A DNA stretch of 51,425 nt from Candidatus Omnitrophica bacterium CG11_big_fil_rev_8_21_14_0_20_41_12 (GTDB taxonomy: Bacteria > Omnitrophota > Gorgyraeia > Gygaellales > Profunditerraquicolaceae), in NCBI GenBank assembly GCA_002796135.1, contig PCWB01000037.1, positions 1 to 51,425 of the forward strand, in the 5' to 3' direction. Under the pieces are notes generated by a model. It was not told the DNA's origin. It worked only from the letters and a program-made list of their open reading frames with translations, and ran no database searches. Positions 1 to 51,425 of the stretch are shown in pieces. How positions within the stretch are numbered: position 1 is the stretch's first letter; each line of letters opens with the position of its first letter. The position numbers were made by a program, and so were the translations under genes.

Positions 1-491
1 TAGTCATGTTGAATAATAATATTTTTACCGAATACCGTTTTAGCTGCTTTAGGAAAACAGGCGCGCATATCAAATATAATGGCCCAAGGGTTGATTCCTA
101 AGGCCTTTACCGTCGCAAAATGCTCTTTGACAATACCACGGCCTAAGCCGTAAGCTTTTTCAAGATAGAGTATCCTTGAGGTCTTGGAATCGGAATCTAT
201 TAGATCATAACCATTAGCTCGTTTAGGCTTATATTCATCAATGCAGAGGATGCCGGAGAAGTTAAGCCGGGAGATTATTTCTTTGAAGCTTAATTTATCT
301 GCTGCCTCATGCTTCCATCGGTCAATGGTTGATTTAGAGCCGGTAGTATTAAAGGTACGGTTAAGCCTATTTGCAATTCTCGGACAGGTGGAATTATCAC
401 TAATAATTCCGGTGACTGCTTCATTTCTCAACCGTTGGGTTGATCGTTGGTATTTATCAATCCCCGGTGTAGGAAGAACAAAATTTTGCCT
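1..491 (-). pseudogene. Transposase remnant (ISL3-like DDE), cut by window edge
   Basis: Reading the minus strand gives one open frame from about base 491 to the left edge. It has no ATG and a stop codon immediately upstream, so the N-terminus is missing. The translation contains a helix-turn-helix-like stretch (SDNSTCPRIANRLNR, then GSKSTIDRWKHE) followed by a catalytic-domain-like segment (GILCIDEYKPKRANGYDLID, later AIIFDMRACFPKAA). Acidic residues in ILCIDE and IFDMR fit the spacing of ISL3-type DDE transposases. The plus-strand ORF at 241-495 is a shadow of this frame. No terminal inverted repeat is visible on the right side. It may be a truncated insertion sequence or an N-terminally decayed copy; the family assignment is from memory of motifs. 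Confidence 0.6.
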
Positions 492-539
492 CTAAATCTA
501 TCTAACTATTGCCATAAACTTGAGAAACTATTGAATTTT

Positions 540-1808
540 TCATCTCCAGATAAACCAAATAAATAAATACCCGACACCTACCGCGGCAATGGTAAAAGGA
601 ATCCCGATCTTCATAAAATCGCTGAATTTAACCGGATAACCTTCTTTTTTAAGTAAACCACAGGCAACAATATTAACTGAAGCCCCGATGGGAGTAATAT
701 TGCCTCCCAGGCTGGCTCCAATAAGCAAACCAAAAAGCAATAGCGAAGGATTAATTTGTAACTTATCAGACATAATAATCGCCACCGGAAGCATCGTCGC
801 CAAAAAAGGAACATTGTCAATAAAGGCCGAGAGAATAACCGCAATAAACACTAAAGCAGTATAGCCAAGAAAGATATTTGCTCCGACAAGACCGGCCAAA
901 TAATTAGCCAAAACTTGAATCCATCCGGTCAGCGATATCCCCCCTACGATAACAAAAATACCGATCAGGAAAAATGTAGTATCCCAATCGAGCTTCTTGA
1001 TTCCTGAAACAATCGAAGCTTTATTAATAAACTTCTCCCAAGTCAGGGCAATGACGCCGAAAACCATACAAATTATACCGGCCAGATAGCTAAAGCCCGT
1101 ATCAAAAAATGAAGAAAGCGCCAACAAAACAATCAAACCTATTAATAAAACCGTCGGCACCCATGATTTTACTTTCTCTATTCGGATAAGTTGCATTTTT
1201 TCCTGATGTCCTCTGAATATAAAATAAAGCACAAAGAAAGAAACAAAAGCGCCCAACTCTACAGCAAAGAAGATACTCGGCCTGCCCTGGTAAAAAAAGA
1301 AATCCTCAAAATTCATTTTAGCAAACCCCCCTAAAAGCATACTCGGAGGATCCCCGATCAGAGTAGCTGCCCCCTGAAGATTACTTGAAACAGCAATCGC
1401 AATCATCATCTTGGTAGGATTTATTTTAAGTTTTTTAGCTAAGGTTAAAGCAATGGGAGCGACAATTAAAACCGTCGCCACATTCTCTACAAACGCAGAG
1501 ATAAATCCGGTTAACAAACAAATAAACAGTATTGCCCAAAGAGTGCTTTTGGCCTTATCAACGATTATTTCGGCGAAATAAGCAGGCACTCGGCTTTGCA
1601 TAAAAACATCGGCCAAAATTAACGTGCCCACAAATATGCCCATCACATTCCAATTAACCGCCCAAAATGCCTCTTTTAAAGATATAGTTTGGGTTAAAAT
1701 AAGCAGCAGGCTACCGCCCAAAGCAACCAGAGTGCGCTTATGTGAAAAAATCACGAATGATATATAAGCAATAATAAAAATTGATAATGACACGATCTTC
1801 GGATCCAT
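540..1808 (-). CDS. ArsB/NhaD-type (SLC13-like) membrane permease
   Basis: The 422-residue protein is almost wholly hydrophobic, with about 11 predicted membrane segments arranged as two inverted halves. Each half carries a family signature: GAATLIGDPPSMLLGG near residue 150 and GGNITPIGASVNIVACG near residue 375. These Gly/Pro/Asn loops are the substrate and ion site in ArsB, NhaD and related ion transporter superfamily permeases. Known members exchange Na+/H+ or export arsenite; the substrate here cannot be read from sequence, and no arsR or arsA neighbour is present. It is followed by the transposase remnant and preceded by two small DMT genes (9-bp gap), so it may end that transcript. A paralogue lies at 12051-13442. 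Confidence 0.85.
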   Translation of the reverse strand: MDPKIVSLSIFIIAYISFVIFSHKRTLVALGGSLLLILTQTISLKEAFWAVNWNVMGIFVGTLILADVFMQSRVPAYFAEIIVDKAKSTLWAILFICLLTGFISAFVENVATVLIVAPIALTLAKKLKINPTKMMIAIAVSSNLQGAATLIGDPPSMLLGGFAKMNFEDFFFYQGRPSIFFAVELGAFVSFFVLYFIFRGHQEKMQLIRIEKVKSWVPTVLLIGLIVLLALSSFFDTGFSYLAGIICMVFGVIALTWEKFINKASIVSGIKKLDWDTTFFLIGIFVIVGGISLTGWIQVLANYLAGLVGANIFLGYTALVFIAVILSAFIDNVPFLATMLPVAIIMSDKLQINPSLLLFGLLIGASLGGNITPIGASVNIVACGLLKKEGYPVKFSDFMKIGIPFTIAAVGVGYLFIWFIWR

Positions 1809-1817
1809 GCCTTCCCC

Positions 1818-2201
1818 TTAACTTAAACTTATCAAAACGATTCCTGTAACAATCAACCCTGTGCCCAGCCAACGCATTGAGGTGAATTTCTCCTTCAGGA
1901 CTAATCTGGAAGCCACGGCGATAAAGATATAGTGCATGCTATCGGCAGAAAAAGCAAAATTAAGATCTGCCTTTGAAAGGACAAGCAACCATATACACAA
2001 AGATATTATGCTAAAAATAAATCCTAACCAAAGACGGGGCTTAATCAACAGGCGCCCGATAAACGTAAAGATCTTAACAATATTAAATGAAGGTGTAAAA
2101 TTCAGAGAGTCTATTGCGGACTTCAAAAATAACTGGGTGATCGTATCGAACAAGCTGGTTAAAGCAATTAAGAAAAGAACAATCGAAAGTCCTTCTCTCA
2201 T
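1818..2201 (-). CDS. Half-size EamA/DMT-family transporter subunit (B)
   Basis: A 127-residue protein with four predicted membrane helices and the terminal DMT pattern RLVLKEKFTSMRWLGTGLIV followed by a last hydrophobic helix. This is about half of a ten-helix EamA transporter and similar in size to ArnE/ArnF or EmrE-type subunits. Its start overlaps the stop of the upstream paralogous gene by four bases (ATGA), indicating translational coupling and probably equal dosage. Most likely it forms a heterodimer with the 2198-2614 product to export or flip a small amphipathic or lipid-linked substrate. The substrate is unknown. It is not a truncated full-length EamA gene, because both halves have their own start and stop. 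Confidence 0.75.
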   Translation of the reverse strand: MREGLSIVLFLIALTSLFDTITQLFLKSAIDSLNFTPSFNIVKIFTFIGRLLIKPRLWLGFIFSIISLCIWLLVLSKADLNFAFSADSMHYIFIAVASRLVLKEKFTSMRWLGTGLIVTGIVLISLS

Positions 2202-2614
2202 TTAATATGTACCATCCTCTCTTTACTGCTTAAAGAAACAAAGATAACTCCTGCAAGAACTAGTAAGATACCAACCCATCTTAAAACAGTAACTTTCTCA
2301 CCTAAAAAGATAATCGAAGTTATTGGGACAAGAATATAACTAAGGCTGGCAATTGGCACTGCCACGCTTAGGTCTATTTTTGTCAAAATCGTCGACCAAA
2401 TAATAAATACTACAACTACTGTAAATAACCCTGCCCATAAAAACGGTGAGTATAAAATTGCTTTTAAAAAAACTAGCGCGCTAGCTAAGCCAGTGACCTG
2501 AAACCCGGATTGAGTTAAAACGCTTTTTTTAAAAAAGAAGTGCACAGCGGTCTCAAACACATCGCTGGCAATAAGCAATAACAATATCTTAAGCGTGATA
2601 TTCTTCTTAAACAT
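2198..2614 (-). CDS. Half-size EamA/DMT-family transporter subunit (A)
   Basis: A 138-residue four-helix membrane protein. The C-terminal half carries the DMT signature: SLSYILVPITSIIFLGEK, then VLRWVGILLVLAGVIFVSL. It is paralogous to the gene immediately downstream and overlaps it by four bases. The pair resembles ArnE/ArnF and paired SMR systems, in which two small subunits assemble in the inner membrane. The neighbouring upstream gene encodes a FemAB/GNAT-type acyltransferase, so a role in handling a cell-envelope precursor is possible, but this is inference from context only. The start chosen gives a positively charged N-terminus (MFKKN) before the first helix. Confidence 0.75.
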   Translation of the reverse strand: MFKKNITLKILLLLIASDVFETAVHFFFKKSVLTQSGFQVTGLASALVFLKAILYSPFLWAGLFTVVVVFIIWSTILTKIDLSVAVPIASLSYILVPITSIIFLGEKVTVLRWVGILLVLAGVIFVSLSSKERMVHIK

Positions 2615-2619
2615 ATAAC

Positions 2620-3741
2620 TTATCTCTTGGCATCTTCATCAAAATTATCCGGCTTCAAAAACGGAATAAGCAATTTAAGCAGAAAATTAAAAAACACATT
2701 TTTATGCTTTAAATAAGCATAAAGGGTAATAAGTTTACCTCCCATCCTGATCTTTGGTGAATAATTAGACGCCCCCGGAACATAATGGTGCAGGCGATTT
2801 TCTATGCACCATTTAATATTATAAGCCCAGCTGACAAAATATAGATTGTAATAATTAGATATATCATAGTCGAAACCGATATATTTATCAATCAGTAAAT
2901 CCGGATAAATGAGACAAAGATTAAAAGCCGCCAGTTTTCCGTCGACATAGTAAAGGAAAAAACGGGTGTGCGGATATAAATCACGGCTAACCTGAAGAAA
3001 AAATTTTCGGCTTAAGTGCTCAAATTTAAATACGCTTGCCCGATAGGTATTCTCATAAAGTTCAACTATCCGGTCAATCTGGCCTGCGGCATCCTGGACA
3101 ACCTTGACTTCTATATTCGCCCGACTATAAGCCTGTTTTAGCTTCTTGTTTAAATTTTTACGCGTAGACTTACCCAGGCTTTGAAGGTATTTTTCAAACG
3201 AAGCAAAATTAAGCTCTATGGATACCGTAGGAAAGCTTTCTACCTTAGAGTATCCATACCGCCTCAAAGCACCTAAAAATGGTACATCCTGCTTTAAAAA
3301 ATCTTTGAAAATCACCAGAGTCGAACCAGTTTTAACAGCTAAAGCATTTAAACCTTCTAATAATACCGAAACCAAATCAAAGCTGTTTTGATCATCCTTA
3401 TTAATACCCAAAACCCCATGCTCTGCAAAAGGAGACCCGCAAAAAATAATTTTAAGGATTAGAAAGCGCGGGAATATCCGGCGGATAAGCTTAATCATTT
3501 TAGAAACCGGTCCCTCTAAAGAAATATCCAGATTAAAATCAGCGCTAAATAACGGGGCAATCAACACAATGCGGCTATCCCGATAAATAACCAAATAAAA
3601 AAACTTAAAACCCACAAGCTCGGAATTTTCTAAAGTCTTATAAAAAGCATAGCTCTCCGGGATATCTCCAAAAAGAGCATTCCAATCCTTCTTCCCAATC
3701 TTATTTATATTATTGAATATCTTATAGTTAATTTTTGGCAT
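2620..3741 (-). CDS. GNAT-fold acetyltransferase, FemAB/BioF2-like
   Basis: The 373-residue protein matches the long GNAT family exemplified by BioF2-like/Acetyltransf_6 and FemAB proteins. An N-terminal half (to about residue 160) has a degenerate GNAT fold. The second half (about 165-320) has the characteristic segment KSTRKNLNKKLKQA, then YENTYRASVFKFEHLSRKFF, then a beta-strand run RFFLYYVDGKLAAFNLCL that forms the acyl-CoA or aminoacyl-tRNA binding core. Members transfer acyl or aminoacyl groups in cell-wall, exopolysaccharide or lipid pathways. It sits 5 bp upstream of the paired DMT genes, apparently co-transcribed. The specific acceptor is unknown. It is divergently oriented from the DegT remnant, and the 72-bp gap between them should hold both promoters. 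Confidence 0.7.
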   Translation of the reverse strand: MPKINYKIFNNINKIGKKDWNALFGDIPESYAFYKTLENSELVGFKFFYLVIYRDSRIVLIAPLFSADFNLDISLEGPVSKMIKLIRRIFPRFLILKIIFCGSPFAEHGVLGINKDDQNSFDLVSVLLEGLNALAVKTGSTLVIFKDFLKQDVPFLGALRRYGYSKVESFPTVSIELNFASFEKYLQSLGKSTRKNLNKKLKQAYSRANIEVKVVQDAAGQIDRIVELYENTYRASVFKFEHLSRKFFLQVSRDLYPHTRFFLYYVDGKLAAFNLCLIYPDLLIDKYIGFDYDISNYYNLYFVSWAYNIKWCIENRLHHYVPGASNYSPKIRMGGKLITLYAYLKHKNVFFNFLLKLLIPFLKPDNFDEDAKR

Positions 3742-3813
3742 CAGAGTTAGCTTGAATTCTTAATCATTTTAACATAGAATAAATGAAATAAACAACGGGA
3801 AAGGAAAGAAAAT

Positions 3814-4093
3814 TTGAGCATCATTAGAGAAATCCCACCGACCGCAGGTTGGCCGCTGACAATCAGAAGCCTAGTTGCTTCTCTATTTAAAAAACATTCC
3901 TCAGGATTACTGGAAGAAGACTTCAGAAAATACCTAGGCGCATCGGCCGCTTTACTCACCTATTCCGGAGACGGACTGCCCAAACAGCAGATTACTTGCG
4001 GAGAGAACAATAACTTTAAGTACAAATAGCTTTTTAAATGAAACTGATCTGGAAAACATAATCAGGAAACTCAAAAAAAATCTAGAAAGGTAA
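3814..4093 (+). pseudogene. Internally deleted DegT/DnrJ-family aminotransferase remnant
   Basis: A TTG start behind a good ribosome-binding site (aaggaaagaa) opens a frame whose first ~45 residues look like the N-terminus of a DegT/DnrJ/EryC1 sugar aminotransferase: IPPTAGWPLTIRSLVASLF, then GLLEEDFRKYLGASAALLTYSG. After that the frame makes no family sense. In the +2-shifted frame the sequence becomes a typical C-terminus of the same family: CPNSRLLAERTITLSTNSF, then LNETDLENIIRKLKKNLER, ending in TAA at 4091. The roughly 280 central residues, including the PLP lysine, are missing. The ORF-track protein (71 aa) is therefore a fusion artefact. The stop lies 3 bp before the next gene, consistent with a former operon. 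Confidence 0.8.
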
Positions 4094-4096
4094 AAT

Positions 4097-4969
4097 ATGG
4101 TAATTTTTTCACTAAAAGAAGACGAACGTTTAATTACAAACATACCGGATACCAGCTTTTTCCTGCCGGGAGATAAGAATCTCTGCTTCCTAATTCATGG
4201 GCTCACCGGTACAGCCAAAGAGTTGGGCTCAATTGCCAAACACCTAAATAAACAGAGTTTTTCAGTAGCCAGCCCCTTAATGGCTAATCATAATAAATCT
4301 ATCTCCTGCCTTAAGAGGACCTCTTGGCAAGAACATTACAACTCTATCCGTAAAGAGTTTGTTAAATATACTGCTGAATATGAAAATATTTTTGTCGCCG
4401 GACTTTCCTTTGGCGCCTTAATCGGCATTATGCTTGCCCAAGAATTCCCCGAAAAAGTAAAGGCGCTAAACTGCTTCTCCCCTACGCTGTTTTTTGACGG
4501 ATGGAGTAAGGGTAGTAAACCTAAATCTAGAATTTTCCTACCCCTGGTTTATAGTACCCCGCTTAAATACTGGTTTTACTACAAAGAAGAGTATCCTTAC
4601 GGAATTAAAAATGAACGCTTGAGGGCAAAAATAGAAAGTTTTTACAAAAAAGCCGAGCTTTTTGATTACAGCAAAGTTCATCTTTATGGCTACCCGGTAA
4701 TTCCTGTAGCCTGTATGTATCAGAATCATCTTCTTGCAATAAAAGTAATGTCGATACTTAAAAATATAACAACTCCCATCCAGCTAATGCAGGCAAGAGA
4801 AGACGATGTAACCAGTCCCAAGAACTCTTATTATATCCTCGATCATGTTAGTTCACCGGAGAAAGAAATATTCTTTTTAGAGAATTCCTACCACATTATT
4901 ACTGCAGATCAGGAAAGAGATAAGGTTGCAGAAAAGACCGCTTCTTTTTTCGAAAAATATAAAATTTAG
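4097..4969 (+). CDS. Alpha/beta hydrolase, carboxylesterase/serine-hydrolase type
   Basis: A 290-residue alpha/beta hydrolase. The oxyanion-loop motif LIHGLTGTAKE is near residue 32. The nucleophile elbow GLSFG is near residue 100, giving catalytic Ser. The acid Asp lies in AREDDVTSP and the catalytic His in ENSYHIITADQE near the C-terminus, so the triad is complete. Pattern and size match Est30-type carboxylesterases and monoacylglycerol lipase-like enzymes that act on short acyl esters. There is no signal peptide, so it is probably cytoplasmic. The ATG follows a GAAAGG box inside the end of the decayed DegT gene. Its 3' end overlaps the convergent arginase-fold gene by four bases. Confidence 0.85.
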   Translation: MVIFSLKEDERLITNIPDTSFFLPGDKNLCFLIHGLTGTAKELGSIAKHLNKQSFSVASPLMANHNKSISCLKRTSWQEHYNSIRKEFVKYTAEYENIFVAGLSFGALIGIMLAQEFPEKVKALNCFSPTLFFDGWSKGSKPKSRIFLPLVYSTPLKYWFYYKEEYPYGIKNERLRAKIESFYKKAELFDYSKVHLYGYPVIPVACMYQNHLLAIKVMSILKNITTPIQLMQAREDDVTSPKNSYYILDHVSSPEKEIFFLENSYHIITADQERDKVAEKTASFFEKYKI

Positions 4970-5895
4970 GAGAGCACTTCCTGAAGAATTGCCAAGTTAG
5001 CCTGCTCATTCACTGAGCGAATTAAATCAACCGAACAGTTATGCGCGCTGAATTCTTTTGGATGGTCTATTCTAGAAACAAATGCTTTGATCTTATTTGA
5101 AACCTCAGGACTAGAGTAATCACCGGTAACATCCAAACCAATTATATCCAGATCCCTACGCATCAGCCTGAGCATCATCAATAGTTGATCCAAACTCAAT
5201 AAACCCTGCTCCCAATTCGTAAGAGAAAACTCCTTCTTAAGACAATCTTTATCAATTGAAATATAGACTTTCCGGGTCGGCAAATTTTTAATCAGCTTGG
5301 AGGTAAAATCAGTTAGATTCTCTTTTTCCAGCTCTTGCCAGGTAATTTCATTTACCAGATAACCCCTTCTAGCATTAATTGAGCGGTTCTGCGGCAAGTT
5401 CCTCAGATAAACCCTGCTTGGTTTATGCCGGTAAGGATAGATTTCCAGGCGGTTATTCGCCAGAGCGCCTAAATTTGCTGTCTGTAAGGCAGGAAAGGAT
5501 AAATCGTCTGAACCCGTTCCGATAAGTATGCATTGAGCAATATTTTTATTTTTCAACGCAGTAGCCACCCATGATCCGCAGCCAAAATGCGAGGGAAGAA
5601 TATCCCAATCCGGATGAAAATCAAATACGATTAAGCTAACCGGCTCTGTAATCTGACTGATTAATATTTCGCTAAGATGGTGAAAGTCACCTGAACCTAA
5701 AAAGGTAGGATAATTTAGTTCTTTCAAAACCAAAGAATCTAGAATTTGCTTGCGCACTGCTTTTGACATATAAAGCCTGACGCAAGAAGCCAAAGCAGTA
5801 AAATCAATAATCTCTGCTGGATAGCGGCTAAACAGGTTGGACTGAGCAATAATGCTGTTATCGAAATTCAAAACGCGGATGCGTTTATCCAGCAT
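4966..5895 (-). CDS. Arginase-fold (ureohydrolase family) protein
   Basis: A 309-residue protein with all six metal-ligand positions of the arginase/agmatinase fold. The His is in SGDFHHLS (about residue 72), Asp-His-Asp in DFHPDWD (about 91-97), and Asp-Asp in SIDKDC (about 213-217). Family members hydrolyse a C-N bond in arginine, agmatine, guanidinobutyrate or formiminoglutamate using a di-manganese centre. The overall sequence is divergent (DFHPDWD rather than DAHxD, no DPxxxPG after the second Asp pair), so the substrate cannot be assigned. It is the last gene of a three-gene unit with a class III aminotransferase (9-bp gap) and a HAD phosphatase, which suggests amine or guanidine metabolism. 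Confidence 0.75.
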   Translation of the reverse strand: MLDKRIRVLNFDNSIIAQSNLFSRYPAEIIDFTALASCVRLYMSKAVRKQILDSLVLKELNYPTFLGSGDFHHLSEILISQITEPVSLIVFDFHPDWDILPSHFGCGSWVATALKNKNIAQCILIGTGSDDLSFPALQTANLGALANNRLEIYPYRHKPSRVYLRNLPQNRSINARRGYLVNEITWQELEKENLTDFTSKLIKNLPTRKVYISIDKDCLKKEFSLTNWEQGLLSLDQLLMMLRLMRRDLDIIGLDVTGDYSSPEVSNKIKAFVSRIDHPKEFSAHNCSVDLIRSVNEQANLAILQEVLS

Positions 5896-5904
5896 AGGGA
5901 ATCT

Positions 5905-7320
5905 TTAGGATTTCTTCAGGGCTCTTTTTAATGCCTCTCCAAAAAGCTCCACTCCTAAATCAATTTCTTCTTCGGTAATATAAAAAGAGGGCGCAATAGT
6001 AAAGACATTCTTATAATACCCGCCGACATCCAGAATTAAACCCCGGCGCTTCCCTCTGACATTTAAGGAGCCGCTTAAGCCCAGATTTACGATTCTATCC
6101 GTAAGCTCCTTATTCGGCGTATAGCCATCCTTCTCACATATTTCCATCCTCAAAGCCAAACCAATGCCATCCACATCCGCGATTTGCGGATATTTCTTCT
6201 GCAGCTTCTTAAGCTGCGAAATAAAATACCTGCCCTTCTTCGGAATAGAAATAGCAAAATCTGACTCTTCAATTAGCTTCACCACTTCAAGACCGACAGT
6301 AGTGCCTAAGGAATTTGAAGAGAACGTGGCATGGGTTGAACCCGGAGGGAAAACATCAGGAGAAATAAATTTCTCTTTAGCCCAAACTCCGCTTAAAGGA
6401 TTTAATCCATTGGTCAGCGCTTTGCCAAAAACAATGATATCCGGGGTAATATTAAAATGCTCAATCGCCCAGAATTTACCCGTGCGGAAAAACCCCATCT
6501 GTATTTCATCATCGATCAGAAGAATCCCGTAACGGTCCAGTATATTTTTTAATTCTGAATAATACTCCTGAGGCGGAACAATATAACCGCCTGTACCCTG
6601 AACAGGCTCAACATAAAAAGCAGCAAACTCACACTTGTTATTTTTCTTGTTTACCACCGAATAATACTCGGTCTCAAACAACCTTTCAAATTGCTTCAGA
6701 CAATATAAATCACAAAAATCTCTTTTCTTATCATACAGGCATCTGAAACAGTAAGGATAAGGCACAAACATCGCTCTGTCACCGAAATGACCGAAACGCT
6801 CACGATAGCGAAAGCTTGAGGTAATTGCTGATGCCCCCAGAGTCCTACCGTGATAACCGCCCATAAAAGCAAAAACCAAGCTCCTGCCGGAATAATTACG
6901 CACTAGCTTTAGCGAATCTTCAAGAGCACTGGCACCTCCAACATTAAAATGAACTCTGCCTTTCTCTTCAAAAGTACGCTGATTTCTCTGCGCCAACTTA
7001 GTAGATAATTGAATTTTTTCTTCATGTAAATATTGGCAGGCCAACTGCGGCAAAGTATCGATCTGTTTTTTCAATGCCTCATTCAAACGCTGATTTCCAT
7101 AACCGAAATTAACCGCCGAATACCACATCTGTAAATCCAGATACTCCCTGCCTTGGTGATCATAAAGATAACTACCTGCGGAACTCTTAAAAATATTAAG
7201 TTTTTCGGCATAATGCACCGTATCCCCCCATGAACAATATTTAGCTTCCAGCTCCAACAGTTGGTCATGGGTAAAACTTTTTTTCCTTTTAGATATCCTA
7301 GTCAATTGTTTTAGCCTCAT
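5905..7320 (-). CDS. PLP-dependent class III aminotransferase
   Basis: The 471-residue protein shows the class III (omega-amino acid:pyruvate / 4-aminobutyrate-type) order of motifs: GREYLDLQMWYSAVNFGYG near the N-terminus, the cofactor-phosphate region GGASALEDSLKL, AFMGGYHGRTLGA, the acidic ILLIDDEIQMGFFRTG, and the Schiff-base lysine in IVFGKALTNGLNP. A short insertion after the glycine-rich region contains four cysteines in a CxxC...C...C layout (PYCFRCLYDKKRDFCDLYC), as in some GABA-type aminotransferases. The product is cytoplasmic and transfers amino groups to a keto acid; the substrate is unassigned. It overlaps the upstream HAD gene by four bases, so the two are translationally coupled. 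Confidence 0.88.
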   Translation of the reverse strand: MRLKQLTRISKRKKSFTHDQLLELEAKYCSWGDTVHYAEKLNIFKSSAGSYLYDHQGREYLDLQMWYSAVNFGYGNQRLNEALKKQIDTLPQLACQYLHEEKIQLSTKLAQRNQRTFEEKGRVHFNVGGASALEDSLKLVRNYSGRSLVFAFMGGYHGRTLGASAITSSFRYRERFGHFGDRAMFVPYPYCFRCLYDKKRDFCDLYCLKQFERLFETEYYSVVNKKNNKCEFAAFYVEPVQGTGGYIVPPQEYYSELKNILDRYGILLIDDEIQMGFFRTGKFWAIEHFNITPDIIVFGKALTNGLNPLSGVWAKEKFISPDVFPPGSTHATFSSNSLGTTVGLEVVKLIEESDFAISIPKKGRYFISQLKKLQKKYPQIADVDGIGLALRMEICEKDGYTPNKELTDRIVNLGLSGSLNVRGKRRGLILDVGGYYKNVFTIAPSFYITEEEIDLGVELFGEALKRALKKS

Positions 7321-7991
7321 ATTAATTTCCTTTTTAAATAAATAAAAACGTCTTTTAAGTTATTAAAAGCCATGTAATCTAATTTGCTTTCCTTAAGATG
7401 CCTGAGCAGATGATCCTTAGCAAATACAACCTGTGCGTATTTTGCCGGACAGGCATCTGATTCACCGTCTCCGACATAAATTATCATGGATCCCTTCGGT
7501 GATTTTGACAAGAGATTTTTTGTTTTACAATGCGCACAAAGCTGACAAGTTTGATCCTTAAACGGATAATCCGTAACCAATTTACCTTTAGAAAAACTTA
7601 AGTGATTAGCGTAAACTTTGAGCTTATTGATCCGGTTAATTTTTAGAACCCGGTTAAGTATATAATCATAGTTGTCACTTAAAACAAAACTTTTAATCTT
7701 TTTGGACTGCAAGAATTTATAAAGCGTTCTAAAATAAGGGTCCAATTTTATCTTAGGCAGATAAGCATCCAGAATTTTTTTATCCAAATTCATCCCTCTG
7801 ATCTGACCTTCCAGGCAGGTCTTGGAGCCGATTCTGCCGCTTTTCCATCTTTTTTCCAGTTCCACCCAACGGTCATCCTTGGAAAAAAGTAAAAGCATAT
7901 TATCAAACACGTCGCAAGTAGCAATCGTATTGTCAAAATCAAAAAAAACGATACACTGCTTAGGGTTAAGTTGACTATTTTTATCCAGCAT
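7317..7991 (-). CDS. HAD phosphatase, MtnX/phosphoserine phosphatase-like
   Basis: A 224-residue HAD-superfamily hydrolase. Motif I is FFDFDNTIATCDVFD with the nucleophile Asp near residue 17. The cap region has WKSGRIGSKTCLEGQ, typical of MtnX/PHOSPHO-type phosphatases. Motif II is SFVLSDNYD and motif IV YVGDGESDACPA. A cysteine cluster QTCQLCAHCKTKN around residue 150 could bind a metal, as in related family members. Known relatives dephosphorylate phosphoserine, phosphocholine or a methionine-salvage intermediate; the substrate here is open. It leads the three-gene operon with the aminotransferase and arginase-fold protein, and a terminator hairpin separates it from the gene upstream. Confidence 0.75.
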   Translation of the reverse strand: MLDKNSQLNPKQCIVFFDFDNTIATCDVFDNMLLLFSKDDRWVELEKRWKSGRIGSKTCLEGQIRGMNLDKKILDAYLPKIKLDPYFRTLYKFLQSKKIKSFVLSDNYDYILNRVLKINRINKLKVYANHLSFSKGKLVTDYPFKDQTCQLCAHCKTKNLLSKSPKGSMIIYVGDGESDACPAKYAQVVFAKDHLLRHLKESKLDYMAFNNLKDVFIYLKRKLI

Positions 7992-8010
7992 AAGGAAAGT
8001 TGTAAAAATA

Positions 8011-8034
8011 TACCCCTATTGCTTTATAGGGGTA
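8011..8034 (-). terminator. Rho-independent terminator after the radical SAM gene
   Basis: A perfect inverted repeat (TACCCCTAT, 6-nt loop, ATAGGGGTA) is followed on the minus strand by TATTTTTAC. It lies between the stop of the AmrS-like gene and the start of the HAD gene, where a terminator for the former is expected. Confidence 0.75.
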
Positions 8035-8093
8035 GTTGTAAACTAAACCGAACCTATTAATTATTTTAAGGCTGACATCGTAAGCTGTCAATA

Positions 8094-9110
8094 CTAATCT
8101 TTAAAGACCCCGGGCAAAGATGCCTGACAAAATAAACATTTATGCCCGGCAAGATGAGATTCAATGATATTAAATCCTTCTCTCTTGATAAGAACTCTGT
8201 GGCATTGGTGGCATAGGGTATCCTGTCCCCAACCATAGATATTTCCAGCATATACATAACGTAATCCGTGACTTTTACCTAAATCATAAGCTAGCTTAAG
8301 AGAATGCTCCGGAGTGCCAGGATAAGAACTAAACTTATAATCCGCATGAAAACAGGAAATATGCCAGGGCATATCCTTACTAATTCCTGCGATAAATTTT
8401 GCAATCCCGGACAACTCCTCCGGAGAATCATTTTCACCGGGAATAACTAAAGTCGTAACCTCAACCCAAACTCCGGCCTCATGCAATAGATGGATAGACT
8501 CAAGTACAGGCGCCAATTTTGCCGCACATATCCTTTGATAAGAACTTTCCTTAAAAAACTTTAGATCAACATTAGCCGCATTCAAATACGGCCTCAACAT
8601 AGAGATTGCCTCTGCCGTTATATACCCGTTAGTAACAAATATATTGGCTAAACCTGCCAGCTTAGCTAATATCGCAACTTCTAAAGCAAACTCGAAAAAA
8701 ATAGTCGGCTCGGTATAAGTGTAGGATATTGATTTACAATTATTTTGCAAAGCTTTATCTACAACTTTAGCTGCGCTAAAACTTTCTCCCGGCGGGCTCT
8801 CCTTAATAAAATTCAGCTGGGAGATCTGCCAATTCTGACAAAAACCGCACCTGAAATTGCATCCGGCGCCGGCAATAGAAAAACTTGATGTCCCGGGGAG
8901 AAAATGATAAAGCGGCTTTTTTTCAATCGGGTCAACATTAACTGCAACCAGCTTGCCATAATTATGGTTATAAAGAACCCCTTGGATATTCTGCCTTACC
9001 CCGCAAAAACCAAATTTACCTTCCTGAATTTTACAGCGATGCGCACAAAGCTGGCAATGTACCGATAGATTCTCTAGGCGAATGTAAAGAGAGGCTTCTT
9101 TCATGTTCAA
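8094..9110 (-). CDS. amrS: AmmeMemoRadiSam-type radical SAM enzyme
   Basis: A 338-residue radical SAM protein. It starts with a cysteine-rich segment (CQLCAHRCKIQEGKFGFCGV) and continues with a loop (YGKLVAVNVDPIEKKPLYHF) and the cluster motif CNFRCGFCQN, i.e. CxxxCxxC, near residue 78. It ends with a further CxxC pair set (CHQC and CLFC). This architecture is that of the AmrS family, distantly related to pyruvate formate-lyase activases and usually encoded with AmmeMemo partners. Those partner genes (AMMECR1 and Memo homologues) are not in this window. The substrate of the family is not established. Radical SAM reactions generate 5'-deoxyadenosine, which is relevant to the salvage-like operon at the right end. 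It is 4 bp from the ZIP gene and probably co-transcribed. Confidence 0.85.
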   Translation of the reverse strand: MNMKEASLYIRLENLSVHCQLCAHRCKIQEGKFGFCGVRQNIQGVLYNHNYGKLVAVNVDPIEKKPLYHFLPGTSSFSIAGAGCNFRCGFCQNWQISQLNFIKESPPGESFSAAKVVDKALQNNCKSISYTYTEPTIFFEFALEVAILAKLAGLANIFVTNGYITAEAISMLRPYLNAANVDLKFFKESSYQRICAAKLAPVLESIHLLHEAGVWVEVTTLVIPGENDSPEELSGIAKFIAGISKDMPWHISCFHADYKFSSYPGTPEHSLKLAYDLGKSHGLRYVYAGNIYGWGQDTLCHQCHRVLIKREGFNIIESHLAGHKCLFCQASLPGVFKD

Positions 9111-9114
9111 TAAA

Positions 9115-9861
9115 TCAGCTACCCGGTAAAAAGCTCTTGGCTAATGCCATAAATCCTATACCCAATAGGAAAGCAAAAAAGGCAGCAGTAGAGCGCTTAA
9201 GATCGTTTTCTTTATGCAGCTCCGGAATAAGATCGCTGGTGGCGATATAAATAAAACCTCCGGCAGTAAAAGGAAGGATAAAATTCGAAAAGCTTTTACT
9301 CAGGTCACTTATCAAATACCCTGCAATCGCACCGATTACCGACATTAGCGCGGAAGCAAAATTGAATAACAGCGCCTTCCTCTTGGAGAAACCTCCATAT
9401 ACTAAAACAGCAAAATCACCTAACTCCTGAGGAATTTCATGTAATATAATCGCCAGAGTCGTAACGAACCCCAACTCCAGAGAAACCATAAAACTGACGG
9501 CAATCATCATCCCGTCGATAAAATTATGAAATCCGTCACCAACCAGATTCAGATAGGTAAAAGCGTGTGTTTTACAAACACCTTGCTCATGGCAATGCCG
9601 CCAGTGCAGATATCTTTCCATAAGAAAAAACATTATGATCCCCAGAATCAGGTAAGAAAATACGACGGTGCTTTTATTATTTTCGAGGCATTCAGGAAGG
9701 ATATGCAAAAAAGCGCTCCCGAGGAGAGCGCCTGCGGAAAAACCGATCAAACAAAAAAGAAACTTATGCAGCAAATTATCCTTAAGTGCCAGGGTAATAA
9801 TACCCACTAAGGATATAATGCTGACTAGAAATGTGCTGGCTAAGATCCAAAGTAAAACCAT
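9115..9861 (-). CDS. ZIP-family divalent metal transporter
   Basis: A 248-residue inner-membrane protein with eight predicted helices. The ZIP metal-site motifs are present: HNFIDGMMI in helix 4 and HEIPQELGDFAVL in helix 5; an additional histidine lies in LHILPE. A short His/Cys-rich cytoplasmic loop (LHWRHCHEQGVC) lies between helices 3 and 4, where ZIP proteins often bind or sense metal. The family imports Zn2+, Fe2+ or other divalent ions; selectivity is not readable. It lies immediately upstream (5' side) of the radical SAM gene in the same orientation. Confidence 0.9.
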   Translation of the reverse strand: MVLLWILASTFLVSIISLVGIITLALKDNLLHKFLFCLIGFSAGALLGSAFLHILPECLENNKSTVVFSYLILGIIMFFLMERYLHWRHCHEQGVCKTHAFTYLNLVGDGFHNFIDGMMIAVSFMVSLELGFVTTLAIILHEIPQELGDFAVLVYGGFSKRKALLFNFASALMSVIGAIAGYLISDLSKSFSNFILPFTAGGFIYIATSDLIPELHKENDLKRSTAAFFAFLLGIGFMALAKSFLPGS

Positions 9862-9871
9862 ATACAGGAAT

Positions 9872-9952
9872 TTAACCTAAATTAGGTTTTCTGCCTTTAT
9901 TAGCTTTTTTGGAACGCCAGTTAAGCTTTCCTCTACGTTTTCTTTTTCCCAT
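9872..9952 (-). CDS. 26-residue basic protein, bTHX-like ribosomal protein candidate
   Basis: Too short for the ORF track. ATG at 9952 opens MGKRKRRGKLNWRSKK, continues ANKGRKPNLG and stops at TAA. Twelve of 26 residues are Lys or Arg. Length, the MGK start, the RRGK box and the GxKP end resemble bTHX (S31) of Thermus and Bacteroidota, a small basic 30S protein, but the match is by eye and imperfect. The ATG is one base beyond the TGA of the CsgG-like gene (TGATATG), so translation could be coupled to it. No independent Shine-Dalgarno sequence is visible. An alternative is an unrelated nucleic-acid-binding micropeptide. Confidence 0.55.
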   Translation of the reverse strand: MGKRKRRGKLNWRSKKANKGRKPNLG

Positions 9953-9953
9953 A

Positions 9954-10604
9954 TCAATTTTTATAATAACTTAATGGTACATTCTGCCCGATATAGCGGG
10001 CTGCTTCAATTAAACAATCATGAATAACTTTACCCATCGGAGTTCTCGCATACTCACTTAAGCCGGCCTTAAAAGCTTTGTCGTGAGGAGTTTCTGTTTC
10101 TCTTCCGGGATTCTCTACGGCTTGACTCTGAATATCTCGGCTGCTGATTATCCTGGAACTAGCCCGGTCGATGATACGTAAATTCAATTGCATTGTTGCT
10201 TTATTTAAAGCTTCCCCTAATAAGCCGCCCATAAAACTGCTAGCGCTAGAGCCCCCGCCAGCTAACCCAAATTTACCTCCTGAGCTCTCCGGTATAAACT
10301 CAAAAACTGCGATACTGATAATTAACTCCGCTTCAAGCGGGCTAACGATCATAAACCGCTTGGTAGTATTTAAAACGCTAATAAAATATTCTTTCAGAGA
10401 CAGGCCTCCTTGAGCATCAAGTCCGGAGGTCTTTAATTCAAAATCGCTAACGGCAATCTTGGCACAGGGACCGGCGTATGGGTTAAGCGGCTCCCCGGGT
10501 AAAGATTTGTCTAGTCCAGAATGAGGTTTTGTTGATAGACATCCTGCAAGAAACAATACCACAGCCAAACAGCTAAACAACTTAAAACTTTTTTTCATAC
10601 ACAT
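9954..10604 (-). CDS. CsgG/HfaB-like outer-membrane lipoprotein
   Basis: The 216-residue product begins with a lipoprotein signal (VVLFLAGC, lipobox Cys near residue 22). The mature part contains an initial beta strand CAKIAVSDFELKTSG, then a region SLKEYFISVLNTTKRFMIV and a glycine-rich loop (FGLAGGGSS), then AFKAGLSEYARTPMGKVIHD. This resembles the periplasmic core of CsgG-type proteins, which secrete curli subunits or help assemble envelope structures, but it is shorter than CsgG (about 277) and no curli genes are nearby. Start may be Met1 or Met3. A second possibility is a generic GNA1162/LPP20-type lipoprotein. Confidence 0.6.
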   Translation of the reverse strand: MCMKKSFKLFSCLAVVLFLAGCLSTKPHSGLDKSLPGEPLNPYAGPCAKIAVSDFELKTSGLDAQGGLSLKEYFISVLNTTKRFMIVSPLEAELIISIAVFEFIPESSGGKFGLAGGGSSASSFMGGLLGEALNKATMQLNLRIIDRASSRIISSRDIQSQAVENPGRETETPHDKAFKAGLSEYARTPMGKVIHDCLIEAARYIGQNVPLSYYKN

Positions 10605-10643
10605 TTTAATATATTACCGATCTGTCTGACTGTCAAGTGAAAC

Positions 10644-11297
10644 CTAGTCGGACCCCGGTTCGAATATCTTCGCAAGCTCACCGATTGAAGAAATAATCTT
10701 AAAAGGGCTCTGTTTTTTAATCTCCAGGCTGCTACTTGAACCTCCGGTGACAATTACAGTTTTAACCCCTGCGCGCCTACCGGCCTGAGCATCAATAGTC
10801 ATATCTCCGACATAAAGAACTTGAGGTTTTTTAACGGCAAGCCGTTTGATTATTCTATTTAAAATCAGCGGATGGGGCTTACCATATTTTAATTTATCGG
10901 AACAAAGCACATAATCGAATAAGGATACCAGGCGTAGATGTCTTAATAAAATAAGTGAAAATTTAGTCGGCCGGTTACTGGCCACGGCTAATTTATAACC
11001 TTTAGCTTTAAGCTGACGCAAAAGGCGCAGAACATCTGGATAAAGACGCGAATATTCAAGAAGGCTATGCTTATGATGGTTGCGATATAGCCCCAAGGCG
11101 CGCTTTAAATCATTAGCCGGGGTATACGGCTTAAGAAGATTGCTGTCTCCCCAGCCTACAGCGCCGCGGATAACCGCTGCGCTTTGCGATTTTAATCCCA
11201 ACTTATGCATCACATAGTTAAAGCTGCTGTTTATCGCGCTGTAAGCATTTACTAATGTGCCGTCCAGATCAAAAATAACCAGTTTTACATTCTGCAT
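10644..11297 (-). CDS. HAD hydrolase, phosphoglycolate phosphatase-like
   Basis: The 217-residue protein carries the full HAD set: motif I VIFDLDGTLVNAYSA (residues 7-21) with nucleophile Asp, motif II LAVASNRPTKF, the motif III lysine in LKYGKPHPLILN, and motif IV LYVGDMTIDAQAGRRAG. An alpha-helical cap follows motif I, as in Gph/PGP and beta-phosphoglucomutase relatives (class C1 cap). A Gph role (removing 2-phosphoglycolate from DNA repair) is plausible but cannot be separated from other sugar-phosphate phosphatases. It stands between the CsgG-like gene and a strong terminator, so it probably has its own promoter in the ~75-bp upstream gap. Confidence 0.8.
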   Translation of the reverse strand: MQNVKLVIFDLDGTLVNAYSAINSSFNYVMHKLGLKSQSAAVIRGAVGWGDSNLLKPYTPANDLKRALGLYRNHHKHSLLEYSRLYPDVLRLLRQLKAKGYKLAVASNRPTKFSLILLRHLRLVSLFDYVLCSDKLKYGKPHPLILNRIIKRLAVKKPQVLYVGDMTIDAQAGRRAGVKTVIVTGGSSSSLEIKKQSPFKIISSIGELAKIFEPGSD

Positions 11298-11320
11298 AAT
11301 AAAATTTTATATACAAAATT

Positions 11321-11346
11321 TAGGCAGGGCCTAAAGACCCTGCCTA
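11321..11346 (-). terminator. Rho-independent terminator
   Basis: Inverted repeat AGGCAGGG...CCCTGCCT with a short loop, followed on the minus strand by AAATTTTG. It lies 27 bp past the stop of the 11373-11990 gene and marks the end of that transcript. Confidence 0.75.
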
Positions 11347-11372
11347 TTTAATAACCATCGATTAATAAATAA

Positions 11373-11990
11373 TTATTGGACCTGATCCTCTGACTGAATT
11401 TCCGGCATTGGTGTTGGTTCCGGCTGCACAGGAGCTTCATTGACTAATACAGATGATTCACTAACCGTTCCGGATTCAACCGTTGATTGCACCGTTTCAG
11501 TAACCGCAGCTTTAACAGGAGCCAAAGTCTCCACAGGAACAACTTCCTGCGCTGATATATCGGCAACAGGCTGCTCAGCTGCCTCAGTCATTTTATTATC
11601 CTCGGCAACAGGTACAGCGGCAGTCGCTGAAGAGCTGGGCTTCTCAAAATTTATATTCTTGGCAACGCTCCTGCCATCAACTCCTGCCACATAATCTATG
11701 CTTAAAGTATCTTTGACTTTTATCTCATCGAAACTTCCGATATTTTCAAAATTAGTTTTCTCATCAACTGCCAAAACAAGATCCTTCTCCTGATCGGTTT
11801 CATAATCAAGATACTTTAAAGTAATTGTTTTTCCCTGGGCGTCTAAAGCGGTTACCTCTCCCCAAGCCCACTGCGTCTGGTTTATATTCTGCTCCGGCGC
11901 CGCAATAGGCTCTTCTGCAAAAACAGTTAATGTAGTAACTATACTTAGAATTATAAATCCGGCTAAAATTACCACCTTCTTGTAACTCAT
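11373..11990 (-). CDS. Exported protein with DUF5666-like domain and Pro/Glu/Val-rich tail
   Basis: A 205-residue protein with a clear signal peptide (VVILAGFIILSIVTTLTVFA, cleavage before EEP). Residues about 40-115 form one compact beta-rich domain (WAWGEVTALDAQGKTITLKY, later VDEKTNFENIGSFDEIKV) that resembles DUF5666/OB-like metal-tolerance domains. The remaining ~90 residues are low complexity, dominated by Ala, Val, Pro, Glu and Thr (PVAEDNK, VETLAPVKA, PEPTPMPEI), likely disordered and periplasmic or surface exposed. Function is not recognisable. It is monocistronic, with a promoter in the 60-bp upstream gap and a strong terminator behind it. Confidence 0.7.
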   Translation of the reverse strand: MSYKKVVILAGFIILSIVTTLTVFAEEPIAAPEQNINQTQWAWGEVTALDAQGKTITLKYLDYETDQEKDLVLAVDEKTNFENIGSFDEIKVKDTLSIDYVAGVDGRSVAKNINFEKPSSSATAAVPVAEDNKMTEAAEQPVADISAQEVVPVETLAPVKAAVTETVQSTVESGTVSESSVLVNEAPVQPEPTPMPEIQSEDQVQ

Positions 11991-12050
11991 TTTAATCCTC
12001 CTTTTTGAAGATCAAGGGTCAAAGTATCATGAATTTTCTCATCTGTCAAG

Positions 12051-13442
12051 CTATCTATAGAACGGCAAAAAGATAAGTGCGGCCATAACAATCAGGGTGG
12101 TTGTTAAGCCTACAACCAGGCCGATCCGAAACCAGGCGAAGAAACTTATCTTGATACGTCTCTCCTTTTCAAGAATGCCGATAGCTACGATATTGGCGGT
12201 AGAACCAATCAAAGTAATATTTCCTCCCAGGCAACCGCCGAAAAGCAAGGCCCACCATAACGGCTGCAAGTTTATATTTAAACCGTGAATCCCCTGGACC
12301 ACCGGAATAAAAGCCGCGACTAAAACAACATTATCTAAAATACTTGAGCCTATTGTGCTTATCCAAAGCACAGAAGCTATCAAAAGATTAAAATTGTTTC
12401 CAGTTACTTCAAGTATGCGTTGGGCGATAAAAACAGTTGCCCCGGTATATTTCAATGTTCCTGCCTGGACAAATAACAGCAAGAAAAAAAGCAACGTCCA
12501 CCATTCTACGTCTTGTTCAATAAACTTTCTGGCCCGACGGTGCTTCCAGATCATCACGAAACCGCTGGTAATTAAAGGCACCGCCAATAGAATAGTATTC
12601 GACGTCAATCCTAAAATCGTCTCTATTCGATGGTGCAAGGAAATAAAAAGAAGCATCACCCCAAACACTCCCAGGCTTATCCTTAAATTTTTATCCGCAG
12701 GCACAGAGATCAGCTTAACCAGAATATCATTAGCCCCATACTTTTGCATCTGCTCATTAAGAGATTTAATGGATTTTCTATACCAAAACAGGGAAATGGC
12801 AATAGTAGCAATAAGACAAACAACGGTTAAAGGCAAGGCCTTAGCAATAAAATCTTCGAAGGTTAATCCGGATTTAGAAGCAATTAGGATTCCGATCGGA
12901 TTTCCTAAAACCGTAGCAGCAGAACCAATATTGGTGGCTAAAACAGAGATGATGATGAAGGGCACCGGGTCAGTTTCGAAATAATCACAGATCTCCAAGA
13001 TCGCGGCGACAATAAAGATAATTGAAATTACTTCGGAAACTATAGAGGCAAGCATAAATGAGACCAGGGCAATAAAAAGAGCGAACTTTTTCCCGGTTAA
13101 TTTGGGAACACGTAAAATAAGGCTGACCATCCAAGAAAAGACTCCGGAATCTTTTAATAAACCGATAACCACCATCATTCCAACCAAAAAGAGGATGACT
13201 TCAAGCGAAGAGAATTCAATTACCCGCTCTAAATCAATCGTGTTGGTGATTAATAATACCGCGGTGCCGATGAAAGCAAAACTAAGTCGAAGATCCCAGA
13301 AAAAAAGAGATCCTAATATCGAGGCGGAGAATATACTTATGGAAAGGGACTGCTGCGCGTTCATCCCGGAAAAACGGGCAAAGGCGCCGAGAAAAAATGA
13401 TAATAAAAATAAGGAAAAAAGTTTTAAATAAGAATTTTTCAT
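12051..13442 (-). CDS. ArsB/NhaD-type (SLC13-like) permease, second copy
   Basis: The 463-residue membrane protein has about 12 predicted helices. The two pseudo-symmetric signature loops are present: SAATVLGNPIGILIASKSG near residue 175 and GGNITLIGSTANIVAIGIL near residue 420. It belongs to the same ion transporter superfamily as the 540-1808 gene but is clearly diverged: GNPIGI replaces GDPPSM, which could change substrate. A long cytoplasmic insertion with charged residues (WKHRRARKFIEQDVEWW) separates the halves. Possible roles are Na+/H+ antiport, anion/dicarboxylate or metalloid transport. It stands alone between the exported protein and the small CC-rich membrane protein. Confidence 0.85.
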   Translation of the reverse strand: MKNSYLKLFSLFLLSFFLGAFARFSGMNAQQSLSISIFSASILGSLFFWDLRLSFAFIGTAVLLITNTIDLERVIEFSSLEVILFLVGMMVVIGLLKDSGVFSWMVSLILRVPKLTGKKFALFIALVSFMLASIVSEVISIIFIVAAILEICDYFETDPVPFIIISVLATNIGSAATVLGNPIGILIASKSGLTFEDFIAKALPLTVVCLIATIAISLFWYRKSIKSLNEQMQKYGANDILVKLISVPADKNLRISLGVFGVMLLFISLHHRIETILGLTSNTILLAVPLITSGFVMIWKHRRARKFIEQDVEWWTLLFFLLLFVQAGTLKYTGATVFIAQRILEVTGNNFNLLIASVLWISTIGSSILDNVVLVAAFIPVVQGIHGLNINLQPLWWALLFGGCLGGNITLIGSTANIVAIGILEKERRIKISFFAWFRIGLVVGLTTTLIVMAALIFLPFYR

Positions 13443-13525
13443 TTATAAAATACAGGTAATCTGACCGGGATTCTGTCTAATAACCAGCACCCGTTATTTA
13501 CAGTATTTACTTTAAGATTTTTTAG

Positions 13526-13753
13526 CTATTCTTTAGCTATGGCTAATGTAATTACACCGGCTAAAATCAAAAACAGACCGATGCAACCTTTAACAATCAA
13601 AAGAAGCGGTCCCCACCATTTTAGAATCGCCAGGCCTCCCAACACTAAAAATACCAGGCCCAGGATAACCTTAAGCAATGTTGATAAGGATTTTTTAGGA
13701 TCACAGCACTTTTCTTCTGTGCCCCCACAACATTTTTTCTCTTCTTGTGCCAT
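13526..13753 (-). CDS. Small membrane protein with cysteine-pair N-terminus
   Basis: The ORF track start is too far upstream. The ATG at 13753 is preceded by a run of Gs on the minus strand (AGGGGGGG) that serves as a strong ribosome-binding site. It gives a 75-residue protein without overlap into the LpxL-like gene. The N-terminus has two cysteine-pair motifs (KKCCGGTEEKCCDPKK) and is followed by two hydrophobic helices (TLLKVILGLVFLVLGG and a second ending LILAGVITLAIA). The CCGG/KCCD arrangement could bind metal or a cluster on the cytoplasmic face. No known function. It is probably co-transcribed with the acyltransferase 19 bp upstream. Confidence 0.7.
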   Translation of the reverse strand: MAQEEKKCCGGTEEKCCDPKKSLSTLLKVILGLVFLVLGGLAILKWWGPLLLIVKGCIGLFLILAGVITLAIAKE

Positions 13754-13772
13754 TAGAATACCCCCCCTTTTT

Positions 13773-14684
13773 TTAATTAGGCTTGCTCTTCCACCGGCGA
13801 TGTATCCAGCCCCATTCTGCAGGATATTTACGTATATAAGACTCAATGATATCGGTAAGCCTCTGGATATTTATCGCGATCGTATCCTGAGAATCCTTAC
13901 CATCTATTAATTCCAATTCCGGTTCAAAAATTATCCTATGCTGATCATTAGATAGCCTAATAATAAAACAAGGAACAAGCGCAGCCTTGGTTCTTTGCGC
14001 TAGAACTACAGGGCCGGTAGCCGTTGCCGCTTTTTCACCAAAGAAATTTACAAACACTCCTCCGGTACCGAAATTCTGATCAATCGGTATAAAAACCAGT
14101 TCATTATTGCGCAAAGCGGCAATCGTATTATTCACACATTCATTACGCGGCTGGCTATAAATTGTTTTTACGCCAAACTTATTTCTCTTCTCAAAAAAAA
14201 TCTTCTCTACTTTAGCATCGCGCATCGGCCGCATAATCCCGGCCGCTTTGTAGCCCTCCACTGCCAACCTCCCTAAAAGAAGCGGGAAATTTCCAAAATG
14301 TGCACTCACTAAAATTACGCCGTTTCCGGATTCCAAGGCCTTGTCCAGGTTCTGCTTGCCCTGAATTTCCACAAAATCTTTTAAAGCACCCGGCTTGTCA
14401 AAGAAAAACATCAATTCTACTGCACTTTTAGCCATACATATGAAACAATTTTTAGCAATATCCTCGATCTCCCGGCTAGACTTTTCTGCGCCGAAAGCAA
14501 CATGCAAGCCATGTAAAGCGATTTTTTTCTGCTTTTTGGCAAAAACATAAGCTAAAGAAGCGATATTTTTGGCAAAGGCATAGAGGCAGCAGGCAGGAAT
14601 AATCTTAACGATCAAAGAGCATATATTTAAACCAAACCAGGCTGCAAAACGACCGGCAGATTTACGAATTTTTTTAGAGTCCAT
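13773..14684 (-). CDS. LpxL/HtrB-like lipid A or phospholipid acyltransferase
   Basis: The 303-residue protein has an N-terminal membrane segment and matches the LpxL/LpxM family, inner-membrane enzymes that add secondary acyl chains to Kdo-lipid A. The active-site region is SAHFGNFPLLLGRL near residue 130. Downstream is the IMRPMRDAKVEKIFFEKR block and the FIPIDQNFGTGGVFVNFFG segment (family: QxxGxxGxFVxFFG). It ends with the typical YPAEWGWIHRRWKSKP. In canonical enzymes the catalytic His is followed five residues later by Glu or Asp (HFGNWE). Here that position is Pro, so the dyad is altered. Substrate lipid is therefore uncertain. Confidence 0.85.
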   Translation of the reverse strand: MDSKKIRKSAGRFAAWFGLNICSLIVKIIPACCLYAFAKNIASLAYVFAKKQKKIALHGLHVAFGAEKSSREIEDIAKNCFICMAKSAVELMFFFDKPGALKDFVEIQGKQNLDKALESGNGVILVSAHFGNFPLLLGRLAVEGYKAAGIMRPMRDAKVEKIFFEKRNKFGVKTIYSQPRNECVNNTIAALRNNELVFIPIDQNFGTGGVFVNFFGEKAATATGPVVLAQRTKAALVPCFIIRLSNDQHRIIFEPELELIDGKDSQDTIAINIQRLTDIIESYIRKYPAEWGWIHRRWKSKPN

Positions 14685-14774
14685 ATTAATTTAAATTATA
14701 ACAAACTGCCTTCAAATTACAAGAATAATTGAACACCCTAGGCTTTAGCCTAGAGTGGAATCCCGCCTGCCGAA

Positions 14775-15002
14775 TTAAAGTTTATAGCCGATTTTACGCA
14801 GTAATTCCTTGCGCCAAGTGATATCTGCAGCATCCTCTAAGCCTTTAGGCGCCAAGCCGTCAATAACCCCTAATCTACCCCGGGCGTACTATTAACCAGC
14901 GCCTCATAAATATCCTCTACGATCTTGATAAAATGCTCCTAGCCTAAAATAAATTCAGATCAAGGGGTTTTTATCTATTTTTACAATTTTTAGCTCTAAC
15001 AT
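14775..15002 (-). pseudogene. Decayed adenosine-specific kinase (DUF355) gene
   Basis: This gap looks empty in the ORF track but is a dead gene. On the minus strand a GGGGGG ribosome-binding site precedes ATG at 15002 and reads MLELKIVKIDKNP. After a frameshift it continues FILG, a stop codon where Gln is expected, then [20 protein letters not shown]. After another stop and frame change it ends [34 protein letters not shown]. These are the two ends of the adenosine-specific kinase family (COG1839, about 160 residues); roughly the middle half is deleted. Identity is by motif memory. The ATG lies 10 bp past the stop of the PIG-L gene. Confidence 0.7.
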
Positions 15003-15011
15003 ATATCCCCC

Positions 15012-16418
15012 CTATTTAATCTTTATCTTACGGAAACCTACTGCATCAACCGGCAGATTACCATGATAAGCCTTGAGCGAAGTAAGCAGATAATCCGGAT
15101 TCTGTAAAAGCTTAAGCGGAACTTGTAAAATCAAATAATTTCTCCCTGAATCTACTAATACCCCGTGATCAAAAACCCTCTTTTTAGCATTAAATACCTT
15201 GCAAACATTTCCCGCAGTCATAATGCGTATTTTAGGCATCCGGGGGAAAGGCGTATTCTTGTTATATCCGAAAATATAAAGCCTGGTTTTGAATCTTAAG
15301 CTGAGCTTATTAGGTTTATCTACGCGCACGATAAAATAATCATCCTGGAGAGCATAGCTGACAGAACCGTCCTCTTCTACTCCCTCAATTTTTTCCAGGG
15401 TTTCTGAATTATCCGACTCTTTAAACATTTTTGTAGCTCCAAAATAAGAAATAACTTTATCTTTCAATGTTAATTGAGGAGCCAGCTCTAAAACCGGATA
15501 ATCTCCAAAGAGTTCATTCTCTCTGACAAAAGCTAATAAGTAAAAAACAGCTGACTGCGTCTGGCTCTTATAAAAAAGAACCGACTGATGTTTCTTATCC
15601 AGCTCCTCAAAACTTAAATCAAAACGCAACCAATCAATCTCAGAGCCGATAAATTTATGCGGCGGATATAATGCCAGCTCCGGATGGTAGTGCCGCGGTT
15701 TAGGCCAGCCAACACAATGTACTAAATATGGATAAACCTTAGGCTTAGGAATTTTCCCTTCTAAATCACTCAAGGCTACCTGGAGAAATAGATATAACGT
15801 TTTATGATCTACATTCACATCAGCCGGGTGCGAAACAAATATCTTATTCGGCTTATAATCTAAAATCTGAGTAGTCAGATCATCTAAGATGCTTTCACCG
15901 TAATACGGTGCCCCATAAGAAGGATTACTTTTATACGGAACACTGGAGATACGGGTAAGACGATCGCGAAACGGCTTATCCGTCTGCCAATAATTGCAGA
16001 AAATCTCAAAGGTCCCGTAATCCGGATATCCTAAGAATATAAGGTCATCTTTTAATAAACCCAAAGATGCCATAGCCTTAATCGATTCTTGCTGACGCAC
16101 CTGTCCCATATGCACAAATTCACCCTGGCGCATGGTTATTCTCTTCTCATAAACAATAAAAGACAATTCATTATGGTCGCCATTAGTCAGATACACTACC
16201 CTTACTTTAGCTTTAGCTTTAAGCGCTTCCTGAATAATCCCGGCGCAACCAATCGCCTCATCATCAGGATGCGGGGCTAAAATCAATACCCGCTCGCTTT
16301 TTTTAAACGGATTCAATGCCGTCATAGGATCCCAATATCTAGCATCCGGATCCGCCAGACTGGCACATCCGCCGAGTAAGAAAAGTAATAAAAATAACAA
16401 TAATTTATTTCTAGGCAT
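15012..16418 (-). CDS. PIG-L (LmbE) family deacetylase lipoprotein
   Basis: The 468-residue protein starts with a lipoprotein signal (LLLFLLGGC, Cys near residue 18), so it is lipid anchored. The catalytic domain begins with the zinc-site motif APHPDDEAIGCAG near residue 50 and continues RVVYLTNGDHNEL. A second zinc His is expected in FVSHPADVNVDHKTLY. Family members remove N-acetyl groups from GlcNAc-containing glycolipids, mycothiol precursors or glycans. The C-terminal ~170 residues form an extra beta-rich domain not found in minimal LmbE proteins. It overlaps lnt by eight bases, so lipoprotein maturation and this lipoprotein are encoded together. Confidence 0.85.
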   Translation of the reverse strand: MPRNKLLLFLLLFLLGGCASLADPDARYWDPMTALNPFKKSERVLILAPHPDDEAIGCAGIIQEALKAKAKVRVVYLTNGDHNELSFIVYEKRITMRQGEFVHMGQVRQQESIKAMASLGLLKDDLIFLGYPDYGTFEIFCNYWQTDKPFRDRLTRISSVPYKSNPSYGAPYYGESILDDLTTQILDYKPNKIFVSHPADVNVDHKTLYLFLQVALSDLEGKIPKPKVYPYLVHCVGWPKPRHYHPELALYPPHKFIGSEIDWLRFDLSFEELDKKHQSVLFYKSQTQSAVFYLLAFVRENELFGDYPVLELAPQLTLKDKVISYFGATKMFKESDNSETLEKIEGVEEDGSVSYALQDDYFIVRVDKPNKLSLRFKTRLYIFGYNKNTPFPRMPKIRIMTAGNVCKVFNAKKRVFDHGVLVDSGRNYLILQVPLKLLQNPDYLLTSLKAYHGNLPVDAVGFRKIKIK

Positions 16419-17883
16419 GTTTATATTTTATCATGGAGAGACTCAAAAGCAGGCATAAAATAATAAAAAGATCGCCGTAACGGTTATAAACAGTGCCGGC
16501 AACCGGTGCCAAATATATATTCCGGCTGCTATATCCTCTTATAAAAATCTCACGGCCGGAGGCGTTGCGCACAACTGATAAAAACCTGCCTGAGGGAGCA
16601 ATAAATCCGGAAATTCCGGTGTTAGCGCTACGTGCCAAATATACACGGTTCTCTACTGCCCTGAAAACCGAGGCAGCCAGATGCTGAAAAGGAGCGCTTC
16701 CCTCTTTATACCAGGCGTCATTAGTGATATTGACCAGAAATTTTGCTCCTCCTTTTACAAGCTTCCGGGATAATTCAGGAAATAAATCTTCAAAGCAAAT
16801 TAATACGCCAAAATCTACAGGCTTTTTAAATATCGTATGAACCCGGCCGGGTTCGATATCTCCAATAGGAGCAATCGTCTGTAAAAAAGGAAACGTGTCC
16901 TTAAACGGCACAAATTCTCCGAAAGGAACCAGGTGTACTTTATGATAAATCTCTGAAGGCCGTCCGCCTTGATCAATGAATAAAGCGCTGTTAAAATAAT
17001 TCGGTTGGAAATGAGAAACTACTCCGGCCAGTAAATTAATTTTTAACTCTCTGGCCAAAGAAAAAATCTGCCTGAACTGGTCGTCGTCTTGACCCCAAAG
17101 TGCAGGCACAGATGCTTCAGGCCAAATAATCAAATCAGGCTTATCTTTGGCAGCCTCAACTGTCAATTCCTTATAATTATTCAGGATAAAATTAACCGCC
17201 CGCTTATCCCATTTTAACTCCTGAGGTATATTTCCCTGAATAACGGAGATCTTTAATGATTTCCCGCCTCCGGATAAATCAGGTTTATAGCTTAATCTAT
17301 AAAATCCATAGCCCAAAGTTAAAATCAGAATTGCTGATATGATTAATGAGATTTTTTTCCTTTGCTGCTTACCTAAAATCAAATAAAGAGCGGTATTAAC
17401 TAAAATAACCAGAAAACTGACCCCCCAGGCCCCGGTAATATCAGCGATTTGAATAACCGGAAGATTCTTGTATTGAGAAAAACCTGCCAGCGCCCAGGGA
17501 AAACCGGTAAATAAATGGCTGCGGATATATTCCAATAATACCCAGGCACTTGGTATAAAAAACAAACATCTGCTTGCAGAAAGAAAACGTAAATAATAAA
17601 CTGCGCAGCCAAAGAGTCCAAAATATAGGGACAAATACAGAATCAAAACAGCCTGGCCGATTAAAGTAACATGGACCAGCCAATATATCGTCATGATCCA
17701 AAAAACAACTCCCCACAGATAAGCAATAATAAATGACTGCCGTAAAGACTTTTTTTCTAGCGCAATAAACAAGGGGAGAAAACCAAACCAGGCAAATTGC
17801 CAGAGATTAAAACTTGAGAATGAAGGAGATAATAGAAAGGCGGATAAAATTGACAGGGTCACAACGCTCATTTTCCACAACAC
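16411..17883 (-). CDS. lnt: Apolipoprotein N-acyltransferase
   Basis: A 490-residue inner-membrane enzyme that transfers an acyl chain to the N-terminal Cys of lipoproteins, the last step of maturation after Lgt and LspA. N-terminal half: six or so membrane helices. C-terminal half: nitrilase-type domain with the catalytic triad Glu in [10 protein letters not shown], Lys in [12 protein letters not shown] and Cys in [12 protein letters not shown] final hydrophobic helix closes the protein. Length is close to E. coli Lnt (512). It overlaps secA at its 5' end (16 bp) and the PIG-L gene at its 3' end. Many predicted lipoproteins in this window would be substrates. Confidence 0.93.
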
Positions 17884-20786
17884 TTCTTATATTTTTTGCC
17901 TGAACCACAAGGACAAGGGGCATTACGTCCTACTTTAGGCTGATGGGATTGTACAGGTTTGGCTGCCTGAATTGCAGGCACGGCTGATTCCGGCGTATTT
18001 TCTCCTTCGGAAGAAGGTTGGAACTGTTCAGCTTCAGGATGAGAAAACTCCTTAGGCACAGAGCTAAAAACACCGTGGAACCTATCGAGCTTGGCAGGTT
18101 GTAATTTAAAAATAGTTTGTACCGCATCTTCTTCAATAGAGCCAATCATCTGGCTGAACATTCCAAAAGCTTCACGTTTATATTCAATCAAAGGATCTTT
18201 TTGTCCATAGGCGCGCAGGCCGATGCCTTCGCGCAGGCTATCCATGGCATAAAGGTGGTCCTTCCATTTACTATCGATGATCTGTAAAAAAACCATACGC
18301 TCTAGGTGGCGTAACAGGTCAGGATCAATTTCTTTTTCTTTATCTTCATAGGTCTTAAGCATCTGGTCGGTTAATTTATCTTTTAATTCCTGAACGCTTT
18401 GATTAGTAAATTCCTGTGCTTCTAGGCGCAAGCCAAAATTTAAAACAATTGAATTTATCAAACCGGTTATATCTATTCCGGATGAATCACCATGATCGTA
18501 AATTTTTAAATAATCATCAACCAGTCTAGGAATAATTTCCAGGATATTCTCTTTTAAGGAGAACCCTTCCAGGATCTGTTTACGCTGACCGTAAATGATC
18601 TCCCTTTGCTTATTCATGACATTATCATACTCTAAGAGCTGTTTTCTGATTTCAAAGTTATGCTGTTCAACCCGACGCTGAGCAATCTCAATTGAGCCGC
18701 TGACCCAGGGATGTTCAATAACCTGGCCATCTTCTAACCCCAATTTATCCATCAAACCGATAATCTTATCTGAGCCAAATAAACGCATCAGATCATCTTT
18801 CAGCGACACATAAAAACGGCTGCTTCCCGGATCCCCCTGCCGACCGCTGCGGCCGCGCAGCTGATTATCAATGCGCCTGGCTTCATGGCGCTCCGTACCT
18901 AAAACATGCAGACCACCAACATCCACAACTTTATCATGTTCAATCGCAGATTCAGATTTATAACGCTCAAGTATTTTCTTATATTCACTATGGTAATTCG
19001 AATCTTGAGGATCTAATTTTTGTTTAGCCACATTTTTTGCAGTAAATTCGGGGTTTCCTCCTAAGAGGATATCGGTACCACGGCCAGCCATATTAGTAGC
19101 AATGGTTACCCCTTTATAACTACCTGCCTGGGCAATAATCGTTGCCTCCATTTCATGGTATTTGGCATTTAATACCTGATGCGGGACTCCCCGGCGCTTA
19201 AGCATTTCCGAAAGCTTCTCGGATCTATCAATCGTAATCGTACCAACCAATACCGGCGTTCCTGAATTATACAGCTCGAAAATTTCCTCAACTACCGCCT
19301 CAAACTTTTCTTTTTCAGTCTTATAAATACGGTCAGGGTAATTTTTACGCATTAAAGGCTTATTAGTTGGCAAGACAACCACATCCAGCTGATAAATACT
19401 TTTAAATTCATTGGACTCGGTAAAAGCGGTCCCGGTCATCCCGGCCAGCTTTTCATACATCCGGAAATAATTTTGAAAGGTTACGGTGGCTAAAGTTTGG
19501 TTCTCCCGCTCGATCTTTAAGCCCTCTTTAGACTCAACTGCTTGATGTAAACCATCACTCCAGCGTCTGCCAGGCATGAGACGGCCGGTAAATTCATCAA
19601 CGATAATTACCTGCCCGTCTTTAATCACATAATCCACATCACACTCGAAAAATTCTTTGGCACGTAAAGCCTGAATTGTATGATGACGGTATTCAATTGT
19701 CTCCAAAGAATGCAGCGTATCTACACCCCAAAGTTTTGAAGCTTTAAGCTCCCCTGCTTCAGTCAACGCTACAGTCTGAGCCTTTTCATCGGCAACATAA
19801 TCAAAACCCTTACCTAAATCTACCCCCTTATATTTTGCGTCGATTTCATCGCGCTCGGTAACTCTGCGCCCCTCTAATTGCTCGACGATCTTTTTAGCAG
19901 TATAATATTTATCGGTAGATTCCTCTGCAGGCCCGGAGATAATTAAAGGAGTCCGTGCCTCATCAATTAAGATAGAATCAACTTCATCAACAATGGCATA
20001 ATAGAACGGACGCTGCACCAGCTCTTCGATTGAATACTTCATATTGTCACGCAGGTAATCAAAACCAAATTCATTATTGGTACCATAGGTTATATCGCAG
20101 GCATAAGCAATTTTTCTCTCTTCATCGCTCATATTATGCTGAATCGTCCCTACGGATAAACCCAAAAATTCATAGATCGGCCCCATCCATTCGCGGTCAC
20201 GCCGGGCAAGATAATCATTAACCGTAACGACATGCACGCCTTTATCTAATAAAGCATTTAAATAGGCGGCTAATGTGGCCACCAGGGTCTTTCCTTCTCC
20301 GGTAGACATCTCGGCTATTCTGCCTTCATGCAAAATGATTCCTCCGGCAATCTGCACATCAAAATGCCGTAACCCAATAGTACGCCGCGATGCTTCCCGC
20401 ACCACAGCAAAAGCCTCAGGTAAAATATCGGCAAAAATACGATTACGGCTGATCTTTAATTTCTCTTTTAATTTTTCCTTTTCTTCCGGAATCGCCACTC
20501 TCGACATATCCTGCTTCAACTCTTCTAATTCCTGAACAATACTATCGGATTTACGTTTTAAATGCTCTCTGAATTCAACGGATTTGGCGGCAAGCTCTGC
20601 ATCGCTTAGTGAACTCATTTTAGCTTCCAAAGAATTCACCGCATTAACTATTCCGGCTACCTCAACCATCTTATTCATCGAAGGACTGGGCAGCTCAGAA
20701 TGCAGAGTTATATTTAATTTAGGGAACCTGCTCCTGATCACATTCTGTTTATTTTGCAGAATAAATTTTTTAATTAAACCTAACAT
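17868..20786 (-). CDS. secA: Protein translocase ATPase SecA
   Basis: The 972-residue SecA motor drives preprotein export through SecYEG. Visible are Walker A in [15 protein letters not shown], the DEAD-type Walker [14 protein letters not shown], the second nucleotide-binding domain ([15 protein letters not shown]), the arginine-finger motif [18 protein letters not shown] and the C-terminal zinc SEC-C motif [16 protein letters not shown]. The preprotein-crosslinking and helical scaffold domains lie in between. Length is slightly above E. coli SecA (901), mostly through linker additions such as the acidic, proline-rich segment before the zinc motif. The start is 12 bp after the prfB stop; secA, lnt and the PIG-L gene overlap or nearly so, forming one transcript. 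Confidence 0.96.
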
Positions 20787-20798
20787 TTCGCACCTTAA

Positions 20799-21897
20799 TT
20801 ATTTATTGGCCTTGAATTTGAGAAACGCTTCAATAAACCCATCCAAACCGCCGTCTAAAATCTTTTGAGTATCCCCGGTTTCAAAATCAGTACGATGATC
20901 CTTAACCAAATTATACGGATGCAAAACATACGATCGAATTTGACTTCCCCATTCAATCCTTTTTTTATCCGCATCCGTTTGCTTTAATTCCTCAGCTTTC
21001 TTTCTCTGTTGAGCTTCATAGATGCGCGCCTTAAGTATTTTTAAAGCTGTTTGTTTATTTTGAAACTGAGAGCGCTCGTTCTGGCACTGCGCCACAATAC
21101 CCGTCGGAAGATGGGTAATCCTTACCGCTGAATCCGTGGTATTGACGCTTTGGCCTCCGGCTCCTTTAGACCGGTAAACATCTACACGCAGGTCTTTCTC
21201 ATCAATCTTGATATCCAATTCCTCTTCTATTTCTGGGATCGCATCCACGGAAGCAAAAGAAGTATGCCGGCGTGAATTTGCATCAAAAGGAGAAATACGT
21301 ACCAGCCGATGCACTCCGCGTTCTGCTTTTAAATAACCAAAAGCATACGGACCTTCGATTAAAATAGTAACGTTTTTGATTCCGGCCTCTTCCCCCGGAA
21401 GAATATCAATCGTTTTTACGCTATACCCATGGCTTTCTGCAAAACGGCTATACATCCTTAGCAACATTCCTGCCCAATCACAGGATTCTGTGCCGCCGGC
21501 CCCGGAATTAATACTTAGAATCGCGCTATTTTTATCAAACGGACCACCTAAAAGAACCTGAAACTCAAGTTTATCAATTATCACTAAAAGGCTATCGGCA
21601 TTACGGATTAAATCTAAAACCAAATCCTTATCTTCATCTTTAAGCAAGGGAATAAGTTCGATAAGCTCATGGTATTTCTTAGAGGATAGCTCCCAAGGTT
21701 CAACTGTCGCTTTGAGATTTTTTAATTCCTTGACTATTCTTGTGGACTGTTCCGTATTATTCCAAAACCCCTCCGAAGACATCTGAACGGATAGAGCATC
21801 TATCTGCTGTTTTTTAGCGGCAACGTCAAAGATAACCTCTTAAATTTTCCAACCTCACCCCGATACCTTCAAGCTTGCTTTTAATTTCTTCAATCAT
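20799..21897 (-). CDS. prfB: Peptide chain release factor 2, made by programmed +1 frameshift
   Basis: The ORF track gives only the downstream part (327 aa from an internal Met). The real start is ATG at 21897 behind a GGAGAAAG box. It encodes 23 codons (MIEEIKSKLEGIGVRLENLR, GYL), then CTT TGA C; a +1 shift continues DVAAKKQQIDALSVQMSSEG into the long frame. The RF2-type codon-recognition motif SPF is present (RISPFDANSRR), as is the peptidyl-hydrolysis motif GGQ (SKGAGGQSVNTT). RF2 reads UGA and UAA stops. Total product is about 365 residues, as in E. coli. The frameshift makes synthesis self-limiting: abundant RF2 terminates at the internal UGA. Confidence 0.95.
21826..21840 (-). promoter_or_regulatory. 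RF2 programmed frameshift site
   Basis: Minus-strand sequence AGA GGT TAT CTT TGA C: an internal Shine-Dalgarno-like AGAGGT three bases before the CTT slippery codon and an in-frame UGA followed by C. This is the canonical arrangement (E. coli AGGGGGTATCTTTGAC). Confidence 0.93.
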
Positions 21898-21920
21898 ATC
21901 TTTCTCCTATTAGAACCCCC

Positions 21921-21965
21921 GTTTCCCGATTAGCCCGGAAACTGTTTCCAAGCTGAAGGGGAAAC
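21921..21965. repeat. Nested inverted repeats between pilT-like gene and prfB
   Basis: GTTTCCC at 21921 pairs with GGGAAAC at 21959-21965. Inside lies GGAAAC-T-GTTTCC, a 6-1-6 palindrome. The element sits 8 bp beyond the stop of the PilT-like gene and ahead of prfB. There is no U-run, so a simple intrinsic terminator is unlikely; it could be an RNA processing element or an operator for prfB. Confidence 0.45.
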
Positions 21966-21972
21966 TGTTTTA

Positions 21973-23046
21973 TTAAGATTTCTTAATCCCTTTGTACGCC
22001 AGCATAAATTCTTCGCGGCTATCCGCAACCAGCAGAGCATCCTCTAAACTTATTTTACCCTCATGGGTTAATTTAACCAAAGACTGCGTAAACGATTGCA
22101 TACCAAAAACCGCGCCGTCCTCAATAAAATCAGGGATCTCCCAAATCTTGCCTTCCCGGATTAAGCGGCTGATCGTCGGAGTCAGGAGCATAACTTCATA
22201 AGCCGGAACTCGACCCGCACCATGTTGAGTAGGCACCAGGCGCAAAGAAATTACTCCTTTTAATAATACGGCCAATTGATTCCTCACCTCCTGATGCTGA
22301 TGCGGAGGGAAAAAATTGATCAACCTTTCTACAGTCTGGGGCGCATTAATTGTATGCAAAGTACTTAAAACCAAAACTCCGGTCTCCGCTGCAGCCATAG
22401 CGCTAGAAACTGTGTCAAGATCGCGAATATTACCAATAAACATTACATCCGGGCTTTGCAAGGTAAAAGCACGCAGGGCAGTAGGATAACTTTTAACATC
22501 AATCCCCAGCTCTCGCTGGTTGATAATTGATTGATTATCTTCAAAGGTAAATTCAATCGGCTCCTCAACAGTAAGCACATGTTTCCTGGAGTTATTATTG
22601 ATATATTCAATCATGCTGGCAATTGTCGTAGATTTTCCGCTTCCCATGCTCCCGGTTAATAATACCAGGCCGCGGGTCTCTAATGATAACTTAGTTAATA
22701 TCTCAACGGGAAGATTCAACTCTTCAAAACTAGCTATATGATTACGTACATTTCTGATAACCAGCGAAGGCCAATTTCTTTGCGTAAATACACTCACTCG
22801 GAAACGCCGCTTGAATTCATCCAAATATACAGCAAAATCTACATCAAGATTATTTCTAAAAGCCTCCAGCTGCTTAGTGCTGGCCAACTGTTCAGTGGCA
22901 AACATAACATCCTCAACGCTTAAGATCCTGGTATCCAAGGCAACAATTTTTCCGTCAATCCGCAGCCGAGGAGTACCTCCGGCCCGGTAAAAAAGGTCCG
23001 AGGCATTCCTATCTACCATCTCTTTCATTAATTTTTTAATGTCCAT
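21973..23046 (-). CDS. PilT/PilU-type pilus ATPase with altered Walker B
   Basis: The 357-residue protein has the PilT domain order: N-terminal PAS-like domain (NASDLFYRAGGTPRLRIDGK), Walker A GSMGSGKSTT (about 132-141), Asp box LTVEEPIEF, then Walker B and the His box VLSTLHTINAPQTVERL. PilT family ATPases power type IV pilus retraction at the inner membrane. In canonical proteins Walker B reads GEMRD or GEIRD with a catalytic Glu. Here it reads GNIRD with Asn at about residue 206 (codon AAT), so hydrolysis may be impaired or regulated. No pilB or pilin genes are in the window. PilU-like accessory function is an alternative. Confidence 0.85.
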   Translation of the reverse strand: MDIKKLMKEMVDRNASDLFYRAGGTPRLRIDGKIVALDTRILSVEDVMFATEQLASTKQLEAFRNNLDVDFAVYLDEFKRRFRVSVFTQRNWPSLVIRNVRNHIASFEELNLPVEILTKLSLETRGLVLLTGSMGSGKSTTIASMIEYINNNSRKHVLTVEEPIEFTFEDNQSIINQRELGIDVKSYPTALRAFTLQSPDVMFIGNIRDLDTVSSAMAAAETGVLVLSTLHTINAPQTVERLINFFPPHQHQEVRNQLAVLLKGVISLRLVPTQHGAGRVPAYEVMLLTPTISRLIREGKIWEIPDFIEDGAVFGMQSFTQSLVKLTHEGKISLEDALLVADSREEFMLAYKGIKKS

Positions 23047-23113
23047 CTATCCTCCTCAGAAGGAAATATCCACGCTACCTAGTTTCGCCCGGCGCAATTT
23101 CGCTACGGGGCCA

Positions 23114-23144
23114 ACACCGGCGCAATACCAATTAGCGCCGGGTG
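23114..23144. repeat. Dispersed palindromic repeat, copy A
   Basis: 31-bp imperfect palindrome ACACCGGCGC...GCGCCGGGTG in the 106-bp gap between GT2 and the PilT-like gene. It shares 27 of 31 bases with copy B at 36421-36451 in the same plus-strand orientation. Two of the four differences are at paired stem positions (G-C here, A-T in copy B), so the stem is conserved. Confidence 0.7.
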
Positions 23145-23152
23145 CCTAAACA

Positions 23153-24646
23153 TTATAACATTCTATTACCTTTTAGCGTAGAATTAAATTCCATGTATTT
23201 AGCTAACATCAGCCGGCTCTGCGCATCGATTGCCGGAGCTGATCCGACAATCAAAATTACAAACGGCACAAATATCCATTCCAAAACTAAAAGTACATTC
23301 TTAATCCAACTGATCCCTTTAGGTCTCGGCGGCAAAATTGTCCAACTTAAAAATATCCAGATCAAACTGGTTAATAAAGTAAACCGCAACAACAAACCGG
23401 TAATCCTTGGAAGATTATAAGCAATGGAGCTCTGACTAAAAAATGCTCCCCCGAAAAGAATGGGTAAATAACCGATAAGTACCAGAATAAATGCCCAAAC
23501 CGCCCAGGTAACATGACTCTCCAAAAGATGAAAAGACCTTCTTAATTTATTAAACAAAGAAATGTTCTTATTATTTATAAAACCATTTACTACAAAAGGA
23601 AAATTTTCGACTCCCCAAGCCCACCTTCTTTTTTGCTTATACTGCACGATGATTGTTTTCCATATATTATTAGAGTAAGCGATATCCATAGAAACGGTAA
23701 CATATAACGGAACCACCCGGTAATCTCCGTTATAATACAAGTACCCTTTCCAATAAATCACAGAGTCATCAGAAATCATGTTGGTCGGCCAGTAATCTAC
23801 CTCTACAAGAGTTTTAAAACTCATGCTATGGCTGGAGAAAGTAACGAATTTTTCCAGGCGCATACTCTCAATTAACTGACAGAATGAACTGCTAATCTCA
23901 ATCAGCCTGGCAAAAGAAGGCGCCTGCCAGATGTTATTATTATAAACCGGCATCGGCTGATAACTTGCCTGATGCGGCTTATCAGAAGTCAAGAAATGGT
24001 AGCCTAAACAACCGAAATACTTGGGGTCAACACAGGTATCGGCGTCAAAACAAGAAACAATTACATGCTCATAAGCAATTTGGCGGCTATCCAGAAATTT
24101 TTTAGCAGCCTTAGCGCTCCAGGTGGCATTGGCCCCCTTAGTACGGGTTTCATTCGCTAAACCATCAGGATGAAAAGTAGATAAATAAGCGCCAAATATT
24201 TGGCTAAATTCTTTTTCAAGAATCAGGGCGTTAGCGTGTGCACGAAAATTACGTTCTTCAAAAGCCATAACGACAATAATCTTATCTTTCGGGTAATGGC
24301 TCAAGCTTAAAGCGGCTAGTGACGGCCGCAATACTTCTAAGCCCTCATTATAAACAGGAAATATAACCAACTGATACAGGATAGAAAAACCTTTTTCTTC
24401 AGGAAGTACTAAACAATGCTTCAGCCAATCCTCATTTCTCTGCCGGAAAAGCCGGTGGTGCGCCATAACTAAAAGTGTAGTTAAATAAAGCGTACGGATA
24501 ATCCAATAAAAATCAAAAGTGATAATGATTACCGCGCTGGCGACCGGATATTTGATCGATAAAAAAATTAACGAAACAATTATCCCCCAAGATAGCCCTC
24601 CGGGAAGAATCTCTAGCGTCCTCTTTAAAAATATTTTCTTATTCAT
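23153..24646 (-). CDS. Membrane glycosyltransferase family 2
   Basis: The 497-residue protein has two N-terminal membrane helices, a GT-A catalytic domain and a C-terminal helix cluster, as in cellulose/hyaluronan synthase-like processive enzymes. The nucleotide-sugar region shows VIFPVYNEGLEVLRPSL, the DxD motif in SCFDADTCVDPKYFG (about residue 200), and the acceptor motif QKRRWAWGVENFPF, equivalent to QxxRW. Such enzymes polymerise or transfer sugars from UDP/GDP-sugars across the inner membrane. Product unknown; no other polysaccharide genes are adjacent. Its start overlaps the PEGA gene stop by eight bases, and it lies in the murJ-uvrC-PEGA-GT2 run. Confidence 0.88.
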   Translation of the reverse strand: MNKKIFLKRTLEILPGGLSWGIIVSLIFLSIKYPVASAVIIITFDFYWIIRTLYLTTLLVMAHHRLFRQRNEDWLKHCLVLPEEKGFSILYQLVIFPVYNEGLEVLRPSLAALSLSHYPKDKIIVVMAFEERNFRAHANALILEKEFSQIFGAYLSTFHPDGLANETRTKGANATWSAKAAKKFLDSRQIAYEHVIVSCFDADTCVDPKYFGCLGYHFLTSDKPHQASYQPMPVYNNNIWQAPSFARLIEISSSFCQLIESMRLEKFVTFSSHSMSFKTLVEVDYWPTNMISDDSVIYWKGYLYYNGDYRVVPLYVTVSMDIAYSNNIWKTIIVQYKQKRRWAWGVENFPFVVNGFINNKNISLFNKLRRSFHLLESHVTWAVWAFILVLIGYLPILFGGAFFSQSSIAYNLPRITGLLLRFTLLTSLIWIFLSWTILPPRPKGISWIKNVLLVLEWIFVPFVILIVGSAPAIDAQSRLMLAKYMEFNSTLKGNRML

Positions 24647-25583
24647 TTAAACTTTGTTTTTGCCCCTGTTTAATTGCGCCGAATTGCTGAACCATTAACC
24701 TTTCCAATAAGAAAAGATTGGAGCTTAACTCCAATTTATACAGGTTTTGATTATCGCTAAAATAGAGAGTGTCCTCTTTAACATCATAAAATGCGCTCGC
24801 CCACTCCCAATCTAATTCTACCAGATTAAGCGGCTTAGATTGCGGTCTGGCCTCAATCACCTGAACGTGCTGATCGGTTAAAACAACCAAGTGGTAGTTA
24901 TCCGAATGCCAAAAAACATTGACTATTTTTTCTTGGGCATAATCCCAAAATACAGGAAAATCCGCATATCCATAATCACCCTGATTATCAAAAAAGATCA
25001 CGCTGATCTGATGAGGATTAAATATGAAAAGTTTCTTCCTATCTGCGGAAACCTCCCAACCAACAATCTGTGTAAAACCTTGCGGAAGACTGGCGACATC
25101 TTCAAAATTACTCGCATCAAAATCAGACTTATACACGATTCTATTTTTTAGATCCAGATAATAAATAATCTTTCTTTCGGTATCAATGTGAAAACTGGAA
25201 AATTTCTCCCGGTTTAACTGTTGAAAATTGGACCGTAACGGAAAAAGGATAATTTTGTCAAGGCGGCTAACCTTGCCTGCTTCCACATCCACCTCCCCTT
25301 TCCAGGGATAGTGTTGCGCTAATTCTAAAACGACCTTATAAACTCCGGGAATCAGCTCCTGCATGCTTGCCGGACTATGCTCGGCAAAAAGTTTACCATC
25401 AAGATATATTTTTGCCCCATCAGGTTGAGTTTGGATGAAGATTAAACCTGTCTTGGTAAATTTTAAAGTTCGCCTGTCAAATTTATATCCTAAAGCATAA
25501 GAAAGGATAAAGGGCAGTCCGGCAAAAAATATAAGTACGCTTAAAAAAAACAATACTGCTCTTAGTCTTTGAAAATTAAACAT
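24639..25583 (-). CDS. PEGA-domain membrane-anchored protein
   Basis: A 314-residue protein. It has one N-terminal membrane helix (FFLSVLIFFAGLPFILSYAL), then a PEGA domain around residues 47-100 (FIQTQPDGAKIYLDGKLF, then SMQELIPGVYKVVLELAQHY). The rest is beta-rich with repeats resembling a small propeller (RKIIYYLDLKNRIVYKSD, KKLFIFNPHQISVIFFD, DTLYFSDNQNLYKLEL). PEGA domains occur in surface and envelope proteins and probably mediate carbohydrate or protein contact. Topology suggests a periplasmic or extracytoplasmic beta domain. It overlaps uvrC by eight bases and GT2 by eight. An envelope role with GT2 is possible but not shown. Confidence 0.75.
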   Translation of the reverse strand: MFNFQRLRAVLFFLSVLIFFAGLPFILSYALGYKFDRRTLKFTKTGLIFIQTQPDGAKIYLDGKLFAEHSPASMQELIPGVYKVVLELAQHYPWKGEVDVEAGKVSRLDKIILFPLRSNFQQLNREKFSSFHIDTERKIIYYLDLKNRIVYKSDFDASNFEDVASLPQGFTQIVGWEVSADRKKLFIFNPHQISVIFFDNQGDYGYADFPVFWDYAQEKIVNVFWHSDNYHLVVLTDQHVQVIEARPQSKPLNLVELDWEWASAFYDVKEDTLYFSDNQNLYKLELSSNLFLLERLMVQQFGAIKQGQKQSLNE

Positions 25584-26820
25584 GGATCAACTCTTTCCGG
25601 CGCAAAAGACGGTGATAACCTAAGGCAAACCTATGCGCCTCATCACGAATTTTACGAATTAAATTCATCCCCGGCGCATCTTTAGGAAAACTTAAAATTC
25701 CGGGCTTTTGACTACTATAGATATGCTCTCTTTCTTTAGCGATACTCACCAGCGCAAGATTAAGATTTAATTCTTTAAGCTGGCGAAATGCGGTGAGCAA
25801 ATGCCCCTGGCCTCCGTCAATAAGCACCAGATCCGGCAAAGGCTTGTTCTCTTTAATTAATCTGCGATAACGCCGATAGACAATCTGCCCGAGCATTTTA
25901 TAATCATTAACTCCGGAAAAATTCTTAATGCGAAAACGACGGTAGTTATTTTTGTCCGCGACCCCATCCTGGAAGCTGACCATTGAGCCTACAGAATGCT
26001 TCCCGGAAAGATTAGAAACATCAAACCCCTCGATTCTGACCGGTAAATTCACTAAACCCAATCTGTTTTTTAAATCTTCTAACTCTGACTTACGATTAAT
26101 CCCGCCTGAGCCGGAGGAAAGCTCAGACAAAACAGCGATTTGATCGCGAATCCCGGCTGCCCCTTCGAAATCAAAAGCCTTAGATTTATCCCGCATCGCC
26201 TTATTGAGTTTACGGATCAAAGAATCCGTCTTAGCTTCCAAAATTAAAACAATACAATCAATGATGCGCTTGTACTCTTTAGGGCTAATCTTTCCAATGC
26301 AGGGAGCCGGACAAAGATTAATCCTATAATAAATACAGCTTTGCTTGGGCAAGCGGCGGCAGGAACGGTACGCAAAACTGCGCCGGATGATTTTAAGAGC
26401 AGCTTTTAAAAGCTTGGCATTAGTATAGGGCCCCAGATAGTCACCGGGAGAATTATCTTTTTTACGCGTAATATAAACGGACGGAAATTTTTCCTTGGAG
26501 ATCTTTACGAAAGGAAAACTCTTATCATCTTTAAGTGAAATATTATACTTGGGCCTGAGCTGACGGATCAGGCCGGCCTCAAGTAATAAAGCCATGGCTT
26601 CAGTTGTGCAAAGCCTAAACTCCATATCTAGAGCTTTGGCCATTAAAGAAGCGGTCTTATTATCTAAATCCGCACCCAAGTAACTAAGCAGGCGCTTCTT
26701 TAGCGAGTTGGCCTTACCTACATAAATCACCTGATTCCGGCTATTGCGCATCAGATAAACACCGCAAGAATCAGGTAAAGATAAAATTTTCTTTCTTAAC
26801 TTTTGAGCACACCTCATCAA
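25576..26820 (-). CDS. uvrC: Compact UvrC excinuclease subunit without HhH domain
   Basis: UvrC makes both incisions in nucleotide excision repair. The GIY-YIG domain (DSCGVYLMR, IYVGKANSLKKRL, then Glu in TTEAMALLLEAGLI) is at residues 10-95. A Cys-rich stretch and UVR motif (FDFEGAAGIRDQIAVL) follow. The RNase H-like 5'-incision domain keeps its acids and His: GFDVSNLSGKHSVGSMV, LVLIDGGQGHL, IRDEAHRFA. Total 414 residues against about 600 in E. coli. The linker between UVR and RNase H is shortened, and the C-terminal helix-hairpin-helix pair is absent. There is no frameshift: the next gene overlaps its stop. It is coupled to murJ by a 4-bp overlap. Confidence 0.92.
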   Translation of the reverse strand: MMRCAQKLRKKILSLPDSCGVYLMRNSRNQVIYVGKANSLKKRLLSYLGADLDNKTASLMAKALDMEFRLCTTEAMALLLEAGLIRQLRPKYNISLKDDKSFPFVKISKEKFPSVYITRKKDNSPGDYLGPYTNAKLLKAALKIIRRSFAYRSCRRLPKQSCIYYRINLCPAPCIGKISPKEYKRIIDCIVLILEAKTDSLIRKLNKAMRDKSKAFDFEGAAGIRDQIAVLSELSSGSGGINRKSELEDLKNRLGLVNLPVRIEGFDVSNLSGKHSVGSMVSFQDGVADKNNYRRFRIKNFSGVNDYKMLGQIVYRRYRRLIKENKPLPDLVLIDGGQGHLLTAFRQLKELNLNLALVSIAKEREHIYSSQKPGILSFPKDAPGMNLIRKIRDEAHRFALGYHRLLRRKELIHV

Positions 26821-28370
26821 GTTTGTCCTGTTTTTTTATTTAATAACCAATAAATAAGCTCTTTAAGCTCTTCCACCCTAAAAAGTAAACAAAACATAAT
26901 GTAAGACAGGCCCCCGCAAAATAATGCCCAGGCAAGATTTAAAGTTTGATTCACCAGGTAGCAGACAGCGGCCATGCAAAAAGAAGCCGCAAAGATACGT
27001 AAAAAGGAAAATAAAATTTTACGCTCATGGAAACCTCCCAGGCGCCTGCCTAGAATAAAAAACAAAAAGAAAAATGTAATTATCCCCGAGATGGAGGTGG
27101 CTAAAGCCAGGCCGCCGATTTTAAGCGGGAACATCAATAACGTATTGAGGATAACATTCATTACCAGGGCAACTCCGGCGATTTTAGTAGGCGTAACTGT
27201 ATCCTTAAGGGCAAAAAAACAGCATTGCAATATTTTTGTTCCGCCGTAAGCGCATAATCCGATACTATAGAAAATCAAAGCATTGCTGGTTAATAATCCT
27301 GATTGAACATCAAATCTTCCCCCGCCGAAAAAAGTAAAGACTATCGGCTGGGCTAAAACCATAAAAAGTGCGCTCATCGGCAACATCACAAAAAAAACTA
27401 CGCGCAATCCCCAAAAAAGAGTAGCTTTAAGATTCTGTTGGTCATCCTCTAATGCCTGTGTTGAAAAAGTAGGCAAAATCGCCTGCGCCACGGCATTACT
27501 AAAAATACCGATGGGGAATTGAATCAGCCGATAGGAAAAATAGAGCACCGCTACGCCTCCTTCTCCCACGATGCCTGCCAATGAACTAAAGATAGAATCA
27601 ACAAAATTATTCAACTGGTAAATCCCGGAACTAGCCAGACGCGGTAACATTAATTTCTTGATCTGGATTACGCCGGGATGTTTAAGCGACCATTTGAATT
27701 TCGGACGAAATCCTTTTTTATATAAAACCGGGATCTGTACTGCCAATTGCAGAATGCCTCCCAGTAAAACTCCGATCGCCAGGCCCGCAGTGCCTTCCCC
27801 TATAAACAAGACACAAATAATTATAGAAATATTTAAAAGACATGGCGCAAATGCCGAAACAGTAAAATTCTTTAATGAGTTGAGCAGAGCCATGGCATAT
27901 GCCGCCAGGCCGATAAGTAAAATATAAGGAAAAATAATCCGGTTGAGATTAATCGTTGCCGCCAGCTTCTCGGGTGAAGCAATAAAACCAGGAGCCAACA
28001 GGCGAACAATCAGCGGAGAAAAAATTATCCCCAATATAGTGATAGCGCTTAGTATAACCGCAAGCAAATTAAGCAGGATATTAGCCAGCTCCCAAAATTC
28101 TTCTTTGGAATGCTTAAGGTTATATTCACTTAAAACCGGGATAATTGCGGCATTCGAAGCCCCTTCACCAACCAGGTCACGGAAAAGATTCGGTATGCGG
28201 AAAGCAATCACAAAAGCCTGGGCATAAATATAGATGCCAAATAGCCGGGCAATAATCATATCCCTGATAAAACCCAGGATACGTGAGATAAGGGTGGCCA
28301 GGCTGATTACCCCTGCAGAGCGGGCAATGGCATGATTATGGCGGTTTAGAGAATATTTGTTTGTTGACAT
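26817..28370 (-). CDS. murJ: Lipid II flippase MurJ (MviN)
   Basis: The 517-residue polytopic protein has about 14 membrane helices in the MOP-exporter fold and flips lipid II across the inner membrane for peptidoglycan synthesis. Family motifs are visible: SLATLISRILGFIRDMIIARLFG near residue 22, then FRIPNLFRDLVGEGASNAAIIPV (the conserved EGA segment), and PRLASSGIYQLNNFVDSIFSSL in the middle. Start is ATG at 28370, in the 55-bp divergent gap shared with rpsT. It heads the run murJ-uvrC-PEGA-GT2 on the minus strand. Confidence 0.93.
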   Translation of the reverse strand: MSTNKYSLNRHNHAIARSAGVISLATLISRILGFIRDMIIARLFGIYIYAQAFVIAFRIPNLFRDLVGEGASNAAIIPVLSEYNLKHSKEEFWELANILLNLLAVILSAITILGIIFSPLIVRLLAPGFIASPEKLAATINLNRIIFPYILLIGLAAYAMALLNSLKNFTVSAFAPCLLNISIIICVLFIGEGTAGLAIGVLLGGILQLAVQIPVLYKKGFRPKFKWSLKHPGVIQIKKLMLPRLASSGIYQLNNFVDSIFSSLAGIVGEGGVAVLYFSYRLIQFPIGIFSNAVAQAILPTFSTQALEDDQQNLKATLFWGLRVVFFVMLPMSALFMVLAQPIVFTFFGGGRFDVQSGLLTSNALIFYSIGLCAYGGTKILQCCFFALKDTVTPTKIAGVALVMNVILNTLLMFPLKIGGLALATSISGIITFFFLFFILGRRLGGFHERKILFSFLRIFAASFCMAAVCYLVNQTLNLAWALFCGGLSYIMFCLLFRVEELKELIYWLLNKKTGQT

Positions 28371-28392
28371 GAGTAATGAATTATGCTAATAA
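28364..28392 (+). promoter_or_regulatory. Predicted sigma-70 promoter of rpsT
   Basis: TTGACA (28364-28369), 17-bp spacer, TAATAA (28387-28392). The -35 overlaps the first codons of divergent murJ. Transcription would start near 28399, with an AGGAGAG ribosome-binding site just before the rpsT ATG. Confidence 0.55.
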
Positions 28393-28425
28393 TATTACCT
28401 TGTTATATTAACCAGGAGAGAACAG

Positions 28426-28689
28426 ATGCCAAGACGTAAAACATCATTAAAAAGTAACCGAGTAAGCAAAAGAAAACATAGCCGCAACCTAAAAATAAAA
28501 GTTCAACTTAAGAAAACAGTTAAGAAATTTCAGGAGCTGCTTTCCGCAAAGAATATCACCGAAGCCAAAATATTTATGCTCAAGGTTTTTTCTCAGTTAG
28601 ATAAAGCAGCCAAAAAAAATATCATCCCTACAGGCACGGCTAACCGCAGAAAATCACGACTCAACCGGCACTTAAACAAATCCCATTAA
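28426..28689 (+). CDS. rpsT: 30S ribosomal protein S20
   Basis: An 87-residue highly basic protein (MPRRKTSLKSNRVSKRKHSR at the start, TGTANRRKSRLNRHLNK at the end), with the S20 three-helix pattern. S20 binds 16S rRNA early in 30S assembly. A strong AGGAGAG lies six bases upstream of ATG. Its last four codons (AAA TCC CAT TAA) form the beginning of a 57-bp tandem repeat that continues downstream. A near-perfect terminator follows inside the 3' end of convergent holA. Confidence 0.95.
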   Translation: MPRRKTSLKSNRVSKRKHSRNLKIKVQLKKTVKKFQELLSAKNITEAKIFMLKVFSQLDKAAKKNIIPTGTANRRKSRLNRHLNKSH

Positions 28690-28804
28690 ATTCCATTATA
28701 AGTCCCGCGAGCGTATCGTTGCTTCTGGCGGGGCAAATCCCATTAAATTCCATTATAAGTCCCGCGAGCGTATCGTTGCTTCTGGCGGGGCAAATCCCAT
28801 TAAA
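28677..28804. repeat. 57-bp tandem repeat, two full copies and a partial third
   Basis: The unit begins CAAATCCCATTAAATTCC and ends CTTCTGGCGGGG. It starts at 28677, 28734 and 28791 (period exactly 57); the third copy diverges after about 14 bases. The two full copies look identical by eye. Each contains a stem CCCGC...GCGGG. The first copy includes the last codons and stop of rpsT, so it arose by duplication at that 3' end. It is not CRISPR-like: no distinct spacers. Confidence 0.9.
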
Positions 28805-28809
28805 CTTCG

Positions 28810-29445
28810 TTAAATCCCGCATAAACTAACCACTAATTTTTCCAAAGCAAAGGCAGGCTTAAGCCTGCCTGTTTTTATCTCTATATCGCAGTTAAGCAGA
28901 AGTTTGAGTTTCCTTCTGGCATCACCGGCAACTATCCCCTGTTTTTCCCAGGAATAACGTAGGCCTCCCAGGATCCGTTCAGGAGCCTCTCCGTTTTTAA
29001 GTAGTTGGTTTAAAATACGTAGCGCAAAATCGGTTTTTCTTAATTCGATCTGCCGGTTTAAAACAAAGGCGTCCGGATTAACTGTTTCCTTAAAACGCAA
29101 AACTGAAGCCCCCGGAGACATCTCTTTAATGAATTTATTTTTATGGTCATACCGCGCAAAATCAAATACTAAAACTATCCGTGGCTGTGGTTTCTTGAAA
29201 AAAGCAAGCAGAAAATCACACGATTCCTCATTAAGCGAATCTGCATCTTTGATAATAATGAGGCGCTTGGCGCCTTTTAGCGGAATCGCTAAAAGGCGCT
29301 CCTGAATATCTTTCAAGGTTATTTCTTTGGCGTATAATGTATCGGAATTGAAATCTTGCAGCTCTTGGGAAAGGAATTCCTGCTTTATCTTTTTAAGCTG
29401 GGTTTCTTTAGACTGGATATCCTGGCCGATAAGTAAATAGACCAT
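28810..29445 (-). CDS. holA: Short DNA polymerase III delta subunit-like protein
   Basis: The ORF track starts too early; ATG at 29445 lies one base past the lptE stop (TAATATG) and yields 211 residues starting MVYLLIGQD. The AAA+-like N-terminal domain follows HolA (IQERLLAIPLKGAKRLIIIK, then a Walker-B-like IVLVFDFARYD), and a helical region with ILNQLLKNGEAPERILGGL corresponds to the middle domain of delta. HolA opens the sliding clamp in the clamp loader. E. coli HolA is 343 residues, so the C-terminal collar domain is reduced or missing. Assignment is by pattern. An rpsT terminator is embedded in its last codons. Confidence 0.7.
   Translation of the reverse strand: MVYLLIGQDIQSKETQLKKIKQEFLSQELQDFNSDTLYAKEITLKDIQERLLAIPLKGAKRLIIIKDADSLNEESCDFLLAFFKKPQPRIVLVFDFARYDHKNKFIKEMSPGASVLRFKETVNPDAFVLNRQIELRKTDFALRILNQLLKNGEAPERILGGLRYSWEKQGIVAGDARRKLKLLLNCDIEIKTGRLKPAFALEKLVVSLCGI
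28851..28876 (+). terminator. Terminator of rpsT, embedded in holA
   Basis: A perfect 20-bp palindrome AGGCAGGCTTAAGCCTGCCT followed by GTTTTTATC on the plus strand. It lies within the 3' coding part of holA on the other strand (codons for GRLKPA), so one sequence serves as terminator and protein code. Confidence 0.8.
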
Positions 29446-29446
29446 A

Positions 29447-30022
29447 TTACCATTGTTCAACTGTGCGCTCGACAATACGACGGGCAAGGTCTTCAATAGC
29501 ATTATTTACCGCTGTATTTTCACTTACCACAATCACGCTACTCCCTGAGATTGCATTACTGACAAAATAAGAATAATTTCCGTTAAAATTATTCTCCTGC
29601 CAGAGCAATTTATTTTCTTGAGTATCCCAGAGGCTTAAATTCACATAAATATTAATACGATATTCAGCAACGTCTTCGCCGCCGGAGGAATAAGTTAAAG
29701 GGTCTTTACGATATTCTATTAATTCACCCTTGAGCACCAGATCTGCCTGATCTTCCTTAATCGGCTTGAGGTTACCGTCAAAAAGATACTTATTAACTAC
29801 TTTTCTCGTAATATCAGTTTCCAGCATCGGACGATAGATGCGGTATTTATTAGCCGTATAAGCTTCCTGAGTTATATCTACTTTATTTAAGAACGGAGCG
29901 ATATAAATTGTTTTATATTTCCCGTAAATCATGGAACGGGTAGTATAGCCACATCCGGTCAAAACAACACCTAATAAGCAACATGTAGCAACCTTAAGAA
30001 AAAAGTTAATTCTATTTTTCAT
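29447..30022 (-). CDS. lptE: LptE-like LPS-assembly lipoprotein
   Basis: The 191-residue product has a lipoprotein signal (CCLLGVVLTGCGY, lipobox Cys near residue 24) and the LptE pattern: TIYIAPFLNKVD after the anchor, then LETDITRKVVNKYLFDGNLK, ADLVLKGELIEYRKDPLTYS and a C-terminal EDLARRIVERTVEQW. LptE plugs the LptD barrel that inserts LPS in the outer membrane. It is adjacent to holA, as in E. coli, where lptE-holA is a conserved pair (known synteny). It overlaps bamD by 11 bases. Confidence 0.85.
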   Translation of the reverse strand: MKNRINFFLKVATCCLLGVVLTGCGYTTRSMIYGKYKTIYIAPFLNKVDITQEAYTANKYRIYRPMLETDITRKVVNKYLFDGNLKPIKEDQADLVLKGELIEYRKDPLTYSSGGEDVAEYRINIYVNLSLWDTQENKLLWQENNFNGNYSYFVSNAISGSSVIVVSENTAVNNAIEDLARRIVERTVEQW

Positions 30023-30959
30023 TTTTCCGCTCCATCATCTGTAATCTGGCGATAGCCTCACCAGCCCAAGGGCTTTCCGGGTGATTGTCGATTATATCAT
30101 TATAATATATTTTTGCCGAATCAAAGGCTTTTTGTTTCTCATAAAAGGAGGCAATATCATAACTGGCTTTTGCTTCTTTCTCTCTGATGGCATCGATATT
30201 CTTCTGCGCATCTAAAGAAAGTATGGCATCCGGATGCTCTCTTACAAACTCCTCAAATCTTTCCTTAGCATCCTGTGCTGCTCCCTGATCATAGTCAGCC
30301 CCTTTAGACAAACTTCCCCGGCAGGAGGCGATCTGGAATTTTGCCGCAGATGCCCACTCGCTATCCGGGTAACGGGAAACTACTTTGTTAAACTCCTCTT
30401 CGGCTTCGTAATAACGTAAAAGTCCTTTCAAAACCAAACCTAATTTATATTGTGCTTGGGGCGCCAAGGGGCCGTAAGTAGAATTTTCCACGACCTTCCC
30501 AAATATCTCGATCGCTGGATTATCCACAGGCAGATCTATACCCAGGACCTTGCGTTTTTCTCCGGCCATAAACCTCTCGGCAATTTTATACTCTTTGCCG
30601 ATAATCTCCTGAATACGTTCGGAAAACGGATATTTGTCAATCACCATCTGGTAAGCCAGATATGCCTCGTAAGCCTTGCCCTGCGCCTCCTCTGTTAAAC
30701 CCAAGTAATACTGGCTTTCCGCAGCCTCTGCTGATTTAGGATAGGCTTTAAGCAGCTTACGAAACTCACGCTTAGCCTCTTCATATTTATTAATATCGAA
30801 ATAAGATTTGGCATAGGCAAACTGTTCCTTAGGATTATCCTTGGGCAGGTTCTTGGGATTAACCCACTTACCGCTCTTAGGAGTCCAAATCCAGAAAGAA
30901 TATGCCGGCTGGATAGAAAGCAAAGAAATTATTAACAAACTTAAGATTATACGCTTCAT
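30012..30959 (-). CDS. bamD: BamD-like outer-membrane assembly lipoprotein/TPR protein
   Basis: Start chosen at MKRIILSLLII (ATG at 30959), which gives a clean signal peptide ending PAYSF; the ORF track adds seven residues. Tetratricopeptide repeats run through the ~315-residue protein: FAYAKSYFDINKYEEAKREF, ESQYYLGLTEEAQGKAYEAY, APQAQYKLGLVLKGLLRYYE, and a C-terminal one with SPWAGEAIARL. BamD docks beta-barrel proteins at the BAM complex. No cysteine lipobox is visible at the cleavage site, unlike typical BamD, so it may be soluble periplasmic. It lies upstream of lptE in the same transcript, so two outer-membrane biogenesis steps are co-encoded. Confidence 0.8.
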   Translation of the reverse strand: MKRIILSLLIISLLSIQPAYSFWIWTPKSGKWVNPKNLPKDNPKEQFAYAKSYFDINKYEEAKREFRKLLKAYPKSAEAAESQYYLGLTEEAQGKAYEAYLAYQMVIDKYPFSERIQEIIGKEYKIAERFMAGEKRKVLGIDLPVDNPAIEIFGKVVENSTYGPLAPQAQYKLGLVLKGLLRYYEAEEEFNKVVSRYPDSEWASAAKFQIASCRGSLSKGADYDQGAAQDAKERFEEFVREHPDAILSLDAQKNIDAIREKEAKASYDIASFYEKQKAFDSAKIYYNDIIDNHPESPWAGEAIARLQMMERKNEK

Positions 30960-31061
30960 AATGTTAGGATTCCCCGTCAAGGCAATTGCCTATTTTCGGG
31001 AATAAAAAAGTTGGAGATGATTTTTACAACCTTTTCAATTTAGCATAGCCGGGGGGCTTTG

Positions 31062-32474
31062 TCAAAGACAAATATAAGCAAGCGGCAGTTTAACCAGCAG
31101 GGCATTGATATTTAAAAGCAGATTAATTAACAAAGAGGTAGGCATGCTGATTAAATGAGCTAAGACAGGACTAATCAGCGCTGATAAAACCAAAGTAAAC
31201 CCGCATAAAGTAATTAAAGTAGCTAAAGGAACAATCAAAATATTGGCCAGAACAGTGACCGGAGCAATAATCCCGAAATTAAAGACAATAATCCCCAAGG
31301 TGCCGATCCAGGCGGAAAAAGAAACTAAACAGCCTTGGCCAATCGATTTCCAGATCTTATTTTTGTAAACCCGCAGGCCAATTAACGCTTCAAGTTTCGG
31401 GTAAAGATAAACGATTGCCAATACGCTGATAAAAGATAATTGAAAACCTATATCAAAAAGCTGGCCCGGATTAATGGTCAAAATAAATAAAGCCGAAATT
31501 GCCAAAGAATTATATATATCCGGGCTTCTTTTAAAAAGGTAAGCGGATAAAAAAATTACTCCCATAAGCGTAGCGCGCATAACCGGGTCACTGGCCCCGG
31601 TGATCAGGCAATAGATCAACAAACAAGCTATCGTCAGGATAATTCGCGCGATACGCCGAAAACGTAAAACCTTGAGTAATAAATTAATAATAAAGGCAAC
31701 AATACCTACATTAAAACCACTAACCACCAGAATATGCACTGTGCCGCTTCTAACAAAAGAATTATTCACCAACCAGGAGATGCCGCGCTTTTGGCCTAAA
31801 ACCATAGCACAAAGAATTCCCGCAGGTAAATCCGTGAGATTACGCCTAATCACCTCCTCCATTTTAGTACGCAGCCATAATGAATGGTTTATCAATTTCG
31901 AACCGCGATTACCGGGATGCTGAATAATTTGCCGGGGATCATCTAAGCGCATTATCAAATAAACTCCCCTCCGCGCCAGAAAATCTTTATAACCACGACC
32001 AGAAGCAAAATTATACGGTCGGGTTAAATTACCCATCAAAGTCAGCTGATCCCCATAACTTAATTTCCGGATAAAGCTTAATTTAACTAATAATTTACCG
32101 CAAGCTGGCCATTTTAATCTATTATTTTGGGCCTCCTGCACACGGAAAACAAACTGAAGATACTGATTCTTTAATTCCGGCTGGCTATCGATAAATCCGC
32201 TTAAGCGATAAAGAGAGCTATCTTTATATAAAACAAAATTATGAATATGGTCCTTGGGCAGGATGCGTGAATTCTTCAGGTTCAAGGCCCCTGCAAATAG
32301 CACTAAAACTAACACCGGGATCCAAAACACAAAATTCTTTCTTCGCAGCAAGATCGCACCGATAAAAATTGCAGCTGCTAATCCCATGATTGGCCAAAAA
32401 CTAAACCGTATAAGATTGGCTAAAACAATCCCCCAGCAATAAAATACAGTTAATACTAACGACGGGCGCATCAT
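31062..32474 (-). CDS. comEC: ComEC-like DNA-uptake channel, short form
   Basis: The 470-residue membrane protein has an N-terminal OB-like domain (YRLSGFIDSQPELKNQYLQF), and the ComEC channel core with HILVVSGFNVGIVAF, GASDPVMRATLMGVIF (family: ASxxRA) and IGFQLSFISVLAI. It lacks the C-terminal metallo-beta-lactamase-like nuclease domain present in full-length ComEC (about 750 residues). ComEC transports one DNA strand into the cytoplasm. Short forms occur in several lineages. It overlaps comEA by four bases; both are downstream of the shared GTTAGA-N15-CGTCTA element. Confidence 0.88.
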   Translation of the reverse strand: MMRPSLVLTVFYCWGIVLANLIRFSFWPIMGLAAAIFIGAILLRRKNFVFWIPVLVLVLFAGALNLKNSRILPKDHIHNFVLYKDSSLYRLSGFIDSQPELKNQYLQFVFRVQEAQNNRLKWPACGKLLVKLSFIRKLSYGDQLTLMGNLTRPYNFASGRGYKDFLARRGVYLIMRLDDPRQIIQHPGNRGSKLINHSLWLRTKMEEVIRRNLTDLPAGILCAMVLGQKRGISWLVNNSFVRSGTVHILVVSGFNVGIVAFIINLLLKVLRFRRIARIILTIACLLIYCLITGASDPVMRATLMGVIFLSAYLFKRSPDIYNSLAISALFILTINPGQLFDIGFQLSFISVLAIVYLYPKLEALIGLRVYKNKIWKSIGQGCLVSFSAWIGTLGIIVFNFGIIAPVTVLANILIVPLATLITLCGFTLVLSALISPVLAHLISMPTSLLINLLLNINALLVKLPLAYICL

Positions 32475-32800
32475 TCCACAAAAAAAACTTCTTTTAATTT
32501 CTCATAACGCTGATTTCCAATCCCTTTGATATTTTTTAGCTCATCCAAACTGGAAAACTCATGATGCAGATTGCGAAATTCAATGATACGCTGGGCCAGC
32601 TTAGGGGGAACACACCTGATCCCGGATAACTCATCAAGAGTTACCCGGTTAATATTGATCTTGGCTAATTGAATTTGCGGAATAATTATTTTCTCAATAT
32701 GCCTGTTGACTTTAATTAAATTACTCAAGATCAAACCGCAAAACGCCAGGCCTAAAACAAATAAAATTACTTTCCTTTCTTCGGGGGTAAGATTAAGCAT
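32471..32800 (-). CDS. comEA: ComEA-like helix-hairpin-helix DNA-binding protein
   Basis: A 109-residue protein with a single N-terminal membrane helix (KVILFVLGLAFCGLILSNLI), a short linker, and a tandem helix-hairpin-helix module at the C-terminus (ININRVTLDELSGIRCVPPK, then SSLDELKNIKGIGNQRYEKL). ComEA binds incoming double-stranded DNA outside the inner membrane and hands it to ComEC. The 4-bp overlap with comEC indicates a dedicated competence operon. The promoter-like element at 32818-32848 ends 17 bases before the ATG. Confidence 0.88.
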   Translation of the reverse strand: MLNLTPEERKVILFVLGLAFCGLILSNLIKVNRHIEKIIIPQIQLAKININRVTLDELSGIRCVPPKLAQRIIEFRNLHHEFSSLDELKNIKGIGNQRYEKLKEVFFVE

Positions 32801-32817
32801 AAATAATCCTCTTTACC

Positions 32818-32848
32818 TCAATAGACGTAAAAACCCCAATAATCTAAC
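32818..32848 (-). promoter_or_regulatory. GTTAGA-N15-CGTCTATTGA element 1 (comEA-comEC)
   Basis: Minus strand: GTTAGA, exactly 15 bases, CGTCTATTGA, then 17 bases to the comEA ATG. Identical in both boxes and spacing to elements at 33900 and 37655. The -10-like CGTC/TCTA and the spacing resemble ECF-sigma promoters; this is inference. Confidence 0.65.
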
Positions 32849-32856
32849 TATTTTCT

Positions 32857-32885
32857 TTGCAATTTACAGGCCTTTTGTGTATACT
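32857..32885 (+). promoter_or_regulatory. Promoter for leaderless response regulator mRNA
   Basis: TTGCAA (32857-32862), 17-bp spacer, TATACT (32880-32885). Six bases separate the -10 from the ATG, so the A of ATG at 32892 falls on the expected +1. No Shine-Dalgarno sequence is present. Confidence 0.65.
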
Positions 32886-32891
32886 TTAGTC

Positions 32892-33263
32892 ATGCCGAAG
32901 ATCCTAATTATTGACGATGATTACAATATCGCCAAAAATAGTAGGGAAGAATTAGTTAAGGCAGGCTATGAGGTAGTGGTTGCCTATAGCGCCAAAGAGG
33001 GGATAGAAAAGTTAAAAATTGAAAAACCGGATTGCGTGCTCCTGGATTTAATGCTGCCGGATGAAAGCGGATTCAAAGTCGCTCAAGATATAAAAAACCT
33101 GCCGGAATTTATTAATATTCCGATTATCGCTACCTCCCTGAAACATGAAGCAATTGATAAGCATATCGCGGCCAAAAGCGGAATCACCGTCTATGCCGAA
33201 AAACCCCTCGATTACCAAAGATTACTCTTCGATATTAAGGATGTCTTAGAGGGGACGTCCTGA
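32892..33263 (+). CDS. Single-domain response regulator (REC)
   Basis: The ORF track starts 62 codons too early; ATG at 32892 begins MPKILIIDDDYNIAKNSREE. The 123-residue receiver domain has the acidic pair/triplet (DDD, residues 7-9), the phospho-accepting Asp in CVLLDLMLPDESGF near residue 52, a Thr/Ser switch residue in IIATSLKHE and Lys in VYAEKPLDY. There is no output domain, so it signals by protein contact. No histidine kinase is nearby. The last residues (GTS, stop) are encoded by the left inverted repeat of the transposase unit. It appears to be translated from a leaderless mRNA. Confidence 0.88.
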   Translation: MPKILIIDDDYNIAKNSREELVKAGYEVVVAYSAKEGIEKLKIEKPDCVLLDLMLPDESGFKVAQDIKNLPEFINIPIIATSLKHEAIDKHIAAKSGITVYAEKPLDYQRLLFDIKDVLEGTS

Positions 33264-33291
33264 AAGGGGACGTGCCAAAAAGGGACACCCT
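33251..33291. repeat. Left inverted repeat of the REP-type transposase unit
   Basis: A 41-bp element: GGGGACGTCCTGAA, a 15-bp addition containing GGGGACGTGCC, and AAGGGACACCCT. Its ends match the right repeat (33946-33971) in reverse complement. It contains the stop codon of the response regulator and ends one base before the transposase stop. Confidence 0.85.
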
Positions 33292-33292
33292 A

Positions 33293-33880
33293 TTAAATAT
33301 GAAATTCCTTATCCAAAACATCTTCATACGGCCTTCCCTGCGAAACATAATTAACATATAATTCCCTTCGTTTTTCGTCAGTATCAGCAAGATTTAAATA
33401 TAGAGGATTCAATAATTTAACTACGTCGTTTCTCTCACCCTTTGCATATAATAAATAGCTACTCCAGCGATATTTAAAAAACTCCGATATTATCTTGGAT
33501 CTCAAGGGATTCCTTTCGATATACCGGCCGCATTCCAAAAGATAAGCGTCATTATCAATTAACTTGCTTTTATAACGATTCTGAAAAATAAAACCTACCG
33601 AAAGATATTTTTTCCTAAAACAACTGGCGTACCCTTGTAAAATTGCCTGCATAAACTTTGGTAGATCCGCTGCTTTCGTGGCTTTAATCAATAAATGGAT
33701 GTGATTAATCATAAGGCAATAATGAAAAATAGAAATTTCAAATCTTGCTAAATTGTCGGATACAATATCTAAAAAACATTGATTATCTTCTTCGTCTCCA
33801 AACAACATCCTCCTATCGATACCTCTGGTAACAACATGGTAACATCCTCCATCAACTAATCTTCTGGCATCTCTAGGCAT
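33293..33880 (-). CDS. REP-associated tyrosine transposase (IS200-like, HUH)
   Basis: The 195-residue protein is a RAYT/Y1_Tnp family nuclease. N-terminus MPRDARRLVDGGCYHVVTRG is typical. The HUH metal motif is HIHLLIK in YCLMINHIHLLIKATK (about residue 62). The catalytic Tyr should be in AYLLECGRYIERNPLRS (about residue 118). Such enzymes nick single-stranded DNA at palindromic repeats and are thought to spread REP sequences. It is flanked by 26/41-bp inverted repeats that abut the response regulator and leuS, so the unit is probably mobile. A 31-bp GTTAGA-N15-CGTCTATTGA element lies 19 bases upstream of its start codon. Confidence 0.9.
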   Translation of the reverse strand: MPRDARRLVDGGCYHVVTRGIDRRMLFGDEEDNQCFLDIVSDNLARFEISIFHYCLMINHIHLLIKATKAADLPKFMQAILQGYASCFRKKYLSVGFIFQNRYKSKLIDNDAYLLECGRYIERNPLRSKIISEFFKYRWSSYLLYAKGERNDVVKLLNPLYLNLADTDEKRRELYVNYVSQGRPYEDVLDKEFHI

Positions 33881-33899
33881 AAAAAACCCTCCTTCTGCT

Positions 33900-33930
33900 T
33901 CAATAGACGCAAAAGGAAGGCAAATCTAAC
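33900..33930 (-). promoter_or_regulatory. GTTAGA-N15-CGTCTATTGA element 2 (transposase)
   Basis: Minus strand GTTAGA, 15 bases, CGTCTATTGA, then 19 bases to the RAYT ATG with an AGGAGGG ribosome-binding site between. Same boxes and spacing as the comEA and HTH-ORF elements. Confidence 0.65.
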
Positions 33931-33945
33931 AATTATTTTATTACA

Positions 33946-33971
33946 AGGGTGTCCCTTTTCAGGACGTCCCC
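33946..33971. repeat. Right inverted repeat of the REP-type transposase unit
   Basis: 26 bp, reverse complement GGGGACGTCCTGAAAAGGGACACCCT; matches the outer and inner parts of the left repeat without its 15-bp addition. It ends four bases before the leuS stop codon. Confidence 0.85.
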
Positions 33972-33975
33972 GCTA

Positions 33976-36375
33976 TTATATAACGATATTGATGAGTTTT
34001 TGGGGGACGATGATGATTTTTTTCGGAGACTTACCTTCAAACCAAGAGATTAATTTCTCATCTTTGAGCACTAACTCTTTAAGCTTATCCTCGGCTATAT
34101 TGCGGGGCACTTCGATTTTACTGCGCAGTTTGCCATTAACCTGAATCACTAACTCTACATTCTCTTCTATCAATAGCTCAGGGTTAAACTTCGGCCAGGG
34201 GGCTTTAAAGATACTCTCATTATACCCTAAAATTTCCCAAAGCTCCTCGCAAAAATGCGGGGCAATCGGACTAAGCATGATCACAAAGTCAGAAAATACC
34301 TTCTTGTCCGCTCCCAGCTGATAAATAACATTGGTGAGCTCCATAAAGCTGGCAATCGCGGTATTAAATTTAAATTCGCTAAAATCCGTACTGACTTTTT
34401 TGATTGTTCTATGCAGCGCTCTTAACACCTGCAGGTCGGCATTACTTTTAAGATTTTCCTGAATACGCCATACTCGGTTTAAAAATTTATAAGCTCCCTC
34501 CAACCCACGCTCCTCCCACTCCAACTCTGTCTCAGGCGGAGCAGCAAATAAAATAAACAGCCGCAGGGCGTCAGCACCGTAATTTTTGATCATCGAGTCC
34601 GGGTCAACAATATTGCCTTTAGATTTTGACATTACCTCGCCGTCTTTTAAAACCATACCCTGAGTAAGCAACTTATCAAACGGCTCAGTAAAATCGATCA
34701 TCTTTAGGTCCTGGAAGAATTTAGTGAAAAATCGCGAGTACAATAAATGTAAGATCGCATGCTCAATTCCCCCAATATATTGATCAACCATCATCCAATA
34801 CTTGGCTTCCTTAACATCAAAGGGTGCATCATTAAATTTAGGCGAGCAAAATCTCAAAAAATACCATGAAGAGTCAAAAAAAGTAGCCATGGTATCAGTT
34901 TCGCGTCGAGCCTGGCCTTTACATTTAGGGCATTTTACTTCCACGAATTTTTTGACCTTACCTAATGGGCTTCCGCCTTCTCCAGTAAAAGGCGCACTCG
35001 CTGGAAGCTCGACGGGCAAATCTTTATATGGCACAGGAACAATACCGCAAGCCGGACAATAAATCATCGGTATCGGAGTGCCCCAATAACGCTGACGGGA
35101 GATTAACCAATCACGCAAACGGAAATGCGTCTGAATCTTACCGATTCCCTTGGCCTCCATCCATTGAGCGATCCTGGTTTTTGCCTCTTGATTATCCAAT
35201 CCGTTAAACTCTCCGGAATTTACCTGTCGGCCGTCTCCTTCGTATGCCTCGGATAATTCAGCTGCAGAGCTTATAGATTTATCTTTTGGCTCGATAACAA
35301 CACGCAGCGGTAATTTATGTTCTTTGGCAAAAAGAAAATCCCGCTGATCATGCGTAGGCACAGCCATAATTGCCCCTGTTCCGTACTCCATTAAAACATA
35401 ATCGGCAATCCAGATCGGGACCTTTTCGTTATTCACCGGATTAATCGCAAAGCTCCCGGTAAACACTCCTTCTTTCTTTACATCAGAAGCAGTGCGCACC
35501 AGTTTGCTTTCTCTGGCAACTTTTTTCATAAACTGTAAAACTTCTTTCTCCTGCGGCTTATCCTTAACCAAATCTAAAACTAAAGGATGTTCAGGAGCCA
35601 AAACAATATAGGTGGCTCCGAAAATTGTGTCTACGCGCGTAGTAAATACCGGTATTGTTCTATCACTATTCTCAAGACGAAAATAAATATCTACACCGCT
35701 ACTCTTGCCAATCCAGTTATTCTGCATGGCCAAAACCCGCTGCGGCCAATTTTTAAGCTGGTTTAAATCCTCCAGCAATCTCTCTTTGTATTCAGTAATC
35801 TTTAAATACCACTGCACTAAATCTTTTTGCTCAACTTTGGTATGACAGCGCCAGCATCCGCCTTCGATTACCTCTTCATTAGCTAAAGTCGTCTGGCAGC
35901 TGGGACACCAGTTAACTCCCGAGGCTTTGCGGTAAGCCAGGCCGCGCTCAAACATCTTTAAGAAAATCCACTGGTTCCATTTGTAATAATCGCTGTCGCA
36001 GGTGGAAACCTCTCTTTCCCAGTCATAGGAAAAGCCCATCTTTTTCAGTTCTGTTTCCATGTCCTTGATACATTTATGCGTCCAGTCAACAGGTTTAGTT
36101 TTGTTTTTAATCGCCGCATTCTCTGCCGGCTGGCCAAAGGCGTCAAACCCCATCGGGTGCATGACATTGTAACCTTCTAAGGTTTTAAAACGGCTGGCGA
36201 CATCGCCGATGGTGTAATTACGCACATGGCCCATGTGGATTTTACCGCTGGGATAGGGAAACATCTCTAGCAAATAATATTTTTTGCGCGTAGAGTCAGC
36301 TTGCGCACGGAAAACATGGGCTTTGGCCCACTTTTTCTGCCATTTTTCTTCGATCTTCTTAAAATCGTAATGCAT
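33976..36375 (-). CDS. leuS: Leucyl-tRNA synthetase
   Basis: A class I synthetase; ATG at 36375 ([20 protein letters not shown]) matches the family N-terminus and gives 799 residues. The ORF track start adds 19 residues read through a repeat-rich spacer. The HIGH motif appears as [15 protein letters not shown], the zinc region as [18 protein letters not shown] and CWRCH, the CP1 editing domain in the middle ([15 protein letters not shown]), and KMSKS as [15 protein letters not shown]-terminal anticodon-binding domain follows. Only four bases separate the stop from the transposase repeat. Its 5' neighbour is a palindromic repeat, then nfo. Confidence 0.95.
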
Positions 36376-36420
36376 TTGCCCACGAGGACACACCTGCGCT
36401 ACATAGCTCCCCGTAAGGGG

Positions 36421-36451
36421 ACACCGACGCAATTCCGATTAGCGTCGGGTG
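36421..36451. repeat. Dispersed palindromic repeat, copy B
   Basis: 31-bp element ACACCGACGC...GCGTCGGGTG in the leuS-nfo gap, 27/31 identical to copy A (23114-23144) with a compensatory stem change. It lies just downstream of a CCCCGTAAGGGG palindrome. Confidence 0.7.
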
Positions 36452-36472
36452 AAGCTAACTCAACGCGGGGTG

Positions 36473-37318
36473 CTACCTCCCCATTTTTCTTACCAAAACC
36501 AGGTTCTCCTTATCACTATCCGCAGTACTTTTAGGTGTCTCTAAAATCATCGGGATTTTTTTAAATTTAGGATGATTAATAATTCTTTTCATCCCGGCCA
36601 CACCGATATGGCCGCCTCCGATATGATCATGCCGATCGTGGTGGCAGCCTAATGGCCCGGCTGCATCATTAAGATGGATGAGTTTAATTAATTTCGTCCC
36701 GACCATCTCATCGATCTCATCGACCATATTATCAAGACCATCTTTAGTTGCCAAATCGTAGCCGGCTAAATAAGCATGCGCCGTATCCAGGCATAAGCCT
36801 ACGCGGGACTTTTCTTTGATGCCCTTAATAATTTTATGCTGATGATAAAATCTATAACCTAACCAGGATCCGCTTCCGGAAGTATTTTCCAGTAATATCC
36901 CAACCTTAGAATCCTTAGTCTTCTCTATTATTATATTCAGCGCTTCAATCAACCGCTTAATCCCGGCATCCTCAGAGGTTTCCTTATGGCTGCCCATATG
37001 CGTAACAATATAATCCGCGCCTAACTTTTCAGCCTCCAGAATATCCTCGATATAAGCCTGAATCGAGCCATGGTAAAGGCGGCGGTCAGGAGAAGCCAGA
37101 TTAATCAGATAAGATATATGAATAAAAACCGGGTTGATCTTATATTTTTTGCGCCGCCTGATAAACTCCTTAATATCTTCGGGAGCAATCTGGCTGCCGC
37201 GGCGCCAAGTTTGCGGAGAGCGGCTGAAGATCTGCATCGTATCGCAGCCCAAGCTATGGGCGATATCCAACGCCTGATATATCTTGCCTGCCCCGGAAAC
37301 ATGTACGCCTAGAATCAT
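36473..37318 (-). CDS. nfo: Endonuclease IV (AP endonuclease)
   Basis: The 281-residue protein is a TIM-barrel AP endonuclease with three zinc ions, used in base-excision repair. Motifs: ILGVHVSGAGKIYQALD and MQIFSRSPQTWR at the N-terminus, the HISYLINLASPD region, ILLENTSGSGSWLG, VGLCLDTAHAYLAGYDL, LIHLNDAAGPLGCHHDRHDH with HIGGGHIG, and PMILETPK. All are standard zinc-site segments. Length matches E. coli Nfo (285). It is followed by leuS and preceded by an XRE regulator 11 bp upstream. Confidence 0.95.
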   Translation of the reverse strand: MILGVHVSGAGKIYQALDIAHSLGCDTMQIFSRSPQTWRRGSQIAPEDIKEFIRRRKKYKINPVFIHISYLINLASPDRRLYHGSIQAYIEDILEAEKLGADYIVTHMGSHKETSEDAGIKRLIEALNIIIEKTKDSKVGILLENTSGSGSWLGYRFYHQHKIIKGIKEKSRVGLCLDTAHAYLAGYDLATKDGLDNMVDEIDEMVGTKLIKLIHLNDAAGPLGCHHDRHDHIGGGHIGVAGMKRIINHPKFKKIPMILETPKSTADSDKENLVLVRKMGR

Positions 37319-37329
37319 AACAGTAAAAG

Positions 37330-37539
37330 CTACCCTTTCTTTTTGATTCTACCTACTAACATGTCAATAGAAACCTCTAAAGCATCGGCGATTTTAGTAA
37401 TCGTGGTGATCGTGGGCTCTTTGGCCATTCCCATCTCGATCTTGACGAGGGTGTTGTTGGAGATATCCGCAAGCCGCGCAAGCTTTTCCTGAGTTAAGCC
37501 TTTCTTCTTCCTTATACTTTTGATATGTTCCGCAAGCAT
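37330..37539 (-). CDS. XRE-family transcriptional regulator
   Basis: A 69-residue single-domain Cro/C1-type helix-turn-helix protein (SIRKKKGLTQEKLARLADIS, then NTLVKIEMGMAKEPTITTIT), ending in KIADALEVSIDMLVG. An AGGAG ribosome-binding site precedes the ATG. A palindromic cluster (TTACAATTGTAA plus TTGTAAG) lies 20-45 bp upstream and is the likely autoregulatory operator. It is close to nfo, so nfo may be co-regulated. No ligand domain. Confidence 0.88.
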   Translation of the reverse strand: MLAEHIKSIRKKKGLTQEKLARLADISNNTLVKIEMGMAKEPTITTITKIADALEVSIDMLVGRIKKKG

Positions 37540-37557
37540 TTTTCTCCTTGACCTATA

Positions 37558-37585
37558 CTTACAATTGTAATAGTATATTTGTAAG
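37558..37585 (-). promoter_or_regulatory. Candidate XRE operator
   Basis: Perfect 12-bp palindrome TTACAATTGTAA (37559-37570) followed by a further half-site TTGTAAG (37579-37585); the outer halves CTTACAA and TTGTAAG also pair. It lies directly upstream of the XRE start and overlaps a TATACT -10-like box on the minus strand. Confidence 0.5.
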
Positions 37586-37654
37586 GTTACATCTATTAAT
37601 TTGACCTTCAGTTATTATATACCAGAAAAGTCCTTTTTAAAATTAATTTTTTAC

Positions 37655-37685
37655 GTTAGAAACTTGGTTTCTTTGCGTCTATTGA
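37655..37685 (+). promoter_or_regulatory. GTTAGA-N15-CGTCTATTGA element 3 (HTH/LAGLIDADG-like ORF)
   Basis: Plus strand GTTAGA, 15 bases, CGTCTATTGA, 62 bases before the ATG at 37748. Same two boxes and spacing as the other two elements, but with a hairpin-bearing 5' leader in between. Confidence 0.65.
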
Positions 37686-37695
37686 CTTAGAGCAC

Positions 37696-37721
37696 CCCGC
37701 GCTTATGAGGTGTTGCGCGGG
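37696..37721 (+). other. Hairpin in the leader of the HTH/LAGLIDADG-like ORF
   Basis: CCCGCGC, 12-nt loop, GCGCGGG. It lies between element 3 and the start codon, so it would be in the 5' untranslated region. No U-run follows. Confidence 0.5.
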
Positions 37722-37747
37722 TATTTCCCCGTTGAAAAGAGAATAAA

Positions 37748-38488
37748 ATGGTAAAAACATACCCGATATCCATAAAACAAATGGTAAAGAATCTACGGAG
37801 CGCGGGATGGTCGTTAGGAGAAATTAGTTTAAAAATAAAAATCCCTAAGAATACGATTTCCGGGTGGGTTAAGGATATAAAACTCACTCACAGACAAAAA
37901 GAGCGCATCAAGCAAAAAATAATCACCTCCGCAGCTATGGGAAGACAGTCAGCTGTAAAAGTAAACCAAGAGAAAATAGAAAAATGGAAATCAGACATCA
38001 GGGAGAAAGTAAAACATTACGGCCAATTGGCTACAAAAGGCCCTGAAGTAAACAAGCTTATTTGCGGAGTATTATATTTATGTGAAGGCGCAAAATATCC
38101 AAGTTCAAGATATCTTTATTTAGGGAACTCTGATCCAAAAATCATATCATTTTTCATTAATGCTTTAAGAAGATGCTACAAAATTGATGAAAATAAGTTG
38201 CGCTTTAGCATTGGTTACCGCTGGGATCAAAACTTCCAAAAACTAAGGAATTATTGGTCGAAAATTACTAAAATACCTAGATCAAAATGCTTGAATTCAA
38301 TACCTGATATACGCACTAAAGGAAAGCCGACTCTAAGAAAAAACTATATGGGGATTTGTAGGATAATATATTACAGCACAGCGTTGCAGTTTGAACTACA
38401 GTCTATTGGCGAAACGATAATCAAAGTGGAGCCGGAGAGGATCGAACTCTCTGCCTCTTCCATGCCATGGAAGCGCTCTCCCAGGTGA
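37748..38488 (+). CDS. HTH plus LAGLIDADG-like protein, 3' end antisense to tRNA-Ala
   Basis: A 246-residue ORF. Residues 8-42 form a resolvase-like helix-turn-helix (NLRSAGWSLGEISLKIKIPK, NTISGWV), followed by a basic helical linker. Residues about 105-225 resemble a single LAGLIDADG homing-endonuclease fold: GVLYLCEGAKYPSSRYLYLG, SDPKIISFFINALRRCY, RNYWSKITKIPRSKCLN, GICRIIYYSTALQFEL. Such proteins are frequent in uncultured bacteria; function unknown, possibly mobile or regulatory. The last ~20 residues (KVEPERIELSASSMPWKRSP) are merely the antisense of tRNA-Ala, so the authentic stop was lost or the tail is not functional. Confidence 0.65.
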   Translation: MVKTYPISIKQMVKNLRSAGWSLGEISLKIKIPKNTISGWVKDIKLTHRQKERIKQKIITSAAMGRQSAVKVNQEKIEKWKSDIREKVKHYGQLATKGPEVNKLICGVLYLCEGAKYPSSRYLYLGNSDPKIISFFINALRRCYKIDENKLRFSIGYRWDQNFQKLRNYWSKITKIPRSKCLNSIPDIRTKGKPTLRKNYMGICRIIYYSTALQFELQSIGETIIKVEPERIELSASSMPWKRSPR

Positions 38489-38499
38489 GCTACGGCCCC
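38427..38499 (-). tRNA. tRNA-Ala (GGC)
   Basis: On the minus strand GGGGCCGTAGCTCACCTGGG opens a cloverleaf: acceptor GGGGCCG pairs with CGGCTCC, discriminator A, anticodon stem CTTCC/GGAAG with loop ATGGCAT (anticodon GGC), T-loop GTTCGATCC. CCA is not encoded. Its entire length except the first bases is overlapped by the plus-strand ORF. Confidence 0.93.
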
Positions 38500-38517
38500 A
38501 AAATTTAACTACTTGAC

Positions 38518-38550
38518 CCCAGTAGATAATATGGTAAATTAACTACTGGG
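38518..38550. repeat. Inverted repeat between divergent tRNA genes
   Basis: CCCAGTAG and CTACTGGG, perfect 8-bp arms separated by 17 bases, between tRNA-Ala (leftward) and tRNA-Leu (rightward). It may be an operator for both promoters or a processing hairpin. Confidence 0.45.
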
Positions 38551-38567
38551 CTATTTTAGAATATAAA
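38539..38567 (+). promoter_or_regulatory. Possible tRNA-Leu promoter
   Basis: TTAACT, 17 bases, TATAAA, ending 27 bases before the mature tRNA-Leu. The -35 matches only four of six consensus positions. Confidence 0.35.
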
Positions 38568-38594
38568 ATGCTTAGCGTCAACCTAAAAATCTTT

Positions 38595-38677
38595 GCCGAA
38601 GTGGCGGAATGGCATACGCGGCGGTCTCAAAAACCGTTGAGGGCAACCTCATAAGGGTTCAACTCCCTTCTTCGGCA
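38595..38677 (+). tRNA. tRNA-Leu (CAA)
   Basis: Acceptor GCCGAAG pairs with CTTCGGC, discriminator A. The D arm is GTGGCGGAATGGC-like, the anticodon loop CTCAAAA within GCGGT/ACCGT gives CAA, a long variable arm (GAGGGCAACCTC) marks a class II tRNA, and the T-loop reads GTTCAACTC. CCA is not encoded. Confidence 0.95.
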
Positions 38678-38687
38678 TTAAACTTGC

Positions 38688-39074
38688 CTACAAGCTTCTA
38701 CCCAACAGGATACATTCGGCTAATTTTTTATCGATTGCAAATTGGGATTGGCCAATCTGGACAACATAGGAAGGAAATTTCTGGATCAAGGTAACAGTCA
38801 TTCCGGGTAAAATACCCATGGCCATAATTTTATTCAATTTCTTACGGTCGCTTGTATTAATCCGGCAAATCTTACCGCTTTGGTTAACGTTTAAATCAGT
38901 CATTACAAACTCTCCTTCTTTTTTAAGATGTTTCTCCCACTTTGGTTCAGGCGGGGTTTCAAATCCGCAGTTTGGGCACTTAAGCAGCTTGCACCCTTTC
39001 ATTAGCGGACAATTTCCGCAAGCCGCCTGCGCCTGATCTTCTTTAAACACAAACCCGCAAAGGCTACACTTCAT
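38688..39074 (-). CDS. feoA: FeoA protein with cysteine-rich N-terminal domain
   Basis: A 128-residue protein in two parts. Residues 1-40 hold seven cysteines in CxxC and CxxC-type pairs (CSLCG, CGNCPLMKGC, CPNCG), suggesting a metal or redox-sensing module. Residues about 55-128 are the SH3-like FeoA domain (LNKIMAMGILPGMTVTLIQK, ending AECILLGRS), which helps the FeoB ferrous-iron transporter. Standard FeoA has about 75 residues and lacks the Cys-rich part. It overlaps the FeoB permease gene by four bases (ATGA), so translation is coupled. Confidence 0.88.
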   Translation of the reverse strand: MKCSLCGFVFKEDQAQAACGNCPLMKGCKLLKCPNCGFETPPEPKWEKHLKKEGEFVMTDLNVNQSGKICRINTSDRKKLNKIMAMGILPGMTVTLIQKFPSYVVQIGQSQFAIDKKLAECILLGRSL

Positions 39075-40549
39075 AAACTAACTCCTAAAATACTGAATAT
39101 TGAATTAAGGAGAAAACCTACAAAGAAAGAAAAAAAGAGTATAAATACTGATATTGCAACTCCGGTTTTCCATCCTCTCTCTTTCACGTTCATAAGAAAC
39201 TGCGCAATACACGGAAGAAATAAAGTTAAGGTAACGCAAGCCACAACCAGCTGATTTGTAGAAAACAACCCCGCTTCCTTAATATCATAGAGCCCGCCGG
39301 CTCCGTAGTCCCTTCTAAAAAAACCGAATAGAAAAGCAACCGCTGCCTTATCCGGTAAACCTATCCAACGCACGGGATACTCCAATACCCTAATAAAAAT
39401 GGTGAATAACCCTGTGAGTTGGCCTATCCAAATCATAATGCTTGCCAATATAAACATGGGGAATATTTCGGCAAAGTACCATTTAACCCTGCTGTAAGTT
39501 TTAATAAACACATTGAATAATTTTGGCAGGCGCAAGGGGGGAATTTCCATATAAAATGATGGAGAATCGCCGGGCAGCACCTTGGAGGACAAAAACCCTA
39601 TGAAAAGAAAAACTAAACCTACTACCCCTGCCCAAATCCACAGCCCTATGGATGTCCCTGCGAGCAAAGAGAGAATCACCCCTAACTGAGCTGAACAAGG
39701 AATGGCTAAAGCAAGTAGAATAGTAGCAATAATCCTTTCCCTTTTTGTAGGAAGCGTGCGGGTAACCATGGTTGCCATCGTAGAACATCCTAATCCAAGT
39801 ACCATAGGAATAACCGCCCTTCCGGTTAGGCCTATTTTTTTGAACACCCTATCTATGAGTAAGGCTAAGCGCGGCAAATATCCCGTATCCTCAATAATCG
39901 CAAAGGCAATAAAGAATGTTGTAACGATAGGAAAAATCAGGGCCACTGCGTAGCGCACACCTAGGGTGATCATTCCATATTCGCCTACAAATAACTCCCG
40001 AAGCAAATGCCAAGGGATAATTGAAGTAAAAACTTGGTTGACCCAGGGATTGATATTCTTCTCGAAGATATTTTTCTCAATGAAATCAACCAATACACCG
40101 GCGCCGAATTTTCCTACAAATTTGTATATGCCATAATAAAGTATTACCAATAAAATTGGTATGCCTGTGAGCGAACTTATCATTATCCTGCTCAACTTTT
40201 CTCTAAGTGACAAACCTATAGCCGGTTGATATTCCAATGCCCTATCTAGAATATTATTTGTTTCCTCTTGCCGGCGGAGAGAAATAATATAAGAAAGTGG
40301 TTCATGATAATGCTCTTTGGTATGATCGACAATCTCAGCAATAAGTTTATAATTTTCTGGTTCCCGTGATTTTACAAGAGCGGTGATTTCTTCATCTTCC
40401 TGCAACAATAAGAGCCCGATCGAACGCCCGGAGATACCATAATCGGCCTCTAGCAGGCTTTCTATTTTCTCAAGCGATATTTCCAAGATATCGCCTCCAC
40501 CTTCAAATTCTTCGGGCATACTCTTCAATCCTTCCTTTGAGAACATCAA
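39071..40549 (-). CDS. feoB: FeoB membrane permease part (split FeoB)
   Basis: The 492-residue ORF carries the membrane half of the ferrous-iron transporter FeoB. It has a short soluble region (EFEGGGDILEISLEKIESLL, then spacer helices), two GATE-type domains (PMVLGLGCSTMATMVTRTLP, ILLALAIPCSAQLGVILSLL; later FGFFRRDYGAGG) and a final helical pair. Candidate starts are TTG 40549/ATG 40546 after a GGGGG box, or ATG 40516 (MPEEFEG). It overlaps the separate GTPase gene in another frame, so the GTPase and permease are made as two polypeptides. The usual FeoB is a single ~750-residue protein. Confidence 0.9.
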   Translation of the reverse strand: MMFSKEGLKSMPEEFEGGGDILEISLEKIESLLEADYGISGRSIGLLLLQEDEEITALVKSREPENYKLIAEIVDHTKEHYHEPLSYIISLRRQEETNNILDRALEYQPAIGLSLREKLSRIMISSLTGIPILLVILYYGIYKFVGKFGAGVLVDFIEKNIFEKNINPWVNQVFTSIIPWHLLRELFVGEYGMITLGVRYAVALIFPIVTTFFIAFAIIEDTGYLPRLALLIDRVFKKIGLTGRAVIPMVLGLGCSTMATMVTRTLPTKRERIIATILLALAIPCSAQLGVILSLLAGTSIGLWIWAGVVGLVFLFIGFLSSKVLPGDSPSFYMEIPPLRLPKLFNVFIKTYSRVKWYFAEIFPMFILASIMIWIGQLTGLFTIFIRVLEYPVRWIGLPDKAAVAFLFGFFRRDYGAGGLYDIKEAGLFSTNQLVVACVTLTLFLPCIAQFLMNVKERGWKTGVAISVFILFFSFFVGFLLNSIFSILGVSL

Positions 40550-41081
40550 TCCCCCTACCGGTGGTTGAAACTGTGGCCACGACGGGGATCTTCAAATCTC
40601 TTTCCAAATGCCCCAGGTTTATTTTCATCCCTATTTTTTCTGCTTCATCGATGATATTCAGGACCAGCACAACCGGCAGCCTCGCTTCAATTAACTGCAA
40701 AGTAAGCGGCAGCATTCTCTCTAAATTTTTGGCGTCAACAATATGTATGACTATGTTCGGCTTCTCCTCCAGCAATAATGTCCTGGCAACCCTCTCCTCT
40801 TCGCTGATCGGTAAAAATGAGTACATGCCGGGTGTGTCAACCACCTCAAACTCCCGTTCGCCTATCTTGGCCCTCCCCCGGGAAACCTCAACTGTCGTCC
40901 CCGGATAATTGGATACAGCCACATAAGTTCCGGTCAGGCAGTTAAAAAGCATAGACTTGCCGACATTGGGGCTGCCGACAATGGCAATTTTATCTAGATT
41001 GCCTCCGGAGGATTTCTCTTGCGGAGCCAAACAATGGCCTGTTGATTTGAACCCTTTAAGCAGTTTATTGACGATATTCAT
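40503..41081 (-). CDS. feoB: FeoB GTPase part (split FeoB)
   Basis: A 192-residue small-GTPase protein equal to the N-terminal domain of FeoB. P-loop GSPNVGKSMLFNCLTG (residues ~36-51), G2 region YPGTTVEVSRG, G3 VVDTPGMYSF, G4-type NIIDEAEK and G5-like VATVSTTGRG. It regulates Fe2+ passage through the permease encoded in the overlapping downstream gene. It ends EEYARRI, TGA, and the permease start lies inside this end, which argues for a stable split rather than a sequencing error. It follows the outer-membrane barrel gene by 12 bp. Confidence 0.9.
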   Translation of the reverse strand: MNIVNKLLKGFKSTGHCLAPQEKSSGGNLDKIAIVGSPNVGKSMLFNCLTGTYVAVSNYPGTTVEVSRGRAKIGEREFEVVDTPGMYSFLPISEEERVARTLLLEEKPNIVIHIVDAKNLERMLPLTLQLIEARLPVVLVLNIIDEAEKIGMKINLGHLERDLKIPVVATVSTTGRGIDVLKGRIEEYARRI

Positions 41082-41093
41082 TGCCGCGCCTCT

Positions 41094-42026
41094 TTAAAAT
41101 GTATGAACAAAGGTAAAAATTACAGAATCGTTTGCATCGGTATTAGTTCCCGTCACCACGCGTTGATAAACTACCAAAGCCTGGATCAAATCATTTGACC
41201 AGCCGATCCCCGGGGCAAGAGTCAGATAATTTATATTTGAATCAGGGGAGCGCGATCCATTCTCTCTCTTATCTGCCTGTAAAAAACCATTGGCTTCAAT
41301 CATAAGATTAAATCCTTTGGGCAGGAAATATTCCACACCAAAGTCATAATTAAGGTAGTTGGCATAGCGTGTATTCACTCCGTCAACACGCGCCTTTTGG
41401 GTAAAATTATAAACGGCATCAGCATGAAAAATAAACGGTTTTAATTTTTTACTAAGATTTACCCCTAATCCCTGGTCCCAGGATCCCCCTCCTGAACCGG
41501 CACCCATCAAATCCGTGCCTAATTTATCCGGATGGCCATGCTGGTACTTACCGGTAGGTATTTTGAGTTGAAATAATCCGGTTATCTGGGGCATCCATTT
41601 TGTTTCGTCTAAAGCACAATACCTTAAGAAAAAATAGCTATCGCCAAAGCCTGCGGCATGCGCGCTGGCGCCATCCTGCTTAATATAATTTTGCTGATAA
41701 ACTGCTTGAACATCAAATTCAAGCCTATCAGTAAGGCCATACTGGGCAAAAAGCTGCTGTTGAAACTGGTATTTTTTGTCACCACTCGGCAAGGAATCGT
41801 AATGGCCATCTGAATCAAAGGTACCTCTTGTGCGGTTATAAAATAAAAACGGCTGAATAACAAACTTTCCCTTGCCGCAAAGCGGGGCTGTCCAGGTAGT
41901 AAGCGGGCCTGCAGAAACCGGCTCCCATTCATCATGAATTGCAGGAACTTCATCTGCATTGGCGTTAATTTTGATAATGCTAAAACAAAGGCCTATAATA
42001 AATAGGCGAAAGATCCTCTGTAACAT
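41094..42026 (-). CDS. Outer-membrane beta-barrel protein in the feo operon
   Basis: Start chosen at MLQRIFRLFII (ATG 42026, weak upstream GAGG box) because the longer ORF-track version reads through a Fur-type palindrome. A signal peptide ends around NANADE. The mature ~290 residues alternate hydrophobic and polar residues in beta strands (GKGKFVIQPFLFYNR, DRLEFDVQAVYQQNY, FNLMIEANGF, LIQALVVYQRVVT) and finish with Phe (VIFTFVHTF), the usual barrel-assembly signal. The family resembles MetA-pathway/PF13557 transporters. Being first in the feo operon, it may be the outer-membrane entry for ferrous iron; this is inference. Confidence 0.8.
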   Translation of the reverse strand: MLQRIFRLFIIGLCFSIIKINANADEVPAIHDEWEPVSAGPLTTWTAPLCGKGKFVIQPFLFYNRTRGTFDSDGHYDSLPSGDKKYQFQQQLFAQYGLTDRLEFDVQAVYQQNYIKQDGASAHAAGFGDSYFFLRYCALDETKWMPQITGLFQLKIPTGKYQHGHPDKLGTDLMGAGSGGGSWDQGLGVNLSKKLKPFIFHADAVYNFTQKARVDGVNTRYANYLNYDFGVEYFLPKGFNLMIEANGFLQADKRENGSRSPDSNINYLTLAPGIGWSNDLIQALVVYQRVVTGTNTDANDSVIFTFVHTF

Positions 42027-42063
42027 AAATTTAACCGCCTCAGCGCATTGCCCCGTAAGATTG

Positions 42064-42080
42064 TTGAAAACTATTTTCAA
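42064..42080. promoter_or_regulatory. Fur-type operator upstream of the feo operon
   Basis: TTGAAAACTATTTTCAA: perfect 7-3-7 inverted repeat, or read as 7-1-7 TGAAAAC-T-ATTTTCA. It lies 38 bp upstream of the barrel gene start chosen here and shares TTGAAA-N5-TTTCAA with the operator in front of fur. Confidence 0.7.
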
Positions 42081-42099
42081 TTGTTAATTAAAAAAACAC

Positions 42100-42543
42100 C
42101 TACCCTAAACACTTATTGCATGTCCCAAATATCTGTAACTTGTGTTTTAAGGGAACAAACCTATTCCTTCTTGCTAATTCATCTTGGAGTTTCTCAATTT
42201 CCGGATTTATTACTTCAATATAACTGCCGCATTTCAGGCAAACAAGGTGATCGTGATGCCCATGCCCATATTGATGTTCAAATCTGGATACGCCGTCTCC
42301 AAAGTCGATCTCATTACAAAGGCCGGCATCTTCCAACATCTTCATTGTCCTGTATACGGTAACATACCCTATTTTAGGATTCCTTCTTTTAACAATCGTA
42401 TATAATTCATCAACGGAAAGGTGTTTTTCTATCGACAGAAATACCCTCAGGATTACCTCTCTTTGCGGGGTATGCCTTAAACCTCTTTCTCGAATAAAAT
42501 TATCTAATATTTCAATCTCTCTTTTCATATCCGCGGAATTCAA
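42100..42543 (-). CDS. fur: Ferric uptake regulator (Fur family)
   Basis: The 147-residue protein has the winged-helix domain (RHTPQREVILRVF, VTVYRTMKMLEDAGL) and the Fur dimerisation/metal region with HGHHDHLVCLKCG and the C-terminal zinc pair CNKC. This pattern fits Fur or a close relative (PerR, Zur); the adjacent feo operon and shared operator favour an iron role. With Fe2+ bound, Fur represses its targets. A 23-bp near-perfect palindrome lies 10-32 bp upstream of its ATG, so it probably represses itself. It is transcribed in the same direction as the feo operon, with its stop 74 bp before the barrel gene start. Confidence 0.9.
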   Translation of the reverse strand: MNSADMKREIEILDNFIRERGLRHTPQREVILRVFLSIEKHLSVDELYTIVKRRNPKIGYVTVYRTMKMLEDAGLCNEIDFGDGVSRFEHQYGHGHHDHLVCLKCGSYIEVINPEIEKLQDELARRNRFVPLKHKLQIFGTCNKCLG

Positions 42544-42552
42544 CCAATTAGT

Positions 42553-42575
42553 TTATTGAAATTATATTTCAATAA
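42553..42575. promoter_or_regulatory. Fur autoregulatory operator
   Basis: TTATTGAAAT-TAT-ATTTCAATAA: perfect 10-3-10 palindrome, also a 7-1-7 Fur box (TGAAATT-A-TATTTCA). It is directly upstream of fur and shares TTGAAA-N5-TTTCAA with the feo operator. Confidence 0.75.
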
Positions 42576-42615
42576 TACACGGTTACATTTTTATTGTCAA
42601 GTAAATATTTTAATA

Positions 42616-43224
42616 TTATTTGATGTACTGCAAAATCCCTTGGTATATGCGTTTGGCAACAAGCTTATACCCGCGGGCGTTAGGATGGAGAAAATCGCTT
42701 TTCATCGCAGGATTCGTAATAATCTTACTTAAAACTACCGGAATAAATATCGCGCCTTTCTCATGTGCCAACTTTCTAAAGGCATTGCGGTATTCCTGAA
42801 AAAACATCCCGGAGCTGATATCCACTAAAGCAACCATTGCTCCTTTATCCTGGATACGGTCAATAATTATGCTTAAATTCTTTAATGTATCCTCCTTGGG
42901 GATCTTTTTAATAAAGTCATTCCCGCAAAATTCCACAATCACCAGGCGCGGGTCCTTGTCCAGGACATCATTTTGCAAGCGCTCTAAAGCTAAAAATGTA
43001 GTATCTCCGTCAACCCCGGCATTGATCACCGGCCTTGGCGTTAATTTCTGCAAATATGCCGGATAATCGTCCCCCGGAGCAACTCCATAGCCAAAAGTAA
43101 CGCTGTCTCCGAAACAAATAATGTTTTGGCCTTGACTGTTACGGTTTCTGATCTCCTGGCTCAGGCAGCCGGATAAAATAAAACTGACAATAATTAAACC
43201 GAGTTGTAATTTATTTCTGTCCAT
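42616..43224 (-). CDS. SGNH/GDSL hydrolase lipoprotein
   Basis: A 202-residue lipoprotein (signal IVSFILSGC, Cys near residue 20). Catalytic blocks of the SGNH superfamily: Ser in ICFGDSVTFGYGVAPG, Gly in VINAGVDGDT, Asn in VEFCGNDF, and Asp/His in KSDFLHPNARGY. The TAP/arylesterase-like subclass cleaves short acyl esters or lysophospholipids; substrate unknown. It lies 14 bp inside the end of rlmN, continuing the right-hand transcript, and it ends 73 bp before fur. Confidence 0.88.
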   Translation of the reverse strand: MDRNKLQLGLIIVSFILSGCLSQEIRNRNSQGQNIICFGDSVTFGYGVAPGDDYPAYLQKLTPRPVINAGVDGDTTFLALERLQNDVLDKDPRLVIVEFCGNDFIKKIPKEDTLKNLSIIIDRIQDKGAMVALVDISSGMFFQEYRNAFRKLAHEKGAIFIPVVLSKIITNPAMKSDFLHPNARGYKLVAKRIYQGILQYIK

Positions 43225-44242
43225 GCCTTAACCTCAACTGTCCACAGGCCGCGTCGATATCCTCGCCGCGTTCCTGCCTTAATGTAACATTAATTCCGGA
43301 TTTAAACAAATATTCTTTAAATGCCTCAATTTCCGGTTTTGACGCAGGCATGATTTTCAATTCAGGAACCGGGTTTGCCGGAATCAAGTTTACCTTGGCT
43401 AACCTTAAATCTTTCAAAAGGTTGACTAGTTCCTGCGCCGCATCTGTCCCGGAATTAAAATTCTTAATCAAAATATACTCAAAAGTAATCTGCCGGTTAG
43501 TTTTAGCAATATATTCATGACAGCATCTGATTAAGTCTTTAAGCGGGTATTTTTGATTCACCGGCATAACCTGCGAGCGCCTTTTATCGTCAGGAGCATG
43601 CAAAGATATGGAGAGCTCAATCTGCAAATCTTCAAGCGCCAGCCTCTCTATCCCCGGAATAATTCCGCTGGTCGAAATAGTGATCCTGCGGGCTCCGATA
43701 TTAAAAGCATCGCAGGAATTAATTATCCGGATTGATTTAAGCACGTTTTCATAATTATCCAGCGGCTCTCCAGTTCCCATAAATACAATATGCGTCAGGT
43801 CCGTGCCTTGTGTGTTATTTTTTAGATAAAGCACTTCATCCAAAATCTCCCCAGCTCTTAAATTACGCTTAAATCCGCCTAAACCACTGGCGCAGAACCG
43901 GCAGGAAAATTTACAACCTACCTGGGAAGAGATGCAGCCAGTAGACCGGCGGGCGGCCGGGATATTCACGGCTTCCACCAGGTTTTTATCCTCTAATTCA
44001 AAAAGAAATTTAGTAGTTCCGTCGCTAGACTTCTGCAGATCCGCAAGTTTAAGGCCCAGAATATAAAATTCTTCTCCTATCTTATTCCTTAAGGCCAGCG
44101 GCAGATTGCTCATACTGCTGAATTCAATAATCCCCTTTTGATAAATCCAACTAAATATCTGCTTGGCGTGATATTTGGGAAATCCGTAGGAAAGTAATTG
44201 ATCTTGCAGCTCTGCTAAAGCTAATTCCTTGATATCCTGCAT
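43211..44242 (-). CDS. rlmN: Dual-specificity rRNA/tRNA C2-A methyltransferase RlmN
   Basis: Start at ATG 44242 (MQDIKELALAELQDQLLSYG) avoids a long overlap with the ligase gene; about 343 residues. Radical SAM enzyme with CKFSCRFCASGLGGF (CxxxCxxC), GTGEPLDNYENVL, and the GAQQ-type C-terminus FIDAACGQL with the methyl-carrying Cys. It methylates A2503 of 23S rRNA and A37 of some tRNAs, raising fidelity. Each turnover releases 5'-deoxyadenosine and SAH. It is seven bases downstream of the acyl-CoA synthetase gene, so it is transcribed with the salvage-like operon. Confidence 0.94.
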   Translation of the reverse strand: MQDIKELALAELQDQLLSYGFPKYHAKQIFSWIYQKGIIEFSSMSNLPLALRNKIGEEFYILGLKLADLQKSSDGTTKFLFELEDKNLVEAVNIPAARRSTGCISSQVGCKFSCRFCASGLGGFKRNLRAGEILDEVLYLKNNTQGTDLTHIVFMGTGEPLDNYENVLKSIRIINSCDAFNIGARRITISTSGIIPGIERLALEDLQIELSISLHAPDDKRRSQVMPVNQKYPLKDLIRCCHEYIAKTNRQITFEYILIKNFNSGTDAAQELVNLLKDLRLAKVNLIPANPVPELKIMPASKPEIEAFKEYLFKSGINVTLRQERGEDIDAACGQLRLRHGQK

Positions 44243-44249
44243 AATAAGA

Positions 44250-45764
44250 CTAACTGCCTCTAAGCTGTCCTTTATCGATTTTACCTGCGCGGTTCTTAGG
44301 AAGTGAAGTGCGAAATTCAAAATAATACGGAATCTTAAAATGCGCCAGATGCTGGCGCAGGAAAAAACGCAGATCCTCTTCGGAAATACTTTTGCCTTCT
44401 TTAGCGACCAAAAATGCCTTGGGCACCTCGCCTCTTAATTTATCAGCTACCCCGATAACTGCGCTCTCTGCAATATCCGGATGCTTCTGCAGGCTGGCTT
44501 CCACCTCCGGTTCAAAAACAATCTCCCCGCCGACTTTAATCATCTCTTTTTTCCTGCCGACAATATAAAGAAAACCCTGCTCATCGAATCTACCGAGATC
44601 CCCGGTATGAAACCAGCCGTTGCGGATAGTTTCCCGGGTTAATTTTTCATCTTTAAAATAACCGTCGCAAACTACCCAGCTCTTAACCACCACTTCGCCT
44701 ACCGCCCCGCAACTTAACTCCTGATCATTATCCGAAAATATCTTTACCTGGATCCAGGGAGCAGCTCGTCCCACGCTTTCCACGTTTTCCGACCCCATCG
44801 GCAAAACCACCGTCGGAGCATTGGTCTCAGTTAAACCCCAACCGTTTAACAAGCTGGCTTTAGGGCAGAACTGGTGAAATCGACGTAAAGCATCCGGAGA
44901 GTTCGAGGCTCCAAAGGTCACGATCCAGCGCAGGCTGGACAGGTCAAATGTCTCAAACTCTTTTAACTGCAGGAGGGCATAGTACATCGAAGGAACGATC
45001 CAGAAAAAATTAACTTTATAATTCTGCACGTTCTTTAAAAAATCAAGCGGCATAAAACGTTCCATTAAAATAATCTTTAAACCAAAAGAGATCATATTCT
45101 GGATATAAATCAAGCCTCCTAAATGCGAAAACGGCAGGGCGCAGAGCGCGGTATCTTTTGAGCTTAAATCTGAATTTACAAAAAAAAACATGGATTTCGG
45201 CGGAGCATCCAACTGGGCGTAATTGATCAAAACGCCTTTGGGTTTACCGGTAGTGCCTGAAGTATAAAAAATAATCGCGTAATCTTTTTCATTGATTTTG
45301 GCATCGGGGCAACGATCATTGCCTTCTTTCAAAAGTTCTTCAAAACTTAAACCTTCATTATTTCCCGATTGGCAGGAGATAATGTTCTTTAATAAAGGAA
45401 GTTTTGCCTGAAGGCTGGTAAATGAAATATTGGCTTTGTGTTTAGTGATCAGAATTTTGGTTTCGGAATGCTCCAGGCAGGAAACTATTTCATCTTCGGT
45501 GAGCATAAAATCTAAAGGCACACAACAGGCACCAATTGACCAGATAGCCAGATAGCTAATAATATACTCCGGCCAATTAGGCAAATAAATTGCAATTTTA
45601 TCGCCAGGGTTTACCCCCAGCTTTAACAGGCTCTGGCTAAAAGATAAGACTTTATCTCTTAACTGGTTAAAAGAAAGCTCCTGCTGGCGTTCCTTGCGGA
45701 AAACAATCGCCGGATTTTCTCCGTATTTTCTTGCGCATTGTTCTAAAACATTATAGACATTCAT
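44250..45764 (-). CDS. AMP-forming acyl-CoA synthetase
   Basis: A 504-residue ANL-family enzyme. The adenylation P-loop is IFYTSGTTGKPKGVLI (~residue 170), followed by LLNGWGLTETNAP, the hinge-type GWFHTGDLGRFDEQG and FLYIVGRKKEMIKVGGE, and the C-terminal lysine in KNRAGKIDKGQLRG. It activates a carboxylic acid to the CoA thioester using ATP. Substrate chain length is not readable. It is directly after the aldehyde dehydrogenase gene (1-bp gap), so the acid produced there is its likely substrate. Confidence 0.88.
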   Translation of the reverse strand: MNVYNVLEQCARKYGENPAIVFRKERQQELSFNQLRDKVLSFSQSLLKLGVNPGDKIAIYLPNWPEYIISYLAIWSIGACCVPLDFMLTEDEIVSCLEHSETKILITKHKANISFTSLQAKLPLLKNIISCQSGNNEGLSFEELLKEGNDRCPDAKINEKDYAIIFYTSGTTGKPKGVLINYAQLDAPPKSMFFFVNSDLSSKDTALCALPFSHLGGLIYIQNMISFGLKIILMERFMPLDFLKNVQNYKVNFFWIVPSMYYALLQLKEFETFDLSSLRWIVTFGASNSPDALRRFHQFCPKASLLNGWGLTETNAPTVVLPMGSENVESVGRAAPWIQVKIFSDNDQELSCGAVGEVVVKSWVVCDGYFKDEKLTRETIRNGWFHTGDLGRFDEQGFLYIVGRKKEMIKVGGEIVFEPEVEASLQKHPDIAESAVIGVADKLRGEVPKAFLVAKEGKSISEEDLRFFLRQHLAHFKIPYYFEFRTSLPKNRAGKIDKGQLRGS

Positions 45765-47252
45765 TTAAAACCCATACCAATAATTAACCAGAGGTTTACC
45801 ATCAGGAGATTTATCGATAATTATATTTTTTAAACGGGTGTACTCCAGGAATCCTTCACGGCCAAGCTCTTTACCGAATCCACTCTGCTTAAAACCACCA
45901 TAAGGAAGTTGATTATAAAACATACCATAAGTATTGATCCAGACAGTTCCGGCATTAATTTTTCCGGCCACATCCTGTGCCAAAAATAAATCCTTGGTCC
46001 AAATACAGGCAGCCAGAGCAAAATCAACGCTATTGGCTAAAGTTACCGCCTCATCCGATCCGGAAAACTTATGAATCAAAACTACCGGGCCGAAAACTTC
46101 TTCTTTAAATATATGCGAGTGCGCCCCTACATCGATTAAAACCGTAGGCTCAAAAAAATAACCGTTTTTTAACTCCGCATTTTCCGGAATTTTCCCGCCG
46201 CAGATAACCTTGCCTCCCTCAGCTTTTGCCTTATCAATATAAGCGATAATTTTTTTGCGCTGCGCATCGCTGATTAACGGGCCCATCTGAGTTTGAAAAT
46301 TATCCGCCAATCCCAACTTTATGCGTTTGGCCTTTTCGATAAAACTTGCCAGAAATTTATCATAAATCCCCTCTTGCACAAAAATCCTCGACATCGCCGT
46401 GCACATCTGGCCCTGATTTAGAAAAATAGAAGTAAGCGAACTGTTTACTGCAACCTCAATATCAACATCATTAAATATTAAGCTGGCTGATTTACCCCCA
46501 AGCTCCATAATCGACTTTTTTACATGTTTAGAGGAATACTGCAGAATCTGCCTGCCGGTTTCATTGCTGCCGGTAAATGAGATCATGTCTACGCGTTTAT
46601 CCGCACAAAGCTCCTCACCGATTTTTGCGCCGGTGCCGTTAATCACATTAACCACTCCGGCGGGAAGGCCGGCATTATGGATAATTTTTGCCAACTCCAA
46701 AGCAGTAAGCGGAGTAAAACTGGAGGGCTTGAGAATAATTACATTGCCTGCAGCTAAAGCCGAAGCTAATTTCCAGCAGGTAATTAAAAGCGGATAATTC
46801 CAAGGCACGATCAAAACTACCACTCCCATAGGCTCAGGGATTAATATTGCTTTAGCATCATCTAAAATACTTAACTTTTCATCACCGAGATAATCAATAA
46901 AATTATCAGCCATAAACTCAAAAGTCTTGGCGCTGGATGGAATATCCATAAAAGTAGTTTCTTTGATCGGCTTACCGGTATTTTGCATCTCTAATTGCGC
47001 AAGTTCAGATGCGTTATCTAAAATACCTTGAGCGATTTTTGCGATAAACTCCCGGCGCTGGAGCAAAGAAAATTGCGGCCAGGGGCCATGATCAAAAGCT
47101 TCTCGTGCAGCAGATAAAGCCAGCTCTACTTCTTTGGTTGAGGCAAGCGAAGCCTCGGCAATTACTTTGCCTGTCGAAGGATTAAGGATATTCTGCTTTT
47201 CAGAAGTTTCGATAAATTGACCGTTAATATAAAGCGGGCATTTTAAATTCAT
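45765..47252 (-). CDS. NAD(P)-dependent aldehyde dehydrogenase
   Basis: The 495-residue protein is a non-acylating ALDH. Cofactor-binding segments: IVPWNYPLLITCWKLASALA and VISFTGSNETGRQI-like FTGS. Catalytic Glu is in MELGGKSASLIF and catalytic Cys in NQGQMCTAMSRIF; KEEVFGPVV closes the domain. It oxidises an aldehyde to the acid. It is placed between alcohol dehydrogenase and acyl-CoA synthetase, giving an aldehyde to acid to acyl-CoA branch for the aldehyde released by the upstream aldolase. The substrate range of the family includes acetaldehyde, glycolaldehyde, betaine aldehyde and others; not determined here. Confidence 0.92.
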   Translation of the reverse strand: MNLKCPLYINGQFIETSEKQNILNPSTGKVIAEASLASTKEVELALSAAREAFDHGPWPQFSLLQRREFIAKIAQGILDNASELAQLEMQNTGKPIKETTFMDIPSSAKTFEFMADNFIDYLGDEKLSILDDAKAILIPEPMGVVVLIVPWNYPLLITCWKLASALAAGNVIILKPSSFTPLTALELAKIIHNAGLPAGVVNVINGTGAKIGEELCADKRVDMISFTGSNETGRQILQYSSKHVKKSIMELGGKSASLIFNDVDIEVAVNSSLTSIFLNQGQMCTAMSRIFVQEGIYDKFLASFIEKAKRIKLGLADNFQTQMGPLISDAQRKKIIAYIDKAKAEGGKVICGGKIPENAELKNGYFFEPTVLIDVGAHSHIFKEEVFGPVVLIHKFSGSDEAVTLANSVDFALAACIWTKDLFLAQDVAGKINAGTVWINTYGMFYNQLPYGGFKQSGFGKELGREGFLEYTRLKNIIIDKSPDGKPLVNYWYGF

Positions 47253-47253
47253 T

Positions 47254-48276
47254 CTATTTGGTCTCCAAAATTACCTTGATACAATCTTTTGCTTCGGCTA
47301 CCAATTTAAAACCTAAACCTGCATCTTTGAGATTAAGCCGATGGGTAATTAATTTTTTTACCGAAATTTTACCGGTTTCAAGAAGCTCAAGCGCCTGGGT
47401 CTCATCAAGCGGGCTTGCTCCGTAAGAATGCATTATTTTTATGCTCTGGCGCCAGAATTCGTTTACCGGAACCGGCAAAGTTACTCCCGGATCAGTTGCG
47501 GCAAAACACATGATCGTCCCTGCGCGCTCAACTAAAGCAAGGCCCTGATGAAAAGCCGAGAGTGCTCCGGTGCAAATAATCACCTGATCTGCAAGCCTGC
47601 CAACATTCTCCTTGCGTAAAACAGAAACTAAATCATCCTTGGCATTGATTACTAAATCAGCACCTAATTCTTTGGCTATTTTTAACCGATATTCATTAAT
47701 ATCGGTTAAAACAATCCGGGCTGCCTTATTCACACGCGCCAAGAGAAGATGCAATAAACCGGATATTCCTGCTCCTAAAATCAATACAGTCTGGCCCTCT
47801 TTAATATCAGAGATCCTTTGCCCGCGTAAAACACAACCTAAGGGCTCGATAAAAGTACCTTCTTCAAATGAAATATTTTCCGGCAGCATAAACATGCCGC
47901 GCTCGATATTGATTGCCGGTACGCGGATATATTCCGAGAACCCGCCCGGATAAAAATTTGTGCTCTGCAGTGTCTGACAAACCGTATGATTACCGGCCAA
48001 GCAATAGCGGCAACCATTACAAGGAACGTGATGGGCAACAAAAACCCGGTCTCCGGCCTTAAATTTCTTAACCTTGCTGCCGCACTTTGCAATTACTCCG
48101 GTTACCTCATGCCCCAAAACCAGTGGCGCTTTTTTTACGCGGTACCACTCCAAAACATCGCTCCCGCAAATACCGCTGGCTTTTACCTGAAGCAAAATCT
48201 CATCATCGGCAATTTCAGGTATCGGCTGCTCCTGAATTCTGATATCACGGTTGTTGTAGTAAACTGCTACTTGCAT
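47254..48276 (-). CDS. Zinc-dependent medium-chain alcohol dehydrogenase
   Basis: A 340-residue MDR dehydrogenase. Catalytic zinc ligands: Cys in ASGICGSDVLEWY and His in VLGHEVTGVIAKCGSKV. The structural zinc site keeps four cysteines in CNGCRYCLAGNHTVC. The NAD(P) fold has VLILGAGISGLLHL. It may reduce the aldehyde made by the aldolase or oxidise a polyol; neighbour context suggests aldehyde detoxification. It overlaps the LsrF-type gene stop by one base. Confidence 0.9.
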   Translation of the reverse strand: MQVAVYYNNRDIRIQEQPIPEIADDEILLQVKASGICGSDVLEWYRVKKAPLVLGHEVTGVIAKCGSKVKKFKAGDRVFVAHHVPCNGCRYCLAGNHTVCQTLQSTNFYPGGFSEYIRVPAINIERGMFMLPENISFEEGTFIEPLGCVLRGQRISDIKEGQTVLILGAGISGLLHLLLARVNKAARIVLTDINEYRLKIAKELGADLVINAKDDLVSVLRKENVGRLADQVIICTGALSAFHQGLALVERAGTIMCFAATDPGVTLPVPVNEFWRQSIKIMHSYGASPLDETQALELLETGKISVKKLITHRLNLKDAGLGFKLVAEAKDCIKVILETK

Positions 48277-49076
48277 TATTTTTTAGATTTTGTAGCGTTA
48301 AATATTTTCTGCGCCTCTGAAACATCCGCCTTCTTATGTATGATCGCTTGCAAAGCAACAGCCATCGCCTCAGGATACAAAGACTGCCAGACATTCCTGC
48401 CTAAGTTTATTCCGATCGCACCATTTTGCATCCCGTCATAAACAAATTCAAAAACCTCTTTTTCGGTTGAGCATTTGGGCCCGCCGGCGATCACTACCGG
48501 AACAGGGCAGGATCTAACTACTTTATCAAAATCTTTTTCGCACCAATAGGTTTTAACAATACGAGCGCCTAATTCTGCGGCAATGCGGCAGGCTAACCCC
48601 AAATAACGCGCATCGCGCTTATCAAGTTCCCTGCCTACGGCAGTTACTGCCATTACCGGGATGCCGTAACCCTCGCACTCATTCACCAGCTTACTTAGAT
48701 TCATCAAAGTTTGGTTTTCATATTTACTACCTATAAAAACTGAAAGTCCCACTGCCGAAGCATTCAAGCGGATAATCTCTTCAATAGAAGTAGTCAGCCC
48801 TTCATTTGCTAAATCTTCGCCAACCATGCTCGTTCCTCCGGAAACCCGTAAAATTATCGGCGCCTCTAAATTGGCGTTGATCGCCGAACGCAATACTCCG
48901 CGGGTTACAAACAAACCGTCACAATATTTTATAATATCTTTGATGGTTTCATTGGGCTTCTCTAATCCGCTGGTCGGCCCCTGAAAATAACCATGATCGA
49001 CAGGCATAAAAAAACAGTGTCCGTCGGGTTTAATCAATCTGCTCAAACGGTTCTTCATTCCCCAATCCATACGCAC
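48276..49076 (-). CDS. LsrF-type 3-hydroxy-2,4-pentadione phosphate thiolase/aldolase
   Basis: The 266-residue (beta/alpha)8 protein strongly resembles E. coli LsrF throughout: DWGMKNRLSRLIKPDG, PVDHGYFQGPTSGLE, LFVTRGVLRS, and the Schiff-base lysine in RIVKTYWCEKDF (~residue 175) followed by PVPVVIAGGPKCS. LsrF thiolyses P-HPD, the AI-2-derived C5 diketone phosphate, to DHAP and acetyl-CoA. FbaB/DeoC-type aldolases are relatives, and an aldolase role on another ketose phosphate cannot be excluded. No lsrACDBFGEK genes are in the window. Six bases from the class II aldolase gene. Confidence 0.82.
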   Translation of the reverse strand: MRMDWGMKNRLSRLIKPDGHCFFMPVDHGYFQGPTSGLEKPNETIKDIIKYCDGLFVTRGVLRSAINANLEAPIILRVSGGTSMVGEDLANEGLTTSIEEIIRLNASAVGLSVFIGSKYENQTLMNLSKLVNECEGYGIPVMAVTAVGRELDKRDARYLGLACRIAAELGARIVKTYWCEKDFDKVVRSCPVPVVIAGGPKCSTEKEVFEFVYDGMQNGAIGINLGRNVWQSLYPEAMAVALQAIIHKKADVSEAQKIFNATKSKK

Positions 49077-49082
49077 CTCCGA

Positions 49083-50087
49083 TTAATTTTTAATTCTCAC
49101 CTGTTTAAATAATTCAAATAACCTGCTAAAAGGAATATACCATTTAGAAAGTTGGCCCAGCTGGCCGCTTAATTTCATCTTCCCCTGCGTCACTGCCACA
49201 AACGAATCCAGCTTACCTAAAAATACCTGCTCCCAAACGCTAGCCGGGGCAGAAATCACAAAAGGGGCATCGCTGTCAGTATCGAGCTTCACAATTTTGC
49301 CTTTTTCAAAATTAAATTTATAAACATCGCTAGTATCATCAAGCTTAATCGCTAATTTTACCGTCAGATTCAACTCTTTGCCTTTTTGAGCAATAAATTC
49401 ATCCTGATTAACCAGGTCCACGATTGCCTGAATATGCTCTCTGGAAAACATAGTATAGACATCAGTACTGGCTAAATCCTCTTTTAAAGTTTTATCTAAA
49501 TTATCAAGAATATCTTTTTTAAATAACCGGGCAACTGCAGCCATCTTTACCGCGTCTTCTAAAGTTTCAATTAAACTCAGGGCGGCTTTAAAATTATTGG
49601 CTACGCAAACAACACCATGATTCTTTAAAACTACCAAGTTGCTCGTCTTTAAAGCCTCAACCACTGCTTCCGGCTTGCTTACTGCAGGAGTTTCCTGCGG
49701 AATAACCGGGATATTCCCCAAATAAACTTTACTTTCAAAGGTAAGCGTCGCTAGATCAGAATAAACCGCAAAATAAGCATTGGCTAAAACCGGATGACAG
49801 TGAATGATAACCCTATCCGTCAAGATCTCATGTATCAGCCGATGTAAAGGAAATTCAGAAGTCAGGCGTTTATTTGCCAAGTCCTGCTGATTGTGCAGGT
49901 CTACCTTAATAATATCCCCGCTCTTTAGATTCCCTAATACCGAACCTGTCATAGTAATCAGAATCCGGCCTTCGCCTAAACTAGCGCTGACATTTCCGGA
50001 GCTTCCGGCTGCCAGGTGCAGTGCATGCAGTTTTTTGCCGCAATCAATTATTGCTTTTTTTATTTTTCGTTCTTTTCCCAGGATCAT
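49083..50087 (-). CDS. Class II aldolase fused to SCP2-like lipid-binding domain
   Basis: A 334-residue two-domain protein. Residues 1-~205 are a fuculose/ribulose-phosphate-type aldolase: phosphate loop AGSSGNVSAS, general base Glu78 in TSEFPLH, zinc ligands His96 and His98 in HCHP, and His157 in LKNHGVV. These match FucA Glu73/His92/His94/His155. After a helix, residues ~235-325 match the SCP2 sterol-carrier fold (TVKLAIKLDD, VYKFNFEKGKIVKLD, ASVWEQVFLGKLD, TQGKMKLSGQLGQL). Class II aldolases cleave ketose-1-phosphates to DHAP and an aldehyde. The fused lipid-binding domain is unusual and may bind a hydrophobic aldehyde or membrane lipid. Confidence 0.85.
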   Translation of the reverse strand: MILGKERKIKKAIIDCGKKLHALHLAAGSSGNVSASLGEGRILITMTGSVLGNLKSGDIIKVDLHNQQDLANKRLTSEFPLHRLIHEILTDRVIIHCHPVLANAYFAVYSDLATLTFESKVYLGNIPVIPQETPAVSKPEAVVEALKTSNLVVLKNHGVVCVANNFKAALSLIETLEDAVKMAAVARLFKKDILDNLDKTLKEDLASTDVYTMFSREHIQAIVDLVNQDEFIAQKGKELNLTVKLAIKLDDTSDVYKFNFEKGKIVKLDTDSDAPFVISAPASVWEQVFLGKLDSFVAVTQGKMKLSGQLGQLSKWYIPFSRLFELFKQVRIKN

Positions 50088-50090
50088 TTT

Positions 50091-51005
50091 TTAGACCTCT
50101 AAATATATGTGTTTAGTGATTAATTTTGCCGGCGTAACGTCAAAAGCCGGATAATACGCTTTAACTTCTTTAGGCGCTAAATGGAGGCCCTGATAAATCT
50201 TTAATTCATCCGGCGGACGGATCTCGATCTTAATTTCTTTGCCGCTTTTTAATTTCGATGCCGGCGGGCACAGAACATAAAAGGGAATCTTAAAATATTT
50301 AGCAACTACCGCAATCTGATAGGTGCCGATTTTATTGGCAATGTCGCCGTTTTGGGTCAAGTGGTCTGCCCCGACGATAATTTTAGTCACTTTACCTAAT
50401 GATAATAAATACGCCACCATATTATCGGTGATAATCGTAACGTCAAATCCCGCGCGCATAATCTCCCAAGCAGTAAGCCGGGAACCTTGTAGATAGGGAC
50501 GGGTTTCCGTAACATAAAAACTGGCTTTTTTGCCCTGCTCTTTGGCAAACTCAGCAATCAATGGCATCAATCCGCTGACATTACAGTGTGTCAGGATGAC
50601 ATCACCATTTTTAAGCAGCTTGGCTGTTTCTTTTGCTTGCTCAATACGTTTACCCTTAAGCATCTCCAAAAATCCTAAGGTACTTTTCTCAAGCGGCGCC
50701 CCCTGCTTCTGCCAACCCAAAACCATATCGGTTAGGAATTTAAAGGAGAGCGTCGGCCGGGTAACGTTAATCGCCTGGGCAACTTTAGCTAAATTTTTGT
50801 GCTGGCGATTACTTAAAATAAATGTGTACATTACCAGAAGCACCTGGCCTACGGCGCGGGTCTTCATCTCTTTAATCGCCCTGCAGGCATCGAGGTAATT
50901 TTTGGCTTTTAGATAAACTAACTTTTGCGGCAGTTTAGTTTCATCTAAAATATAAATGACATTGCCTCTTAACTGTATCGGCCAGAATAACGGAGAAAAT
51001 TTCAT
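50091..51005 (-). CDS. MtnA/eIF2B-type sugar-1-phosphate isomerase
   Basis: A 304-residue protein of the MtnA/eIF2B-like isomerase family. Conserved core: ILTHCNVSGL (catalytic Cys ~141), VTETRPYLQGSRLTAWEIMR, TIITDNMVAYLL, VGADHLTQNGDIANKIGT (catalytic Asp ~214), KIPFYVLCPP. Members isomerise methylthioribose-1-P, 5-deoxyribose-1-P, ribose-1-P or ribose-1,5-bisphosphate to the ketose. The phosphate-binding RGAPAIG loop of MtnA is changed to RAVGQVL near residue 50, so the natural substrate may differ. It is shorter than MtnA (about 350). It lies between the aldolase (3 bp) and the phosphorylase. Confidence 0.85.
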   Translation of the reverse strand: MKFSPLFWPIQLRGNVIYILDETKLPQKLVYLKAKNYLDACRAIKEMKTRAVGQVLLVMYTFILSNRQHKNLAKVAQAINVTRPTLSFKFLTDMVLGWQKQGAPLEKSTLGFLEMLKGKRIEQAKETAKLLKNGDVILTHCNVSGLMPLIAEFAKEQGKKASFYVTETRPYLQGSRLTAWEIMRAGFDVTIITDNMVAYLLSLGKVTKIIVGADHLTQNGDIANKIGTYQIAVVAKYFKIPFYVLCPPASKLKSGKEIKIEIRPPDELKIYQGLHLAPKEVKAYYPAFDVTPAKLITKHIYLEV

Positions 51006-51015
51006 ATTCGTTTAC

Positions 51016-51078
51016 GCGGGTCCTGTCTTGGGTATTTTCTTGCGCATGACGCGCTTCGAAAACACCCAAGCCACCCGC
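51016..51078. other. Long intergenic hairpin in the nucleoside-salvage operon
   Basis: GCGGGT...ACCCGC at the base, then CTTGGGT paired with ACCCAAG, TTTTC with GAAAA and GCGC with GCGC near the tip; bulges between. No U-run on either side. It sits in the 81-bp gap between phosphorylase and isomerase genes and could be an RNA-processing, attenuation or regulatory structure. Confidence 0.6.
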
Positions 51079-51086
51079 TAAATAAC

Positions 51087-51425
51087 CTAACCTTTCTCTA
51101 ATTTTTTAACTAATTCCAAAGCGATTTTAATGACATTACTTTCCGCCATATAATAAAGCGGATTCATAAAACCCATTTCCCCGGTAACCACATTATCGCT
51201 TACCGCTAAAATTGATCCGGCTTTGATATTATAAGTCTGACAAATTGTAAGCAGGGTTGAGGAAACCATATCTACTACCCTTGCCCCTTCTTTACGCTTA
51301 GCCTCCACAATCTCGCGAGTTTCGCGCAGGAGCGCATCCGTAGTCCAGGCTTTACCGCGGTGTACCGTCAAGCCCATACCTTGGGCAATCTCAAAAAGCA
51401 AATCAGAGATTTTTTTATCGCTGAC
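51087..51425 (-). CDS. Nucleoside phosphorylase family protein, C-terminal part
   Basis: The gene continues past the right edge; the open frame extends upstream (SDKKISDLLFEIAQGMGL) so the ORF-track start is not real. The visible 112 residues end in the PNP/UDP fold: RGKAWTTDALLRETREIV, then VVDMVSSTLLTICQTYNIKA, GSILAVSDNVVTGEMGF. The fold cleaves nucleosides with phosphate to pentose-1-phosphate and base. The ribose-binding MEx motif of the family (for example EMEGA, EMEAS) reads DMVSS here, so Glu is replaced by Val. It leads the operon whose isomerase and aldolase would take the sugar phosphate onward. Confidence 0.78.
   Translation of the reverse strand, partial: VSDKKISDLLFEIAQGMGLTVHRGKAWTTDALLRETREIVEAKRKEGARVVDMVSSTLLTICQTYNIKAGSILAVSDNVVTGEMGFMNPLYYMAESNVIKIALELVKKLEKG

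Follow-up and report, generated by a model that had tools for sequence, protein, structure and literature searches.

A class II aldolase fused to an SCP2 domain in a ketosynthase and radical-SAM operon setting of Omnitrophota

The window analysed here, a stretch of 51,425 nucleotides from an Omnitrophota genome, carries a tight operon encoding, in order, a DeoD/uridine-phosphorylase-like purine nucleoside phosphorylase (PNP), an MtnA-like isomerase, an aldolase fused to an SCP2 domain, an LsrF-type thiolase, an alcohol dehydrogenase (ADH), an aldehyde dehydrogenase (ALDH) and an acyl-CoA ligase (Table 1). Intergenic gaps from MtnA to the ligase are 3, 6, −1, 1 and 0 bases, the LsrF-type gene starting 6 bases downstream of the aldolase gene. 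The plus-strand frame across the fusion gene (49083-50087) contains many stops; the coding strand is the minus strand. Elsewhere in the window (39071-41081, minus strand), two overlapping ORFs of 192 and 492 aa resemble the G domain and the membrane part of FeoB and are apparently a split or frameshifted pair.

Table 1 Features of the fusion gene, its operon and the upstream cluster (window positions unless another contig is given).
Feature	Position	Strand	Basis or remark
PNP, C-terminal part	51087..51425	(-)	Window ends inside gene; N-terminal part on contig C47
MtnA-like 5-deoxyribose/methylthioribose-1-phosphate isomerase, operon copy	50091..51005	(-)	IF-2B family; THCN and GADH motifs
Aldolase/SCP2 fusion gene	49083..50087	(-)	ATG start, 334 aa
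Aldolase domain, residues 12-183	49539..50054	(-)	Pfam Aldolase_II (PF00596)
Linker, residues 190-212	49452..49520	(-)	Length and sequence vary among homologues
SCP2 domain, residues 213-334	49086..49451	(-)	Pfam PF02036 at residues 245-312, and fold
LsrF-type thiolase	48276..49076	(-)	PRK08227 equivalog, 350 bits (cut-off 297)
Zinc-dependent medium-chain alcohol/polyol dehydrogenase (ADH)	47254..48276	(-)	Family match
Aldehyde dehydrogenase (ALDH superfamily)	45765..47252	(-)	Catalytic Cys motif NQGQMC
AMP-forming acyl-CoA ligase, FadD-like	44250..45764	(-)	Long-chain-fatty-acid-CoA ligase subfamily, 423 bits, below cut-off 476
KS-alpha/KS-beta/ACP/B12-radical-SAM/cyclase cluster	G000:C47:2303-12801 (locus L165)		Outside window

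The first-pass annotation had read the N-terminal part of the fusion as a FucA-type aldolase with the catalytic residues Glu78, His96, His98 and His157, and this is borne out. Residues 12-183 match Aldolase_II at 114 bits (cut-off 22; E 7.4e-33), and all four residues, as well as Asn32, Thr45 and others, are invariant in 71 full-length fusion homologues. A model of the whole fusion built with 35 homologues has a mean pLDDT of 89.8, with confidence below 50 at linker residues 197-205 only, and its top PDB matches are FucA enzymes (Thermus FucA 2fk5, E 5.4e-14); in fold searches the aldolase is about 23% identical to the solved Bacillus thuringiensis enzyme (6btd/6btg). The protein thus shows the Pfam match, the FucA fold and the catalytic Glu with three metal-binding His of the PF00596 superfamily. 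It shares this fold and these residues with L-fuculose-1-phosphate aldolase FucA, but differs from it in its extra domain, in a neighbourhood where no fucose genes were seen and in its score against the FucA equivalog, which rejects an identity with FucA proper (TIGR01086, 43 bits against a cut-off of 400). MtnB was rejected likewise (TIGR03328, 47 bits against 137). With PNP and MtnA encoded upstream, the expected substrate is a 5-deoxypentulose 1-phosphate rather than fuculose 1-phosphate.

A PDB search with the full fusion model listed aldolase-superfamily matches only, so a separate model of the SCP2 part was built and used as query. The C-terminal 126 residues (pLDDT 94.4) found Thermus SCP2 2cx7 as their best fold match (TM 0.84, E 1.8e-8), with archaeal SCP2, UbiJ-SCP2, the human MFE-2 SCP2-like domain, mosquito SCP2 with a C16 fatty acid and the C-terminal domains of alkylsulfatases (SdsA1) among the other leading matches. 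Residues 245-312 also match PF02036 at 25.9 bits (cut-off 21.3; E 1.3e-5), and a profile of the domain reaches 2cx7 by sequence alone (E 2.3e-5). The SCP2 likeness first noticed in the sequence is thereby confirmed, SCP2 proteins heading the structure-based comparison that had been proposed as its check, and the fold of the C-terminal part is settled. Judged on the features tested, the fusion is a class II aldolase and SCP2 protein. Across the 71 homologues, 36 positions in residues 213-334 are always hydrophobic, which is only suggestive as to a ligand; S215, N227, D229, Q301 and R322 are invariant polar residues.

SCP2 folds attached to, or serving, enzymes are known from UbiJ/UbiT, the alkylsulfatase SdsA1 and human MFE-2, with which the fusion shares the SCP2 fold. 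The SCP2 module of UbiJ binds hydrophobic biosynthetic intermediates for an enzyme complex (PMC6747719), and by analogy UbiJ, SdsA1 and MFE-2 offer precedents for SCP2 modules that carry hydrophobic substrates to enzymes, which would make the C-terminal part of the fusion a putative lipid-binding module. No aldolase partner for SCP2 and no aldolase-SCP2 fusion is described among the papers found, and the view that the architecture is unusual for aldolases is upheld. In three loci (L033:6216-6608, L146 and L148) the operon contains a second SCP2 module, encoded by a stand-alone gene of 130-134 aa that lies between the MtnA gene and that of the fusion.

Fusions of full length are present in well over 100 Omnitrophota genomes, including most genomes of the source's genus and family, and throughout the class. 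Matches were found in 44 of the 58 relatives searched, mostly at full length, and some match was found in 175 of 384 genomes phylum-wide, the stronger ones again mostly full length. The search for the same fusion that the first-pass annotation had suggested thus finds it across Omnitrophota, and an isolated assembly artefact is excluded. Among the best 80 of 164 confirmed matches listed from a genome-collection scan, one is labelled as belonging to another phylum (Planctomycetales, L087), the others being titled Omnitrophota/Omnitrophica, a named Omnitrophota candidate or simply a bacterium. L087 corresponds to the same contig place as G031, a member of the window's family according to the genome search. 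Searches of viral contigs returned no relatives of the fusion.

Within 35 diverse fusions, mean pairwise identity is 51% for the SCP2 part, 46% for the aldolase part and about 21% for the linker, and the SCP2 part is the more conserved of the two domains in 415 of 595 pairs. This indicates that the SCP2 domain is under selection, and to judge from these alignments it is constrained at least as strongly as the enzyme part. In the aldolase tree, unfused proteins (188-212 aa, with the catalytic residues retained) are nested inside the fused ones, and strongly supported branches force at least two changes. Read most simply, this tree suggests that the fusion is ancestral and that the unfused proteins lost the SCP2 domain together with the gene cluster described below.

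Gene content places the aldolase in a known biochemical context that the first-pass annotation had missed: it had recognized the aldolase, its catalytic residues, the SCP2 fold and the relevance of the downstream acyl-CoA synthetase, but not the upstream PNP and MtnA or the LsrF/ADH pair. The synthetase does belong to the picture, as the FadD-like ligase ends the same tight operon, although this family assignment does not fix chain length. A phosphorylase, an MtnA-type isomerase and a class II aldolase are encoded together, adjacent in most loci and accompanied by ALDH and often by the ligase. The same adjacent genes make up the DHAP shunt (DrdA or Ald2, MtnA, and MTA phosphorylase or kinase; PMC6079011, PMC10986504), and by analogy the fused enzyme is predicted to work on its substrate like the DHAP-shunt aldolase. 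In contrast to that shunt, the Omnitrophota operon adds the fused SCP2 domain, ALDH, a FadD-like ligase, LsrF and ADH, lies in a ketosynthase (KS) and B12-radical-SAM operon setting, and shares its genome with a second MtnA.

That second MtnA (G000:C30:24379-25335) is 38% identical to the operon copy and has neither a phosphorylase nor an aldolase close by; its neighbours, named from their protein sequences rather than by family search, are thiL, tsaE, tsaB and an alr-like gene. Every fused genome tested carries a pair of MtnA genes, one being the operon copy and the other of a type present in nearly all tested Omnitrophota, so the operon copy is not required as the sole MTA/5'-deoxyadenosine isomerase. 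The layout varies among loci. In one distant clade (L064:7595-8125, L078:8404-8880, L036, L037 and L066-L074), a protein of roughly 150-176 aa matching only the C-terminal half of MtnA/IF-2B, perhaps a pseudo-subunit, lies between MtnA and the aldolase. A class IV aminotransferase replaces PNP upstream of MtnA in L070, L074, L078, L079, L097, L127, L132, L143 and L157, and an RND/MMPL-type exporter weakly similar to the hopanoid transporter HpnN lies near the aldolase in the distant loci L034, L036, L037 and L073-L075.

The operon continues upstream onto contig C47, as indicated by 44 identical bases inside the PNP gene (window 51382-51425, L165:1-44) and by the missing N-terminal part of PNP at the start of C47; the window's contig and C47 lie next to each other on the chromosome of this bacterium. 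C47 encodes an ApbA-like reductase, a 198-aa protein, KS-alpha, KS-beta, a B12-radical-SAM enzyme, ACP, a PF04199 cyclase, a START-like protein, MFS and SDR proteins, a 137-aa protein, an amidohydrolase (AmidoH2), a 155-aa protein, CrcB and DUF190. KS-alpha retains Cys-His-His, whereas the triad of KS-beta is lost (Arg-Asp-Asn or Lys-Asp-Asn), the mark of a chain-length-factor partner; together with an ACP bearing a phosphopantetheine site, these form a type II ketosynthase pair. Variants of this layout recur in about 110 loci. Between AmidoH2 and PNP lie the fluoride-exporter-like CrcB and DUF190 genes (L165:518-1218), and what seem to be these families (DUF190, 109 aa; CrcB, 124 aa) occur in only about 14 of the ~110 loci.

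The operon radical-SAM enzyme keeps 83-90% identity between genera of the source's family. Such conservation suggests that the product is central to these bacteria and not an accessory metabolite, and the cluster has the look of a core pathway for a lipid, a polyketide or a quinone-like compound. Omnitrophota clusters have been called ladderane by antiSMASH (PMC9902471). These are possibly the same kind of FabF/radical-SAM neighbourhood, but against the ladderane radical-SAM model (TIGR04072) the enzyme here scores 85 bits, far under the cut-off of 360.

Fusion and cluster travel together. Of 34 fusion-bearing genomes tested, 33 have the operon radical-SAM enzyme; it was found in none of 7 genomes with an unfused aldolase only and in 3 of 18 that lack a strong aldolase match (33/34 versus 3/25; Fisher p 5e-12 for related genomes of one phylum, uncorrected for shared ancestry). 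All four mismatches (one fused genome without the enzyme, three other genomes with it) lie at contig ends, where the sequence breaks off immediately before the genes would be expected. KS-beta is distributed in the same way. Single genes can depart from this rule, as genome G046 has one fused copy plus an unfused aldolase adjoining KS genes, ligase and PNP. That the fusion is present and lost with the KS-pair/ACP/cyclase/B12-radical-SAM cluster fits a hydrophobic substrate.

Taken together, we put at slightly under one half (about 0.48) the probability that the fusion is a DHAP-forming class II aldolase of the 5'-deoxynucleoside type that gained an SCP2 domain and acts on a probably hydrophobic group R held by that domain. 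PNP would split a 5'-substituted 5'-deoxyadenosine with phosphate, MtnA would isomerize the resulting sugar phosphate to a 5-substituted 5-deoxyribulose 1-phosphate, which the aldolase would cut at C3-C4 into DHAP and R-CH2-CHO. ALDH would oxidize this aldehyde to R-CH2-COOH, and the ligase would convert the acid to R-CH2-CO-CoA. The chemistry of the trio is well supported, and the order of steps is that predicted from family chemistry: in 5-deoxyribose salvage, 5'-deoxyadenosine passes through 5-deoxyribose 1-phosphate and 5-deoxyribulose 1-phosphate to DHAP and acetaldehyde (PMC6079011). We infer that ADH and LsrF may provide a parallel route, in which ADH would oxidize the C4 hydroxyl and thiolysis by LsrF would release DHAP and R-CH2-CO-CoA. 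On 5-deoxyribulose 1-phosphate this oxidation would give 3-hydroxypentane-2,4-dione 5-phosphate, the substrate to which the NCBIfam name of LsrF refers, and LsrF transfers the acetyl group of a phosphorylated pentanone to CoA, releasing DHAP and acetyl-CoA (PMC8016206). What R is and what SCP2 does are proposed with less certainty. R would be a lipid or polyketide produced by this operon, with SCP2 holding it and presenting its bulky tail to the aldolase; the fused SCP2 module, the KS/ACP cluster, the START-like protein and the FadD-like ligase tip the balance, by a narrow margin, towards a hydrophobic R. The first-pass annotation had also offered a membrane-associated step, and nothing points to one as such.

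Characterized PNP/MtnA/aldolase trios act on small 5' groups (H, SCH3 or F) and yield small aldehydes such as acetaldehyde. A serious competing explanation, which we consider quite conceivable while leaning against it, is accordingly ordinary salvage of 5'-deoxyadenosine or MTA for the cluster's radical-SAM enzyme, with R being H or SCH3 and with SCP2 kept off the substrate and serving, in the manner of UbiJ, to dock the aldolase onto a lipid-pathway complex. Acetaldehyde or methylthioacetaldehyde would then become acetyl-CoA or methylthioacetyl-CoA through ALDH and the ligase, possibly as a ketosynthase starter. The exact trio is proven in B. thuringiensis and described in six phyla (PMC6079011), the DHAP shunt is reported in E. 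coli (PMC10986504), and the DHAP and acetyl-CoA released in LsrF chemistry (PMC8016206) fit as well. The operon radical-SAM enzyme should itself make 5'-deoxyadenosine. Since no other class II aldolase homologue was found in the source genome, the fused aldolase could also serve ordinary salvage, which counts against a hydrophobic R. This explanation nevertheless leaves unaccounted for a putative lipid-binding module fused to the aldolase, a second MtnA kept in the operon and a ligase that is FadD-like rather than of the acetate type.

We think it doubtful that SCP2 binds no ligand and serves as an oligomerization or active-site cap module in place of the mobile FucA C-terminal tail. Some SCP2-like domains, that of Eis among them, have no known lipid ligand, and the Eis domain is itself a fold match here; the SCP2 part follows the place of the FucA tail, a segment that closes the adjacent active site, and its invariant polar residues may serve contacts rather than lipid. 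However, the linker is long, variable and predicted to be disordered, as suits a tether more than a fixed cap, the short unfused homologues keep their catalytic residues, and extra stand-alone SCP2 genes adjoin the fusion in three loci. A fluorometabolite-type pathway from 5'-fluorodeoxyadenosine through fluoroacetaldehyde to fluoroacetate follows the PNP-isomerase-aldolase-ALDH logic of Streptomyces cattleya (mentioned in PMC6079011) and would suit the CrcB and DUF190 matches of the source genome, but it is very improbable given how few loci have these families, and it is largely refuted by a search for the SAM_HAT fluorinase/chlorinase (PF01887), found in 0 of 10 genomes with a positive control. 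An assembly or frame artefact joining two genes, for which we found no point in favour, is refuted by the same fusion running uninterrupted by stops or frameshifts in dozens of independent genomes.

Returning to the reading in which SCP2 holds a hydrophobic R, a bolder extension, which we regard as rather unlikely, is that the B12-radical-SAM enzyme puts 5'-deoxyadenosyl on a chain, after which PNP would take off adenine, MtnA would open the sugar and the SCP2-aldolase would release DHAP to leave R-CH2-CHO, then R-CH2-CO-CoA, for a net addition of two ribose carbons of S-adenosylmethionine (SAM) to a lipid or polyketide. SAM would then be a carboxymethyl donor for an unactivated carbon. To our knowledge, BchE/HpnJ-like B12 enzymes are not known to add 5'-deoxyadenosyl to a lipid. 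Hopanoid HpnH-HpnG shares the logic of a radical-SAM enzyme with a nucleoside phosphorylase and puts ribose carbons on a lipid; here, in contrast, the PNP is DeoD/uridine-phosphorylase-like and the ribose would be cut rather than kept. HpnH, the enzyme known to add 5'-deoxyadenosyl to a lipid (adenosylhopane synthase, TIGR03470), is over cut-off in 0 of 10 genomes, which weighs against the main reading as well.

What is known here is the core trio, a 5'-deoxynucleoside (DHAP-shunt) route; what is new is its joining to the KS-pair/ACP/B12-radical-SAM cluster on C47. This suggests that a well-known recycling route for used SAM has been diverted towards a fatty or polyketide molecule. The fusion links the recycling of radical-SAM waste to a conserved lipid/polyketide-like operon of a large uncultured phylum and, if R is hydrophobic, then in a way not described among the papers found, the ribose carbons of SAM would be a lipid building block.
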